A DNA stretch of 64,000 nucleotides from Pyxidicoccus trucidator (GTDB lineage Bacteria; Myxococcota; Myxococcia; Myxococcales; Myxococcaceae): assembly GCF_010894435.1 (NCBI RefSeq), contig NZ_JAAIXZ010000007.1:219339-283338 (forward strand), given 5' to 3'. The position numbers and the translations under genes are program-made. The notes beneath the pieces are model-generated. The model saw only the letters and a list, made by a program, of their open reading frames with translations. It did no database searches and had not been told where the DNA came from. This document shows positions 1-64,000 of the stretch, one piece after another (within the stretch, counting starts at the first letter, position 1; each line of letters starts with the position of its first letter).

Positions 1-449
1 AGCGACGCCACGTGGGCCAGGTGCGCGTAGATGTTGTTGAGCAGGTACGTGTTCATGCTCATGCCGCCGAACACGCCCACGCGGCCGGGCTGCCGCTCGG
101 GGCTGTAGCCCGCGCCCTCGAAGGCCTCCCACGCGCACTCCAGGAAGACGCGGTGCTGCGGGTCCATCAGCGCCGCCTCGCGGGGGTTGAGCCCGAAGAA
201 GGCCGCGTCGAACATCTCCGCGTCGCCGAGGACGCCGCCCGCCTTCACATAGTTGGGCGCCCGCACCAGCGCCGGGTCGATGCCCTCGGCGATGAGCTCC
301 TCTTCGGTGAAGAAGGAGATGCTCTCCACGCCGCCGCTGAGGTTCTTCCAGAACTCCGCCACCGTCTTCGCGCCCGGAAGCCGGGCCCCCATGCCGATGA
401 CGGCGATGCCTTCCAGCCCGCCGCCCGCTGTCTCAGTCTCGGTGCTCAT
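1..449 (-). CDS. Type I polyketide synthase, N-terminal ketosynthase (partial)
   Basis: This is the first 149 codons of a modular polyketide synthase; the rest lies beyond the left edge. The N terminus reads as a classic beta-ketoacyl synthase: GIAVIGMGARLPGA, then FWKNLSGGVESI, then FFGLNPREAALMDPQHRVF and VGVFGGMSMNTYLL. The catalytic Cys lies beyond the edge and cannot be checked. The ATG at 449 follows a purine-rich GGGACGG about 4 nt upstream. The gene sits 56 bp after the stop of the FAAL-NRPS on the same strand, so they are very probably co-transcribed and act in sequence, the PKS extending the acyl-peptidyl chain. There is no docking-like extension before the KS. The KS call is firm; the module content is unknown. 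Confidence 0.93.
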   Translation of the reverse strand, partial: MSTETETAGGGLEGIAVIGMGARLPGAKTVAEFWKNLSGGVESISFFTEEELIAEGIDPALVRAPNYVKAGGVLGDAEMFDAAFFGLNPREAALMDPQHRVFLECAWEAFEGAGYSPERQPGRVGVFGGMSMNTYLLNNIYAHLAHVAS

Positions 450-505
450 GAAGCCGTCCCTGCTGTGGCCGCCCCGAGCGGCCTGGAAGTCATCGTCCTG
501 ATGCG

Positions 506-3500
506 CTACTTGCCGCGAGGCCCGCGTCCCCGCGCGGCCTGCTGCCGCCGGCCCATGGCCGCCCTGCGCCGCTCCGCCTCGTCCTTGATGGACCGGGCCT
601 GCTCCTTCGCGGCCACGGAGTCCTCCCCAGATGCGTCCCCGGAGCCGGCTCCGCCGCTGCCCAGGTGTCGGGCCAGCGCGCTGACGGTGGTGAGCTTGAA
701 GAGGTCCACCAGCGTGAGGTTCGCCCCCAGCTCGTCGCGCAGGCGGCGGTGCGCCTGGGCGATGAGCATGGAGTTGCCGCCCAGCTCGAAGAAGTTGTCG
801 TGCAGGCCCACGTCGCTCACCTTGAGCACTTCCTGCCAGACGGTGGCGATGCGCCGCTCCAGCTCGCTCTGCGGCGGGGCGTAGGCGGCGGCCAGGGTGG
901 GGCGCTCGCCCTCCGGCACCGGCAGGGCGCGCGTGTCCACCTTGCCGTTGGGCGACAGCGGCAGCGCCGGCAGCACCAGGAAGGCGGACGGCACCATGTA
1001 CGGCGGCAGCGACTCCGCGAGGAAGCCGTGCAAGTCACCGTGGGTGGGCGCGGGCTCGGAGAGCACCACGTAGGCCACGAGGCGCCGGTCACCCGGGTTG
1101 TCCTCGCGCGCCATGACGCAGGCGTCGCGCACGGCCGGGTGGCGGCGGACGGCGGCCTCCACTTCGCCCAGCTCGATGCGGAAGCCGCGAAGCTTCACCT
1201 GGTTGTCCGCGCGGTGCAGGTACTCCAGCACGCCGTCCGGCAGCCACCGGGCCACGTCGCCGGTGCGGTACATGCGCTCGCCGGGACGAAAGGGGTTGGC
1301 CACGAAGCGCTCCGCCGTCAGCTCCGGCTGGCGCCAGTAGCCGCGCGCCACGCCCAGGCCGCCCACGTACAGCTCGCCCGCACAGCCCACGGGCAGCGGC
1401 TGGCGCCGCGCGTCCAGCACGTACACGTCCGTGTTGATGATGGGACGGCCAATGGGCATCCACGCGCGCCCCTTCAGGTCCTCGGGGCGCAGGGGGTGGT
1501 ACGTGCTGCACACCGTGGTCTCCGTCAGGCCGTAGCCGTTGACCACCAGGGTGGTGCCCAGCAGCGCCTCCACGTCGCCGGCCACCAGCGCCTCACCGCC
1601 GCTGAGCACCAGCCGCACCGAGGGCAGCGTGTCCTTGCGCGCGTTGAGCCCGGCGATGACCGCGGGCACGGTGCTGACGATGCTGACCTCGTGCCGGGCG
1701 ATGAGTCCGAGCAGCAGCTCCGCGTCCAGCACCTCCTCCTCGGTGGGCAGGACGAGCGCCGCGCCGGTGCACAGCGACGGGAGCACCTCGCCCACGAAGC
1801 TGGCGGAGGCCACGGACGTGAGCGGCAGCACCCTGTCTTTGGCGCCCGGCGCGTAGGACTCCACGAACGAGCGGACCAGGTTGGCCAGCCCGCCGTGCTC
1901 CATCATCACCCCCTTGGGCTGGCCCGTGGAGCCGGACGTGTACACGAGGCACGCCAGGTCTTCCGCGCGCACCGCCACCGGCTCGGGCGGAGTCACGGAC
2001 GCCGCCGCGCCCCAGTCCAGCTCGCGGTCCAGGCTGACCACCCGCACCCGCTCGGTGCGCACGTGCGCGGCGAGCGGCGCGTGCAGGCGGGACTGGGTGA
2101 GCAGCAGCGGGACGCCCGCGTCGTCGAGGAGGAAGGTCAGCCGCTCCACCGGGTACGCCGGGTCGAGGGGCACGTAGGCCGCGCCCGTGGAGAGCACGCC
2201 CAGCACCGCGGCCACCATCTCCACCGAGCGCTCCAGGTGCAGGCCCACCACCCGGCCCGGCCCCACCCCCTGCTGGCGCAGCCACGCGGCGAGGAAGCCG
2301 GCGCGCTGGTGCAGCTCGCGGTAGGTGAGCCGCTCGTCGCGGAACATGACGGCGGCGGCGTCCGGCGTGCGCGCGGCCTGCGCGGCGAAGAGGGCCGGCA
2401 GCAGCGCGCCGTCCAGCGGCACGCGGGGCCCGGACTGCATGGCGACCAGCTGCTGGCGCTCCGCGGGCGGGAGCAGCGGCAGGTCCGCCAGCGCGCGGCG
2501 CGGGTCCGCCACGAGGCCGGCGAGCAGCGTGCGCAGGTGCCCGGCCAGACGGGCGATGGTGCCCGCGTCGAAGAGGTCGGTGTTGTACTCGAAGGAGGCC
2601 ACCAGCGCGGCGCCGGCCTCGCCCATGGTGAGGGTGAGGTCGAACTGGGCGCCGCCGTGGTCCAGCGGGAGCGACTCCAGGGGGAGCCCGGCCAGCTCGG
2701 CGCGCGCGCCCGGCATGTCCAGCGCGAAGGCGGTGAGGCCGCGCTCGTCCAGGCGGGCCGCGCGCTGGTACACGAACATCACCTGGAACAGCGGCGAGCG
2801 GCTGTGGTCCCGCCCCGGCTGGAGCCGGTCCACCAGCACGTTGAAGGGCTGGTCCTGGTGCTCCAGCGCCTCCAGCACCGTGCGCCGCGTGGCGGCGAGG
2901 TAGTCGGTGAAGGACTGCGCTGCGGTGGGCCGCGTGCGCACCACCAGCGGGTTGACGAAGTAGCCCGCCACGGACGCCAGCTCGGGCCGGTGGCGGCCGG
3001 CGCTCACCACGCCCACCGTGAAGTCCTCCTGCCCGGTGTAGCGGTGCAGCAGCACCTGGAAGGCCGCCTGCAACAGCATGTTCAGCGTGGCGCCCTGCTC
3101 GCGCGCCAGCGCCTTGAGGGCCGCGGTGAGCGCGGCGTCCAGCGGCTCGGTGTGGACGCGGCCGGCGTAGGTCTGCACGGGCGGCCGGGGCCGGTCCGTG
3201 GGCAAATCGAGCACCGGCGGCGGCCCGGCGAGCTGCTCGCGCCAGTAGCGCTCCAGCGCCGCGCCGCGAGGGCTGGCCAGCAGCTCCGCCTGCCAGCGCG
3301 CGAAGTCCGCGTAGGTACGCGCGGGCTTCGGCAGCGCGAAGGGCTTCCCGGCGCGCAGGGCGGGGTAGAGCACCTCCAGCTCCTCCGCGAGGACGGCCAG
3401 CGTGCCGAAGTCGGTGACGATGTGGTGCATCGCCAGCAGCAGCGCGTGGTCGTCCGGAGCGCGCGAGTACAGGCGCACGCGCAGCAGCGGCCCGGTCTCC

Positions 3501-5974
3501 AAATCAAACGGACGGCGGGCTTCGGCGGACAGGCGCTCGCGCAGGGCGGCGTCGTCCCAGCCGCGGGCGTCCACCGGCTCGAAGTCCAGCGCAAGCCCCT
3601 CATGGATGCGCTGCACCGGGCCGGCCGCCGTCATGGCGAAGGTGGTGCGCAGCGCGGGGTGGCGGGCGACGAGTGTTTCGAACGCGCGCCGCAGGGCGTC
3701 CACGTCCAGCGCGGCCTTCACGCGCACGGCGACGGGGACGTGGTACGCGGCGCTGGCGGGCGCGAGCTGGTGCAGGAACCACAGCGCCTGCTGGCCGCCG
3801 GACAGCGGCGCGTCACCGGTGCCCTCGTGCGCCGCCACGGCGGGCCCGGAGGCCGGGGCCGGGGGCGCGGCGAGCAGCGCCAGCACGGTGTCCGCCAGCT
3901 TCTCCAGCGAGTCGCCCTGGAGGATTCCGCCCAGCGGCACGTCCACGCCGAGGCCCGAGTCGAGCGCGCTCTTGAAGTCGATGGCCATCAGCGAGTCCAC
4001 GCCGTACGCGTGGAGCGGACTCTTCGGGTCCACCTGGGACGCGGGCAGGCGCAGCACCGCGGCGGCCTGCTCCTGGAGGAACACGGACAGCAGCGCGCGG
4101 CGCGCCGCCGGGTCCGTCACCGCCGTCAGCGCCTTCTGGATGAAGCTCGGCTCGCGCGCGGCGGGGGCCGTGCGCTCCGTCGGGGACGGCGGGGCCGTGG
4201 GCGCGGCCTGCGTGTCGAGCACGCTCTGGTGCAGGACCTCCAGCCCGCCGGAGAGGAAGTCGGCGCGGGTGGCGAAGCGCTGAATCTTGCCGCTGGACGT
4301 CTTGGGCAGGCTGCCGCCCTGGATGAGCACCACCGCGTACACCTGGAGCTCGTGCGCGTCCGAGACGGCCTGACGGATGGAGCGCGAGACGTCCTCCAGG
4401 TCCACGCCGCCCGACTCCACGGCGCGGCGGTCCACCTCCTGCACCACCACCAGCCGCTCCTCGCCGTCCTTGTCCACGGAGAAGGCGGCGCCACAGCCCG
4501 GCCGCAGCGCCGGGTGGACCGGCTCCACCGTGCGCTCGAGGTCGTGCGGGTAGTGGTTGCGGCCCCGGATGATGATGAGGTCCTTCAGCCGGCCGGTGAC
4601 GTACAGCTCGCCGCCGTCCAGGAAGCCCAGGTCTCCCGTGCGCAGGAAGCGCGCGTCGTCCCCGGGCACCTTCGCGCCGAAGGCCGCCGCCGTCTGCTCC
4701 GGGCGGTTCCAGTAGCCCTGCGCCACGCTGGGGCCGGCCACCCAGACCTCGCCCACCTGTCCCGGCGGCAGCGGCGCCCCCGTCTCCGGGTGGGCGATGA
4801 CGAGCCGCTGGCCGTCCAGGTTGCGCCCCGAGCCCACCAGCGTCTGCGCGCCCGGGCGCTCCGGGACGGACGGCTCCACGCGGTGGCCCTTCAGCGCGGC
4901 GGCGTCCACCGTGCGCAGCACCGGCGCCTCCGCCTTGAGCCCACCGGAGGCGATGAGCGTGCCCTCCGCCAGCCCGTAGCAGGGGTAGAAGGCCTCCATC
5001 TTGAAGCCGCACGGGCCGAACACGTCCGCGAAGCGGCGCAGCGTGTGTGGCTGGAGCGGCTCGGCGCCGTTGAAGGCCAGGCTCCACCGGCTCAAGTCGA
5101 GCGTGTCGCGCTCCTCCGGCGTCACCTTCCGGGCGCACAAGTCGTAGGCGAAGTTGGGCCCGCCGCTGGTGGTGGCCCCGTAGCGCGAGACGGCCTTCAG
5201 CCAGCGCAGCGGGCGCTTGAGGAAGTCCACCGGCGACAGCAGCACCACCGGGAAGCCCCCGTAGAGCGGCTGGAGGATGCCGCCGATGAGGCCCATGTCG
5301 TGGTACGGCGGCAGCCAGATGACACCCTGGCTGTCCTTCGAGTGCCCGAAGCACCCGTGGATGAGCGCCGAGTTGTGCATCAGGTTGGCGTGCGAGAGCA
5401 CCACGCCCTTGGGCGAGGAGGTGGAGCCGGAGGTGTACTGGAGGAAGACGGTGGTGCTGGCGTCCGCGCCCGGGTGCTTCCACGCCTCGCCCATGGCCGT
5501 GTCCAGCGTGTCGGTGGCCAGCCAGTGCAGCGCGCGCAGCTCCGGCGCCTGCTCGAAGAGCATCTCCCCCAGGCCGAGGATGAAGTCGGTGGTGAGGGCG
5601 ATGGTGGCCTGCGCGTCCTGGCAGATGGCCATCAGCCGGGGCAGGGTGCGCCCCAGCCGCATCGGGTCCGGCGGGTAGATGGGCACCGCGATGACGCCCG
5701 CGTAGAGGCAGCCGAAGAAGCCGGCGATGTAGTCCAGCCCCGGGGGGTACAGCAGCAGGGCCCGCTGCCCCCGCGCGCCCCGCGCCTGCAACGCCGCGGC
5801 GATGGCGCGCGCCTTGCGGTCCAGCTCCCCGTACGACAGGTGCGCCTCTTCCTCCTCGCCATCCACGAGGAAGGTGAAGCCGCGCTGCTCCGGCTGCCGC
5901 TCCGCGCGGACGCGAAGCAGCTCCAGCAACGTGTCACAGCGGGGGTCCAGGTCCGAGGGAAGACCGGTGGGCAT
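506..5974 (-). CDS. Hybrid NRPS loading protein: FAAL-ACP-C-A-PCP
   Basis: An 1822-residue protein that probably starts a lipopeptide. Residues ~1-600 are a fatty-acyl-AMP ligase ([11 protein letters not shown] near 183, then [13 protein letters not shown]), which would activate a fatty acid and load the following ACP (GVDSL, near 659). A condensation domain follows (~715-1180; HHIVTDF near 850), then an adenylation domain (~1215-1690; [12 protein letters not shown] near 1348) and a PCP (ELGGNSM near 1733). The basic, Gln/Arg-rich C-terminal tail may be a docking segment for the next protein. The start is supported by AGGAGG 4 nt upstream. The A domain lacks the usual FDxS motif and has ASASFVGE instead, so Asp235 is missing; my reading of the specificity positions is A-S-G-S-L-G-G-V-C-K, which I cannot assign. 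No epimerase or thioesterase is present. It is the first gene of the cluster, followed by the PKS. Confidence 0.95.
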
Positions 5975-6448
5975 GACGCCTCCTGAAGATGTATCGCGGT
6001 GTCAGCGTCGTGTTTCCCGTGAGGACACGTGCTGCTCGAGGGCCCTGGTGACGGGCCGGTTAAAACAAATGACACAAGCTCAAGGGAGTGACGACGGGTG
6101 AAGACTCCGGCTCACTTCGCCGCGCCCACGCGCCGATGCGCCCGTGGGAGGGACTCAGAAGGGGCGCGGAGTGAAGGGCAAGGGGCACGGTGCCGGGCCG
6201 TGGAGGGGGGGAGTCCGGGCTGTGGAGTCATGCCTGATGGAGGGGGGGCACGTGACGTCGTGTGCGACGCATCTTCACAGCCCGAACGCAGTCTTGCAAA
6301 CAGAGCGACCTGGCGTTCGAGGTACCCGTCCCACGAGGGGGGGACGGCCGGGGGGGCAGGCTCTCGCTGACGGGGGGAGGGCCCTCGTTGACGGCGGGGG
6401 AGCAGGCATCACCTTTGCGCCAGACAGCTCTCACGAAGGAGTCCGTCC
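5975..6448. promoter_or_regulatory. Divergent intergenic region between NRPS and ferritin-like gene
   Basis: A 474-bp gap between divergently transcribed genes, so both promoters should be here. The most AT-rich patch (about 6058-6083) lies ~85-110 bp upstream of the NRPS start and carries TTGAGC on the minus strand, but no -10 box at good spacing. The NRPS ribosome-binding site AGGAGG is at 5979-5984 (minus). GAAGGAG at 6434-6440 serves the plus-strand gene. The plus-strand reading frames in this gap look non-coding. Confidence 0.35.
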
Positions 6449-6886
6449 ATGGCGAACATTGGCAAGGATGTCGACACGCTCAATTCCTTCCTCCGCGGGG
6501 AGATTTCCGCCGTGGAGACGTATCGCAAGGCGCTCGGGCACGTGTCGGATGACCGGGCGCGGGGCGCGCTGGAGGACTGCCAGCATGACCACGAGCACCG
6601 CGTGGAGGAGCTGCGCGAGCGCATCCGGAAGATGGGGGGCGAGCCCGCGGAGGGCTCGGGCGTCTGGGGCACCTTCGCGAAGGTGGTGCAGGGCGGCGCG
6701 GACGCGCTCGGCGAGAAGGCCGCCATCCTGGCCCTGGAGGAAGGTGAGGACCACGGGCTCCACGACTACCAACGGGACGCGGACCAGGTGCACGGCGACG
6801 CCCGCCGCTTCGTGAAGATGGAGCTGCTGCCCGCCCAGAAGCGGACCCATGAGCGGATGAGCCGCCTCAAGCGCACCCTGCACTGA
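6449..6886 (+). CDS. PA2169-type ferritin-like four-helix-bundle protein (DUF2383)
   Basis: A 145-residue, highly charged, all-helical protein. It matches the DUF2383/PA2169-type stress protein pattern: an N-terminal helix with LNSFLRGEISAVETYRKAL, a second helix with DHEHRVEELRERI, a linker with GTFAKVVQGGAD, and a helix with ALEEGEDHGLHDYQ. Glu and His residues repeat within the helices as in ferritin-like diiron folds, but I did not establish a full metal-site pattern. It should be cytoplasmic. GAAGGAG lies 8 nt before the ATG. It appears monocistronic: a long divergent promoter region lies upstream and a strong hairpin 75 bp downstream. Relatives are usually stress-linked, and the exact role is unknown. 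Confidence 0.8.
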   Translation: MANIGKDVDTLNSFLRGEISAVETYRKALGHVSDDRARGALEDCQHDHEHRVEELRERIRKMGGEPAEGSGVWGTFAKVVQGGADALGEKAAILALEEGEDHGLHDYQRDADQVHGDARRFVKMELLPAQKRTHERMSRLKRTLH

Positions 6887-6960
6887 GGGACGACCTGCCA
6901 CGTCGGGTGGTGCCCCCTCCGGGCTCCCTCGCACGGAGGGGGACGGTCGTCCCCTCTCCC

Positions 6961-6988
6961 GGCCCCGGGCTCGGGTGAGCCCGGGGCC
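6961..6988 (+). terminator. Perfect 12-bp stem-loop, probable terminator
   Basis: GGCCCCGGGCTC (6961-6972), a 4-nt loop, then the exact reverse complement (6977-6988), 75 bp after the stop of the ferritin-like gene. No T-run follows, which is common in GC-rich genomes. Confidence 0.65.
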
Positions 6989-7163
6989 GGCGTTGAATGC
7001 GGCGCCGCACGGTGCGTCAGGACTCCACACGTCCCCCGCCGCCGAGGCGTGTCCCAGGGGCTCCGCCCCTTCCAGGCCGCCCGGGGACTCGGGTGGGTCT
7101 GGAGGTTGTGGGGGCGGCATGCGATAAACCGAGGTCCCCCAGGTGAGCTCCGGGAGGCGACAC

Positions 7164-7952
7164 ATGTGGCTGGGCAGCGGTTCATCGGAACGTGATTCGA
7201 GCTCCGGGACTGAGACCGCCAGCACGCCCTCACGGGCCGAGCTCGCGCAGTCGCCCGTGCTCGCGTCGTCGTCCGTGGACACCAGCCACGCGGGCGCCCT
7301 CAGCACCGGCTGCGAGGGGCTGTTCCGCTCCACCGAGCGCGCCCTGGACTGGGCGTGGCGCCTGTTGCAGCTGACGAAGAGCGGCTCCGAGGCGGGCCCC
7401 CTGGTGGGCGCGGCCCGGACGTGCGCGCTCGACTTCCTCGACCGCGTCCCCCCGCATGTGCGCCGCGGCGTCGCGGAGCTGCTGGGCTACAGCAACCTGT
7501 GGCAGGCCGTCTGCACCCGCCTGGGCCGCCCCGTGGCCCGCTCCCACGAGGAGCTGATGCACGAGGTGGGCGCGGACCTCCAGCTGCTGCTGCGCGGCGC
7601 GCAGGCCCGTCTGGGCACCGCCGCCGCCCTGGAGCAGGGCCTGCTGGTCCACGTGGGCCGGCTGCGCGAGTCGCGCGGCGCAGAGCCCGGCGCGCCCCTG
7701 GAGCTGCGGGCCGCGCTGGATGCCTTCACCCACGCCGTGTCCGAGGTCATGGCCGCGGCCAGCGCCTACCGCCGCGCCTGGGAGTCCGCCGAGGCCGAGC
7801 TGTCCGAGTGGGCCGCGTGGCTCGGCGCCGGAGACCCGGGCTTCTGCACCTGGCTGGCCGAGCACCTCTCCGGCACCGTCTTCGCCTGGCGCCAGGCCCA
7901 CGCCGCCGTGCGCCTGCTGCGAGAGCTGGGCGCGCTGGCCGGACAGCCGTAG
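7164..7952 (+). CDS. Hypothetical helical protein
   Basis: A 262-residue protein I do not recognise. The first ~45 residues are Ser/Thr-rich and look disordered; the rest is Ala/Leu/Glu/Arg-rich and predicted helical (for example LDWAWRLLQL, LQLLLRGAQARLG, VFAWRQAHAAVRLLREL). It has no signal peptide and no clear membrane span. I chose the ATG at 7164 because GGGAGG (7152-7157) sits 6 nt upstream; a GTG at 7143 in the same frame would add seven residues. It converges on the Cys-rich gene at 7974 with a 21-bp gap, so it forms its own transcription unit. Codon use matches its neighbours, so it is a real gene of unknown role. Confidence 0.7.
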   Translation: MWLGSGSSERDSSSGTETASTPSRAELAQSPVLASSSVDTSHAGALSTGCEGLFRSTERALDWAWRLLQLTKSGSEAGPLVGAARTCALDFLDRVPPHVRRGVAELLGYSNLWQAVCTRLGRPVARSHEELMHEVGADLQLLLRGAQARLGTAAALEQGLLVHVGRLRESRGAEPGAPLELRAALDAFTHAVSEVMAAASAYRRAWESAEAELSEWAAWLGAGDPGFCTWLAEHLSGTVFAWRQAHAAVRLLRELGALAGQP

Positions 7953-7973
7953 CGGCGGGCGGCCCCGGTCGGC

Positions 7974-9068
7974 TCACGCCTCCACGAGGATGCGGTGGCG
8001 GTACAGCTCCAGCAGCACGTCCTCGGACAGGTCCGCCTGCTTGGCGTCCCGGAGGTGCTGGCGCACCGCCTCCACGGGCTGGCGGCCGGTGAACTCCACC
8101 AGCAGGCCGTAGGCCTCGCCGGGCAGGGCCACCGCGTCGTACTCGTTGTACGCACCCAGCGCGACGCTGCCGTCCGGCATCCACTGCACCGTGGCGTCCG
8201 CGTTGAACTTGAGCGTGCGCGGCAGCTTCGGCGACACGGCGGTGTCGTGGAGCTTCTCCAGCGTCTTCAGCTCAATGGTGCCGTCCAGGCCGAGCAGCTT
8301 CTCCAGCCCGTCCCCGGGCAGCTCGCGCACGAGCTTGAAGCAGGCGCGGTAGTAGTCCGCCTCGCGGCCCGCGTACTCCTTCCACAGCTCCGCGTACGCC
8401 TTCGCGGGCGGCGCGGTGTCGTCCAGGTCCTCCACGCTGAGCGGGACGGCCTGCGTCTCCGCGCGGTCTCTCCCGGACAGCACGTAGTCCGGCAGCAGCT
8501 GGAGCGCCGTCCAGCGCGAGAGCTGGATTTCCGCCAGCGTGAGGTACGTCTTCATCGACATGTAGAACTTGCGGCCGTCCGCGCCCGCCACGTACTTGCA
8601 GAAGAAGGTGGAGCAGACCGCCTCGCGGTAGGGCCAGATGGTGCAGCCGCCCGTCTCCACCGCGAAGTAGGGACAGCGCAGCGACGCGGCCCGGCCGAAG
8701 AACTGGTGCCCGTTCTTGTAGAGGAAGTGGAACTTCGCCGGAGGCCGCACCCACTGCGGCGTCACGCCGATGCGGCTGGCGAGCTTCTCCTCCATGCGGC
8801 GCCGGCCCTCGGCCAGCTCCGGGCGCGTGTCGGAGAGCAGCGCCCCCACCAGGTAGTTGGGCAGGCGCGGCGAGTACGTGCAGCACTTGGTGTCCGGGCG
8901 GAAGAAGCGGCTCACCCCGTCCACGGAGTCCACGGCGCCCCGCGCGTTGTCCTTGCACATGGCGCAGTTCGAGCAGGTGGCCTTGGTCTCCTCGGGGACG
9001 TCCTGACGGAAGAAGTCGGGGAGGAGGTCCCGGTAGAGGGCGGGGAGGGTGTCGAGGAGGCGGGGCAT
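7974..9068 (-). CDS. Cysteine-rich hypothetical protein (YkgJ-like metal-binding pattern)
   Basis: A 364-residue cytoplasmic-type protein whose first 160 residues carry at least nine cysteines: C32-C35-C38 (CSNCAMC), C62-C63 (KCCTY), C132, C142, C152 and C157 (EAVCSTFFC). This spacing resembles the CxxxCxxC sets of the YkgJ/Fe-S or zinc cluster families, so it probably binds a metal, though which one I cannot say. The C-terminal half contains ELKTLEKLHDTAVS and a small beta-rich part near VQWMPDGSVALGAYNEY. It starts 10 bp after the stop of the upstream TIGR02265 gene on the same strand, so the two form a short operon. A specific function is not evident. Confidence 0.7.
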   Translation of the reverse strand: MPRLLDTLPALYRDLLPDFFRQDVPEETKATCSNCAMCKDNARGAVDSVDGVSRFFRPDTKCCTYSPRLPNYLVGALLSDTRPELAEGRRRMEEKLASRIGVTPQWVRPPAKFHFLYKNGHQFFGRAASLRCPYFAVETGGCTIWPYREAVCSTFFCKYVAGADGRKFYMSMKTYLTLAEIQLSRWTALQLLPDYVLSGRDRAETQAVPLSVEDLDDTAPPAKAYAELWKEYAGREADYYRACFKLVRELPGDGLEKLLGLDGTIELKTLEKLHDTAVSPKLPRTLKFNADATVQWMPDGSVALGAYNEYDAVALPGEAYGLLVEFTGRQPVEAVRQHLRDAKQADLSEDVLLELYRHRILVEA

Positions 9069-9078
9069 GGGGGGAGGG

Positions 9079-9639
9079 TCAGCGCGTCGAGGCGTCGTCC
9101 CACTGGACGCGGTAGGTGCAGGAGTCGGGGCCGTGGCGGGTGCAGGTGAGGGTGAGCCCCTGCACGCCGATGCGGCGGAGGCCCTCCTCGAGCACGCCCT
9201 CGACGAAGCCCTCGGTGACCTCGGGCTCGTTGAACCAGAGGTCCGCGGCGGAGGGGCCCACCACCGTGAGGCGCGTCTCGGTGAAGTTGTTGCCGCTGCG
9301 GAAGTTGTGCGTCATCCGGCCCAGGGAGCGCATGGGGCCGAGCACCCGCGCCATGGCCAGCACGGCCGCGCCCATCAGCGTCTGGGCGTAGCCCTCAATC
9401 ATCCGCCGGGCGAGCCGGCGGCGCGCCTCGACCAGGGGCACTTCCGGGTGGAGCGCGCGGCCCACCTCGTCCAGACAGCGGACCCAGACACCGTGGGGAT
9501 AGGCGGCGAGCAGCGGCGCGTCCAGGTCCATGCCGAGCTCCTTGAGCCGCGCGCGGAGCTCCGGAAGCAGGTCGCCGTCGAGCGTCCTGCGGTACAGGCT
9601 GTCCACCGTGTTGCCGAAGATGACGCGCTCGTTGCTCAT
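9079..9639 (-). CDS. TIGR02265 (DUF2378) family protein
   Basis: A 186-residue protein with the hallmarks of the TIGR02265 family, a set of paralogues expanded in Myxococcus and relatives: the opening VIFGNTVDSLYRRTL, a middle ARRMIEGYAQTLMGAAVLAMAR, RSLGRMTHNFRSGNNF, then NEPEVTEGFVEGVLEEGLR. The length is typical. The biochemical role of this family is not known to me. The upstream ORF extends much further, but family similarity begins at the ATG at 9639, so I start it there. It is the first gene of a two-gene minus-strand unit with the Cys-rich protein 10 bp downstream. Confidence 0.82.
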   Translation of the reverse strand: MSNERVIFGNTVDSLYRRTLDGDLLPELRARLKELGMDLDAPLLAAYPHGVWVRCLDEVGRALHPEVPLVEARRRLARRMIEGYAQTLMGAAVLAMARVLGPMRSLGRMTHNFRSGNNFTETRLTVVGPSAADLWFNEPEVTEGFVEGVLEEGLRRIGVQGLTLTCTRHGPDSCTYRVQWDDASTR

Positions 9640-9697
9640 GGGGGGCGCATTCTTCCCAGACCCCACCTCGCGAGGCCAGTTCCCTGGTGCTGCCGTG

Positions 9698-10312
9698 TCA
9701 GGTGGGTGGACTGTGCGGGGCACGCCCCGGTTCTTGGGGGGAGGGGGGAGGCGGTGCTGGGGCCGGGTCGGACGCGGGTGGTGCGTCGGGAGCGGGAATG
9801 GGTGCGGGTGGGGTGGCCGCCGGCTGCGAGGGCTCCACGGTGGGAGGCGGTGTCTGGTCGGGCTGTGGTGGTGGACCAGGGGGAAGCGGCGGGGGCGCGA
9901 GGGTGTCCTCCGCGGGCGGCGGCGGTGCCTTCCCGATGACCTCTCCCTGGGGCGTGACGGCGTATTCGTACCAGCCATCGAGGACGCGCACGCTGGGCCC
10001 GCCGCATCGGTCGAAGCGTTGGTCGACCAGCACGTAGTACACGCCTGGCGTGGGGCCGGTGAAGACGGCGACATCCAGTCCCTGCTCCGGGCTGGCACAG
10101 CCCGAGAACAGGTCTGGATAGGGATTCTGTTTCACCATTTCCCGAACAGCGGCGGCCGCGGCGAGCGCCGTCCCTGCCTCGGTGAAGGGAACGATGTTCT
10201 TGCGCGCCGCCCCGGTATCCGGCCACTCGACCTTGCCCTTCCACGTGGCGGAGGGCGCGGTACACCCGCTGAGCAGCATCACCAGCACCGCGTGCAGACA
10301 CGCCTTGAGCAT
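9698..10312 (-). CDS. Lipoprotein with proline-rich C-terminal tail
   Basis: A 204-residue predicted lipoprotein: a short hydrophobic leader and a lipobox ending LLSGC (Cys17). Residues ~20-140 form a small globular part (TWKGKVEWPDTGAARKNIV, VFTGPTPGVYYVLVDQ, VLDGWYEYAVTPQGEVIG). The last ~60 residues are almost entirely Pro/Ala, a likely cell-wall-spanning or flexible spacer. AGGAG lies 6 nt before the ATG at 10312, so I reject the upstream extension of the frame. It follows another lipoprotein gene (10348-11097) after 35 bp on the same strand, and the pair is probably one operon. I do not recognise the globular domain. Confidence 0.72.
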   Translation of the reverse strand: MLKACLHAVLVMLLSGCTAPSATWKGKVEWPDTGAARKNIVPFTEAGTALAAAAAVREMVKQNPYPDLFSGCASPEQGLDVAVFTGPTPGVYYVLVDQRFDRCGGPSVRVLDGWYEYAVTPQGEVIGKAPPPPAEDTLAPPPLPPGPPPQPDQTPPPTVEPSQPAATPPAPIPAPDAPPASDPAPAPPPPSPQEPGRAPHSPPT

Positions 10313-10347
10313 CTTTCTCTCCTGAAGCATCCGGAGGCGCACCGCGC

Positions 10348-11097
10348 CTACTCGCTCAGCAGCCGCAGCGGTTGATCGCATTGTGGCGCGCGGTGGGTTC
10401 TCAGAGGTGAGCAACGGCCGAGGGTCACCCAGCCGTCCTGGCGGATACTCCATTGTTGGATCTCCCCCGTGGGGAAATAGCGCAGGAAGACGCGCACTCC
10501 ATCCTGCCGCTCAGCAACCAGGGCCGATGCCATCTCGATGCTCGTCCCTTTGTAGACCGCCGGAGCGGGGTTGCCTGGAATGAGGCGAACCTCCGCCATG
10601 GCTACATGGGGTTTGAACGTGTCCGTTGGCCACGCCCTGAGGTCCAGCGAGGAGGGTGGGGCGCCACACGGGTGGTTGTGAATGTACCCCACGACCCAAA
10701 CCCGGGCGGCCGGGTAGTCGTCGTCCTGAACCTCGGAGTACGGGCGGCAGGACTCATGGTTCCCCCGAGAGGGTTCAGACACCCGCCATGACATCGTGTC
10801 GTGGTCTCCCGCGACGTAGACCGTCGCGCAGTACTCCGTGGACAGGCCCGCGATGGGCCGCTTCGACATTGGATCGCACACCCTGGCGCCTGGGCGCTTG
10901 AGGAGTGCATCGGCCACGTCCCGAAGCAGGTGGATTGGAATGGAGGCATCCCCGGTGGGCATTTCCACGGCCGGCACTTCCGCCCATGGGCCTCGCGCGA
11001 TGCTGGCGTCCTGTGCGGTGGTGCCCGCAAGGGGTGGGCTGGCGCAACCCACCAGCACGCAGCTCGCGAGCAGGTGAAGGCGAAACGCGTGCCTCAT
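10348..11097 (-). CDS. Lipoprotein with JAMM/RadC-like HxH...S..D motif
   Basis: A 249-residue lipoprotein with lipobox LVGC (Cys18). Around residues 140-155 it reads VGYIHNHPCGAPPSSLDL. This closely resembles the zinc-binding signature of JAB/MPN (JAMM) and RadC-type proteins, HxH then Ser and Asp, but with one residue fewer between the second His and the Ser than the canonical spacing. Three further Cys pairs suggest extracytoplasmic disulfides. If the zinc site is intact it would be a secreted, lipid-anchored metallopeptidase-like domain; it may instead be a catalytically dead relative. It is upstream of, and likely co-transcribed with, the Pro-rich lipoprotein (35-bp gap). The function is inferred from the motif only. 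Confidence 0.65.
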   Translation of the reverse strand: MRHAFRLHLLASCVLVGCASPPLAGTTAQDASIARGPWAEVPAVEMPTGDASIPIHLLRDVADALLKRPGARVCDPMSKRPIAGLSTEYCATVYVAGDHDTMSWRVSEPSRGNHESCRPYSEVQDDDYPAARVWVVGYIHNHPCGAPPSSLDLRAWPTDTFKPHVAMAEVRLIPGNPAPAVYKGTSIEMASALVAERQDGVRVFLRYFPTGEIQQWSIRQDGWVTLGRCSPLRTHRAPQCDQPLRLLSE

Positions 11098-11294
11098 GGG
11101 CCCGCTTCCGAGTGAAGGTGTCCTCGTTCGGTGGATGTCGGCAAGGTTTCTAAAGCTACCAGGGATGCAGATGCACAGTGTTGCCTCGGGCGATGGATGA
11201 GGGGCACCGACTGGACAGGGCCCCGGCGCGCGTGCTCGGCTTCCGGGTGAGGTCGACCCTTCACTCCCCCCGAAGTCCGAGGAGGCGCCGCCCC

Positions 11295-11870
11295 ATGCGA
11301 TTCTTCGAGGTGAACACCGAGGCTCCGCCAGGTGTCGACATGGGCAGCCACCTTCCGCTGCGCTTCACCTGGCGGCCCCTGCTCGGTGACGTGGTCTACG
11401 CGCTCCTCCTCGGCACGTGGTTCTGTGTGCTTCCCGCGGCGTACCTGCTGGACCAGGGGCTGACCCTCTCCTTCATCCTGGAGAACTGGTGGTGGGCCCT
11501 CCTGTTCGTCCTGGGCGGGACGTTCAGCGTGGTGGCCACCCTGCGGGGCGTCCTGACACGGCTGGAGGTCGAGGTGACGGACTCCCAGGTCCGCCAGCGC
11601 GGTGGCGGGACGCTCCGTGACAAGACGTGGAGCGAGCCCCTGGAGCGCTACACCGCCCTGCGCGTCGAACACCGCCACCACCCGGACTGGCTTGGCGCCC
11701 GGGACGAGTTCGGCATCCACCTCTGCCATGGCGAGGATGACTCGCGCTCCGTCGTCCTGCACTGGGGGCGCAGCCGGCGCCACTTCCAGGCGCGACTGGC
11801 GCGGTACTCGGAGTTGCTGGGCCTGAGCGTCGAAGAAGAGGCGCGCGCCGCACGTCGCCTCGCGGGGTGA
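11295..11870 (+). CDS. Small membrane protein with two N-terminal helices
   Basis: A 191-residue hypothetical protein. After ~30 residues there are two strong hydrophobic segments (about 35-57, VVYALLLGTWFCVLPAAYLL, and 65-85, WWWALLFVLGGTFSVVATL). A ~110-residue soluble C-terminal part follows (LEVEVTDSQVRQRGG, FGIHLCHGEDDSRSVVLHW) and resembles the bPH-like or DUF-type cytoplasmic tails of small membrane proteins. I start at the ATG at 11295 because GAGGAGG lies ~9 nt upstream; the in-frame extension to 11178 is Arg/Pro-rich and looks non-coding. It is divergent from the lipoprotein operon at 11097. No function is assigned. Confidence 0.68.
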   Translation: MRFFEVNTEAPPGVDMGSHLPLRFTWRPLLGDVVYALLLGTWFCVLPAAYLLDQGLTLSFILENWWWALLFVLGGTFSVVATLRGVLTRLEVEVTDSQVRQRGGGTLRDKTWSEPLERYTALRVEHRHHPDWLGARDEFGIHLCHGEDDSRSVVLHWGRSRRHFQARLARYSELLGLSVEEEARAARRLAG

Positions 11871-12221
11871 GCCAAGCGAGGTGCAGGCGGTGCAGTCCCC
11901 TGGAGGTACCTGGGTTATCAGCCCGCTGTCCCATGAAGGTTGCGGCAGGGGGGCAATGGACTACTGCTGCCATTCGCGCAACAACATCCCGTCTACCGGG
12001 GCGCCTCAGTGCCGCATGGGGGCCATGGGCACGCGCTCAGCAGGGATCGGCCACCGATTCAAGAACACGCGAGTCCTGGAGACCATCACCAGCGCCGGTT
12101 GGAGGTAGCACGCACACAGGCTCTTGGAAGGGCCTCAACGTATCGGTTTGGCGCCTTCGCGTCGGACCGGGAGGGGATGCTGTGTCCTCTCCTCGCTTGA
12201 GGGTTTGTCCAGGGGACGTGG
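11871..12221. other. Intergenic region before the toxin cassette
   Basis: A 351-bp gap. A 75-codon plus frame at 11881-12108 lacks a convincing ribosome-binding site and the codon bias of its neighbours; it could be a decayed gene but I do not recognise it. The promoter of the three-gene cassette should lie here. AGGGGACG (12210-12217) serves the ATG at 12222. Confidence 0.4.
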
Positions 12222-13475
12222 ATGCTCGCGAAGCAATCCGGGGCCGTGCTGCTGTGGCTGGTGTTTCTCCTGCAACCAGGTCGGGCATTGGCGGAGGTGC
12301 CGCGCGCGGAGGTGGGCTCGGACGGTCCTGCCGCTGCCGTGCCGCCGGATGCAGGGGTGAACCCGCCTGCCCTCGGGCCGAGCCCTCGGTGGGGCTACCT
12401 GATGCGGCTGGAGGGCGCCACGCTGGCACTGCTGCCTCGGCCGGGCGCGGGCGAAGACGCCGGGTATTTGCAGGTGACGCCCATGTTGGTGGCGGAGCTG
12501 GGCGAGGACTTCGGCGTCAATCTGGGCGCGCCGCTGCGGGTACGGCTGTGGGGCGGGGACGGCGGCTGGGTGCGGCGGGAGGGCTGGGACAGCCTCTCGG
12601 ACTTCGGGCAGGTGGTGCGCGCCCTCAAGCTGGGCTCCGACAACGCGCCGCTGGGGGTCTGGTTGGGCGCGTTGGAGCGCTACAGCCTTCTCTCCGCGCA
12701 TCTGGTGCGGCGCTACTCCAACCGGGCGAATCCCGACTACCACCCGGCGGGCGCCCTGCTGACGGGCTGGTGGGCGCCCCTGTACGTGGAAGCCTTCACC
12801 TCGGACATGCTGGGCGCGCGCCTCATGGGCGCCGAAGTCGAAGTGGACGTGGAGCACGTCCTTTTCGGCCGGCCGAAGCAACGTCAGCACTACACGCTGT
12901 CCCTCTCCGCCGTGCATGAGTGGGGCAAGACCGGGGGCGCCTCGCCCGCGATGACGCTGGCGCACCTGGACACCGCGGCGGTGGTGCTGGTGCGCCCGGG
13001 CTACGAGCTGCACGTCCTGGCGGGCTGGGGTGGCAGGCCGGGAGACGGCGGCGCCTGGGGCGCGGTGGCGGGCGTGGGCGCGGACTCGCACACGCCCACA
13101 CGGGTCATGACGCTCCGGCTGGAAGCGCGGCGGCAACACGGCGGCTTCCGTCAAGCCTTCTTCGGTCCGGACTACGAGGTGGGGCGCTTCCTGGCGGCGG
13201 GCTCCGCTGTCGTGCCGCTGGCCTTGGCGCCCTTCCCGGACGGTTATTCAGCGTATGGAGAAGCGGCGGTGACCTGGGACGCGGAAGCGTTGGGGGGCGT
13301 GCTCCAACGTCACCTGGGTCCGCGCTACCTCGTCTCCGGTGAGGCGCGCTGGCGGTTCGCCGGGAAGCTCTACGCGCTGGCCAGCGGTGGCACGCTGCTG
13401 TTTCCGGAGGCCGGCGGCACGCTGCGCCCGGGTGCGTTCGCCTCCTTCGGCCTGGGGGTGGACCATGCCCGCTAA
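12222..13475 (+). CDS. Exported barrel-like outer-membrane protein, accessory gene of toxin cassette
   Basis: A 417-residue protein with a cleavable signal peptide (hydrophobic VLLWLVFLL, cleavage after ALA near residue 24). A short Pro/Ala linker follows, then a long run of alternating hydrophobic/polar segments rich in Gly, Trp and Tyr (for example FGVNLGAPLRVRLWGG, YELHVLAGWGGRPG, YLVSGEARWRFAGKLYALA). This is the pattern of an outer-membrane beta-barrel. The sequence ends FASFGLGVDHAR with no standard C-terminal Phe. Its last 11 bp overlap the start of the lipoprotein toxin gene, so the two are translationally coupled. The position upstream of toxin and immunity matches where an accessory gene (sitB) is reported in some myxobacterial sit loci; homology to SitB itself is not shown. 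Confidence 0.72.
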   Translation: MLAKQSGAVLLWLVFLLQPGRALAEVPRAEVGSDGPAAAVPPDAGVNPPALGPSPRWGYLMRLEGATLALLPRPGAGEDAGYLQVTPMLVAELGEDFGVNLGAPLRVRLWGGDGGWVRREGWDSLSDFGQVVRALKLGSDNAPLGVWLGALERYSLLSAHLVRRYSNRANPDYHPAGALLTGWWAPLYVEAFTSDMLGARLMGAEVEVDVEHVLFGRPKQRQHYTLSLSAVHEWGKTGGASPAMTLAHLDTAAVVLVRPGYELHVLAGWGGRPGDGGAWGAVAGVGADSHTPTRVMTLRLEARRQHGGFRQAFFGPDYEVGRFLAAGSAVVPLALAPFPDGYSAYGEAAVTWDAEALGGVLQRHLGPRYLVSGEARWRFAGKLYALASGGTLLFPEAGGTLRPGAFASFGLGVDHAR

Positions 13476-15072
13476 GGCCCTGCTGCTGGGCGTGGTGCTG
13501 CTGGCCACCGGCTGCGCCTCGCGGCCTCCGCCCTCCGGCCGTGCGGGCCTGATGATTCCGCGCCAGCTCGCCGCCGCGCCTGGGCTGCAGGACAACGGGC
13601 ACGGCTCCCCCGCTTCACCACCGACCCACACGGCGACAGGTGAGGAAGCGCGCAGCCGCCACCGCCGGCCCGTGCGCCTGCCCAGCACGGCGGTGCTCAC
13701 CTTCAGCGCGGAGGAGCGGACGCGGCGGGCGGTGGAGCTGGGCCTGCTTGACGTGGACGCCTTCGAGGCCTTGCTGGTGCGCGCGGGCCTGGAGGACAGG
13801 GACACACTGCTCCCGCGAAACGGGCCGCTGACGCCCGAGGACGCGGCGCGGCTGCTGATGCTGCTGGGGCAACGCCCCGTGACGCCAGGCACCTTCCCGC
13901 CGCGCATGGCGGCCGGCCACCTCTTGCGCGAGGTGCTGGAGGGCGGTGCATCCTCACGCGGGGAACTCCTGCGCCGGGTGGAGCGCTTCACGCTGGTGGC
14001 GGTGCTGCGCCCGGACGGCTGCCTCGCCTGGACTCGTAGTGGGCGCACCCAGCAGCGCGTGGGCCCGGTGGAGTGGAGAGACGGTGCCCTGCGCGCGGGC
14101 CCCTTCGAGCTGGGACGCTTCTACTCCGGCCGGGGCGGCGCCTTCCGCGCCCTGGACGCGCGGTTGGGGGCGGCGGACGGAGGCGTGCTGGCGGAGGTGT
14201 ACGACGACGCGGATTACCTCTCGCGCACGCTGGACGGCGCCGAGGAGGCATTCGTGGGGCTGGCCGTGGCCGTGGGCCAGCTTCTCACCACCCATCCTGC
14301 TGACACGTTGGCCGCATTGCGCCAGTTGCCCTCGGGACTGGCCGCCCTGGTGGCTTCCTCGCCGGAGTACCTGGAGCGCTTCCGGTACATGACGGAGGGC
14401 GAGCAGGTGAGGGAAGTTTCCCGCCTGCTCACCAACCTGATTGCCACCTGGGGAGCCGCATCAGCCACCACGCGCACGCTCATGGGGGCCCTGGCGGGCG
14501 CGGAGGCCACGGTGCCCGCGCTGTCGCTCACGGCTGAAGGCGCACTGGTGCTGGAGCGCGTCGCGGTGCCTGTGGGCCGAGCGGCGGCGGTGCTGGGCGG
14601 CGGGCCCGGGGCCGTCGTCATCCTCCACCGCGCCAACACGGCGGCCAAGGCCCCCGCGCCCTCCGGCGGCCCGGGAAAATGGGGACCGGCGAAGGAATCC
14701 ATGAAGCCACGCTCCCGCGCCTACCAGGAGCAGATTACGGGGCACTCGGCCGATGACGCCTACTGGGTCGGCGGCATGAGCACGAAGGAAGGAGGCGTGA
14801 AGTTCGATGGCTTCAAGAACGACGTGCTCCTGGAGGCCAAGGGCCTCGGCTATGCGAAGTTCTTCGAGGGGCTGGAACCCAAGACGTGGTTCCAGAACTC
14901 GGGAGCCAAGGCACTCATTGAACAGGCCGACCGTCAGCAGAAGAAAATAAAGGGCATGAAGTTCCGCATCGAGTGGCACGTGGCCGAAGCTGATGCAGCG
15001 AGGGCCATTCAGAAGCTATTGAGCGAAGCCAGGATTGGGGAAATCAAGGTCGTCTACACCCCGATGAAGTAA
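13465..15072 (+). CDS. Lipoprotein toxin with C-terminal Tox-REase-5 domain (SitA-like)
   Basis: A 535-residue lipoprotein. The leader ends LLATGC (Cys17). A ~385-residue delivery region follows, ending in an Ala/Gly/Val-rich hydrophobic stretch (~355-390). Then a C-terminal toxin domain (~403-535) begins PGKWGPAKESMKPRSRAYQE. It matches the Tox-REase-5 family, a PD-(D/E)xK nuclease fold; plausible catalytic residues are D448 (KFDGFKND) and E457-x-K459 (LEAKG). A lipid-anchored polymorphic toxin next to its immunity gene is the arrangement of SitA toxins, which myxobacteria pass between kin by outer-membrane exchange. The start at 13465 is chosen for the lipobox and the 11-bp overlap with the upstream gene. 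The nuclease call is fairly firm; delivery by exchange is inferred. Confidence 0.85.
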   Translation: MPAKALLLGVVLLATGCASRPPPSGRAGLMIPRQLAAAPGLQDNGHGSPASPPTHTATGEEARSRHRRPVRLPSTAVLTFSAEERTRRAVELGLLDVDAFEALLVRAGLEDRDTLLPRNGPLTPEDAARLLMLLGQRPVTPGTFPPRMAAGHLLREVLEGGASSRGELLRRVERFTLVAVLRPDGCLAWTRSGRTQQRVGPVEWRDGALRAGPFELGRFYSGRGGAFRALDARLGAADGGVLAEVYDDADYLSRTLDGAEEAFVGLAVAVGQLLTTHPADTLAALRQLPSGLAALVASSPEYLERFRYMTEGEQVREVSRLLTNLIATWGAASATTRTLMGALAGAEATVPALSLTAEGALVLERVAVPVGRAAAVLGGGPGAVVILHRANTAAKAPAPSGGPGKWGPAKESMKPRSRAYQEQITGHSADDAYWVGGMSTKEGGVKFDGFKNDVLLEAKGLGYAKFFEGLEPKTWFQNSGAKALIEQADRQQKKIKGMKFRIEWHVAEADAARAIQKLLSEARIGEIKVVYTPMK

Positions 15073-15084
15073 GGAGCGCACAGC

Positions 15085-15834
15085 GTGAGCGACAAGCCCT
15101 ACCCGGAAACCTACTACGCGGGTGCCTATTGGGGACCTCGTAAGGAGTCTCCCGAGGCGTGCGCCCAGCGTGCGGCGGACTTCCTCAACCTGTTGGCCCC
15201 GGCCGACCCCTTCCTGGCTCACTGGTACAAGCCCGCGAAGTCCCAGAAGGATGCGCGCAAGCACCCGCTCATGCCGCCCGACTTGACCACCCTCACCGAG
15301 TTGTTCCGGCGCGGCGTCAACCGCGAGAAGGGAGGACCCGTCTTCGCGGACCTGGGCTTCACGTTCTGGTTCGACAACGGCGGGCCGACTGGTGACTGTG
15401 CGGCCCTGCGCATCAAATGCGGTGATTACTGTGGGACCAGCCCGAACTCCTGTGTCCTCAAACTGCCCTGGCGCGGGCCGAACGCCGACCGGGTGCTCAC
15501 CGCTACCGTACTGGTCCATGCGATGCGCAGCATGGCCCTCGCCTGGGAGCCGGATTGGGCGCTCGCAACGTCGTCTGCATACGAGAACGAGTACCCAGAG
15601 CCTGACTCGGCACCTTTCTCTCTCGGCTGGGTGACGTACCTGTCACATCGCTTCGGCAGAGTGCCACCGCTCCCTGCTCCGGTGCGAATCGAGCCGGTGG
15701 ACGACAAGGGCATGCTCATCGTTCTCACCCCTGAGCGCTTCACGATGACCAACGCGGACCATGTGATGCTGGCGCGGCGCGTGCGCGAACTGTTGGCCAG
15801 AGCCGGGCTCATGCCGTCTGTCATCCCTAAGTGA
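15085..15834 (+). CDS. Immunity protein, Imm52-like
   Basis: A 249-residue cytoplasmic protein without signal peptide. It opens ETYYAGAYWGPRKES and later has SLGWVTYLSHRFG and LTPERFTMTNADHV. The N-terminal YAGAYW pattern and the position right after a Tox-REase-5 gene fit the Imm52 family, whose members are linked to this toxin class. It should bind and block the nuclease encoded just upstream and so protect the producer and its kin. It starts with GTG; AAGGAG (15072-15077) overlaps the end of the toxin stop codon, 7 nt before the start, so expression of toxin and antidote is closely linked. The gap is 12 bp. The family call is by pattern, not by search. Confidence 0.8.
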   Translation: MSDKPYPETYYAGAYWGPRKESPEACAQRAADFLNLLAPADPFLAHWYKPAKSQKDARKHPLMPPDLTTLTELFRRGVNREKGGPVFADLGFTFWFDNGGPTGDCAALRIKCGDYCGTSPNSCVLKLPWRGPNADRVLTATVLVHAMRSMALAWEPDWALATSSAYENEYPEPDSAPFSLGWVTYLSHRFGRVPPLPAPVRIEPVDDKGMLIVLTPERFTMTNADHVMLARRVRELLARAGLMPSVIPK

Positions 15835-16218
15835 CAGCGGAGCCCGACGCCGTTGCGCTCCAGGAGAGAACCACCGAGCCGGGCCGCCACGGGCGCCAGC
15901 GGGCTCCAGGCGGGCGCAACCGGCCCGGGCCGCCCTCGCTTTCCATTGACCCGCAGGCCGGCAGGCATGCTCCAGGCGAGCACTGCCGACCCGGGCGCCT
16001 CCTCCCGCGCGCTCCGGCTCGCTGGACGCGGATGCCGCTGCGTAACGGCTGGACGCGCTCCCGTCCCCCATGCCGAAGCCGTGAGCCTCGCGGGCCCCTG
16101 AGGTCCGGTGTCGCTGGCCCACGCCGCCCTGCTATCTTCGCGCGCCCCGAAGCAGGGGACCGGACACGGCTCACGCAGTCTCGCGTGGACGCGGTCTGGC
16201 TCGCGGAGCCGTGGAACG
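15835..16218. other. Intergenic region after the immunity gene
   Basis: A 384-bp stretch with no convincing gene. Short frames on both strands lack ribosome-binding sites and normal codon bias. The first ~110 bp are dense in GGGCC/GGCCC-type inverted motifs. The promoter of the DUF2079 gene probably lies toward the right end. Confidence 0.4.
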
Positions 16219-17658
16219 ATGACCCCGACTGTCGTTGAACCCGGAGCCAGCCGCTCGCGCCGAATCCTGGGGGCGCTCGGGCTGGCCCTGCCCTTCGTCG
16301 TGTGGATGGGACTCGTCGTCCTTCCCATCTGGCTCCAGTCCGTGCACGGCTGCTTCTCCCACTATGACCTGGGCATCTACACCCAGGCCCTGGCGCGGCT
16401 GTCCCTGGATGACCCCAACCCGTGGCTCAGCGCGCGGCAGATTCGCATCTTCAATGACCACTTCGACCCCGTGCTCTGGCTGGCACGGCCGCTCGTCGGA
16501 GTGCTCTCGCCCATGTGGGCCGCCCTCGTCGCGGAGGCGCTCCTCGTCCTGCTCTCCACCGCGCCCCTGCTGTGGCTCCACGCGAAGGGCCGGTTGGACC
16601 GCACCTCCACCGCCCTGCTGTGCGCGCTGCTCCTGCTGAGCCCCAGCGCCGTGGACGCGGTGATGTTCCCCATCCACCCCACCACGTGGGCCATGCCGGC
16701 GTTCGTCCTCCTGGGCCTCGCCTTCCACTTCCGGAAGGACGGCCTGCTGGTGGCCTCGCTGCTCCTGCTGTTCGCCTGCAAGGAGGAGTTCCCCTACGTG
16801 GGCCTCATGCTCGCGCTGGCCCTGTGGCTTCGGGGGGACCGCCGGCTGGCCGTGGGCGTGCTGGTGCTCTCCGTGGCGTGGCTCGCCTTCGTCATCGGCG
16901 TGCGGCCGAAGTTCGGCTTCGTGGAGGACTACGGCGAGCGCCTCAAGCGCGGGCTGCAAGCGGGCGTCGTGCCGTTCCTCGTCGAGCGCCTGTCGCCGCG
17001 CCAGCTCTCGCGGGTGGGCACCCTGCTGCTGCTGCTGTCCCCCCTGGGCTTCTGGGCCTGGCGCGAGCGCCTGAGGCCCGACTGGAAGTGGCTGCTGGTC
17101 CTGCTGCCCATGCTCGGCATCCGCTTCCTCGGCATGGCGTGGCGTCACCAGTACGGCGCGCCCCTCATCGCCGCCATCGTCGTCGCCCTGGTGCCGATGC
17201 TGTTCTTCCGCCGCCTCCCCCCGTGGGTGCTGGCCACCACCGGCCTGCTGCTCGTCACCACCAATCAGACCAACCTGCGCCAGTTGGTGCGCACGCTCGC
17301 GTCCCCGTCGACGTACCCGCCCAACTGCCCGGGGAACGCCGCCCGCCTCGCCAGCGTGAGCCGCGCCGTCGACTTCCTCTCCACGCACCGCGAGGGCAAG
17401 GCGCTGTTGGGCGGCAACTTCGTCACGCCCCTGGCCTCGCGTGACGAGGTGTACGCCATCGGCGGGCCCCAGTCCGACCTCCACCTCGTCTACGACTGGG
17501 TGCTGGTGGAGAAGCCGCCCATGGGCAACATCGAGCCCGTGCCCTACGCGTACGTCGCGGCGCTCGTCGCCCGGTGGCGCACCCAGGAGGGGGCCGAAAT
17601 CATCATCGACGACGCCCACGTCTTCCTCGCGCGGGGCCGTTTCACCGACAGTCCCTGA
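16219..17658 (+). CDS. DUF2079 multispanning membrane protein
   Basis: A 479-residue integral membrane protein with about ten hydrophobic spans. The N-terminal region reads SVHGCFSHYDLGIYTQAL, followed by RIFNDHFDPVLWLARPL. That FxHYDLGIY...HFDPVL pattern is characteristic of the DUF2079 family, thought to be GT-C-like membrane glycosyltransferases. The C-terminal soluble part contains FLSTHREGKALLGGNFVTPLASRDEVYAIGG, a region also conserved in DUF2079 proteins. I start at the ATG at 16219 (GGAGCC upstream); the longer frame to 16108 is not supported. A perfect 12-bp hairpin 64 bp downstream may end the transcript. The substrate is unknown. Confidence 0.8.
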   Translation: MTPTVVEPGASRSRRILGALGLALPFVVWMGLVVLPIWLQSVHGCFSHYDLGIYTQALARLSLDDPNPWLSARQIRIFNDHFDPVLWLARPLVGVLSPMWAALVAEALLVLLSTAPLLWLHAKGRLDRTSTALLCALLLLSPSAVDAVMFPIHPTTWAMPAFVLLGLAFHFRKDGLLVASLLLLFACKEEFPYVGLMLALALWLRGDRRLAVGVLVLSVAWLAFVIGVRPKFGFVEDYGERLKRGLQAGVVPFLVERLSPRQLSRVGTLLLLLSPLGFWAWRERLRPDWKWLLVLLPMLGIRFLGMAWRHQYGAPLIAAIVVALVPMLFFRRLPPWVLATTGLLLVTTNQTNLRQLVRTLASPSTYPPNCPGNAARLASVSRAVDFLSTHREGKALLGGNFVTPLASRDEVYAIGGPQSDLHLVYDWVLVEKPPMGNIEPVPYAYVAALVARWRTQEGAEIIIDDAHVFLARGRFTDSP

Positions 17659-17721
17659 GCTGGAAGAGGCGGAGGCGGCGTAGGGCCCGGTGGCAGGGAC
17701 GGGGTGCGAGCAGCCACCCCG

Positions 17722-17751
17722 GGGAACGCGCGGAGCCCACCGCGCGTTCCC
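17722..17751 (+). terminator. Perfect 12-bp inverted repeat just before the next gene
   Basis: GGGAACGCGCGG (17722-17733), a 6-nt loop, and its exact reverse complement (17740-17751). It follows the DUF2079 stop by 64 bp and ends only 10 bp before the ATG at 17762, so it could terminate the first gene or fold over the translation start of the second. Confidence 0.6.
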
Positions 17752-17761
17752 GTGCCCTACG

Positions 17762-19069
17762 ATGCGTGGTGTGACTCGGGCCCTGCTTGCCTCCTTGCTG
17801 CTCCTGGCCGTGGGGCTCTCCCCGCGCGCGGAGGCCTTCTCCGTCGAGGACCACCGCGCGCTCACCCAGGCGGCCCTCGACTCGGCTGCCGCGGCGGGTG
17901 GGGCGGCGGGGCTCGCGGAGCACCGGGAGTCCGTGCTGCACGGGGCCACCGCGGAGGACCTCAACCTCCACGTGAAGTGGACCGGCTGGCACCACTTCTA
18001 CCGGCCGGAGGGGCACGTCTACTCGTCCCTGCGCGAGGGCTCGGACGCGCGCGTGCGGGACTTGTGGGACGAGGCGCTGGATGCGGCCCGTTACGGAGAC
18101 ATGGCCCGCGCGTGGGACAGGGCGGGGCACCTCGCTCACCACCTGCAGGACATGGCGTCGCCGCCGCACGTGGTGCCGGTGATGCACGGCCTGGGGGACG
18201 GCTTCGAGGACATTGGCGCTCGCGCCGCGCTGGGACGGCGGCCCCAGCGCGAGGTGGCTCCCCTCTCCGGTGCCGAGGCGCAGCTCGCCCTGGCTCGCGA
18301 GACGCTGGAGGCGGTGCGCTCGCAGACCCTGTCCACCCGGGAGGGCGCGGTGATTCCGTGGAGCGCCTTCTGGGCCGAGCCGGAGGCCGGGACGCCGGGC
18401 GCCTTCGGGGCCTATGGCGCCGTGGGCAATGCGTTCGGCCAGTCCGAGGTTCGCTGGCGGGGGCGCCTGCACCCGGTGGACTCCGCCAGCGTCGACGCCT
18501 TCATGGATGCCCGCGTCGCCTCCGCCGTCGCGTACACCCGGGCCTTCCTCGAGTGGGCCGCCGCGCGGTTCGAGGCCGTGTCGGCGCCGGACTCGCCGGG
18601 CCTGTTGCTCCGGGGCTTCCGGCCTCCTCCCGAGCTGTCGCTGCAGGGGCTGGGGGGACTGTCGCGGGACTCGCGCGGCACGGCCCCCGTCGCGGGCCTG
18701 CGGGCCACGCTGCCGATGCCCCATGCGCTGACGCTGTCGGTGGACTGGACGCGGGGGCTGGAGGGGGGCGCACGGCCCCGGCCTTCGGGCGGGTGGGCGC
18801 TGGCCGTGCAGTCTCCGCCGCTGCTGGCGTGGCGGCCCGGGTACCGGTTTGGCGTGGACCTGCGGGCCTCCCTGGGTGTGGGCCTGGTCTCTTGGGAGGG
18901 GGGCTCGCGCCTCGGCGTGCCCGTGGGGCTGCGCGCCCATGTGTCCCTGGGCGGCCCCTTCGTCGCCAGCACCGAGGTGCTCTACCAGGGGGTGCGCCCT
19001 CCCGGCGCGGCCTGGGGCCATGGCGTGTCGTGGACGGTGGGCTTCGGGGTGGCGCTGGGCGACAGGTGA
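17762..19069 (+). CDS. Secreted phospholipase C / P1-nuclease-fold zinc protein
   Basis: A 435-residue protein with a signal peptide (ALLASLLLLAVGLSPRAEA). The mature N-terminal half has features of the zinc-dependent phospholipase C/P1 nuclease fold: DHRALTQAAL near the N terminus, then WHHFYRPEGH, and AGHLAHHLQDMASPPHVVP around residues 120-138, where the His and Asp residues would bind zinc. The C-terminal ~170 residues are beta-rich with alternating residues (YRFGVDLRASLGVGLVSW, WGHGVSWTVGFGVALGD) and look like a partial barrel or surface domain. A 73-bp internal segment (18397-18469) recurs at 27743. A strong hairpin sits 10 bp upstream of the ATG and no clear ribosome-binding site is seen; a GTG at 17771 is an alternative start. 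The substrate is unknown. Confidence 0.72.
   Translation: MRGVTRALLASLLLLAVGLSPRAEAFSVEDHRALTQAALDSAAAAGGAAGLAEHRESVLHGATAEDLNLHVKWTGWHHFYRPEGHVYSSLREGSDARVRDLWDEALDAARYGDMARAWDRAGHLAHHLQDMASPPHVVPVMHGLGDGFEDIGARAALGRRPQREVAPLSGAEAQLALARETLEAVRSQTLSTREGAVIPWSAFWAEPEAGTPGAFGAYGAVGNAFGQSEVRWRGRLHPVDSASVDAFMDARVASAVAYTRAFLEWAAARFEAVSAPDSPGLLLRGFRPPPELSLQGLGGLSRDSRGTAPVAGLRATLPMPHALTLSVDWTRGLEGGARPRPSGGWALAVQSPPLLAWRPGYRFGVDLRASLGVGLVSWEGGSRLGVPVGLRAHVSLGGPFVASTEVLYQGVRPPGAAWGHGVSWTVGFGVALGDR
18397..18469 (+). repeat. 73-bp segment duplicated at 27743-27815
   Basis: This internal piece of the phospholipase-like gene recurs in direct orientation at 27743-27815 with three mismatches by eye (two adjacent near the middle of the first third, one near the end). 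This copy is in frame inside an intact gene, so it is likely the parent. Confidence 0.85.
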
Positions 19070-19175
19070 GGCCCGCCGCCGGGCCCCGGTGCCCCGCCCG
19101 GGAATGGAAATTCCGCCGCGCGGTTCCCTGCCTGCTCCCCCCCGAGCGCTCCAAGTCCCCCTGGAGCCGCCACTC

Positions 19176-20387
19176 ATGTCCTCCTCTCGCAGGAAGTTCC
19201 TGCAGTACTCCCTCGCGGGCGCGTCACTGCTCGCGCTCGGCCCTACGGCCCTGGCCGCTCCCTCCAACAAGGGCGCCGCGCCGAAGAAGGGCGCGAAGAA
19301 GAAGATTCTCATCCTCGGAGGCACCGGCTTCCTCGGCCCCGCCGTGGTGCAGGCGGCCCAGGCTCGCGGGCACTCGCTGACGCTCTTCAACCGCGGCAAG
19401 ACGCGCCCGGAGTTGTTCCCCAACGTGGAGAAGCTGCGCGGGGACAGGGACCCGGCCAAGGGCGAGGGCCTCAAGGCACTCAAGGGCCGCAAGTTCGACG
19501 CCGTGGTGGACACGTCCGGCTACTACCCGCGCATCGTCCGCGCCTCCGCGGAGCTGCTGGCGCCCAACGTGAAGCAGTACCTCTTCATCTCCAGCGTCTC
19601 CGCCTACGCCAGCGACAAGACGGCCGGCGAGGACGAGAGCGGCCCCACCGCGAAGATGGCCGACCCCACGCTGGAGACGATGGGCAAGGACTACGAGTTC
19701 TACGGCGCCCTCAAGCGACTGTGCGAGGAGGCCGCCGAGGCCGCGCTCCCGGGCCGCGTCGCCAACGTGCGGCCGGGCTACATCGTCGGCCCCGAGGACC
19801 GCTCGGACCGCTTCACGTACTGGCCGGTGCGCTTCGACCGGGGCGGGGAGATGCTCGCTCCGGGCACGCCGAATGACCCGCTGCAAATCATCGACGTGCG
19901 CGACCTGGCCGAGTGGCTGGTGCTGCTCATCGAAGGCAACACGAATGGCGTCTTCAACGCCGTGGGGCCGGGGCACGCGTGGACGATGGGCGCCATGCTC
20001 GACACGTGCCGGCAGGTGTCCGGGAAGGACACGAAGGTGACGTGGATGCCCGCGGACTGGCTGGAGAAGCAGGGGGAGACGGGCGATGTCAGCCTCCCCA
20101 TCTACATGCCGCCTGCGGGCAACAGCGCGGGCACGCACCTGCGCAGCAATGCGAAGGCGGTGAAGACGGGGCTCAAGTTCCGCCCCGTGGACGTCACCGT
20201 CCGCGACACGCTGGCGTACTTCAAGAGCCTGCCCGAGGAGCGCCGGAACAAGATGCGCGCGGGGCTGACTCCGGAGCGCGAGGCGGAGCTGCTCACGCTG
20301 TGGGCGAAGGCGCTGGCCGACGGGAAGAACACGCCCGCGACTCCCTCGGCGCCTGCCGCTCCGGCGGCTTCCGGCAAGGGCGGGTAG
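19176..20387 (+). CDS. Tat-exported NAD-dependent epimerase/dehydratase-like protein
   Basis: A 403-residue protein. It opens SSRRKFLQYSLAGAS, a twin-arginine export signal (RRKFLQ), so it probably folds with its cofactor and is exported. The Rossmann fold follows directly: KILILGGTGFLGPAVVQAA (GxxGxxG), then FDAVVDTSGYYPRIV and YLFISSVSAYASD. The usual YxxxK is replaced by a FYGALKRLCEEA arrangement that retains Tyr and Lys. It resembles atypical SDR5/isoflavone-reductase-like epimerases. The C-terminal ~45 residues are Ala/Pro-rich. It lies 106 bp after the phospholipase-like gene on the same strand. The substrate, probably an NDP-sugar or other nucleotide-linked compound, is unknown, and the exported location is unusual for the family. 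Confidence 0.82.
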   Translation: MSSSRRKFLQYSLAGASLLALGPTALAAPSNKGAAPKKGAKKKILILGGTGFLGPAVVQAAQARGHSLTLFNRGKTRPELFPNVEKLRGDRDPAKGEGLKALKGRKFDAVVDTSGYYPRIVRASAELLAPNVKQYLFISSVSAYASDKTAGEDESGPTAKMADPTLETMGKDYEFYGALKRLCEEAAEAALPGRVANVRPGYIVGPEDRSDRFTYWPVRFDRGGEMLAPGTPNDPLQIIDVRDLAEWLVLLIEGNTNGVFNAVGPGHAWTMGAMLDTCRQVSGKDTKVTWMPADWLEKQGETGDVSLPIYMPPAGNSAGTHLRSNAKAVKTGLKFRPVDVTVRDTLAYFKSLPEERRNKMRAGLTPEREAELLTLWAKALADGKNTPATPSAPAAPAASGKGG

Positions 20388-20413
20388 GGGAGGTGTCGTC
20401 GCGACGGGCGGCC

Positions 20414-20435
20414 GGGCCCCTGGCATCGGGGGCCC
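20414..20435. terminator. Stem-loop between convergent genes
   Basis: GGGCCCC (20414-20420) and GGGGCCC (20429-20435) can pair across an 8-nt loop. It sits in the 87-bp gap between the convergent epimerase-like and kinase genes, so it may serve both directions. There is no T-run. Confidence 0.45.
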
Positions 20436-20474
20436 CTGCCTGGCGGCCGGGCGCGCGGGGCCCCCCGAGACGCG

Positions 20475-23400
20475 CTAATGCAACCGGGCTTGCAGCGACT
20501 TGACCCACGCCATCCGGCCGTTCCGCGTCCGGGCCTGCTCGAGTGTGGCGCGTGCGCCTGCGAGGTCCCCCGACGCGGCGAGCACGTGGCCGCGGAGGGC
20601 GAGGAGGCGCGGGTCCTCCGGCATGAAGGTCAGGGACTTGTCGATGGCGGCGCGCGCCCGGGCGAGGTCGGCCGCCAGCGGCGAGGGCCGCGCGAGCACG
20701 ACCTCCGTCTCGAGGCGCCAGCCGTCGGGGCTGCTCGCATCCTCCGCCTTCATGAGCTGCGCGTACCGGTCGGCGGCGGTGAGCGCCGGGAGGGGGTCGA
20801 GGCCGCGGCCGGCCAGCCACGCCGCGCGGTGCAGCTCGACCTCCGCCATCCGGCCCCGCATCGCCGGGTAGACCCCGGCCTTCACCACCTTCTCGAGCAG
20901 CGGCCAGGCCCGGGCGAGCTCAGGCCCGGGGTCCCGTCCCGCCAGCACCGCGGCCTGGACCTCGAGCACCTCGAGCTCGGCGAGCTGGGCGGCGGCGATG
21001 ATGTCGGTGTCGAGGCGCGTCCGCAGCATCGCGGCCCAGGGAGCCACCGCGGCCAGCGCGGCGTCTGGCCCCCGTCCCTCGAGGAGCACGGACTCGGCCC
21101 AGAGGACTGCAACCTGCACGCCGAAGCCGGCGAGCGCCGACTGGCCCTCGCCCCTCGAGAAGGCCTCGCCGATGATGAGGGCCGCCTCCGCGAAGCGCGC
21201 GTCGGCCGCCTCGCCGGCCGCCCAGCGCCGGGTGGCGTCCTCGCGGATTGCCTGGGCGAGCATGATGCGCGACACGATGGGGCGGTCTCCAATCTCCGCC
21301 ACCCGGCGCGCCGCGACGAGCGCCGCCTCGATGTCCTTGGTCGAGTCGCCGCCGCGGATGCCGGTGGTCTCGGCGCGGTCCGTGTACATCTGCGAGAGCA
21401 GCGAGGGGGGGATGCTCGACTCGGGAGAGAGCTCGCCCGCGCGCGTCGCCGCCGCGATGCCCTTCTCCCAGGCCCAGCCCACCTCGTAATGGGCATCGCG
21501 CAGCTCGCGAGCGTAATTGAGGCACGCCCAGGCGAGCCGCTCCCATGCGGAGCGGTTCGCCGGCGCGGCCCGCGTCGCGGCGTCAGCGGAGGTGACCGCG
21601 GCGAGCAGGCCCGGGCCCGGGTCGGTGCCGAGCATGCGTGCGAGCCGCCCCTTCTCCGCGAAAATCTCGGAGCGAACGACCAGCAGGTCCGGGTCCCTCG
21701 GGTCCAGGGCGAGCCCCTCGGCGAGGACCGCGAGCGCCGGTTCGAAGCGGTCGGCGCGGATCGGCTCGCGCTGCTGGCGGACCATGCCCTCGTGCAAGAG
21801 CGCCTGGGCGAGCAGGAGGCGGGGGCGGGGGGCGCTGCGTCCAATCTCCGCCGCGCGCCGGAGCGCCGGGAGGGCCTCGGCGAGGGGCGTGAGCGTCCCG
21901 TCATGGTCTCGCGTCTCGTAGACCTCGAGGGAGCGGCGCAGCCAGGCCTCGCCCTCGAGGGTGCTCGCCTCGAGCGGGTCGGCCCCGGCCTCGCGCGCCC
22001 GCCGGGCGAGCGCGGCGGCGTCGGCATGGCGCTCCTCCACGAGCGCGATGCGGGCCTCGAGGAGGTCGCGGTCGGCGTCAGTCGTGCCGGGGACGAGTCG
22101 CAGGCGCGCGACGGCGGGCTCGCGGAAGCGCGCCCGGAGCGCGGCGATGCGGCCTTCCTTCCGCTTCGGGTCGTCGATGCGCGGGAGCTGCGCGCGCTCG
22201 CGCGCGTAGCGCTCGCCGTCCAGCAGGCCGAGCGCGAGCGCCGCCTCGGGGTGATGGAACCCGAGCGTCCACGCCCGCTCGAGCGCCTCGCGGGCCGGGT
22301 CGGCGTCATGGAGGAGCTGGAGGCCGCGCCCGATGGCGAAGGCCCGCGCGGCCGCTCCGGCGCTGCCGTCCGCGCGCCGCAGCCCGTCCACGGTGGAGCG
22401 GATGGCCGCGTACACCGGCGAGAGGTCGTGCGCGGGCGACAGGTGCGCGATGCGCATCGCGCTCTCCATTCGCTGCGCCTCGGCGCCCAGCCGCGCGGCC
22501 TCGAGCGCGTCCAGGCCCGCCCGCCGCTCTGCGAACGCGGCCCACGCCACGCCGAGCACCACCGCCGCCGCCGCCACGGCGGCGGCGCGCGCCGCCACCG
22601 GGTTGCGCCGCGCCCACTTGGTGGCGCGGTAGGCGAGCGTCGGCGGCCGCGCCAGCACCGGCTCGCTGCGCTGGAAGCGGCCGAGGTCCTCGGCGAACGC
22701 GAGCGCCGAGGGGTAGCGCGCGGCCGGTTCCCGCTCCATCGCGCACGCGGCCACGAGCGCCAGCTCGCGGGGGACCGCGGCGCCGAGGGCCGGCGGCTCA
22801 TCGGCGAGGATGCGGCGGAGCAGGCTCGCTGGCTCGGAGCGCCCCGTCGCCTCGGCGAGCCCGTGGAACGGCGGGTGCCCGGCGAGCACCGCGTAGAGGG
22901 TGGCGCCGAGCGCATAGACGTCGGCGCGGAAGTCCACCGGGCCCGCGCTGGCGAGCTGCTCGGGGGCCATGTACTCGAGCGTGCCCGCCGGAAAGCCGGA
23001 GTGGGTGAGCCCGCCCTCCTCACCGCGGGCGAGGCCGAAGTCACCGAGCCTCGCCAGCGGCACGCCCGGCCCCTCCTCCACCAGCACGTTGTCGGGCTTC
23101 ACGTCGCGGTGCACGAGCCCCTGGCGGTGGGCGGCGTCGAGCCCGAGGGCCGCCTGGCGCACCAGCTCGACCCGGGTGGCGAGCGTGAGGCCCGCGGCGA
23201 GGTCCGCGAGCGTCTTCCCCTCGACGAGCTGGAGCACGAGGCACGCGCGGCCCTCCAGCGAGCCGACCGCGTGCACGCGGACCACGTTCTCGTGCTCCAC
23301 CCGCGCCTGCAGCCGCGCCTCGAGGACGAGCCGCTCAGTCTCGCGAGGGTCGTCGCCGCGCAGGAACTTCACCGCCACCGCGCGCTCAAGCGTGGAGTCA

Positions 23401-23489
23401 AAGGCGCGGTGGACGTGGCCCATCCCGCCCTCCCCGAGCAGCCCCTTGAGCACGACGCGTCCGTCCAGCGGCTGCAGCTCCACCGTCAT
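20475..23489 (-). CDS. Membrane Ser/Thr protein kinase with helical-repeat sensor region
   Basis: A 1004-residue protein. Residues 1-275 are a eukaryote-like kinase with all key motifs: the Gly-rich loop GEGGMGHVHRAF, Lys41 (VAVKFL), HRDVKPDN (127-134), DFG (150-152) and a GTLEYMAPEQ activation segment. A membrane span follows at ~299-320 (Ala/Val-rich). The remaining ~680 residues are Ala/Leu/Arg/Glu-rich helices with TPR-like periodicity, probably outside the cytoplasm. It should be an active kinase relaying an envelope or metabolic signal. Its ATG overlaps the stop of the upstream MocR-type regulator by 4 bp (ATGA), so the two are translationally coupled, which suggests the regulator is a substrate or partner. 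Leu CTC and Ala-Ser GCG-AGC are more frequent here than in neighbouring genes. Confidence 0.9.
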   Translation of the reverse strand: MTVELQPLDGRVVLKGLLGEGGMGHVHRAFDSTLERAVAVKFLRGDDPRETERLVLEARLQARVEHENVVRVHAVGSLEGRACLVLQLVEGKTLADLAAGLTLATRVELVRQAALGLDAAHRQGLVHRDVKPDNVLVEEGPGVPLARLGDFGLARGEEGGLTHSGFPAGTLEYMAPEQLASAGPVDFRADVYALGATLYAVLAGHPPFHGLAEATGRSEPASLLRRILADEPPALGAAVPRELALVAACAMEREPAARYPSALAFAEDLGRFQRSEPVLARPPTLAYRATKWARRNPVAARAAAVAAAAVVLGVAWAAFAERRAGLDALEAARLGAEAQRMESAMRIAHLSPAHDLSPVYAAIRSTVDGLRRADGSAGAAARAFAIGRGLQLLHDADPAREALERAWTLGFHHPEAALALGLLDGERYARERAQLPRIDDPKRKEGRIAALRARFREPAVARLRLVPGTTDADRDLLEARIALVEERHADAAALARRAREAGADPLEASTLEGEAWLRRSLEVYETRDHDGTLTPLAEALPALRRAAEIGRSAPRPRLLLAQALLHEGMVRQQREPIRADRFEPALAVLAEGLALDPRDPDLLVVRSEIFAEKGRLARMLGTDPGPGLLAAVTSADAATRAAPANRSAWERLAWACLNYARELRDAHYEVGWAWEKGIAAATRAGELSPESSIPPSLLSQMYTDRAETTGIRGGDSTKDIEAALVAARRVAEIGDRPIVSRIMLAQAIREDATRRWAAGEAADARFAEAALIIGEAFSRGEGQSALAGFGVQVAVLWAESVLLEGRGPDAALAAVAPWAAMLRTRLDTDIIAAAQLAELEVLEVQAAVLAGRDPGPELARAWPLLEKVVKAGVYPAMRGRMAEVELHRAAWLAGRGLDPLPALTAADRYAQLMKAEDASSPDGWRLETEVVLARPSPLAADLARARAAIDKSLTFMPEDPRLLALRGHVLAASGDLAGARATLEQARTRNGRMAWVKSLQARLH

Positions 23490-24991
23490 CGCCCCTCCGG
23501 GAGGGCCTCGCCCATACGCCGCGCGACCTCGACCAGCTCCGCGTCGCCGTAGTTGGAGAACCCGATGCGCAGCCCCGGGACGGCGCCGCCGTCGAAGGCG
23601 AACTGCCGGCCGGCCTGGAAGGCGACCCCGCGCTCGAGGCCGCGCCGCGCCCAGGCGTCCACGTCGAGCCCCTCTCGCGTGCGGGCCCACAGGGCGAGGC
23701 CGCCCGTGGGCGGGTCGAAGGTGAGCGCGGCGCCGAGGTGCTCCGAGAGCGCGTTCGCGAGCACGTCGCGGCGGTGGCGGTAGACGGGGTGCATGCGGTT
23801 GAGGTGGCGCTCAATCTCGCCGTCCTCGAGCAGCTCCGCCATCGCCCGCTCGAGCGCGGGGTCACCGTGGCGGTCGAGGGCGTCGCGGGCGGAGCGCAGC
23901 TGCGCCACGAGCGGCGCGGGCGCGTGGACGAAGCCGAGGCGGAGCCCGGGGCTGAAGATTTTCGAGAGGGAGCCCACCAGCACCACCACGCCCGCGCGGT
24001 CCTCCGCGGCGAGCGGCAGGGGCAGCGTTCCTTCGAACTGGAACTCGGCGTCGTGCTCGGACTCCAGCACGGCGAATCGGTGGCGCGCCGCGAGGGCGAG
24101 CAGCCGCGCCCGGCGCTCCGGCGAGAGCGCGACCACCGAGGGGTATTGGCGCACCGGGGTGATGAGCACCGCGCGCAGCTGCTCCGTCGAGAGGAGCCGC
24201 TCGAGGGCGTCCACGTCAAGCCCCTGGGCGTCCACCGGCACCGGCAGGCAGCGCGCGCCGGCGCGGGCGCACGCCTCCCACGCGTCCCGCGCGCCGAGCG
24301 CCTCGACCGCCACCGCGTCGCCTGGCCCGAGCAGGGCGTGGGCAACGAGGGCCAGCGGCAGCTGCCCGCCGCGGGTGACCACCAGGCGCTCAGGCGCGGC
24401 GGCGACGCCGCGGGCCGCGCGCAGCGTGCGCGCGAGCGCCTCGCGCAGGGCGGGGTGGCCCTGCGGGTCGTCCACCGCGAGCGTGCCGCGCGGGTTCACC
24501 GTGAGCGCGCGGCGGTAGGCCCGCGCGAGCGCGGCGCCAGGCAGGAGGCGCGGGTCGGGGTTGCCGGTGGCGACGCGGAGCAGATTGCGGGCGGCGTCGG
24601 GCACCGCGGCGTCGGCGGGCCGGCGGAGGTCGAAGCCCATGCCGGCGCCCGTGAGCTCCGCCGCGGGCCCGGGCGGAGTCTCTGAGGCGCCCGGAAGGCG
24701 CCGCGGCGGCGTGGGTGCGACGGTGCTCCCTTCGCCCGGCGCCGCCACCAGCCAGCCCTCGTCGGCGAGCTCGCGGTAGGCGGCCATCACCGTGTTGCGG
24801 GACACGCCCAGCCCCTGCGCGAGCGTGCGGTAGCCCGGGAGCGCGTCGCCGGGCCGGAACCGGCCGCGGTGAATCTCGGACATGAGCGCATGCGCAATCT
24901 GCAGGTAGACCGGGCGGTTGGAGCGCGGGTCGAGGGTGATGGTGGGGATGCCGGGGGGCACGGCTGCTCCGGTCGCTGGCGGCGTGGCCAC
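23486..24991 (-). CDS. MocR-family regulator (GntR HTH plus aminotransferase domain)
   Basis: A ~501-residue protein of two parts. Residues ~25-95 are a GntR-type winged helix (PVYLQIAHALMSEIHRGRF, RTLAQGLGVSRNTVMAAYRELADEGW). Residues ~130-490 are a fold-type I aminotransferase-like domain with the PLP-binding region VLVGSLSKIFSPGLRLGF (Lys344) and an Asp-containing ESEHDAEF in place of the usual EDDYD. Such proteins sense PLP-linked metabolites and control vitamin B6, GABA or amino-acid genes. The start is uncertain: the frame opens with GTG at 24991 without a clear ribosome-binding site, whereas GTG at 24961 has GGAG 5 nt upstream. It is divergent from the FN3 lipoprotein gene and overlaps the downstream kinase gene by 4 bp. 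The target genes are unknown. Confidence 0.88.
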   Translation of the reverse strand: MATPPATGAAVPPGIPTITLDPRSNRPVYLQIAHALMSEIHRGRFRPGDALPGYRTLAQGLGVSRNTVMAAYRELADEGWLVAAPGEGSTVAPTPPRRLPGASETPPGPAAELTGAGMGFDLRRPADAAVPDAARNLLRVATGNPDPRLLPGAALARAYRRALTVNPRGTLAVDDPQGHPALREALARTLRAARGVAAAPERLVVTRGGQLPLALVAHALLGPGDAVAVEALGARDAWEACARAGARCLPVPVDAQGLDVDALERLLSTEQLRAVLITPVRQYPSVVALSPERRARLLALAARHRFAVLESEHDAEFQFEGTLPLPLAAEDRAGVVVLVGSLSKIFSPGLRLGFVHAPAPLVAQLRSARDALDRHGDPALERAMAELLEDGEIERHLNRMHPVYRHRRDVLANALSEHLGAALTFDPPTGGLALWARTREGLDVDAWARRGLERGVAFQAGRQFAFDGGAVPGLRIGFSNYGDAELVEVARRMGEALPEGR

Positions 24992-25149
24992 AGGATACGT
25001 CGCGGGCGGCCGCTTCGCTCGCAGTGAAGGTGAGCCAGCCTCCTACCCCCACTCAGGGGTGGCCCAGCCGACTTGTCGCCAGTGCACCTCCCCCGTGCCG
25101 CGGGCGAGGGGAATAGTCGGCCTCGCTGTTCCTCTCCACCGGAGTCTCC

Positions 25150-27183
25150 ATGCCTCGCGCCTCGCCCCGCACCTGCCGTGCACTCCTCCTGGTCGCGCTC
25201 GCGGCGCTTGCCGCGTGCGGCGGCGGGTCCACCGACGGGACCGACGATGGAGAAGCAGACAGCGGCCGAGGATTCGCCGGGGACGGAGGAGACGGTGGTG
25301 GAGCAGGCGGCGGCGATGGGGGTGGAGGAGACGGCGGCAGGGGAGACGGCGGCGGGGGAGACGGCGGCGGCGGAGACGGCGGCGGCGTGGCAGCGCCAGC
25401 CGCGCCCACGAACCTCGTCGCGCGGGCCACGAGCTCCCAGGGCGTGGAGCTCACCTGGATGCCGCCGTCCGGAAGCTTCACCGGCTTCGAGGTCGAGCGT
25501 TCCCTTGCGAGCGGCGGGCCCTTCGCGCTCATCGCGAGCCCACCTGCCTCGGCCCTGGGCTACGGCGATACGGGCCTCGCCACCGGGAGCACCTACTTCT
25601 ACCGGGTGCGCGCGGTGAATGGCGCCGCCGCGTCGGCGTTCACCTCCGTCGTGGGTGTGAGCACGGCCGCGGCGGCGCCGCCCAACGCGCCGACCGGCCT
25701 CACCGGCGTGCAGGAGGTGGTTGCCTCCGCCGGCGTGGCGCGGCTCTCCTGGACCGACGCCGCGACCGACGAGACTGCCTACGAGGTGCAGCACTCCAGC
25801 GAGTTCATCTCCTGGGGCTCGACAGTCACGCTCCCCGCGGGCTCGACCGGCTGGGTGCACGAGAGCCCGGTCTTCGGCAGCAACAACTACCGCGTGCGGG
25901 CCGTGAGTGCCGCGGGCGCCTCCGCCTGGGTGCAGGTCGCCGTCTACAACGGCCCCATCGTCATCGCCACGTTGTGCCCGGCCACGGAGGGCACGTCGGC
26001 TTCCGCGCTGTCGCAGACCTCGCTCCGGCTCGGCTGGACCTGGAACATCTGCGGCGGCGTCGCAATCGAGCGCGCGCCGTCCGCCACCGGCCCCTGGGCC
26101 GAGGTGGCCCGCTTCGGCAACTTCGTCTTCGGCGGGCCGCCCAACGGCACGTGGGATGACACGGGCCTCGCGCCGGGCACCCCCTACCACTACCGGTTCC
26201 GCACGCTCCCCCTCTTCGCCCCCTCGCCCTCCGGCGGGCCGCCGTGGTCACCCTCGGGCTACACGGCGCCCGTCTCGGCGACGACGGAGTCGCCTGTCAT
26301 CATCGTCGCCACGCCCACCGGGCTCACCGCGACAGTCACCTCCGCGACGAGCGTGAGCCTCGCCTGGACCGACGTGGCCCAGGACGAGACGGCGTACTCC
26401 GTGGAGTACGCCACCGCGGCGGCGGGGCCCTTCACCGAGGCCTTCCGCCTCGGCGCCAATATGAGCGTGACGAGCGTGAGCGGTCTCACGCCCGCGACGG
26501 CCTATTGGATGCGCGTGCGCGCGGTGAAGGGGACGACGAGCTCCGCGCCCTCCAACGTGGTTTCGTTCACCTCCGCGACCCGCGCCGTGCTGCGCACCAC
26601 CGGTGACGCCACCGTGATGGAGAGCACCGCGCTGCTCGCCAACCAGAATGTGACGCTCCCCTCCGGACCGAATGAGGTGGGCTGCTTCTTCACCTGGACC
26701 ATCGGCCCGGGCGGGCAGGCCCTCTTCCACAACTGTGGTGGTTCGGCGCTCCGGTTCGACACGGCGGCGCTCTCGGGGAGGAACGTGCTCGTGGCGGCGC
26801 TCGTGATGTACCCCTGCGCCCTCGCCCCCCACCCTGTGTCCGACGCGCGCTACCTGGTCCGGGCGCTCGCCGGGCCCTGGAGCCCGTCCACGGTGACCTT
26901 CAACACGCTGCCGCAGGTCTACCCGGCAGGCTCGTGGTGGCTGCCGGCGCCGACGGCCGGCGGCGCGCAGGCCTGGGACGTGACGACCCTCGTGAAGAAC
27001 TGGGCGAGCGGGACCTGGGCCTCGAACGGCCTCTACGTGGGGCAGTCCCCCATCACGGATCGCGTGCCGAGCTGGGGCGGGCAGACCTGGGACAACCAGA
27101 ACCAGGTCACGAGCTACTGCAGCCTCGAGCAGACGGGCGGCTCCATCGACTTCGTCCCGGCCCTGCACGTGGACTACCGGTAA
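25150..27183 (+). CDS. Lipoprotein with Gly/Asp tract, FN3 domains and DNRLRE domain
   Basis: A 677-residue surface lipoprotein. The lipobox ends ALAAC (Cys23). Residues ~43-80 are a low-complexity Gly/Asp tract (repeated GDGGGG). Three to four fibronectin type III domains follow (~85-475), recognisable by APTNLVARATSSQGVELTW, APTGLTGVQEVVASAG and TPTGLTATVTSATSVSLAW, each ending in a YxxRVRAV-type strand. The C-terminal ~180 residues fit a DNRLRE domain (WSPSTVTFNTLPQV, WDVTTLVKNWASGTW). DNRLRE proteins are extracellular and often structural or carbohydrate-associated. GGAG lies 5 nt before the ATG at 25150. It is divergent from the MocR regulator across 158 bp, so it may be a regulator target. 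Leu CTC is frequent, as in the kinase gene. Confidence 0.85.
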   Translation: MPRASPRTCRALLLVALAALAACGGGSTDGTDDGEADSGRGFAGDGGDGGGAGGGDGGGGDGGRGDGGGGDGGGGDGGGVAAPAAPTNLVARATSSQGVELTWMPPSGSFTGFEVERSLASGGPFALIASPPASALGYGDTGLATGSTYFYRVRAVNGAAASAFTSVVGVSTAAAAPPNAPTGLTGVQEVVASAGVARLSWTDAATDETAYEVQHSSEFISWGSTVTLPAGSTGWVHESPVFGSNNYRVRAVSAAGASAWVQVAVYNGPIVIATLCPATEGTSASALSQTSLRLGWTWNICGGVAIERAPSATGPWAEVARFGNFVFGGPPNGTWDDTGLAPGTPYHYRFRTLPLFAPSPSGGPPWSPSGYTAPVSATTESPVIIVATPTGLTATVTSATSVSLAWTDVAQDETAYSVEYATAAAGPFTEAFRLGANMSVTSVSGLTPATAYWMRVRAVKGTTSSAPSNVVSFTSATRAVLRTTGDATVMESTALLANQNVTLPSGPNEVGCFFTWTIGPGGQALFHNCGGSALRFDTAALSGRNVLVAALVMYPCALAPHPVSDARYLVRALAGPWSPSTVTFNTLPQVYPAGSWWLPAPTAGGAQAWDVTTLVKNWASGTWASNGLYVGQSPITDRVPSWGGQTWDNQNQVTSYCSLEQTGGSIDFVPALHVDYR

Positions 27184-27213
27184 GGGGATGGCCCCCCCGG
27201 CGCCGGCACTTCC

Positions 27214-27618
27214 TCACGGCGTGGAGTAGTCGACCGTCCCCGTCAGTCCCTCCACGTGCCCGCCGAGGGGCTCGAAATACAGCGTGAACGAGCGGCTCTC
27301 GCGGTGGAGGCGCGTCTGCATCTCGATCGATGCCGGCGACGCCGGAGTCACGGTGAGCTGCTTGTCGCCGTCGAGATCGCGGTAACTGACCCGCAGCGTC
27401 CCCTGGGTGATTTTCATGGTGAACTTCACCTGGGCGACGTGGTTCCTCGACTTCGTGTCGAACGCGATCGACGACGCGCGTCCGATTCGCTCACCGCTGA
27501 GCTTGCACTCCCACGGCTCGTGCGTGGCCATCATCACGCTCTGACAGGACGTCCGCGCGATGTCGTTCGGAGCGCAGGCGGTCAAGAGCGTCAATCCCAG
27601 CCAAGCGTGACGAGTCAT
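27214..27618 (-). CDS. Small lipoprotein of unknown function
   Basis: A 134-residue predicted lipoprotein: a short leader ending LLTAC (Cys15), two more Cys (25 and ~38), and a beta-rich mature part (VKFTMKITQGTLRVSY, SFTLYFEPLGGHVEGL). It converges on the FN3 lipoprotein gene with a 30-bp gap. Third-position GC is visibly lower than in neighbouring genes (codons such as TCG, ATC and GAT are frequent), consistent with recent acquisition. No family is recognised. The ATG at 27618 is the only plausible start that gives a signal sequence. Confidence 0.65.
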   Translation of the reverse strand: MTRHAWLGLTLLTACAPNDIARTSCQSVMMATHEPWECKLSGERIGRASSIAFDTKSRNHVAQVKFTMKITQGTLRVSYRDLDGDKQLTVTPASPASIEMQTRLHRESRSFTLYFEPLGGHVEGLTGTVDYSTP

Positions 27619-27957
27619 GCGACGGGATTAGCTCCGCGGTGGTGTCGACACCAGTGTTTTGACAACCGCCGCCGCTGAGAACGTCCGAGGGCCGGAAGCC
27701 AGCGCTCCTTCCCAGGCTGGAACTCCCCACTGCGACACTCGCGGGCGCCTTCGGGGCCTATGAGGCCGTGGGCAATGCGTTCGGCCAGTCCGAGGTCCGC
27801 TGGCGGGGGCGCCTGGCGCGATGGTGGTGGGGCCTTTCAGCGGGCTGCCGGTAGAATCCGAGCGGGGGATGTCGATCCTTTTTCGCTCCCGCCGTCTTCA
27901 TGGGTGAGTGCCCCGGAACAGTCCGGGCTCACACCTACCCACAACCTGGAGACACCC
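27619..27957. other. Intergenic region containing a gene fragment
   Basis: A 339-bp gap. Its middle (27743-27815) is a copy of part of the phospholipase-like gene. The left part (27619-27740) is less GC-rich and should hold the promoter of the small lipoprotein. The right end carries GGAG at 27948-27951, the ribosome-binding site of the DGPF gene. No intact gene is seen. Confidence 0.5.
27743..27815 (+). pseudogene. 73-bp fragment of the phospholipase-like gene
   Basis: Direct-orientation copy of 18397-18469 with three mismatches. It is not part of any intact reading frame here, and similarity stops abruptly on both sides. It is either a remnant of a lost paralogue or debris of a recombination event joining this site to the 17.8-19.1 kb gene. 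Confidence 0.75.
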
Positions 27958-28305
27958 ATGGCCCGCTACCTGATGCTGCTGCACGAGACGCCTGCCACCT
28001 ACGCGAGCTGGTCGCCCGCCGACATGCAGGCGTGCGTCGAGGACTACCTCGCCTGGAGCGACCGGATGCGCAAGGAGGGGAAGATCCTCCAAGGCGAGAA
28101 GCTGAAGGACGAGGGCGGCCGCCGCCTCACGCGCCAGGGCGAGAAGGTGCTCGTGTCCGATGGCCCCTACGCCGAGGTGAAGGACATTGTTGGCGGCCTC
28201 TTCATCCTCTCCGCGGGCTCGTATGAGGAGGCCGTGGCCATCGCCCAGAGCTGCCCCCACCTGCGCTACGGAGAAGTCGAGCTGCGCGCCATCGACGATG
28301 TCTGA
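27958..28305 (+). CDS. YCII/DGPF-domain protein
   Basis: A 115-residue protein with the YCII-related (DGPF) fold: opening ARYLMLLHETPATYASW, then LVSDGPYAEVKDIVGGLFIL, which contains the DGP-(F/Y) motif that names the family, and AIAQSCPHLRYGEVELRAI at the end. The catalytic role of these ferredoxin-like dimers is not established. The ATG at 27958 has GGAG 6 nt upstream. The gene overlaps the following sigma-factor gene by 8 bp. DGPF proteins encoded next to ECF42-group sigma factors are an established pairing and are thought to be made under the control of, or to work with, that sigma factor. Confidence 0.88.
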   Translation: MARYLMLLHETPATYASWSPADMQACVEDYLAWSDRMRKEGKILQGEKLKDEGGRRLTRQGEKVLVSDGPYAEVKDIVGGLFILSAGSYEEAVAIAQSCPHLRYGEVELRAIDDV

Positions 28306-29575
28306 CGCCGCTCGCAGCGCCCTGGAGACCGCCTTCCGCCGCCTGTCGCCCCAGCTCGTCGCCGCGCTGGGACGGCGGGTCGGCCCCGGGCGACTGGACC
28401 TCGCCGAGGATGCCGTGCAGTTCGCCATGCTCCAGGCCGCCCGCACCTGGGGATTCCATGGCGCGCCCGACCAGCCCCGCGCGTGGCTGCTGCGCGTCGC
28501 GTCCAACCGGCTGGTGGACCTGCTTCACCTCCAGTCCCGTGAGGCGCCCTCGGAGGACGCTGGCTCCGAGGAGTCCGGGCCCGTGGAGGACGCGCCGGAG
28601 CCACCGGCCTTCGCCGCCGAGCTTCCCGATGACGAGCTGCGGCTGCTCTTCGCCTGCTGCCACCCCGCGCTCTCGGAAGAGGTGCAGGTGACGCTCACCC
28701 TCAAGGTGGCGTGCGGCTTCTCCGTGCGCGAAATCGCGCTCGCCCTGCTGGCCGATGAGCCCGCCGTGGCCCAGCGTCTCGTGCGTGCGAAGCGGACCCT
28801 CCGCGAGCGGTGCGCGGCGCTGGAGGTGCCCGGCCCCGAGGAGCTGCCCGCGCGCCTGTCCTCCGTTCATCAGGCGCTCTACCTGCTCTTCAACGAGGGC
28901 TATGAGGCCTCGGGCGGCGAGGACCTGTCCCGCGTGGAGCTGTGCGAGGAGGCCCTGCGACTCGTGGAGTTGCTGCTCTCTCATCCCCGCACCGCGACGC
29001 ATGAGGGCCAGGCCCTGGCCGCGCTGTTCTGCTTCAGCGCCGCCCGGCTGCCGGGACGGGTGGACGCGGAAGGAACGTTCGTTCCACTGGAGGCGCGGGG
29101 GCCCGGGGCGGTGTCGGCGGGGCTGTTCTCTCGCGGCGAGGCCCACCTGCGGGCCTCCATGGGCGAGGCGCTCACCGCGCTGCACCTGGAAGCGGAGATT
29201 GCGTTCCTGCATGCGCGCTCGGCGGGGCCGGACGCGGTGGACTGGCCTCGGGTCCTGGCGCTGTATGACGACCTGCTCGTGCTCAAGCCTTCGCCCACGG
29301 TGGCGCTCAACCGGGTGGTGGCGCTCGGCCGGGCCCGGGGACCCGGGGAGGCGCTCGCGGCCCTGGCGCCGCTTCGCTCGGAGCCCTCGCTGGTCCGCTA
29401 CCCGTGGCGCTTCGCCGTGGAGGGCGCGCTGCGGGAACAGCTCGGCGAGCGGGGGCGGGCGGCGGATTGCTTCCGTCAGGCCGCGGCGCTGGCCCGGACT
29501 CCGCCGCAGCGGGAGTTCCTCCTGGCGCGGGCTCGCGCTCAGTCTCCCATTGCCGAGCCCGGCGACCGAGAGTAA
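28298..29575 (+). CDS. ECF42-type RNA polymerase sigma factor with C-terminal TPR-like domain
   Basis: A 425-residue sigma factor. Residues ~1-85 hold sigma region 2 (LDLAEDAVQFAMLQAARTW, QPRAWLLRVASNRLVDLL). Residues ~115-180 hold region 4 (LRLLFACCHPALS, FSVREIALALLADEPAVAQRLVRAKR). A long C-terminal extension (~190-425) is typical of the SigJ-like/DUF6596 class, with SVHQALYLLFNEGYEAS and helical repeats ending CFRQAAALARTP. This architecture and the overlap with a DGPF gene fit the ECF42 group, where the C-terminal domain replaces an anti-sigma factor. The start at 28298 is set by the family N terminus. A GT-C-like membrane protein gene begins 12 bp after the stop and may be co-transcribed. 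Confidence 0.9.
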   Translation: MSDAARSALETAFRRLSPQLVAALGRRVGPGRLDLAEDAVQFAMLQAARTWGFHGAPDQPRAWLLRVASNRLVDLLHLQSREAPSEDAGSEESGPVEDAPEPPAFAAELPDDELRLLFACCHPALSEEVQVTLTLKVACGFSVREIALALLADEPAVAQRLVRAKRTLRERCAALEVPGPEELPARLSSVHQALYLLFNEGYEASGGEDLSRVELCEEALRLVELLLSHPRTATHEGQALAALFCFSAARLPGRVDAEGTFVPLEARGPGAVSAGLFSRGEAHLRASMGEALTALHLEAEIAFLHARSAGPDAVDWPRVLALYDDLLVLKPSPTVALNRVVALGRARGPGEALAALAPLRSEPSLVRYPWRFAVEGALREQLGERGRAADCFRQAAALARTPPQREFLLARARAQSPIAEPGDRE

Positions 29576-29587
29576 TTGCGGCGGGGC

Positions 29588-30805
29588 ATGCGCGACGCGA
29601 CGCTCTCCCGCTGGAAGACGCCTGGAGTCTGGCTCCTGGGCCTGCTCGCGCTCGGACTCGTGCTGAGCCACAAGACGCGGCTGGACGAGCCCAACCTCTA
29701 CGCCCTCCAGGCCGAGGCGTGGCTGCAGGGGCGCATGGATGTCCCCCAGGGGCCTCATGACCTGGCGCTTCATGGCGGCAAGGCGTGGGTGCCCTTTCCC
29801 CCGTTCCCCTCCGTGCTGCTGCTGCCCATCGTCGCGGTGACGGGGCCCGAGCGCGCCCCGGTCCGCGCCGTCGCCGTGCTCCTGGCGCTGCTCGCGGGGT
29901 GGTCCCTGTGGCGCCTGCTCACGCGACTGGAGCTGCCTCCTCCGGAGCGCGCCTGGCTGGCCGCCGCGTTCCTGCTGGGCACCGGGTTCTGGTCCTGTGT
30001 CCTCTGGAGCGGCGGCGTCTGGTTCTTCGCACACGTGGTGGCCACCACCTGCCTGGTGCTGGCCGTCACCGAGGCGCTGGGCCGCGGGCGCGCGGTGCTC
30101 GTCGGGCTGCTCGCGGGGAGCGCCTTCCTCTCCCGGCAGCTCGCCGTCTACAGCCTGCTCTTCCTGCTGGTGGTGCTGTGGCGGCGCGCCGAGGAGTCGG
30201 GCCGGCGGCGACAGGTGCTCCAGGTCTTCGGCGGACTCTTCGGCTTCGGCCTCTGCGCGCTCGCGTACCTGGCCTTCAACGCCGCGCGCTTCGAGGGGCC
30301 CTTCGACACCGGCTACGCGTACATCCCCCTGGGCGACTACCTCCAGGCCCGCGTGGAGAAGTACGGCCTCTTCCACCCCGCGTACCTGCCCTTCAACTTC
30401 ATCACCATGTTCCTGGAGGGGCCGCACTTCATCTTCTCCGCGCCCCGCCAGCTCCAGCCGGTGGCGGTGGATGGCATCGGCACCTCCCTCACCATCGCCA
30501 GCCCCTTCCTCTTCGTCGCGCTGGCGGCGCGCGGAAGCGGGACGGCCGTGCCGGTGCGGGCCGCGTGGGCGAGCGTGCTCCTCGCCCTGACGCACATGCT
30601 GCTCTACTACAACAACGGCTTCGTCCAGCTGAACGCGCACCGCTTCGCCCTGGACTTCCTGCCGGTGCTGATGGTGCTCGTCGCCCTCGGCGCGAAGCGT
30701 CTTCCGGCGGACCGCTGGAAGCCCCTGGTCGCCTGGGCCGTGGGCCTCAACTTCTTCGTGCTCGCCGTCTTTCCCTATCTGTCACGAGCCCTTCGCAGGC
30801 TCTGA
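29588..30805 (+). CDS. Polytopic membrane protein, GT-C glycosyltransferase-like
   Basis: A 405-residue membrane protein with ~9-10 hydrophobic spans. The first span is followed by KTRLDEPNLYALQAEAWLQG, an acidic loop like the DE/DP motif of GT-C enzymes of the PMT/ArnT type. Later parts include SAFLSRQLAVYSLLFLLVVLW, NAARFEGPFDTGYAYI and FALDFLPVLMVLVALG. These features fit lipid-linked-sugar glycosyltransferases, but the family is assigned by topology and the acidic loop only. I start at the ATG at 29588; a TTG at 29576 is possible. The 12-bp gap from the sigma-factor stop suggests co-transcription. The substrate is unknown. Confidence 0.7.
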   Translation: MRDATLSRWKTPGVWLLGLLALGLVLSHKTRLDEPNLYALQAEAWLQGRMDVPQGPHDLALHGGKAWVPFPPFPSVLLLPIVAVTGPERAPVRAVAVLLALLAGWSLWRLLTRLELPPPERAWLAAAFLLGTGFWSCVLWSGGVWFFAHVVATTCLVLAVTEALGRGRAVLVGLLAGSAFLSRQLAVYSLLFLLVVLWRRAEESGRRRQVLQVFGGLFGFGLCALAYLAFNAARFEGPFDTGYAYIPLGDYLQARVEKYGLFHPAYLPFNFITMFLEGPHFIFSAPRQLQPVAVDGIGTSLTIASPFLFVALAARGSGTAVPVRAAWASVLLALTHMLLYYNNGFVQLNAHRFALDFLPVLMVLVALGAKRLPADRWKPLVAWAVGLNFFVLAVFPYLSRALRRL

Positions 30806-30936
30806 CGTACGGGCGGCTCCCACCGTGGCTCCTGCCCGTCCGTGCAGCGGGCAACCCGGCGTGAAGTCTTCACTCGCCGTGCCGACCCACGGTGATAAGG
30901 ACGGCCCCGCTGTTACCCAGAGCCACTCCCATTCCC

Positions 30937-33900
30937 ATGTCCAGCATGCACATCCTGCGTGGGGCTCCGGCCCTCTCTGAATTCCGGCTCGCCAAGCTCC
31001 TTGCCCGCTGCCGCGAGCAGGTGCCCTCCGTGTCGTCCGTCTACGCGGAGTTCGTGCACTTCATCGACGCCTCGGCGCCCTTCTCCGAGGGTGAGCAGGG
31101 CACGCTCGGCCGCCTCCTCGAGTACGGCCCCCGCGTGGCCCCCGGTGAGCGGACGGGCAGCCTGCTGCTGGTGGCGCCCCGGCCGGGCACCATCTCCCCC
31201 TGGTCCTCCAAGGCCACCGACATCGCCCACAACTGTGGCCTGGGCGACAAGGTCCGCCGCATGGAGCGCGGCACCGCCTTCTACGTCGCCGGCCCCGCCG
31301 GCCGCGCGCTGGAGCCCGCCGAGCTGGCGCGCCTGTCGCCCGTGCTGCACGACAGGATGACGCAGGTGGTGCTGGGCCGCCTGGAGGACGCCGCCGTCCT
31401 CTTCGAGGCGCACACCCCCCGGCCCCTCACCACCGTGGACGTGCTGGCCGGAGGCCGCGCCGCGCTGGCCACCGCCAACCGCGAGCTGGGCCTCGCCCTG
31501 GCCGACGACGAAATCGACTACCTGGTGGCCCGCTTCTCCGAGCTGAAGCGCAACCCCACCGACGTCGAGCTGATGATGTTCGCGCAGGCCAACAGCGAGC
31601 ACTGCCGACACAAAATCTTCAACGCGTCGTGGACCATCGACGGCAAGCAGCAGGAACGCTCGCTCTTCCAGGCCATCAAGAACACCTACGCACTCCACCC
31701 GGAGGGCGTGCTGTCCGCCTACAAGGACAACGCGGCCGTCATCGAGGGCTTCGAGGTGGACCGCTTCTTCCCCCACCCGGAGTCGGGGGAGTGGGGCGCC
31801 GTGCGCGAGCCGGCCCACATCATGATCAAGGTGGAGACGCACAACCACCCGACGGCGATTTCTCCGTACCCGGGCGCCGCCACCGGCGCGGGCGGAGAGA
31901 TTCGCGACGAGGGCGCCACCGGCCGCGGCGCCAAGCCCAAGGCGGGCCTCACCGGCTTCACCGTCAGCCACCTGCGCATCCCCGGCTTCGAGCGCCCGTG
32001 GGAGCAGCCCTACGGCAAGCCGGACCGCATCGTCTCGCCGCTGGACATCATGATTGACGGCCCGCTCGGCGGCGCCGCCTTCAACAACGAGTTCGGCCGC
32101 CCCAACCTCTGCGGCTACTTCCGCAGCTTCGAGGTGCAGGTGCCCACGCCCGAGGGCGTGGAGGTGCGCGGCTACCACAAGCCCATCATGATTGCCGGTG
32201 GCCTGGGCAACATCCGCGCGCCGCACGTGAAGAAGGGCCGCCTCCAGCCGGGGGACAAGCTCATCGTCCTCGGCGGGCCGGCCATGCTCATCGGCCTGGG
32301 CGGCGGCGCCGCGTCCTCCATGGCGCAGGGCGCGAGCGCGGCGGACCTCGACTTCGCCTCCGTGCAGCGGGACAACGCGGAGATGGAGCGGCGCTGCCAG
32401 GAGGTCATCGACCGCTGCTGGGCCATGGGCGACACCAACCCCATCCGCTCCATCCACGACGTGGGCGCGGGCGGCCTGTCCAACGCGGTGCCGGAGCTGG
32501 CCCACGACAATGATTTGGGCGGCCGGCTGGAGTTGCGCGCAGTGCCCAACGCCGAGCCCGGCATGGCCCCGGTGGAGATCTGGTGCAACGAGGCCCAGGA
32601 GCGCTACGTGCTCGGCGTGGCCCCGGAGGACCTGGCCCGCTTCGCCGCGCTGTGCGAGCGCGAGCGCGCCCCCTTCGCCGTGCTGGGTGACGCCACCGGC
32701 GAGCAGGTGCTGAAGGTGGGCGACACGCAGTTCGGCAACGCCCCCATCGACCTGCCCATGGACGTGCTGTTCGGCAAGGCGCCGCGCATGCACCGCGACG
32801 TGAAGTCCCGCCCGCTGGCCCTGCCGCCGCTGAAGCTGGACGTGCCGCTGAAGGACCTGGCCGAGCGCGTGCTGGGCCACCCGACGGTGGCGGACAAGTC
32901 CTTCCTCATCACCATCGGCGACCGCACGGTGTCCGGCCACGTCAGTCGAGACCAGATGGTGGGCCCATGGCAGGTGCCGGTGGCCGACTGCGCCGTGACG
33001 CTGTCCACCGTGACGAGCACCACCGGCGAGGCCATGTCCATGGGCGAGCGCACGCCGCTGGCCATCGTCGACGCGGCCGCCTCCGCCCGCATGGCCGTGG
33101 GCGAGGCGCTCACCAACATCGCCTCGGCCCGCATCGGCAAGCTGTCCGACGTGAAGCTGTCCGCCAACTGGATGGCGGCGGCCGGCAGCCCCGGCGAGGA
33201 CGCCAACCTCTTCGCCGCCGTGCACACCGTGGGCATGGAGCTGTGCCCGGCCCTGGGACTCACCATTCCCGTGGGCAAGGACTCCATGTCCATGCGCACC
33301 GTCTGGGAGGAGCAGGGCGCGCGCAAGGCCGTGACGTCTCCGGTGTCGCTCATCATCTCCGCCTTCGCCCCGGTGCTGGACGTGCGCCAGTCGCTCACGC
33401 CGCAGCTGGTGGAGGTGGCGGGGGACACGCGGCTCTTGTTCCTGGACCTGGCGCGCGGCCGGCAGCGGCTGGGCGGCTCGGTGGCGGCGCACGTCTACGG
33501 GCAGGTGGGCCCCGAGTGCCCCGACGTGGAGGACCCGGCCCTGCTGCGCGGCTTCTTCGCGGCGGTGCAGGCCCTCAACTCCGAAGGCCGGCTGCTGGCC
33601 TACCATGACCGCTCCGACGGCGGCCTGTGGGCGACGCTGTGCGAGATAGCCTTCGCCGGCCACTGCGGCCTGGACGTGGACGTGTTCTCCCTGGGCAGCG
33701 ACGGGGTGGCGGCCCTCTTCAACGAGGAGCTGGGCGCGGTGGTGCAGGTGCGCACGGCCGACGTGGCGCGCGTGCGCGAGGTGCTGGGACAGCACGGCCT
33801 GGCGGCGCACTGCCATGACCTGGGCCGGCCCACGGCCGCGCTGGAGGTGCGGGTGCGCCACGGCGGCGGCACGCTGCTGGCCGAGAGCACCACGGCCCTG

Positions 33901-34845
33901 CGCCGCGCCTGGTCCCGCGTCAGCTACGAGATGCAGCTGCTGCGCGACAACCCCGTCTGCGCCGAGCAGGAGTTCGCCGCGAAGTGCGACGCGACGGACC
34001 CGGGCCTGTCCCCGCTGCTCACCTTCGACCCGACGCATGACGTGGCCGCGCCCTTCGTCGCGAAGGGCGCCCGGCCCCGCGTGGCGGTGCTGCGCGAGCA
34101 GGGCGTCAACAGCCAGCAGGAGATGGCCGCCGCCTTCACCCGCGCGGGCTTCGCCGCGGTGGACGTGCACATGAGCGACATCCTCGCCGGGCGCGTGTCG
34201 CTGAAGGACTTCCAGGGCGTCATGGCCTGCGGTGGCTTCTCCTACGGAGACGTCATGGGCGCGGGCGGCGGGTGGGCGAAGTCCATCCTCTTCAACCCGC
34301 GCGCCCGGGACGAGTTCGCCGCCTTCTTCTCGCGGCCGGACAGCTTCGGCCTGGGCGCCTGCAACGGCTGCCAGATGATGTCCCAGCTCAAGGACATGAT
34401 TCCGGGTGCCGAGCACTTCCCCCGCTTCGTGCGCAACGCCTCCGAGCAGTTCGAGGCGCGCCTGACGCTGGTGGAGGTGGCCGACACGCCGTCCCTCTTC
34501 TACCGGGGCATGGCCGGCAGCCGGATGCTCATCGTGTCGTCGCACGGCGAGGGCCGCGCGGAGTTCCCCAGCGACGCGGACGCCGCGCGCGTCAACGGGC
34601 TGGGCTTCGTCACCACCCGCTTCGTGGACAACCACGGCCGCGTGACGGCCACGTACCCGGCGAACCCCAACGGCTCGCCCCATGGCATCGCCGGGCTGAC
34701 GACTCGCGACGGGCGCTTCTCGATTACGATGCCGCACCCCGAGCGCGTGCACCGCTCCGTGCAGCACTCGTGGCGGCCGCGCGAGTGGGGCGACGACGGC
34801 CCGTGGATGCGGATGTTCCGCAACGCCCGCGCCTGGCTGGGCTGA
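30937..34845 (+). CDS. purL: Phosphoribosylformylglycinamidine synthase (single-chain PurL)
   Basis: A ~1302-residue enzyme of purine synthesis that converts FGAR, glutamine and ATP to FGAM. It is the large single-chain form found in gammaproteobacteria and eukaryotes. The N-terminal PurS-like part starts [14 protein letters not shown], followed by the AIRS-type synthase halves ([65 protein letters not shown]). A C-terminal class I glutamine amidotransferase has nucleophile Cys1142 ([10 protein letters not shown]) and a C-terminal HPER. All expected motifs are present. Two starts compete, ATG at 30937 and 30946; neither has a strong ribosome-binding site. It stands alone, not in a pur operon, and converges on msrB across a terminator hairpin. 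Housekeeping gene. Confidence 0.97.
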
Positions 34846-34856
34846 GCGTCACGGCA

Positions 34857-34878
34857 CGGGCCGCGAGGGTGCGGCCCG
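34857..34878. terminator. Bidirectional terminator between purL and msrB
   Basis: CGGGCCGC (34857-34864) pairs perfectly with GCGGCCCG (34871-34878) over a 6-nt loop, in the 54-bp gap between convergent genes. A short T-containing stretch (GGTTTG) follows on the plus side. Confidence 0.7.
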
Positions 34879-34899
34879 CCCGGTTTGCTGCCCGCGCGG

Positions 34900-35322
34900 C
34901 TAGGCCTTCACGAGCTCCAGCGGCTGCCCTTCGGGCACGTGCTTCATCGCCACCGAGTTCATGCAGTAGCGCAGGCCCGTGGGCGGCGGGCCGTCCGGGA
35001 AGACGTGGCCCAGGTGCCCGTCACACCGCGCGCAGCGGACCTCGGTGCGCACCATTCCGTACGAGCGGTCATGCACCTCCGTCACCGAGTCCGTGTTCAG
35101 CGGCTGGGTGAAGGACGGCCACCCGGTGCCGGACTCGAACTTCGTCCCCGCCTTGAACAGCGGGTTGCCACAGCCGGCGCACACATAGGTGCCAGGCGTC
35201 TTCGTCCCCAGGAAGCAGCCCGAGCCGGGGCGCTCCGTGCCGTGCCGGCGGAGGACGTCGTACTCCTCCGGGCTCAGGCGCTTGCGCCACTCGTCGTCGC
35301 TGAGGGTGAGCTTGTCCGCCAT
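34900..35322 (-). CDS. msrB: Peptide-methionine (R)-S-oxide reductase
   Basis: A 140-residue MsrB, which reduces methionine-R-sulfoxide in proteins after oxidative damage. All key features are visible: the zinc ligands CAGC (48-51) and CARC (97-100), the substrate loop [27 protein letters not shown] with catalytic Cys120, and the opening [18 protein letters not shown]. Cys36 could act as the resolving cysteine in regeneration by thioredoxin. The length is typical of a free-standing MsrB with no MsrA fusion. GGAG lies ~9 nt before the ATG. It is convergent with purL, with a hairpin between them. The CBS-domain gene is divergent, 208 bp away. Confidence 0.97.
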
Positions 35323-35530
35323 GCCGTCATGCTCCTTTCAGGCCCCGGGAACGCCCCGGGAGCTTCTTGGATGCGCATCCTGCCCTGCCGTCGCGCCCGG
35401 TGGGCAACCAGGCGGGTGTCGCGTTGTCGACTGCCCTGCTCAACAGTCGTGTTCCGGGCCCCTCCAGCACGTGCCCCCCGTGGCATCCAGGGTAGGTTCG
35501 AGGGGACGTCTCGCAGAGGAGGCAACACCG

Positions 35531-35947
35531 ATGCGGATTGGCGAGTTGATGACGAAGAACCTGGAGACCATCGAGGCGGCCGAGCCCGTGCGCGTCGCCG
35601 CGCTGAGGATGCGGACCTGCAACATCGGCTCGCTCCCCGTCATGGAGGGTGGGCAGCTCGTGGGCATGCTGACGGACCGGGACATCACCGTGCGCTGCAC
35701 CGCCATGGGCCAGGACCCCAACACCACCTCCGTGCGGGAGGCCATGACGGCCAACGTCATCACCTGCGAGGCCGATGCGACGCTCGTGGAGGCCGAGCGG
35801 CTGATGGAGGACAAGATGGTGCGCCGCCTGGTCGTCGTCGACGGACAGCGCAACCCCGTGGGCATCCTCAGCCTGGATGACCTGGCCACCGTGCCCGAGG
35901 AAGTCCTCCACGCGGGCGTGGTGCTGGAGCGCCTCCAGAAGGCCTGA
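35531..35947 (+). CDS. CBS-domain-pair protein
   Basis: A 138-residue protein made of two CBS motifs (a Bateman module) and nothing else: RIGELMTKNLETIEAAEPV through GQLVGMLTDRDITVR, then VREAMTANVITCEADATLV through RNPVGILSLDDLATV. Such free-standing modules bind adenosine nucleotides and regulate partner proteins by direct contact. The GMLTDRDI and GILSLDDL loops are where a nucleotide would bind. AGGAGG (35517-35522) lies 8 nt before the ATG. A strong hairpin follows 12 bp after the stop, so it is a single-gene unit. The partner is unknown. Confidence 0.92.
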   Translation: MRIGELMTKNLETIEAAEPVRVAALRMRTCNIGSLPVMEGGQLVGMLTDRDITVRCTAMGQDPNTTSVREAMTANVITCEADATLVEAERLMEDKMVRRLVVVDGQRNPVGILSLDDLATVPEEVLHAGVVLERLQKA

Positions 35948-35959
35948 CGCCTTCACTTC

Positions 35960-35988
35960 CGCCCGCCCGCCTTCCGCGCGGGCGGGCG
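35960..35988 (+). terminator. Strong terminator hairpin
   Basis: CGCCCGCCCGC (35960-35970) and its exact complement GCGGGCGGGCG (35978-35988) around a 7-nt loop, 12 bp after the CBS-protein stop. Confidence 0.75.
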
Positions 35989-36050
35989 CCGGCCTCCGTC
36001 AGCCCCGGTGGCTCCCACCAGGCGCGGCGGGGGCACGGTGACGCAGGGGC

Positions 36051-36280
36051 GGCGTGTGGGAGTCGCTCCGCTGCGCTGCCCCTTCCAGACTCTTCATCCG
36101 GTATGTCCCGCCCTGGCGCCTGGCGTGTAGGAGTCGTTCCGCTGCGCCGCGCCACCCATCCAGGCGCCTCAGTCGGTGTGGCCGCCCCGGCGCCTGGTGT
36201 GTAGGAGGCGCTCCGCCACGCCGCGCCGCCCCTTCCAGACTCTTCAGCTGGTGTGTCCGCCCTGGCGCCTGACGTGTGGG
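36051..36280. repeat. Imperfect tandem repeats of ~71-76 bp
   Basis: Three consecutive units start at 36051, 36122 and 36195, each opening GG(C/T)GTGT(G/A)GGAG, and each ends with the sequence CGCCCxGGCGCCT. A truncated fourth begins at 36271 with GACGTGTGGG. Units 1 and 3 share CCCCTTCCAGACTCTTCA in the middle, which unit 2 has altered. The array fills the gap between the CBS gene's terminator and the collagen-like lipoprotein gene and is not in a credible coding frame. Confidence 0.75.
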
Positions 36281-36394
36281 TCGGTCCAAAATGCCTGGTC
36301 GACGTTTTTGGGCCTGTGCGCGGCCTCGCACCGGTTCCCACTGCGCTGGCCGCGCTTCATGCCGGACCGTGCGCTCTTCTTCACGGGGGTTGGT

Positions 36395-37879
36395 ATGCGC
36401 GTCCTTTCGTCGTTCTGTGTTCTCGGAGTGCCGGTGCTGCGGGCCACGCTCGTGGTGGGCCTCCTGGGCATGACTGCCTGCAAGGGGGGCGAGGGCGTGG
36501 AAGGGGCCGTGGGGCCACCGGGGCCCCAGGGACCCGAAGGTCCTCCGGGGCCCGCGGGCGGGCCTCCCGGGCCCCAGGGACTGAACGCGCTGATGCTCAC
36601 CACGCCGGAGCCCGCGGGGGAGAACTGCGCCTTCGGCGGCGTGAAGATGGAGGCCGGCATCGACGCCGACCGGGACGGGGCGCTGCGGGAAAACGAGGTG
36701 AACGCCGCGAACACGCGCTACCTCTGCAACGGTGTGGCGGGTGCGGTGGGGCCCCAGGGGCCGCAGGGCCTGGTGGGGGCCACGGGCCCGCAGGGTGAGC
36801 GCGGCGAGACGGGAGCGGCAGGGCCGATGGGGCCGCAGGGGCTCCGGGGGGACATCGGTCCCGAGGGCCCGCGCGGTGCCACGGGGGATGTGGGCCCGGC
36901 GGGGCCCACCGGTTCCACGGGCGCGCAGGGGCCGCAGGGGGAGCATGGCGCGCTCGCGCTCTACGGGGACGGCTCCGCCGGGGACCTCACCCTCTTCTCC
37001 TCCAGCCCGTTGCGGAACCTGGCCATTGGCTACGGCTCGCTGCCGGGTGGCGCCAACCTCATGTTCCGCAACGTGCGCATCGACGGCACCCTCATCGTCG
37101 CGAGCGGGACGGTGATTCGTGCCACCGGTGACATCATCATCGGTCCGACAGGCATCATCGCCGCCAACTCGGAGCCGCAGGTGCAGAGCGTCAACCCGCC
37201 GGGAACGGGCCTCGCCATCTCCGCCGCGGGAGGCTACCAGGGCGGCCGGGGCCTGGACCTGGGCCGGTCCGCGCTGCTCACCCGCTTCGACCTGCGCGGC
37301 GGCGGCGGAGGCTTCCGCCCGATGGCCCATCCCACCTTCATCTCCGGCGGCGAGGCCGGCGGACGCATCATCCTGGCCGCGCGGGGCAACGTGACGGTGA
37401 ACGGCACCATCGAAGTCGATGGCCGCAACGCACGGAACACCGGTGCCGCCGGGCAGGCGCTGGCGGGCGGTGGCGGTGGCGGTGGCGGTGTGGTCTCCAT
37501 CGTCTCCCGCGGCACCATCACCCTGGGCTCGAACGGCTTCATCCGCGCCAACGGAGGCAATGGCGCCAACGGCGTCTCGGGCGTCAGCGGCACGCTCTAC
37601 GGCGCGGGTGGCGGTGGCGGTGGTGGCATCGTCCAGTTCCTCACGGCCAACACGCCCGTCATCGCCAACGTCGCCAACATCCAGGTGGCCGGCGGCGCCG
37701 CGGGCACGCCGGCCGTCCAGGGCACGGCCACCTCGCTCGTCGCGGGAGGCGGTGGCGGCGGCTCGGGCGGAGATGGAGGAGAGGGCACCTTCGCGCTCAC
37801 CAACGGCGCCGCCGAGGCGGGCACGACGGGAGACACCAACACGACTGTCACCCCGCAGCCCGAGCTCCTCTTCTACTGA
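36395..37879 (+). CDS. Collagen-like lipoprotein with DUF7151-type insert and Gly-rich beta region
   Basis: A 494-residue surface lipoprotein with lipobox GMTAC (Cys29). A first short collagen-type Gly-X-Y run follows (~37-60, GPPGPQGPEGPPGPAG), then a ~45-residue module (ENCAFGGVKMEAGIDADRDG, then YLCNG) matching DUF7151, with two Cys and a calcium-loop-like DADRDG. A second collagen run of ~60 residues (~115-180) comes next. The remaining ~310 residues are beta-helix-like and Gly-rich (GGGGGGGG tracts, LIVASGTVIRATGDIIIGPTG). It is probably a rod-like cell-surface or matrix protein. The start at 36395 gives the signal sequence. It stands alone, preceded by tandem repeats and followed by a terminator hairpin shared with convergent thrS. 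Confidence 0.85.
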   Translation: MRVLSSFCVLGVPVLRATLVVGLLGMTACKGGEGVEGAVGPPGPQGPEGPPGPAGGPPGPQGLNALMLTTPEPAGENCAFGGVKMEAGIDADRDGALRENEVNAANTRYLCNGVAGAVGPQGPQGLVGATGPQGERGETGAAGPMGPQGLRGDIGPEGPRGATGDVGPAGPTGSTGAQGPQGEHGALALYGDGSAGDLTLFSSSPLRNLAIGYGSLPGGANLMFRNVRIDGTLIVASGTVIRATGDIIIGPTGIIAANSEPQVQSVNPPGTGLAISAAGGYQGGRGLDLGRSALLTRFDLRGGGGGFRPMAHPTFISGGEAGGRIILAARGNVTVNGTIEVDGRNARNTGAAGQALAGGGGGGGGVVSIVSRGTITLGSNGFIRANGGNGANGVSGVSGTLYGAGGGGGGGIVQFLTANTPVIANVANIQVAGGAAGTPAVQGTATSLVAGGGGGGSGGDGGEGTFALTNGAAEAGTTGDTNTTVTPQPELLFY

Positions 37880-37981
37880 GCGGTGCTCCTGGCGCTCCGG
37901 CGAGGTGCGGGGGCGTGCCCCGCGTGCGGGAAGGTGCTTCGGCGGCACGCGCGCCCTCCGGGGAGCGCCGGCACCCGGACA

Positions 37982-38011
37982 GCCCGCCCCTCCACATGGG
38001 AAGGGGCGGGC
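37982..38011. terminator. Bidirectional terminator between collagen-like gene and thrS
   Basis: GCCCGCCCCT (37982-37991) pairs perfectly with AGGGGCGGGC (38002-38011) over a 10-nt loop; flanking GGAC/GTCC extends the stem past a mismatch. It lies 11 bp from the thrS stop. Confidence 0.75.
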
Positions 38012-38022
38012 CGTCCCTCGAC

Positions 38023-39225
38023 TCAGGCCTCCGCCGCCGGACGGCACGCGGCGACCAGCTCCGCCACTGCCTCGTCCCACGGCAGGTCGCGCTGGGCACC
38101 GTCGCGCTGGCGCAGGCGTACGCCGCCGGCCTCCACCTCGCGTTTACCCACCACCACCAGCCACGGCGCGCCGACGCCGTGCGCGTCGACAATCTTCCTC
38201 GACAGCGACTCGCCCCGGACGTCCGCCCGGGCACGGCAGCCCGCCTCGCGCAGCCGGGCGGAGAAGCGCTCCGCGTAGTCCCCGGCGGCGTCACCCACCG
38301 ACGCCACCACCACCTGCTCCGGGGCCAGCCACGCCGGCAGCGCACCGCCGTGGTGCTCCAGCAGCACGCCGATGAAGCGCTCCAGGCTGCCGAGCAGCGC
38401 ACGGTGAAGCATCACCGGACGGACCTTCGCACCCGAGGCGTCCACGTAGCGCAGGTCGAAGCGCTCCGGGAGCACCAGGTCGAGCTGAATCGTCCCGCAC
38501 TGCCACGCGCGCCCCAGCCTGTCTTTCAGCACGAACTCCAGCTTGGGCCCGTAGAAGGCGCCCTGGCCCGGCTGCATCAGGCACTCCAGCCCCGCCTCCT
38601 TCGCGGCGGACAACAGCCACGCCTCGGCCTTGTCCCAGACGGAGTCCTCACCGGCGCGCACCTGGGGCCGGCTGGAGAAGGCCACCTGCACGTCGTCGAA
38701 GCCGAAGCCCGCGTAGAAGTCCTTCAGCGAGCGCGCGAAGCGGACCACCTCCCGCTGCACCTGGTCCTCGGCGCAGAAGATGTGGCCGTCATCCTGCGTG
38801 AACTGGCGTAGGCGGAACAGGCCGTGCAGCGCGCCACCCGGCTCGCTGCGGTGCACGAGGCCGAACTCACCCAGCCGCAGTGGCAAGTCCCGGTAGCTGG
38901 GCGCCATGCGCTGCACGATTTCGATGTGGCCCGGGCAGCTCACCGGCTTCAGCGCGAGGTGCCGCTCTCCGTCCGGCACGAGGAACATATTCTCGCGGAA
39001 GTTCTCCCAGTGGCCGCTGCGCTCCCAGAGGGGCTGCGCGTAGAGCTGCGGCGTACGGACTTCGCGGTAGCCCTCGCGCTCCATGCGGCGGCGGACGTGC
39101 TCCTCCAGCAGCCGGTACAGCATCAACCCGCGGGGGTGCCAGAACACCATGCCGGGGGCCTCTTCCTGCAGGTGGAAGAGGTCCAGGCGCTGGCCCAGCG
39201 AGCGGTGGTCGTGTTCGTCAAGCAT
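38023..39225 (-). CDS. thrS: Short threonyl-tRNA synthetase lacking TGS and editing domains
   Basis: A 400-residue class II synthetase that charges tRNA-Thr. It contains the full catalytic core: motif 2 region FRLRQFTQDDGHIF, and the zinc ligands Cys97 (KPVSCPGH), His148 (DDGHIF) and His274 (VMLHRALLGS). A C-terminal anticodon-binding domain follows (~300-400, VVVASVGDAAGDYAERF). The ~240-residue N-terminal TGS and editing domains of ordinary bacterial ThrRS (~640 residues) are absent, and the protein starts directly at DHRSLGQRLDLFHLQEEAPGM. GGAG lies 6 nt before the ATG. Upstream is a Thr-rich leader peptide with hairpins, implying induction when charged tRNA-Thr is scarce. It is probably a second, stress- or resistance-type ThrRS; whether a full-length copy exists elsewhere is unknown. 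Confidence 0.95.
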   Translation of the reverse strand: MLDEHDHRSLGQRLDLFHLQEEAPGMVFWHPRGLMLYRLLEEHVRRRMEREGYREVRTPQLYAQPLWERSGHWENFRENMFLVPDGERHLALKPVSCPGHIEIVQRMAPSYRDLPLRLGEFGLVHRSEPGGALHGLFRLRQFTQDDGHIFCAEDQVQREVVRFARSLKDFYAGFGFDDVQVAFSSRPQVRAGEDSVWDKAEAWLLSAAKEAGLECLMQPGQGAFYGPKLEFVLKDRLGRAWQCGTIQLDLVLPERFDLRYVDASGAKVRPVMLHRALLGSLERFIGVLLEHHGGALPAWLAPEQVVVASVGDAAGDYAERFSARLREAGCRARADVRGESLSRKIVDAHGVGAPWLVVVGKREVEAGGVRLRQRDGAQRDLPWDEAVAELVAACRPAAEA

Positions 39226-39250
39226 GTGCGTCTCCGTTTCGGAAGTGGTG

Positions 39251-39336
39251 AAAAGCCCATCCGGACGGAGCGCTGAAGCGAGCGCACGGTTGCCCCGGCC
39301 GGAGAAGGCGGGGCAGGGAACCGTGCGTTCGTCAGC
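39251..39336 (-). promoter_or_regulatory. Attenuator hairpins of the thrS leader
   Basis: After the leader-peptide stop, a stem-loop at 39284-39326 pairs GCACGGTT with AACCGTGC plus five G-C pairs around a small bulge. A 5-bp hairpin (GCGCT/AGCGC on the minus strand) and a TTTT run (39251-39254) follow before the thrS start. CGTGGTG at the leader end (39338-39344) can also pair with CACCACG within the Thr codons (39379-39385). Together these give the alternative pairings an attenuator needs; which stem terminates is inferred. Confidence 0.6.
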
Positions 39337-39417
39337 TCACCACGCGACGCGCACCGCTCCACGCCCGCCGAAGCGAGTCGTGGTGGTGGTCGCAGTGGTG
39401 AAATTGACGATGCTCAC
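39337..39417 (-). CDS. Threonine-rich leader peptide of thrS
   Basis: A 26-codon frame, GTG at 39417 to TGA at 39337-39339, reading SIVNFTTATTTTTRFGG and ending AVRVAW. Seven of eight consecutive codons are Thr (one Ala interrupts), using ACC, ACT and ACG. The peptide ends 111 nt before the thrS ATG, with hairpins in between. This is the design of ribosome-mediated attenuation: a ribosome stalled for lack of charged tRNA-Thr would stop the downstream hairpin from forming and allow thrS transcription. No strong ribosome-binding site is seen; a TTG three codons earlier is an alternative start. A TTGACT (39448-39453, minus) suggests a nearby promoter, in which case the message may be nearly leaderless. 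Confidence 0.75.
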   Translation of the reverse strand: MSIVNFTTATTTTTRFGGRGAVRVAW

Positions 39418-39502
39418 GCTGAACAAGGTGCAGGCCCGCGCACGGAAAGTCAAGTCGACCTCCAGGGCTGGAGGGCGCCCGAGCGCGGGCCCACGGAGTG
39501 CC

Positions 39503-39898
39503 TCAGTAGAGCCAGCGCAGCTTGGGGGAGAAGCTGTTGCGGCCGCAGGTCAGGAGGCCGGTGGCGCCGCCCGAGCAGCACTGCTGCTCCGCGCCCTCGA
39601 CGGAGCAGGACGTGCCTGCAAGCGAGGTGCACGTGGGCAGGCCCGAGCACGTCGCGGGACAGGCGGTGAACACGCCGTTGCAGGTGACGCCCTGGTAGTT
39701 GGTCGAGGAGCAGGTGGTGCCCGAACAGGAGACGGACTGCCCTCCATTGCACAGCGCGGTACAGGTCGCGAACTGGGAGACGGTCGCTTGCTCACCCATC
39801 TCGGGCGCCGCTCCGGCTTCCGTCTCCGTGGCTGCGCCTCCACAACCCAGGAGGGAGAGGCTGAGGAACGCCACCAGCACCGCGAATGAATGCTTCAT
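39503..39898 (-). CDS. Cysteine-rich small lipoprotein (A)
   Basis: A 131-residue lipoprotein. The leader ends SLLGC (Cys19), then a short acidic Ala/Glu linker, then a Cys-rich mature region with ~13 Cys in spacing such as CTALCNG, SCSGTTC, CPATCSG and EQQCC. This suggests a small disulfide-stabilised surface or secreted domain. No family is recognised. The ~45 bp before its start are similar to those before lipoprotein B (40081-40329), including a TACCCT/TACACT box, so the two are probably co-regulated paralogues. It is separated from thrS by its leader region. Confidence 0.72.
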   Translation of the reverse strand: MKHSFAVLVAFLSLSLLGCGGAATETEAGAAPEMGEQATVSQFATCTALCNGGQSVSCSGTTCSSTNYQGVTCNGVFTACPATCSGLPTCTSLAGTSCSVEGAEQQCCSGGATGLLTCGRNSFSPKLRWLY

Positions 39899-39941
39899 GA
39901 GAAGACCCCGGCAGGTTGGAGGGAACCGGCCCAGGGTATTC
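39899..39941 (-). promoter_or_regulatory. Upstream element shared with lipoprotein B
   Basis: On the minus strand this carries GAATACCCTG then CTCCAACCTG before the start codon, aligned to GGATACACTG and CTCAACCTG before the gene at 40329. The TACCCT is a candidate -10 box ~38 nt from the ATG. Conservation across both genes is the evidence. Confidence 0.5.
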
Positions 39942-40080
39942 GAGTTACTGGTGCAATGACAGACGCCCGGGGCTCTGGACCCACGCCAGCGCGGAGGCGG
40001 TGCGCGGTGGGGGCGGCGCGGCGTCGCCCCTCACTCGCGGGTGGGCCCCGGGGCGGTGCGCGCCCCCGAGGCCCCGGACA

Positions 40081-40329
40081 TCACGGACAGGCCCAGCCGG
40101 CGCTCGTGCAGAAACAGGAGTAGGTGTTCGTCCCGAAGCAGCAGCTCGTCGTCAGGCCCCGCTTCCCACAGTACGTGAGGTCGAGGTCATCGCAGTGCGG
40201 AGTGCCGGCGGCACAGAGCGCGTCGGTGGCCGTTCCGAAATCCTCGGGGAGGACCTCGGCGTCGGCTCCGCCACAGCCCAGCAGGGAGGCACCGAACAGC
40301 ACCGCCATCGCAACAATGGAACGCTTCAT
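40081..40329 (-). CDS. Cysteine-rich small lipoprotein (B)
   Basis: An 82-residue lipoprotein with leader ending SLLGC (Cys19), an acidic linker (DAEVLPEDFGTATDA) and a ~45-residue domain with eight Cys (HCDD, TYCGKRG, SCCFG, SCFC, WACP). The compact size, high Cys content and lipid anchor resemble small disulfide-rich surface peptides; no family is recognised. It may be a distant paralogue of the neighbouring lipoprotein A, sharing the leader style, acidic linker and upstream element. Both genes are on the minus strand, with a 182-bp gap that is too far for an obvious operon and better explained by parallel promoters. Confidence 0.68.
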   Translation of the reverse strand: MKRSIVAMAVLFGASLLGCGGADAEVLPEDFGTATDALCAAGTPHCDDLDLTYCGKRGLTTSCCFGTNTYSCFCTSAGWACP

Positions 40330-40371
40330 GGGACACCTCGGACAGGTTGAGTGAGACAGCTCAGTGTATCC
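40330..40371 (-). promoter_or_regulatory. Upstream element shared with lipoprotein A
   Basis: On the minus strand: GGATACACTGAGC, then CTCAACCTGTCC and a short purine-poor stretch before the ATG. TACACT is a candidate -10 box. See the matching element at 39899-39941. Confidence 0.5.
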
Positions 40372-40404
40372 AAGCCTCTCCTGCCTGTCTGGAGTGTCCG
40401 TGCC

Positions 40405-40430
40405 GACCTCCCCGCGTCTGTAGGGAGGTC
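40405..40430 (-). terminator. Terminator downstream of the OPT transporter gene
   Basis: GACCTCCC (40405-40412) and GGGAGGTC (40423-40430) form a perfect 8-bp stem with a 10-nt loop, 22 bp past the OPT stop codon. Confidence 0.6.
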
Positions 40431-40451
40431 CGTGAAGTCATGTGACGTGTG

Positions 40452-42314
40452 TCACGCCAGCAGCGACACGAGGCCAATCAGCCCGGCGATGAGGAAGAAG
40501 AGCGACTCGCCGGCGATGAGGCCACCGCCCACCAGGGACATGCTGCTCATGTCCTCGGGGAGCGCCTCGCCCTCGCCGGGGCTGCCCGCGGCGTGCGACG
40601 TCTGGCCCCGCTTCGCCACCGTGTTCCACACCGAGGTGAAGATGCCGCCCGCGCCGAACCACAGCGCCACCGGGAAGGCCACGAAGCCGCCGAAGGACGA
40701 GGCGTACGGGCTGGCCAGCAGCAGGGAGTCCATCGTCCAGCCCACCGCGAAGCCCGCGCGCGAGCTCTTCACGTAGCGTTGGTAGCCGGCGTGGCGCTGC
40801 AGGAGCTTGCGCGCCGCCTGGATGGTGAAGCCGATGGCCAGGCCGATGAGCAGCAGCTTCACCGTGGAGTCCGACAGCGTGCCCAGCCCGCGGATGGCGC
40901 CCACCAGCTTGTACGTCATGGCGGAGCCCCACTGGCCCACCTCGGCCTTGGGGTTGTCGAGCTGGTTGATGGTCAGGGCGGGGTAGGCGGCCATGAAGAC
41001 GCGCGCGAGGCCCACGCACAGCAGCGCGCCCATGATGACGCCGAGCACCTGGTAGCGGAACTGGAGGACGCGGTTGGTGCCCAGGCGCCAGCCGGTGGAG
41101 CGGTCCTGCTGCATGTCCACGCCCACCGAGGTGGAGACGAGCAGGATGGTGGCCCCCATCAACCCCACCAGCGGGTTCTTCAGCCCCATCAGCGACATCA
41201 CCATCACCGAGATGACGAAGGCGCTGGAGATGGGGTTCTGGTCGGTGATGCCGTAGGAGATGCCGTTGATGAGCACGAACAGCAGCGCCAGGGCGATGCC
41301 CAGCAGGAGCCAGCCCACGGGTTGATTCAGCACCAGCGTCCCCACCAGCAGCGTCGCCGCGCCCCAGCCCACCACCCACGCCACCAGCCGGGAGACGTTG
41401 ACCTTCTTCCAGGACTCCTCCTCGCCCGAGTCCGCCTCGCCAGTCCTGGCGCGGATGCGCGTGGCCGCCTGCACCGCGAGCAGCGACAGGTCCACCGCCG
41501 CCGCGCCGCAAATCATCGCCAGCCCCAGCAGGAAGCCAATCTTGCGGAACGGGTCATTGGGCCCCAGCCAGCCAAGCTCCCGGAAGTACGGCGTCATCAG
41601 CGCGCCGATGACGGCCAGGATGATGGCGGGCACGGTGATGCGGCTGCCCACAATCATGCCGGCGCCCACCGTGGCGGCGCTGGTGCCGATGGAGCCCACG
41701 AAGGCCACCTTCTCCGTCATCCACGCGGCCACCGCCCCCAGCAGCGTGCCGCCGCCGAGCTTGGAGATGGACACCTTGAGCAGCCGCTTGTCCGTGAGCG
41801 CGCGGAGGATGTTCGCCACGGCCAGGCCCGACGGGTAGTCGAGCTGGAGCTTGTCCACCAGGAGGGGCGTGTAGAGCATGCCCACGCCCACGGCGAACAT
41901 GCCCACGCAGCCGACGAAGAGCATCAGGTGCCAGGCGGGCGGCATCTCCATTCCCAGCCACACCATGGACTGGATGAGCACGGACATGGCGCACAGCGAG
42001 GCCACCGACGCCGCCATGGTCTGCATGTAGTTGGCGCCGTGCTTGCCCTCCGCGCCGTAGCCGTAGGTGACGGCGCTGCCGAGGATGCCCGCCAGCACCT
42101 GGCCGCCCACGAAGAAGCCCACGCTGAAGTTCATGTACGAGGCGGCGACGCCGCCCAGCGGGCCGAGGACGAGGAGTGCCACCGCGCTCAGCAGCGCGTG
42201 GTACTTCCACGTGCCCACCGGGGGCAGCCAGCTGAAGCGGGGCTGGACGTGCTCCGGAGTGGAGGCGCCAGGGGAGGACGGAGTCGGGGGGAGCTGCTGG
42301 GCGGGCTGTGCCAT
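40452..42314 (-). CDS. OPT family oligopeptide/metal transporter
   Basis: A 620-residue inner-membrane protein with ~15 hydrophobic spans. Features of the OPT (oligopeptide transporter) family include GTWKYHALLSAVALLVLGPLG near the start, LQLDYPSGLAVANILRAL (the YPSG motif), and the C-terminal SLVGGGLIAGESLFFLIAGL. Bacterial OPT proteins are thought to import short peptides or metal chelates with proton symport; the substrate here is not deducible. The ~25 N-terminal residues are Pro/Gln-rich and cytoplasmic. It is a monocistronic unit with a hairpin terminator after the stop, and is divergent from the MBL-fold gene (117-bp gap). Confidence 0.9.
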   Translation of the reverse strand: MAQPAQQLPPTPSSPGASTPEHVQPRFSWLPPVGTWKYHALLSAVALLVLGPLGGVAASYMNFSVGFFVGGQVLAGILGSAVTYGYGAEGKHGANYMQTMAASVASLCAMSVLIQSMVWLGMEMPPAWHLMLFVGCVGMFAVGVGMLYTPLLVDKLQLDYPSGLAVANILRALTDKRLLKVSISKLGGGTLLGAVAAWMTEKVAFVGSIGTSAATVGAGMIVGSRITVPAIILAVIGALMTPYFRELGWLGPNDPFRKIGFLLGLAMICGAAAVDLSLLAVQAATRIRARTGEADSGEEESWKKVNVSRLVAWVVGWGAATLLVGTLVLNQPVGWLLLGIALALLFVLINGISYGITDQNPISSAFVISVMVMSLMGLKNPLVGLMGATILLVSTSVGVDMQQDRSTGWRLGTNRVLQFRYQVLGVIMGALLCVGLARVFMAAYPALTINQLDNPKAEVGQWGSAMTYKLVGAIRGLGTLSDSTVKLLLIGLAIGFTIQAARKLLQRHAGYQRYVKSSRAGFAVGWTMDSLLLASPYASSFGGFVAFPVALWFGAGGIFTSVWNTVAKRGQTSHAAGSPGEGEALPEDMSSMSLVGGGLIAGESLFFLIAGLIGLVSLLA

Positions 42315-42430
42315 GCGACGCGCAGGGTACCGGCGTTCCTCCCGGCTGTCTCGCCGAGGGCCCTCCCACGGACGGTGCGTGGAAGGGAAAGGCCCCCGCC
42401 CTCACGCGGCGCGGCATTAACATCCCCTCC

Positions 42431-43969
42431 ATGCGAATCACCCTGCACCGGGGCGTCAGCCTGGCCGTGCTCGCGTCGGCCCGGACGGAGGCCGACCACC
42501 ACGAGGACCTGGGCTGCAGCATCCAGGGCCCCACTGCTCGCCCCGTGCGCCGCGCCCACCTGCCCCTCAAGCGCCAGGTCGCGGCGCTGGGCCGCGAGGG
42601 CACCCTGCGCGAGGCGGACGCGCTGGTGCGCTGGCTGGAGGAGACGCCCCGCTACGCGGCCCTGTGCGAGGACGGCCGGCGACGGCGCGGCCGGCGCGTG
42701 CTGCGGCGCGAGGTGCTCTTCCCGGATGCCACCCGGCACCGCCCGCGCGTGCTCCACCTGCGCCAGGAGTCGCTGGGCCTGGACGTCCCCGTGCGCGCGG
42801 CCGAGTGGCCCGCGGTGGCGGACCTCTTCGCCACCCTGGCCCGGGGCGCCACCCGCGCGGAATTGCGCGCCCTGGCCGTCGTACCCGTGGTGGCCCAACT
42901 GCTGGCGGACCTGGGGCAGGCGGGCTGGCTCGTGCGCCACGAGGCCCCGGTGGAGGTGCCCGCGCCCGGGGCGCTCTTCGTGGGACACAACACCGTGCTG
43001 GTGTCCGGCCGCGAGGCGCGCGTGCTGGTGGACCCGTACTTCCGGCCCCAGGGGCTGGTGGACGCACGGGGCTATGCGCCCATGCAGCCCCGGGACGTGG
43101 GGCGGGTGGACGCGGTGGTGATTACCCACTCGCACGGGGACCACTTCCACCTGGGCTCGCTGCTGCCGCTGCCGCGCGACACGCGCATCTTCGTGCCGGC
43201 GGTGGAGCGCGAGAGCCTGTTCTCCACGGACTGCGCGCTGCGGCTGGCACAGCTCGGCTTCACGCGCGTGGAGCCGCTGCGCTGGGGCGAGTCACGGCAG
43301 GTGGGCGACGTCACCGTGCGCGCGCTGCCCTTCCACGGCGAGCAGCCCACGGACGAGGCGGGGCCATACCCGGACCTCTTCAACGAGGGCAACGCGTGGC
43401 TGGTGCGCGCGCCGGGGTTCTCCTCGGCCTTCTTCGCGGACTCCGGGCATGACGTGCGCGGAGACATGGACGCGGTGTGCCGGCGGGTGCTGCGCGAGGA
43501 GGGGCCGGTGGACGTACTCTTCTGCGGCGTGCGCGGCTTCCGGCTGGCGCCCATCTTCTTCGGCTTCACCACGCTGGACGCGTTCCTCGTCAACGTGCCG
43601 CGCGGGGCGCTGACGAAGCCGCAGCAGCTCATGGCCGGGCCCGAGGAGGCGCTGCGCTACGGCGAATTGCTGGGCGCGCGCTACGTGGTGCCGTGCGCGG
43701 ACGGCGGGGCGCCCTGGTACTGGCGCGAGGGCATGGGGCCCCGGTACGAGGGCTACCCGGGCCAGCCCGTGAGCGGCGCGAGCCTCATGGACGAGAATCC
43801 GGACGCGGACCCGTACCCGGAGCGGCTCGTCGAGGTGCGGCGCGAGGTGAAGCGCGGGCCCCAGGCGTTGCTGCTGCGGCCCGGTGAGTCCCTGGCGTGG
43901 AAGGGACGGCGCAAGCCGGAGGTGGTGCGCTACCCCGGCTTCACGTGGCCGTTTGCCGCGGTGGGGTGA
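42431..43969 (+). CDS. MBL-fold metallohydrolase
   Basis: A 512-residue protein. The central part (~175-400) is a metallo-beta-lactamase fold: LFVGHNTVLVSGREARVLVDPYF, then VVITHSHGDHFHLGSLL (HxHxDH near residue 233) and SAFFADSGHDVRGDM further on, which supplies later metal ligands. A helical N-terminal ~170 residues is not part of the core and I do not recognise it. The C-terminal ~100 residues contain LLGARYVVPCADGGAPWYW. It resembles UlaG- or YcbL-type hydrolases, and the substrate is unknown. The start at 42431 is the first ATG after the gap. The 3' end overlaps the convergent membrane-protease-like gene by 29 bp. Confidence 0.88.
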   Translation: MRITLHRGVSLAVLASARTEADHHEDLGCSIQGPTARPVRRAHLPLKRQVAALGREGTLREADALVRWLEETPRYAALCEDGRRRRGRRVLRREVLFPDATRHRPRVLHLRQESLGLDVPVRAAEWPAVADLFATLARGATRAELRALAVVPVVAQLLADLGQAGWLVRHEAPVEVPAPGALFVGHNTVLVSGREARVLVDPYFRPQGLVDARGYAPMQPRDVGRVDAVVITHSHGDHFHLGSLLPLPRDTRIFVPAVERESLFSTDCALRLAQLGFTRVEPLRWGESRQVGDVTVRALPFHGEQPTDEAGPYPDLFNEGNAWLVRAPGFSSAFFADSGHDVRGDMDAVCRRVLREEGPVDVLFCGVRGFRLAPIFFGFTTLDAFLVNVPRGALTKPQQLMAGPEEALRYGELLGARYVVPCADGGAPWYWREGMGPRYEGYPGQPVSGASLMDENPDADPYPERLVEVRREVKRGPQALLLRPGESLAWKGRRKPEVVRYPGFTWPFAAVG

Positions 43970-44948
43970 GGCGCCGCCGGCCCTGGACGAGCTTCACCGT
44001 GTAGAGGACGGCGAGGAAGACGAGGCACGCCACGCCCAGCGCCACGTAGCGGCGGATGAGGGCTCCCTCGTCCCAGCCGTGCTCGTCCACGAGCCGGCTC
44101 GCGTCGCTCAGGCCCACGCCTTCGTTCTGCCCGAAGGGGATTTCCGCGAAGTCCGTCCGGGCCCGCCACCAGGTGAGGAAGCCGTCCATGAAGCTGGTGC
44201 CGCCGATGACGACGAAGCCCCAGCGCAGGCCGTGCTCGTGGAGGTAGCTCCCCGGGCGCGCGTACATCGTGGTCATCAGCGCCGTGCCCAGCAGCATCAT
44301 CCCCGCGTCCCCTCCGAAGCTGAAGACCACCATGGCCGAGGGCCAGGACAGGAACAGCGTCCCCACCAGCTGCACGAAGAGGAGCCCGCCGCCCGCCGCC
44401 ACGTGGTTCCACCGCCGCGCCTTCCATGCCCGGAAGACCCAGAACCCGAGCCCCGCCGCCGCCAGCGCCGCGGCCAGGTACGAGCGCCCCAGGTTGAGCG
44501 TCTTCCACAGCGTGGGAATCGCGACGATGCCGCACAGCCACCCGCTGACCGCATGGCCCAGCTCGTGAAGCGGCATGGTGAACAGCCGCACCACGAACCC
44601 CAGCGGCCCCTCCACGGCGCCGTAGGACACCAGCAGCACCACGGGAATCACCCACATGTGCAGCTTCCGCTCGTAGGCGGCCTCGTCGGCCCCGGCGTCC
44701 CAGTCCGGCGTCGCCTGGGGGAGCACGTCCGAGCGCAGCTCCCCGGGCCGTACCAGCCACGCGGGGTCGACGAGGAACGGCTCCTCCGGTGTCGGCGCCA
44801 CCGCCTCGGCAGGGGGCGCGGCCTGCTTCGTCGCGGCCTCCCGGGCGGCCCGGGCATCCGCCTTGGCGTAGATGACGCCGCACCGGGGACACTCCGGCCC
44901 GGGGCCACGCGGCGCCTGACAGCGGGGACAGGAAGGGGAGGGGTCCAC
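43941..44948 (-). CDS. Zinc-ribbon membrane protein with HExxH (M50-like) motif
   Basis: A 335-residue protein. The N terminus is a zinc ribbon (CPRCQAPRGPGPECPRCGVIY, four Cys), then an Ala/Pro linker and six or so membrane spans. The first span after the linker is followed by RLFTMPLHELGHAVSGWLCG, an HELGH zinc-protease motif within a hydrophobic segment, as in site-2-protease (M50) families. Whether the later NxxPxxxxD-type motif of true M50 enzymes is present is unclear, so activity is not assured. It starts with GTG at 44948, with no strong ribosome-binding site. It is divergent from the methyltransferase-like gene, and its 3' end overlaps the convergent MBL gene by 29 bp. Confidence 0.75.
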   Translation of the reverse strand: MDPSPSCPRCQAPRGPGPECPRCGVIYAKADARAAREAATKQAAPPAEAVAPTPEEPFLVDPAWLVRPGELRSDVLPQATPDWDAGADEAAYERKLHMWVIPVVLLVSYGAVEGPLGFVVRLFTMPLHELGHAVSGWLCGIVAIPTLWKTLNLGRSYLAAALAAAGLGFWVFRAWKARRWNHVAAGGGLLFVQLVGTLFLSWPSAMVVFSFGGDAGMMLLGTALMTTMYARPGSYLHEHGLRWGFVVIGGTSFMDGFLTWWRARTDFAEIPFGQNEGVGLSDASRLVDEHGWDEGALIRRYVALGVACLVFLAVLYTVKLVQGRRRLTPPRQTAT

Positions 44949-45049
44949 GGTGACAGCCTAGCGGCCCCTGTCCACTGGAGGGAACCCACCCGCGTCCCAG
45001 GGCCTCCGGGCGCTTGACGGCCGGGCGCCGCTCGCCCATGAGCAGGCCC

Positions 45050-45865
45050 ATGTCGTCGCTGGACACCCAGACGCGCGGGAGGACTTCGCGCGGCCGCCTG
45101 CGCGCGCTGGACGCGTACCTGTGTCACGCCGAGCGCGAGCTGCTCTCCCGCCGCGACGGCCCGTGGGCCCGCGCCGTCTTCGTCGACGTGGGCTTCGGCG
45201 AGCACCCGTGGACGACGCTGGAGAGCGCCGAGGCCTTCCGCGCGCTCCAGCCGGAGCTCACCGTCGTCGGCGTGGAGCTGGACGCGGAGCGCGCCCTCGC
45301 CGCCCGCGCGCACGCGGACGCCAAGACGCACTTCCGCCAGGGCGGCTTCGAGCTGCCGCTGGGCGACGACGAGCCCGTCCGCCTGCTGCGCGCCATGAAT
45401 CTGCTGCGGCAGGGCCCACCGGAGCGCGTGCCCGAGGTCCACCGGACGCTGGGTCGCTACCTGCTGCCCTCCGGCCTGCTCGTGGAGGGCAGCGCCGACC
45501 CGACGGGTGCCATCCTCACCGCGCACCTGCTGCGTCGGGCCCCGGAGGCCGACGCGCCCCTCGTCCGCGAGGCCCTGCTCTTCCACACGGACTTCAGCCA
45601 TGGCTTCGCGCCGCTGCTGTTCCGCGACTGGCTGCCGCGCGACTTGCGCCGCCGCGTGCGCCCCGGAGAGCCCGTCCACGCCTTCTTCGCCGAGTGGGGC
45701 GCCGCCTGGGAGGCCGCCCGGGTCTCAGGCCACACCGCGCCCCCCGACGCCTTCCATGAGGCCGCCTCACGCCTGGCGGCTCGCACAGGAGACGTGGAGG
45801 CCGATGCGTGGCTTCTCGCCCGGGGGTATCTCGTTTGGAGGCCAAGGGAAGGCATCAGCCCCTGA
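45050..45865 (+). CDS. Class I SAM-methyltransferase-like protein
   Basis: A ~271-residue protein. The region AVFVDVGFGEHPWTTLES followed by LTVVGVELDAERALAARAHA fits motifs I and post-I of a Rossmann-fold methyltransferase (a Gly-rich loop, then an acidic residue at the end of strand 2). MNLLRQGPPERVPEVHRTLG and LLPSGLLVEGSADPTG match the usual motif 4-5 region where a product strand follows. The substrate is unknown; the lack of a canonical GxGxG makes SAM binding likely rather than certain. Two starts are possible, ATG at 45038 or 45050; I choose 45050 (AGCAGG upstream). It stands alone, divergent from the zinc-ribbon membrane protein. Confidence 0.7.
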   Translation: MSSLDTQTRGRTSRGRLRALDAYLCHAERELLSRRDGPWARAVFVDVGFGEHPWTTLESAEAFRALQPELTVVGVELDAERALAARAHADAKTHFRQGGFELPLGDDEPVRLLRAMNLLRQGPPERVPEVHRTLGRYLLPSGLLVEGSADPTGAILTAHLLRRAPEADAPLVREALLFHTDFSHGFAPLLFRDWLPRDLRRRVRPGEPVHAFFAEWGAAWEAARVSGHTAPPDAFHEAASRLAARTGDVEADAWLLARGYLVWRPREGISP

Positions 45866-46033
45866 GGATGACGCGACGCATGGCCCTCAACGGAGTCGCT
45901 CAGTCCCAGGCTGCGAGAAGATGAGCGGCAGAGGGGGGGCGCCAAAGCGTCAGCCGAGAGGCTATCCTGCTCCCGACATCTTCCAGGTCCTTCCAGGGTT
46001 TGCGTGGCAAATCAGGTAGGACCCCACACCTTC

Positions 46034-47527
46034 ATGAAACGGCACATCGTCTCCCTCCTCACCGCGAGCCTCGCCGCGAGCAGCCCCGTCGCCGGGGCCG
46101 CCATGCTCCAGCGGGGCCCCCGCTCCGGGCTGGCCACGCAGGTACTGGCCGCGGTCCGCGGCACGGCGCAGCGCTCGCGCCGTGGGGAGACGGGGACGCC
46201 GGAGTCGCAACAGGAGATTGAGGACGCCATGGTGGAGCAGGTACCCCGGACGCACGTGGAGGGCCGGCCGCCCGTGCTGCTCTTCTCGGCGGGCTTCTAC
46301 GGCACGCTCGCGGCCGCGCGTTGCTTCGGGCGCAACGGCATCGACGTCACGGTGGCGGACCCCACGAAGCTGGGGCCCGCGAGCTGGTCCCGCTTCGTCG
46401 GGCGCCGCGTCCAGTGTCCGCCCGAGTCGCGGGCCGAGGACTTCATGGCGTGGCTGCTGGACTTCGGCCGCCGCGAGCCGCTGAAGCACGTGCTCTACCC
46501 GACGAGCGACGAGCTGGCCTGGCTGGTGTCCGTCCACCGCGAGGAGCTGGCGAAGTACTTCCACCTGTATGACCCGGGCGTGGAGGCCGTCTACGGCCTG
46601 CTCAACAAGCGCAAGCTCTTCGAGGTGGGCCAGGAGGTGGGGCTGCGGCTGCCGCGCACCTGGTTCCCCGAGTCCGAGACGGACCTGGACGCGGTGGCGC
46701 GCGAGGCGCGCTTCCCCGTGCTCATCAAGCCCACCACCCAGATTCTCTACTCCACCCACCGCAAGGGCCACCCGGTGGCCGAGCCCACGCAGTTGGTGGA
46801 GGAGTACCGCTCCTTCGCGCGTGACGGGTACGCGGACATGCTGGTGCGGTTCGACCCGGCGGTGTCCCGCCCCATGGTGCAGGAGTTCCACCCGGAGGCG
46901 GCGCAGGGCATCTACAGCCTGTCCGGCTTCGTGGACGAGTCGGGCGAGCTGTTCGAGGTGCGCGGCGCCATGAAGGTGCTCCAGCGCCCGCGGCGCCTGG
47001 GCGTGGGCGTGTGCTTCGAGTCCGCCCCGGTGCGCGAGGACCTGGCCGAGGGGCTGAAGCGGCTGTGCAGGCGCCTCAACTACCACGGCGTCTTCGAGGT
47101 GGAGTTCATCCAGACGAAGGACGACTTCCTCCTCATCGACTTCAACCCCCGCTACTACGGGCAGATGGGCTTCGACATCGCCCGGGGCCTGCCGCTGCCG
47201 CTGCTGGCGTACCACGCCGCCCTGGGAGACCGGGACTCGCTGCAGCGCGAGGCGAAGGCGGCGCGCGAGTGGCGCGGGCGGGGCGAGGTGTTCTGCAACC
47301 GCATCGCCCTGGAGATGCTGCTCAACCTCCAGCGGCTGTCCGGCGCGCTCCCGGGAGACGAGGCGCGCCAGTGGCGGCAGTGGCTGGACGCGCACCGGGG
47401 GCTGTCGGTGGACCCGCTCATCGACTCGGATGACCTGGTGCCCACCGCCGTGGAGCTGGCGCAGATTCTCTACGGCTCCGCGCGCCACCCCCGCGCCTTC
47501 GTGCGCTCCATGGTGCTCAACCGCTGA
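46034..47527 (+). CDS. ATP-grasp ligase with signal-like N terminus
   Basis: A ~497-residue protein. Residues ~75-430 read as an ATP-grasp enzyme of the carbamoyl-phosphate-synthase-like/D-aspartate-ligase group: a preATP-grasp Rossmann part (PVLLFSAGFYGTLAAARCFG), FPVLIKPTTQIL (ATP-binding Lys), MVQEFHPEAAQ, and FEVEFIQTKDDFLLIDFNPRYYG (metal-binding Glu and Asn). It should join a carboxylate to an amine via an acyl phosphate. The first ~25 residues look like a signal peptide (MKRHIVSLLTASLAASSPVAG), odd for an ATP-using enzyme; starts at 46004 (GTG) and 46229 (ATG) are alternatives. The gene converges on the PLP-decarboxylase gene with an 11-bp overlap. Substrates are unknown, possibly amino-acid-derived given that neighbour. 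Confidence 0.8.
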   Translation: MKRHIVSLLTASLAASSPVAGAAMLQRGPRSGLATQVLAAVRGTAQRSRRGETGTPESQQEIEDAMVEQVPRTHVEGRPPVLLFSAGFYGTLAAARCFGRNGIDVTVADPTKLGPASWSRFVGRRVQCPPESRAEDFMAWLLDFGRREPLKHVLYPTSDELAWLVSVHREELAKYFHLYDPGVEAVYGLLNKRKLFEVGQEVGLRLPRTWFPESETDLDAVAREARFPVLIKPTTQILYSTHRKGHPVAEPTQLVEEYRSFARDGYADMLVRFDPAVSRPMVQEFHPEAAQGIYSLSGFVDESGELFEVRGAMKVLQRPRRLGVGVCFESAPVREDLAEGLKRLCRRLNYHGVFEVEFIQTKDDFLLIDFNPRYYGQMGFDIARGLPLPLLAYHAALGDRDSLQREAKAAREWRGRGEVFCNRIALEMLLNLQRLSGALPGDEARQWRQWLDAHRGLSVDPLIDSDDLVPTAVELAQILYGSARHPRAFVRSMVLNR

Positions 47528-48962
47528 GCCTCACGGGCTCGACGGGCGGCGCGTCGAACGTCACCAGGTCCTCGAACGTCTCGGCGCGGCGCAGGAGCCG
47601 CTCCTGGCCGCCGTCCAGCGCGAGGATGGCCGGCTGCGGATAGGAGAAGGACGTGGCGAAGGGCACGAAGTAGGCCCCCGCGTCCATGATGGCCAGCGTG
47701 TCCCCCACGCTCAGCTCCGGCAGCCGCTTCGCGTGGTACAGCGTGTCGCCCGGGGTGCAGATGGGGCCCACCACCGTGTACACGCGCGAGGCCTCCGCGT
47801 CCGGCCGGTCCACGTGGAAGAGCTGGTGGTACTCGTTGCGCACGCACTCGGCGTGGTTGATGCCGGCGTCGAGCACCGCCCAGGTGCGGTCCTCGCCCGC
47901 CTTGAGGGCATGGACGCGGGCCAGCAGCAGCTGGGTGTCGCCCGTCATGGCGCGGCCCGGCTCCAGGAAGATGCGCGGGCGCTGGCGGCCCCGGCGCGCG
48001 TAGTGCGACTCCACCAGCTCCACCACCAGGGGCACGTAGCGCTCAATCGAGAGCGAGGCCGCCGGGTCCGGCGCCGGCACGTCGCGGAAGAAGGTGAGGT
48101 TGAGTCGCCAGTCGCGCTCGGCGATGTGCTCCACCGTCGGCGTGCACAGGCTGCCGCCGAGGTCGAGCACCTCGAGGTCCAGCCCCAGCTCCTGGTGCAG
48201 CGTGTCCGTGAAGGCGAGCACCGCTTCCACGAAGCCCGTGAGGTCGCCCTCGGTGCGGATGGTTTCGCCGCGGTGGGCGTGCAGGCCCACCACGTCCAGG
48301 TGCTTGGAGGCGCGCGCCTGCTGGTAGGCCCGCAGCGCGGCGCCCCCGGCGATGGGCGTGCCGAACTGCCCCGTCCAGCCGGCGTCCGTCGTGACTCGCA
48401 CCGCCACGCGCGGGCGGCGGCCCACCTCGGCGGCCAGCCGCGTGAAGACGGCCAGCTCCTCGGTGTGGTTGGCGGCGAGCAGGCCGATGCCGCGGGAGAT
48501 GGCCTCGCGCACGGAGGCCTCGGACTTCACCGGGCCGTTGTAGACGATGCGCTCGGGGGCCACGCCCAGCTTCAGCGCCAGCCACATCTCATAGGCGGAG
48601 ATGACCTCCGCGCCCACGCCCAGGCCGTGCAGGAAGGACAGCACGCCGGGCACCGGGTTCGTCTTGTACGAGTAGTACACCTCGCAGCCGCCAGCGCGGC
48701 CCGGGGGCGCCGCGAGGAAGCGCTTCGCGTTGCGGCGCAGCGCGGCCAGGTGCACCACGTGCAGCGGCGAGCCGTACCGGGCCGCGAGGTCCTTGAGGGG
48801 CACGCCCTCCAGGCACAGGCCCTGGCCGGGACGGTGCTCCAGCCCCCAGTGGGAGGCGGGCACGGAGGTGCGGGCGGGCGCCAGGGCCTTCTGGAGCACC
48901 GGGCGCAGCGTCTCCTTCACCTGCCGCTTGGCGGTGCCGAGGAGGCGGCTCTTGAGGCTCAC
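47517..48962 (-). CDS. Fold-type III PLP-dependent decarboxylase (ornithine/DAP decarboxylase-like)
   Basis: A ~481-residue enzyme of the alanine-racemase-like barrel fold. YYSYKTNPVPGVLSFL carries the PLP-binding Lys; VVGLHAHRGE and LEVLDLGGSLCTP supply phosphate-binding Gly residues; and a C-terminal domain has PICTPGDTLYH, where the Cys is the second active-site residue. This is the diaminopimelate/ornithine decarboxylase family; the exact amino acid is not deducible. The first ~50 residues are a basic extension. I choose GTG at 48962 because it overlaps the upstream glycosyltransferase stop as GTGA; the longer frame starts at 48989. It is translationally coupled to that gene, and its 3' end overlaps the convergent ATP-grasp gene by 11 bp. 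Confidence 0.87.
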   Translation of the reverse strand: MSLKSRLLGTAKRQVKETLRPVLQKALAPARTSVPASHWGLEHRPGQGLCLEGVPLKDLAARYGSPLHVVHLAALRRNAKRFLAAPPGRAGGCEVYYSYKTNPVPGVLSFLHGLGVGAEVISAYEMWLALKLGVAPERIVYNGPVKSEASVREAISRGIGLLAANHTEELAVFTRLAAEVGRRPRVAVRVTTDAGWTGQFGTPIAGGAALRAYQQARASKHLDVVGLHAHRGETIRTEGDLTGFVEAVLAFTDTLHQELGLDLEVLDLGGSLCTPTVEHIAERDWRLNLTFFRDVPAPDPAASLSIERYVPLVVELVESHYARRGRQRPRIFLEPGRAMTGDTQLLLARVHALKAGEDRTWAVLDAGINHAECVRNEYHQLFHVDRPDAEASRVYTVVGPICTPGDTLYHAKRLPELSVGDTLAIMDAGAYFVPFATSFSYPQPAILALDGGQERLLRRAETFEDLVTFDAPPVEPVRLSG

Positions 48963-49810
48963 GAGGCCCGTCCCTGCTTGGGCAGCCACAGCGGCAGCTT
49001 CTTGGCCACGTCGAAGGGCAGCGCGCGCATCAGCAGCTGCAGGGCGCGGTACTCCAGCATGCCGTTCGTCTTGCGGTACTTGCCGTGAATCATCTCGTTG
49101 GACTGCATCACCAGCGTGCCGTCCTTGCCCAAATCATGCATCAGCGAGGGCCGGCCGGTGCGGTAGTGGAGGATGGGGCGATTGACGTACACGTGCCCGT
49201 AGGCGCGGATGCCCCGCAGGTAGAAGTCCACGTCCTCGTAGACGGGGATGGAGCCGTCGAAGCCGCCCAGCGGCGCGAAGTGCTCGCGGCGCACCATGCA
49301 CGCCGAGTTCACATACAGCGTGCCGCGGAAGAGGATGTGCGCCACCGTCCAGGCGCTGTTGGGCGTGCTGGAGCCCACCTTCGCCGCCCACTCGAAGTAC
49401 TCGCTCTTGTCCTTGAGCCAGTCCGCGTCGTCGCCGAAGGGCACCACCCAGCCCACCGCGACACCTGCGTCCGGCCGCGCGTCCAGCGCGCTCACCATGG
49501 CGTGCAGCGCGCCCTCGGCCAGCATGTCGTCGTCGTCGAGGAAGTGCAGGTAGCGGCCCTTCGCCAGCGTGGCGCCATGGTTGCGCACCACCGCCGGACG
49601 GCCCTTGGAGGGCGGGTCATTCACGAGGTAGCGCACCCGCGCGTCGCCCAGGCCTTCCACTGCCTCGCGCGCCGTGCCCGCGGGCGTGTCGTCCAGGACG
49701 ATGACCTCGACACTCACCCCCTCCTGCCGCAGCACGGAGCGGATGGCCTCCAGGACTTCCTTCTCTCGCTTGTGGGTGGGCATCACCACCGAGACATCAA
49801 TCGCTGACAT
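48959..49810 (-). CDS. Family 2 glycosyltransferase
   Basis: A 283-residue GT-A-fold glycosyltransferase: DVSVVMPTHKREKEVLEAI at the start, VIVLDDTPAGTAREAV (nucleotide binding), YLHFLDDDDMLAEGALHAM (the DxD metal site) and IPVYEDVDFYLRGI (a D/ED catalytic base region). It is cytoplasmic, with no membrane span. The start at 49810 begins exactly at the family N terminus; the longer frame to 50011 is not supported. It is upstream of and coupled (GTGA) to the PLP decarboxylase, and 213 bp downstream of the small acidic-tail peptide on the same strand. Donor and acceptor are unknown; co-location with ATP-grasp and decarboxylase genes suggests a small-molecule or cell-surface pathway. Confidence 0.9.
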   Translation of the reverse strand: MSAIDVSVVMPTHKREKEVLEAIRSVLRQEGVSVEVIVLDDTPAGTAREAVEGLGDARVRYLVNDPPSKGRPAVVRNHGATLAKGRYLHFLDDDDMLAEGALHAMVSALDARPDAGVAVGWVVPFGDDADWLKDKSEYFEWAAKVGSSTPNSAWTVAHILFRGTLYVNSACMVRREHFAPLGGFDGSIPVYEDVDFYLRGIRAYGHVYVNRPILHYRTGRPSLMHDLGKDGTLVMQSNEMIHGKYRKTNGMLEYRALQLLMRALPFDVAKKLPLWLPKQGRAS

Positions 49811-50023
49811 GCCCGGACTTATATGCGGTGGCGCCCACAGCCGGGAAGCCGGCTTCCCAGGTGTGAAGCGCGGGTGCCTGCATGCTCCCGCGCTTTTCCC
49901 ATCGGGTCTGCCCGCCTGCTCGGCCTCTGAGAATTCCGGGCCGGTGCGCGACGCGCAGAAGCTGCGCGGACCCGGCACGGCGTGCGTCCGGCTTCGACGC
50001 GCCCCCGTCACCGGTGAACGCGA

Positions 50024-50248
50024 TCAGTAGCTGGCCACCAGGAAGTCGAAGTCGTCGGTGTCGTCTTCGACCTGGAGGGAAACAGTGGCGGGTATGGCAG
50101 AGATGTCGGGGTTTGCGGGGCGCCGGTAGGAGAGGGCGTCGCTGTCCCAGTCCCGGGAGCCGAGCGCCGAGCGGGCGGAGAGGCCCGTCACCTCGAGCTC
50201 TCCGAGGGAGAGGCGGTCCATCCAGGGCTGCATGCTGTCGCGCGCCAT
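50024..50248 (-). CDS. 74-residue peptide with acidic C-terminal tail
   Basis: A small peptide gene with unusually good signals: AGGAGG 6 nt before the ATG and a sigma54-like element upstream. The peptide opens ARDSMQPWMDRLSLGELEVTG, a leader-like stretch with Leu-Glu-Leu-Glu spacing, continues SARSALGSRDWDSDALSYRR and ends VEDDTDDFDFLVASY. There is no signal peptide, Cys or membrane segment. It is on the same strand as and 213 bp upstream of the glycosyltransferase/decarboxylase pair. It could be a precursor or carrier peptide modified by the nearby enzymes (the Asp/Ser/Thr-rich tail would suit an ATP-grasp ligase), or simply a small regulator. The function is not known. Confidence 0.65.
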   Translation of the reverse strand: MARDSMQPWMDRLSLGELEVTGLSARSALGSRDWDSDALSYRRPANPDISAIPATVSLQVEDDTDDFDFLVASY

Positions 50249-50291
50249 GTGCTTCCTCCTGCGCCCCCCCGAGGGCGGCACAGGGATGTTT

Positions 50292-50307
50292 TGCAGTTGG
50301 CATGCCA
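50292..50307 (-). promoter_or_regulatory. Sigma54-like promoter for the 74-residue peptide gene
   Basis: On the minus strand TGGCATGCCAACTGCA matches the -24/-12 consensus TGGCAYG-N4-TTGCA apart from one base in the -12 element, with GG and GC correctly 10 nt apart. The predicted start near 50282 gives a ~34-nt leader before the ATG at 50248. Confidence 0.5.
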
Positions 50308-50452
50308 GCCCGTCCTCCGGGGTAGGAGCCCCGGTGGTGCGGTCAGGACCCCCTGGCTGGCGAGCCGCATGAGGCCCTCCGGACGCAGTCCCCCCGGGCG
50401 GGCGTGCCCGACTTGACGCCGGACGGAGGCCCGGACAGGAACGAGGACGCAC

Positions 50453-51202
50453 ATGGCGCTCCTCCTGGCACACGACGTCGAGTCCCCCCGCCCCTGTAGT
50501 TACCTGCCGGAGCGGCAGGCCTCCCTGGAAAATCTACTGATGCAGGACGTCTCGTCGGAGGAGTACGAGCACCTGCTGGTGCGCGGGTGGCGTCGCTTCG
50601 GCCCGGTGTACTTCCGGCCCGCCTGCGCGGACTGCAACGCGTGCGTCTCGCTTCGCGTCCCCGTGGAGGGCTTCCGCCCCAACCGGAGCCAGCGCCGGGC
50701 CCGGGCGGCGTGTGCCCACCTGCGCGTGGAGGTGGCGACACCCCGGGTGGACCCGACGCGGCTGGCCCTGTACCGCGCGTGGCACGCCGAGCGGGAGCTG
50801 GCACGGGAGTGGACTCCGTCGCCGATTACGGCGCGGGACTACTCGCTCCAGTTCTCGTTTCCGCACCCGTCCGCGCGGGAGGTGGCCTGGTACGACGACG
50901 GCGCGGAGGGCGGGCCCCGGCTGGTGGGCGTGGGCCTGTGCGACGAGACGCCGCGCGCGTGGAGCGCCGTGTACTTCTTCTATGACCCGGCCTACGCGCA
51001 CCTGTCGCTCGGCACCGCCAACGTGGTGCGCCAGGTGGAGCTGGCGCGCGAGCGCGGGATTCCCCACGTGTACCTGGGCTACCGCGTCCAGGCGTGCGCG
51101 TCGCTGCGCTACAAGGGCGGCTTCCGCCCGCATGAGTTGCTGGAGGAGCGCCCCGCGCTGGACGCGCCTCCGCGGTGGGTGCCGGCGCCTCCGGAGCCGT
51201 GA
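50453..51202 (+). CDS. bpt: Aspartate/glutamate leucyltransferase (N-end rule)
   Basis: A 249-residue Bpt enzyme that transfers Leu from Leu-tRNA to proteins with N-terminal Asp or Glu, marking them for ClpAP-type degradation. Family features: PCSYLPERQASLENLLM at the N terminus, then FGPVYFRPACADCNACVSLRVPV with its Cys cluster, SAVYFFYDPAYAHLSLGT and VYLGYRVQACASLRYKGGF. The length is normal. The ATG follows GAGGACGCAC. It is divergent from the small-peptide gene and converges on the giant NRPS gene with an 18-bp gap. The product is cytoplasmic. The family is well characterised; no local partner such as clpS or aat is nearby. Confidence 0.95.
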   Translation: MALLLAHDVESPRPCSYLPERQASLENLLMQDVSSEEYEHLLVRGWRRFGPVYFRPACADCNACVSLRVPVEGFRPNRSQRRARAACAHLRVEVATPRVDPTRLALYRAWHAERELAREWTPSPITARDYSLQFSFPHPSAREVAWYDDGAEGGPRLVGVGLCDETPRAWSAVYFFYDPAYAHLSLGTANVVRQVELARERGIPHVYLGYRVQACASLRYKGGFRPHELLEERPALDAPPRWVPAPPEP

Positions 51203-51220
51203 GGCCGGGCCGGGCTGGGG

Positions 51221-64000
<12,780 letters not shown>

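Follow-up and report, generated by a model that had tools for sequence, protein, structure and literature searches.

In Escherichia coli, the threonyl-tRNA synthetase encoded by thrS represses its own translation, and in Bacillus subtilis a second threonyl-tRNA synthetase (ThrRS) gene, thrZ, is controlled by a T-box. The leaders of erm genes act by sequestering the Shine-Dalgarno (SD) sequence. In actinobacteria, T-boxes upstream of ileS have an SD-sequestering output, and leader attenuators have been predicted for leuS and trpS2 (in Streptomyces) (PMC1262725). Leaders have been reported in front of alaS, trpS, leuS and thrS in Streptomyces lividans, and a leaderless Thr leader preceding a thrS gene is therefore already on record (PMC8079986). 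No report of a leader-peptide attenuator in myxobacteria was found in the open-access literature.

The region examined here lies upstream of a short thrS gene, designated thrS2, on the minus strand of the window (the whole 64-kb stretch of Pyxidicoccus trucidator DNA that was analysed). It is likely that this region is a ribosome-mediated attenuator, which would sense the charging of tRNA-Thr and control a back-up synthetase gene, with translation initiation as the most likely output. No match at the Rfam gathering level, T-box and Thr_leader models included, was obtained in the 64-kb window.

The thrS2 gene (positions 39225 to 38023, minus strand) encodes a protein of 400 aa, ThrRS2, that matches TIGR00418 with 450.7 bits from model position 170 onwards, and its Pfam matches are limited to tRNA-synt_2b and HGTP_anticodon, the catalytic and anticodon-binding domains. 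As ThrRS2 aligns without gaps to residues 241 to 615 of E. coli ThrRS, the TGS and editing domains are missing. In the alignment the zinc ligands C334, H385 and H511 and the catalytic residues R363, Q381 and Q484 are retained, and ThrRS2 is therefore predicted to be an active but editing-less threonyl-tRNA synthetase. ThrRS2 has Phe at the position of E. coli Tyr313, which stacks on A76 of the tRNA, and Val at that of Ser488, as do nearly all orthologues checked; these replacements (Y313F and S488V) could possibly alter the handling of the tRNA 3' end. A role as an antibiotic back-up with target-site resistance was considered and rejected. Changes at G463, L489 and H309 (E. coli numbering) give resistance to obafluorin or borrelidin, and since these residues are wild type in ThrRS2, a resistance enzyme of the ObaO type is not indicated.

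The long, normal thrS gene of the same genome is located on another contig (G000:C24) and is 48% identical to thrS2. The gene downstream of the leader, taken for thrS in the first-pass annotation, thus does encode a ThrRS, but it is a second, truncated copy that is separate from the housekeeping thrS. No Thr leader was found upstream of the long gene at its G000:C24 locus. The long gene (L182, G000:C24:5500-9500) lies directly 3' of a co-directional tRNA gene, and the two may be cotranscribed. In a ThrRS tree, for which the outgroup was picked by similarity to thrS2, the thrS2 sequences formed a single group (support 100/100) that was separate from the long ThrRS of myxobacteria and lay beside enzymes of the Pseudomonadota, which rules out a recent duplication of the host's long thrS as the origin of thrS2.

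Two small genes encoding Cys-rich lipoproteins (131 and 82 aa; positions 39503–39898 and 40081–40329, minus strand) are located upstream of thrS2, and neither product has a Pfam or NCBIfam match. A gene for a collagen-like repeat protein with DUF7151 (36176–37879, plus strand) is convergent to thrS2.

The leader ORF extends on the minus strand from a GTG at 39417 to a TGA at 39337 (26 codons; peptide VSIVNFTTATTTTTRFGGRGAVRVAW) and includes seven Thr in codons 7 to 14 (TTATTTTT; 39376–39399). This frame, singled out in the first-pass annotation, can be read directly and was found upstream of all 66 thrS2 orthologues of the family. The run is the sole stretch with at least 7 Thr per 8 codons in the six frames of the 64-kb window, and no such stretch arose in 30 order-2 Markov simulations; as it is conserved in the 66 orthologues, an origin by chance is untenable. 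The TTGACT at 39448–39453, suggested previously as a possible -35 element, proved equally constant, with TTGAC kept in 66/66 orthologues at 35–39 nt from the leader start codon (36 nt in 59/66). A probable -10 element, CACCTT (39425–39430; CATTTT, CATCTT or CACTTG in orthologues), follows at 17 nt. As this spacing puts the start of transcription on the start codon or immediately beside it, and as the ORF lacks an SD of its own, the simplest reading is that the ORF is probably leaderless, a property that had been overlooked when it was recognised as a Thr leader; transcription would begin on the GTG or a few nt away. We infer that translation of the leader ORF starts on a leaderless mRNA, on the assumption that GTG-started leaderless translation operates in myxobacteria.

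Of the 96 genomes of the family, 66 carried thrS2; in the rest, either the long gene alone or no gene passed the cut-off. The DNA upstream of thrS2 was examined for all 66. The leader ORFs are 23–28 codons long, contain 6–10 Thr and start with GTG (56) or ATG (10). Thr is encoded by ACC (319 codons), ACG (125) and ACT (72), and this third-base variation suggests that it is the amino acid that is under selection. The frame might instead encode a functional small Thr-rich peptide, or be no more than a side effect of structure in the 5' UTR. Conservation of the ORF would fit a functional peptide; however, beyond the Thr run the peptide sequence follows the demands of RNA pairing and not those of a protein motif, the end of the ORF varies in length and frame, and the alternative helices and SD pairing described below would be left unexplained, making this reading highly improbable.

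Six segments, each complementary solely to its neighbours (1:2, 2:3, 3:4, 4:5 and 5:6), were delineated from the Thr codons (segment 1) to the SD of thrS2, ACGGAG (segment 6). In helix 1:2 (39359–39383, minus strand, as for all following segments), predicted from folding and duplex energies, the Thr codons pair with CGTGG/GCGGG around a UUCG loop. The end of the leader had been proposed to be complementary to part of the Thr codons, and GTGGTG(A) does pair with the first Thr codons in the fold of the free RNA, but the main conserved pairing is CCACGACTCGC/GCGGGCGTGG flanking the UUCG loop (39383–39359). Segment 2 (GGCGGGCGTGGAGCGGTGCGCGTCGC; GGCGGG...GGTGCG; 39344–39369) lies within the leader ORF and would become the partner of segment 3 once a ribosome covers the Thr codons. 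Segment 3 (GAACGCACGGTTCCCTGCCCCGCC; 39307–39330; CGCACGGTTCCCTGCCCCGCC in the six-segment anatomy), which is longer in Corallococcus (CCCGCCCCGCC), pairs with either 2 or 4, as indicated by covariation of both helices. The hairpin 3:4 (39284–39326; GCACGGTT..AACCGTGC), predicted by folding and covariation at about -26 to -38 kcal/mol, has a GC-rich upper stem and no U-tract.

Segment 4 (TCCGGCCGGGGCAACCGTGC; 39284–39303) can pair with 3 or 5 according to folding, duplex energies and the sequence of a distant homologue (in genome G161, below). Segment 5 (GCGCTCCGTCCGGA; 39260–39273) is an anti-SD, predicted by folding, covariation and duplex energies to pair with 4 or 6, and segment 6 (39228–39237) comprises the SD and its flank, with CUCCGU/ACGGAG changing to CUCCGA/UCGGAG in relatives. 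A local UUCCG/CGGAG pairing can weakly cover the SD in both states. The first-pass annotation had placed helices in front of the synthetase gene, but segments 5 and 6, and with them the sequestration of the SD that is the likely output, had been missed.

Covariation was assessed in 36 non-redundant sequences against 500 shuffles, in which relatedness was not preserved. On this basis, helix 3:4 is 89.7% paired with 25 double-sided changes (8.7+/-3.3 when shuffled; 0/500) and helix 2:3 is 87.1% paired with 11 (4.4 when shuffled; 0/500). Helix 5:6 is 68.5% paired compared with 64.4+/-0.8 in shuffles, and both its pairs and its covariation score exceed all 500. Helix 4:5 is 89.3% paired and nearly invariant, with no covariation within the family; segments 4 and 5 are also constrained by their other partners. 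Against shuffled partners, the neighbouring duplexes had median z values of -1.8 (1:2), -2.8 (2:3), -3.1 (3:4), -2.1 (4:5) and -2.0 (5:6), whereas for the non-neighbour controls (2:4, 4:6, 3:5, 1:4 and 3:6) z was above 0 and significant in 0/36 species. Because the boundaries of the segments were set by eye with pairing in view, these z-scores are support that is partly post hoc and not an unbiased test. The comparison of relatives that had been recommended at the outset, for a conserved Thr-run frame and for compensatory changes in the stems, thus found both. As judged from the aligned upstream regions, three features can be regarded as established: the leader ORF with its Thr run, the spacing of the promoter, and the series of six neighbour-pairing segments ending in the SD of thrS2.

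A covariance model built on the Thr run through segment 4 was searched against the phylum and matched 69 genomes, namely the 66 above together with G138, G161 and G082. G138 belongs to another family of the same order, and its thrS2 (65% identical) is preceded by a leader with 6 Thr and the same promoter spacing. G161 belongs to another family of the phylum and carries a thrS2 with 56% identity, preceded by 8 consecutive Thr codons, again with the same promoter spacing. In G161, the predicted helices 4:5 (CCGGACGGGGCA/UGCUCCGUCCGG; 12 contiguous pairs, one of them G-U) and 5:6 (GCUUGCUCC/GGAGCAAGC; 9 perfect pairs) are both longer than in Myxococcus, making this genome the best independent case for the two pairings.

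In G082 (L214:949-1180, G082:C315), a Thr-run leader persists in front of a decayed thrS2 of which ~15 recognisable codons are left. In the P. trucidator genome, only the copy of the element at thrS2 is full. A 57-bp, 95% copy of leader segments 1 and 2 (L143:2170-2226; G000:C1:219170-219226, minus strand), with no thrS2 there, adjoins the 3' side of a gene paralogous to that for the small Cys-rich lipoprotein at 39503–39898 of the window, and resembles the remnant of a duplication that took in the lipoprotein gene and its flank.

Switching between the helices was examined by folding calculations in which the ribosome covered 15 nt 5' and 11 nt 3' of the A-site and the RNA ended after segment 3. 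In this model, occupancy of the Thr codons by a ribosome disrupts 1:2 and lets 2:3 form, the probability of 2:3 being ~1 in 66/66 species, compared with a median of 0.00 (above 0.5 in only 10/66) when no ribosome is present. Two further ribosome footprints gave the same outcome for 2:3. With the ribosome at the stop codon, the probability of 2:3 exceeded 0.5 in 29/66 models; as 2:3 is not prevented there, the off state would in many species come from release of the ribosome and refolding of the leader.

The median cost of opening the SD was 8.6 kcal/mol when 3:4 is formed and segment 5 remains available, against 4.2 kcal/mol once segment 5 is occupied by segment 4. The cost fell in 65/65 cases, but removal of a partner can only lower it, so the size of the change is informative and its direction is not; in Corallococcus the difference is small. 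In G161, the probability that the SD is unpaired was 0.39 with segment 4 free and 0.00 with segment 4 sequestered. In equilibrium folds of the full leader, hairpin 3:4 was always present and the SD was paired, also when a stalled ribosome was included, and the switch must therefore be kinetic and co-transcriptional, like that of classical attenuators. Even when segment 4 is available, 5:6 remains a competitor of 4:5 in several species, P. trucidator included. The sign of the relay is correct in the model, in that stalling leads to 2:3, then 4:5 and a free SD, and starvation to expression.

A U-tract (at least 5 U in 10 nt) was found behind 3:4 in 1/66 orthologues. The second stem-loop and TTTT run noted earlier between the leader and the gene are both present, but the TTTT lies in the loop of the later hairpin 5:6 and varies among orthologues, and its assignment to a terminator was therefore rejected. 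For these reasons an intrinsic terminator is unlikely, and of the thrL-type attenuation suggested by the first-pass annotation, Thr sensing and mutually exclusive helices are retained while the terminator output is probably wrong.

The same sensor could still act through termination, either at 3:4 or over the untranslated leader, by Rho or by a hairpin lacking U residues, with 2:3 as the antiterminator and 4:5 and 5:6 of secondary importance. The best-supported helices are 2:3 and 3:4, the latter of very high stability, a CUUUU follows 3:4 closely in G138, and actinobacterial leaders that lack U-tracts are thought to use Rho (PMC1262725). However, the U-tract is absent in 65/66 orthologues, and 5:6, which a terminator would not need, covaries over the SD and forms a perfect 9-bp helix in G161. 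Termination as the output is accordingly considered unlikely, though not negligible.

An SD-sequestering structure upstream of a thrS, together with the precedent of E. coli thrS, also raises the question of autorepression, in which ThrRS2 (or ThrRS) would recognise a hairpin of the leader that resembles a tRNA and so block its own synthesis at translation, the Thr codons being incidental. Against this, a Thr run with varied codons, which autoregulation would not need, is retained in 68 leaders, ThrRS2 has no N-terminal domains and there is no Rfam match; the chance that autorepression explains the locus is very small.

The preferred reading thus remains attenuation at translation initiation. 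The leaders combine a run of cognate codons in a short upstream ORF with exclusive helices, one of which is favoured by stalling, and, as in erm leaders, the SD is predicted to be sequestered by an upstream segment (via 5:6) in the non-stalled state; the intrinsic terminator of classical leader-peptide attenuation is not a feature of the 66 orthologues as a set. On this reading, the element would work like translational attenuation and be a leader-peptide attenuator in the broad sense, outside the classical intrinsic-terminator type.

When Thr-tRNA is ample, the ribosome would run through the leader and leave, the leader would refold to 1:2, 3:4 would form, and the free segment 5 would mask the SD via 5:6, keeping thrS2 off. 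When Thr-tRNA is scarce, because the cell is starved or because the main ThrRS fails or is inhibited, the ribosome would stall in the Thr run and 2:3 would form before segment 4 is made. Segment 4, once made, would capture segment 5, leaving the SD accessible and thrS2 translated. This output could be reinforced by polarity or by Rho-dependent removal of message that is not translated.

Tight control of thrS2 makes sense as an editing-less ThrRS is expected to misacylate with Ser, and it is suggested that myxobacteria hold this second enzyme off until charged tRNA-Thr is scarce, limiting misacylation. The element would be an amino-acid-sensing attenuator in which the apparent output is exposure of the SD instead of termination. 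The chain of five competing helices is unusually clear and can be tested via simple mutations. It would also add a phylum for which no leader-peptide attenuator was found in the literature, and the covariance model picks up further members.

Among known systems, the leader of the proteobacterial thr operon (thrL, Rfam Thr_leader) likewise has a Thr-rich leader peptide and alternative 2:3 and 3:4 helices, but it governs biosynthesis genes, includes Ile codons and ends in an intrinsic terminator, and its Rfam model does not match the myxobacterial leader. In ermB and ermC, stalling on a leader peptide also frees a sequestered SD via alternative helices, though stalling depends on a drug rather than an amino acid and the gene controlled is a resistance gene. 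B. subtilis thrZ is similarly an inducible back-up ThrRS under control of Thr-tRNA charging, but its T-box reads the uncharged tRNA directly, without a leader peptide. The actinobacterial leuS and trpS2 attenuators also provide leader-peptide control of an aminoacyl-tRNA synthetase gene, but for other amino acids, with U-tract terminators and no SD relay (PMC1262725). Similar again is thrL-thrS of S. lividans TK24, where a Thr leader precedes thrS, is leaderless and is followed by a hairpin without a U-run, with an unclear output mechanism; this is transcriptomic evidence from one genome, and the likeness is one of description (PMC8079986). That thrL encodes 18 aa with only two Thr codons, is from an actinobacterium and has no described SD relay (PMC8079986). 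For the myxobacterial locus, we lean towards a leaderless Thr ORF joined by a six-segment, five-helix relay to an SD ~140 nt downstream, which would attenuate the translation of a spare, editing-less ThrRS in an amino-acid-specific manner and be conserved in a Myxococcaceae clade and two further myxococcotal families.
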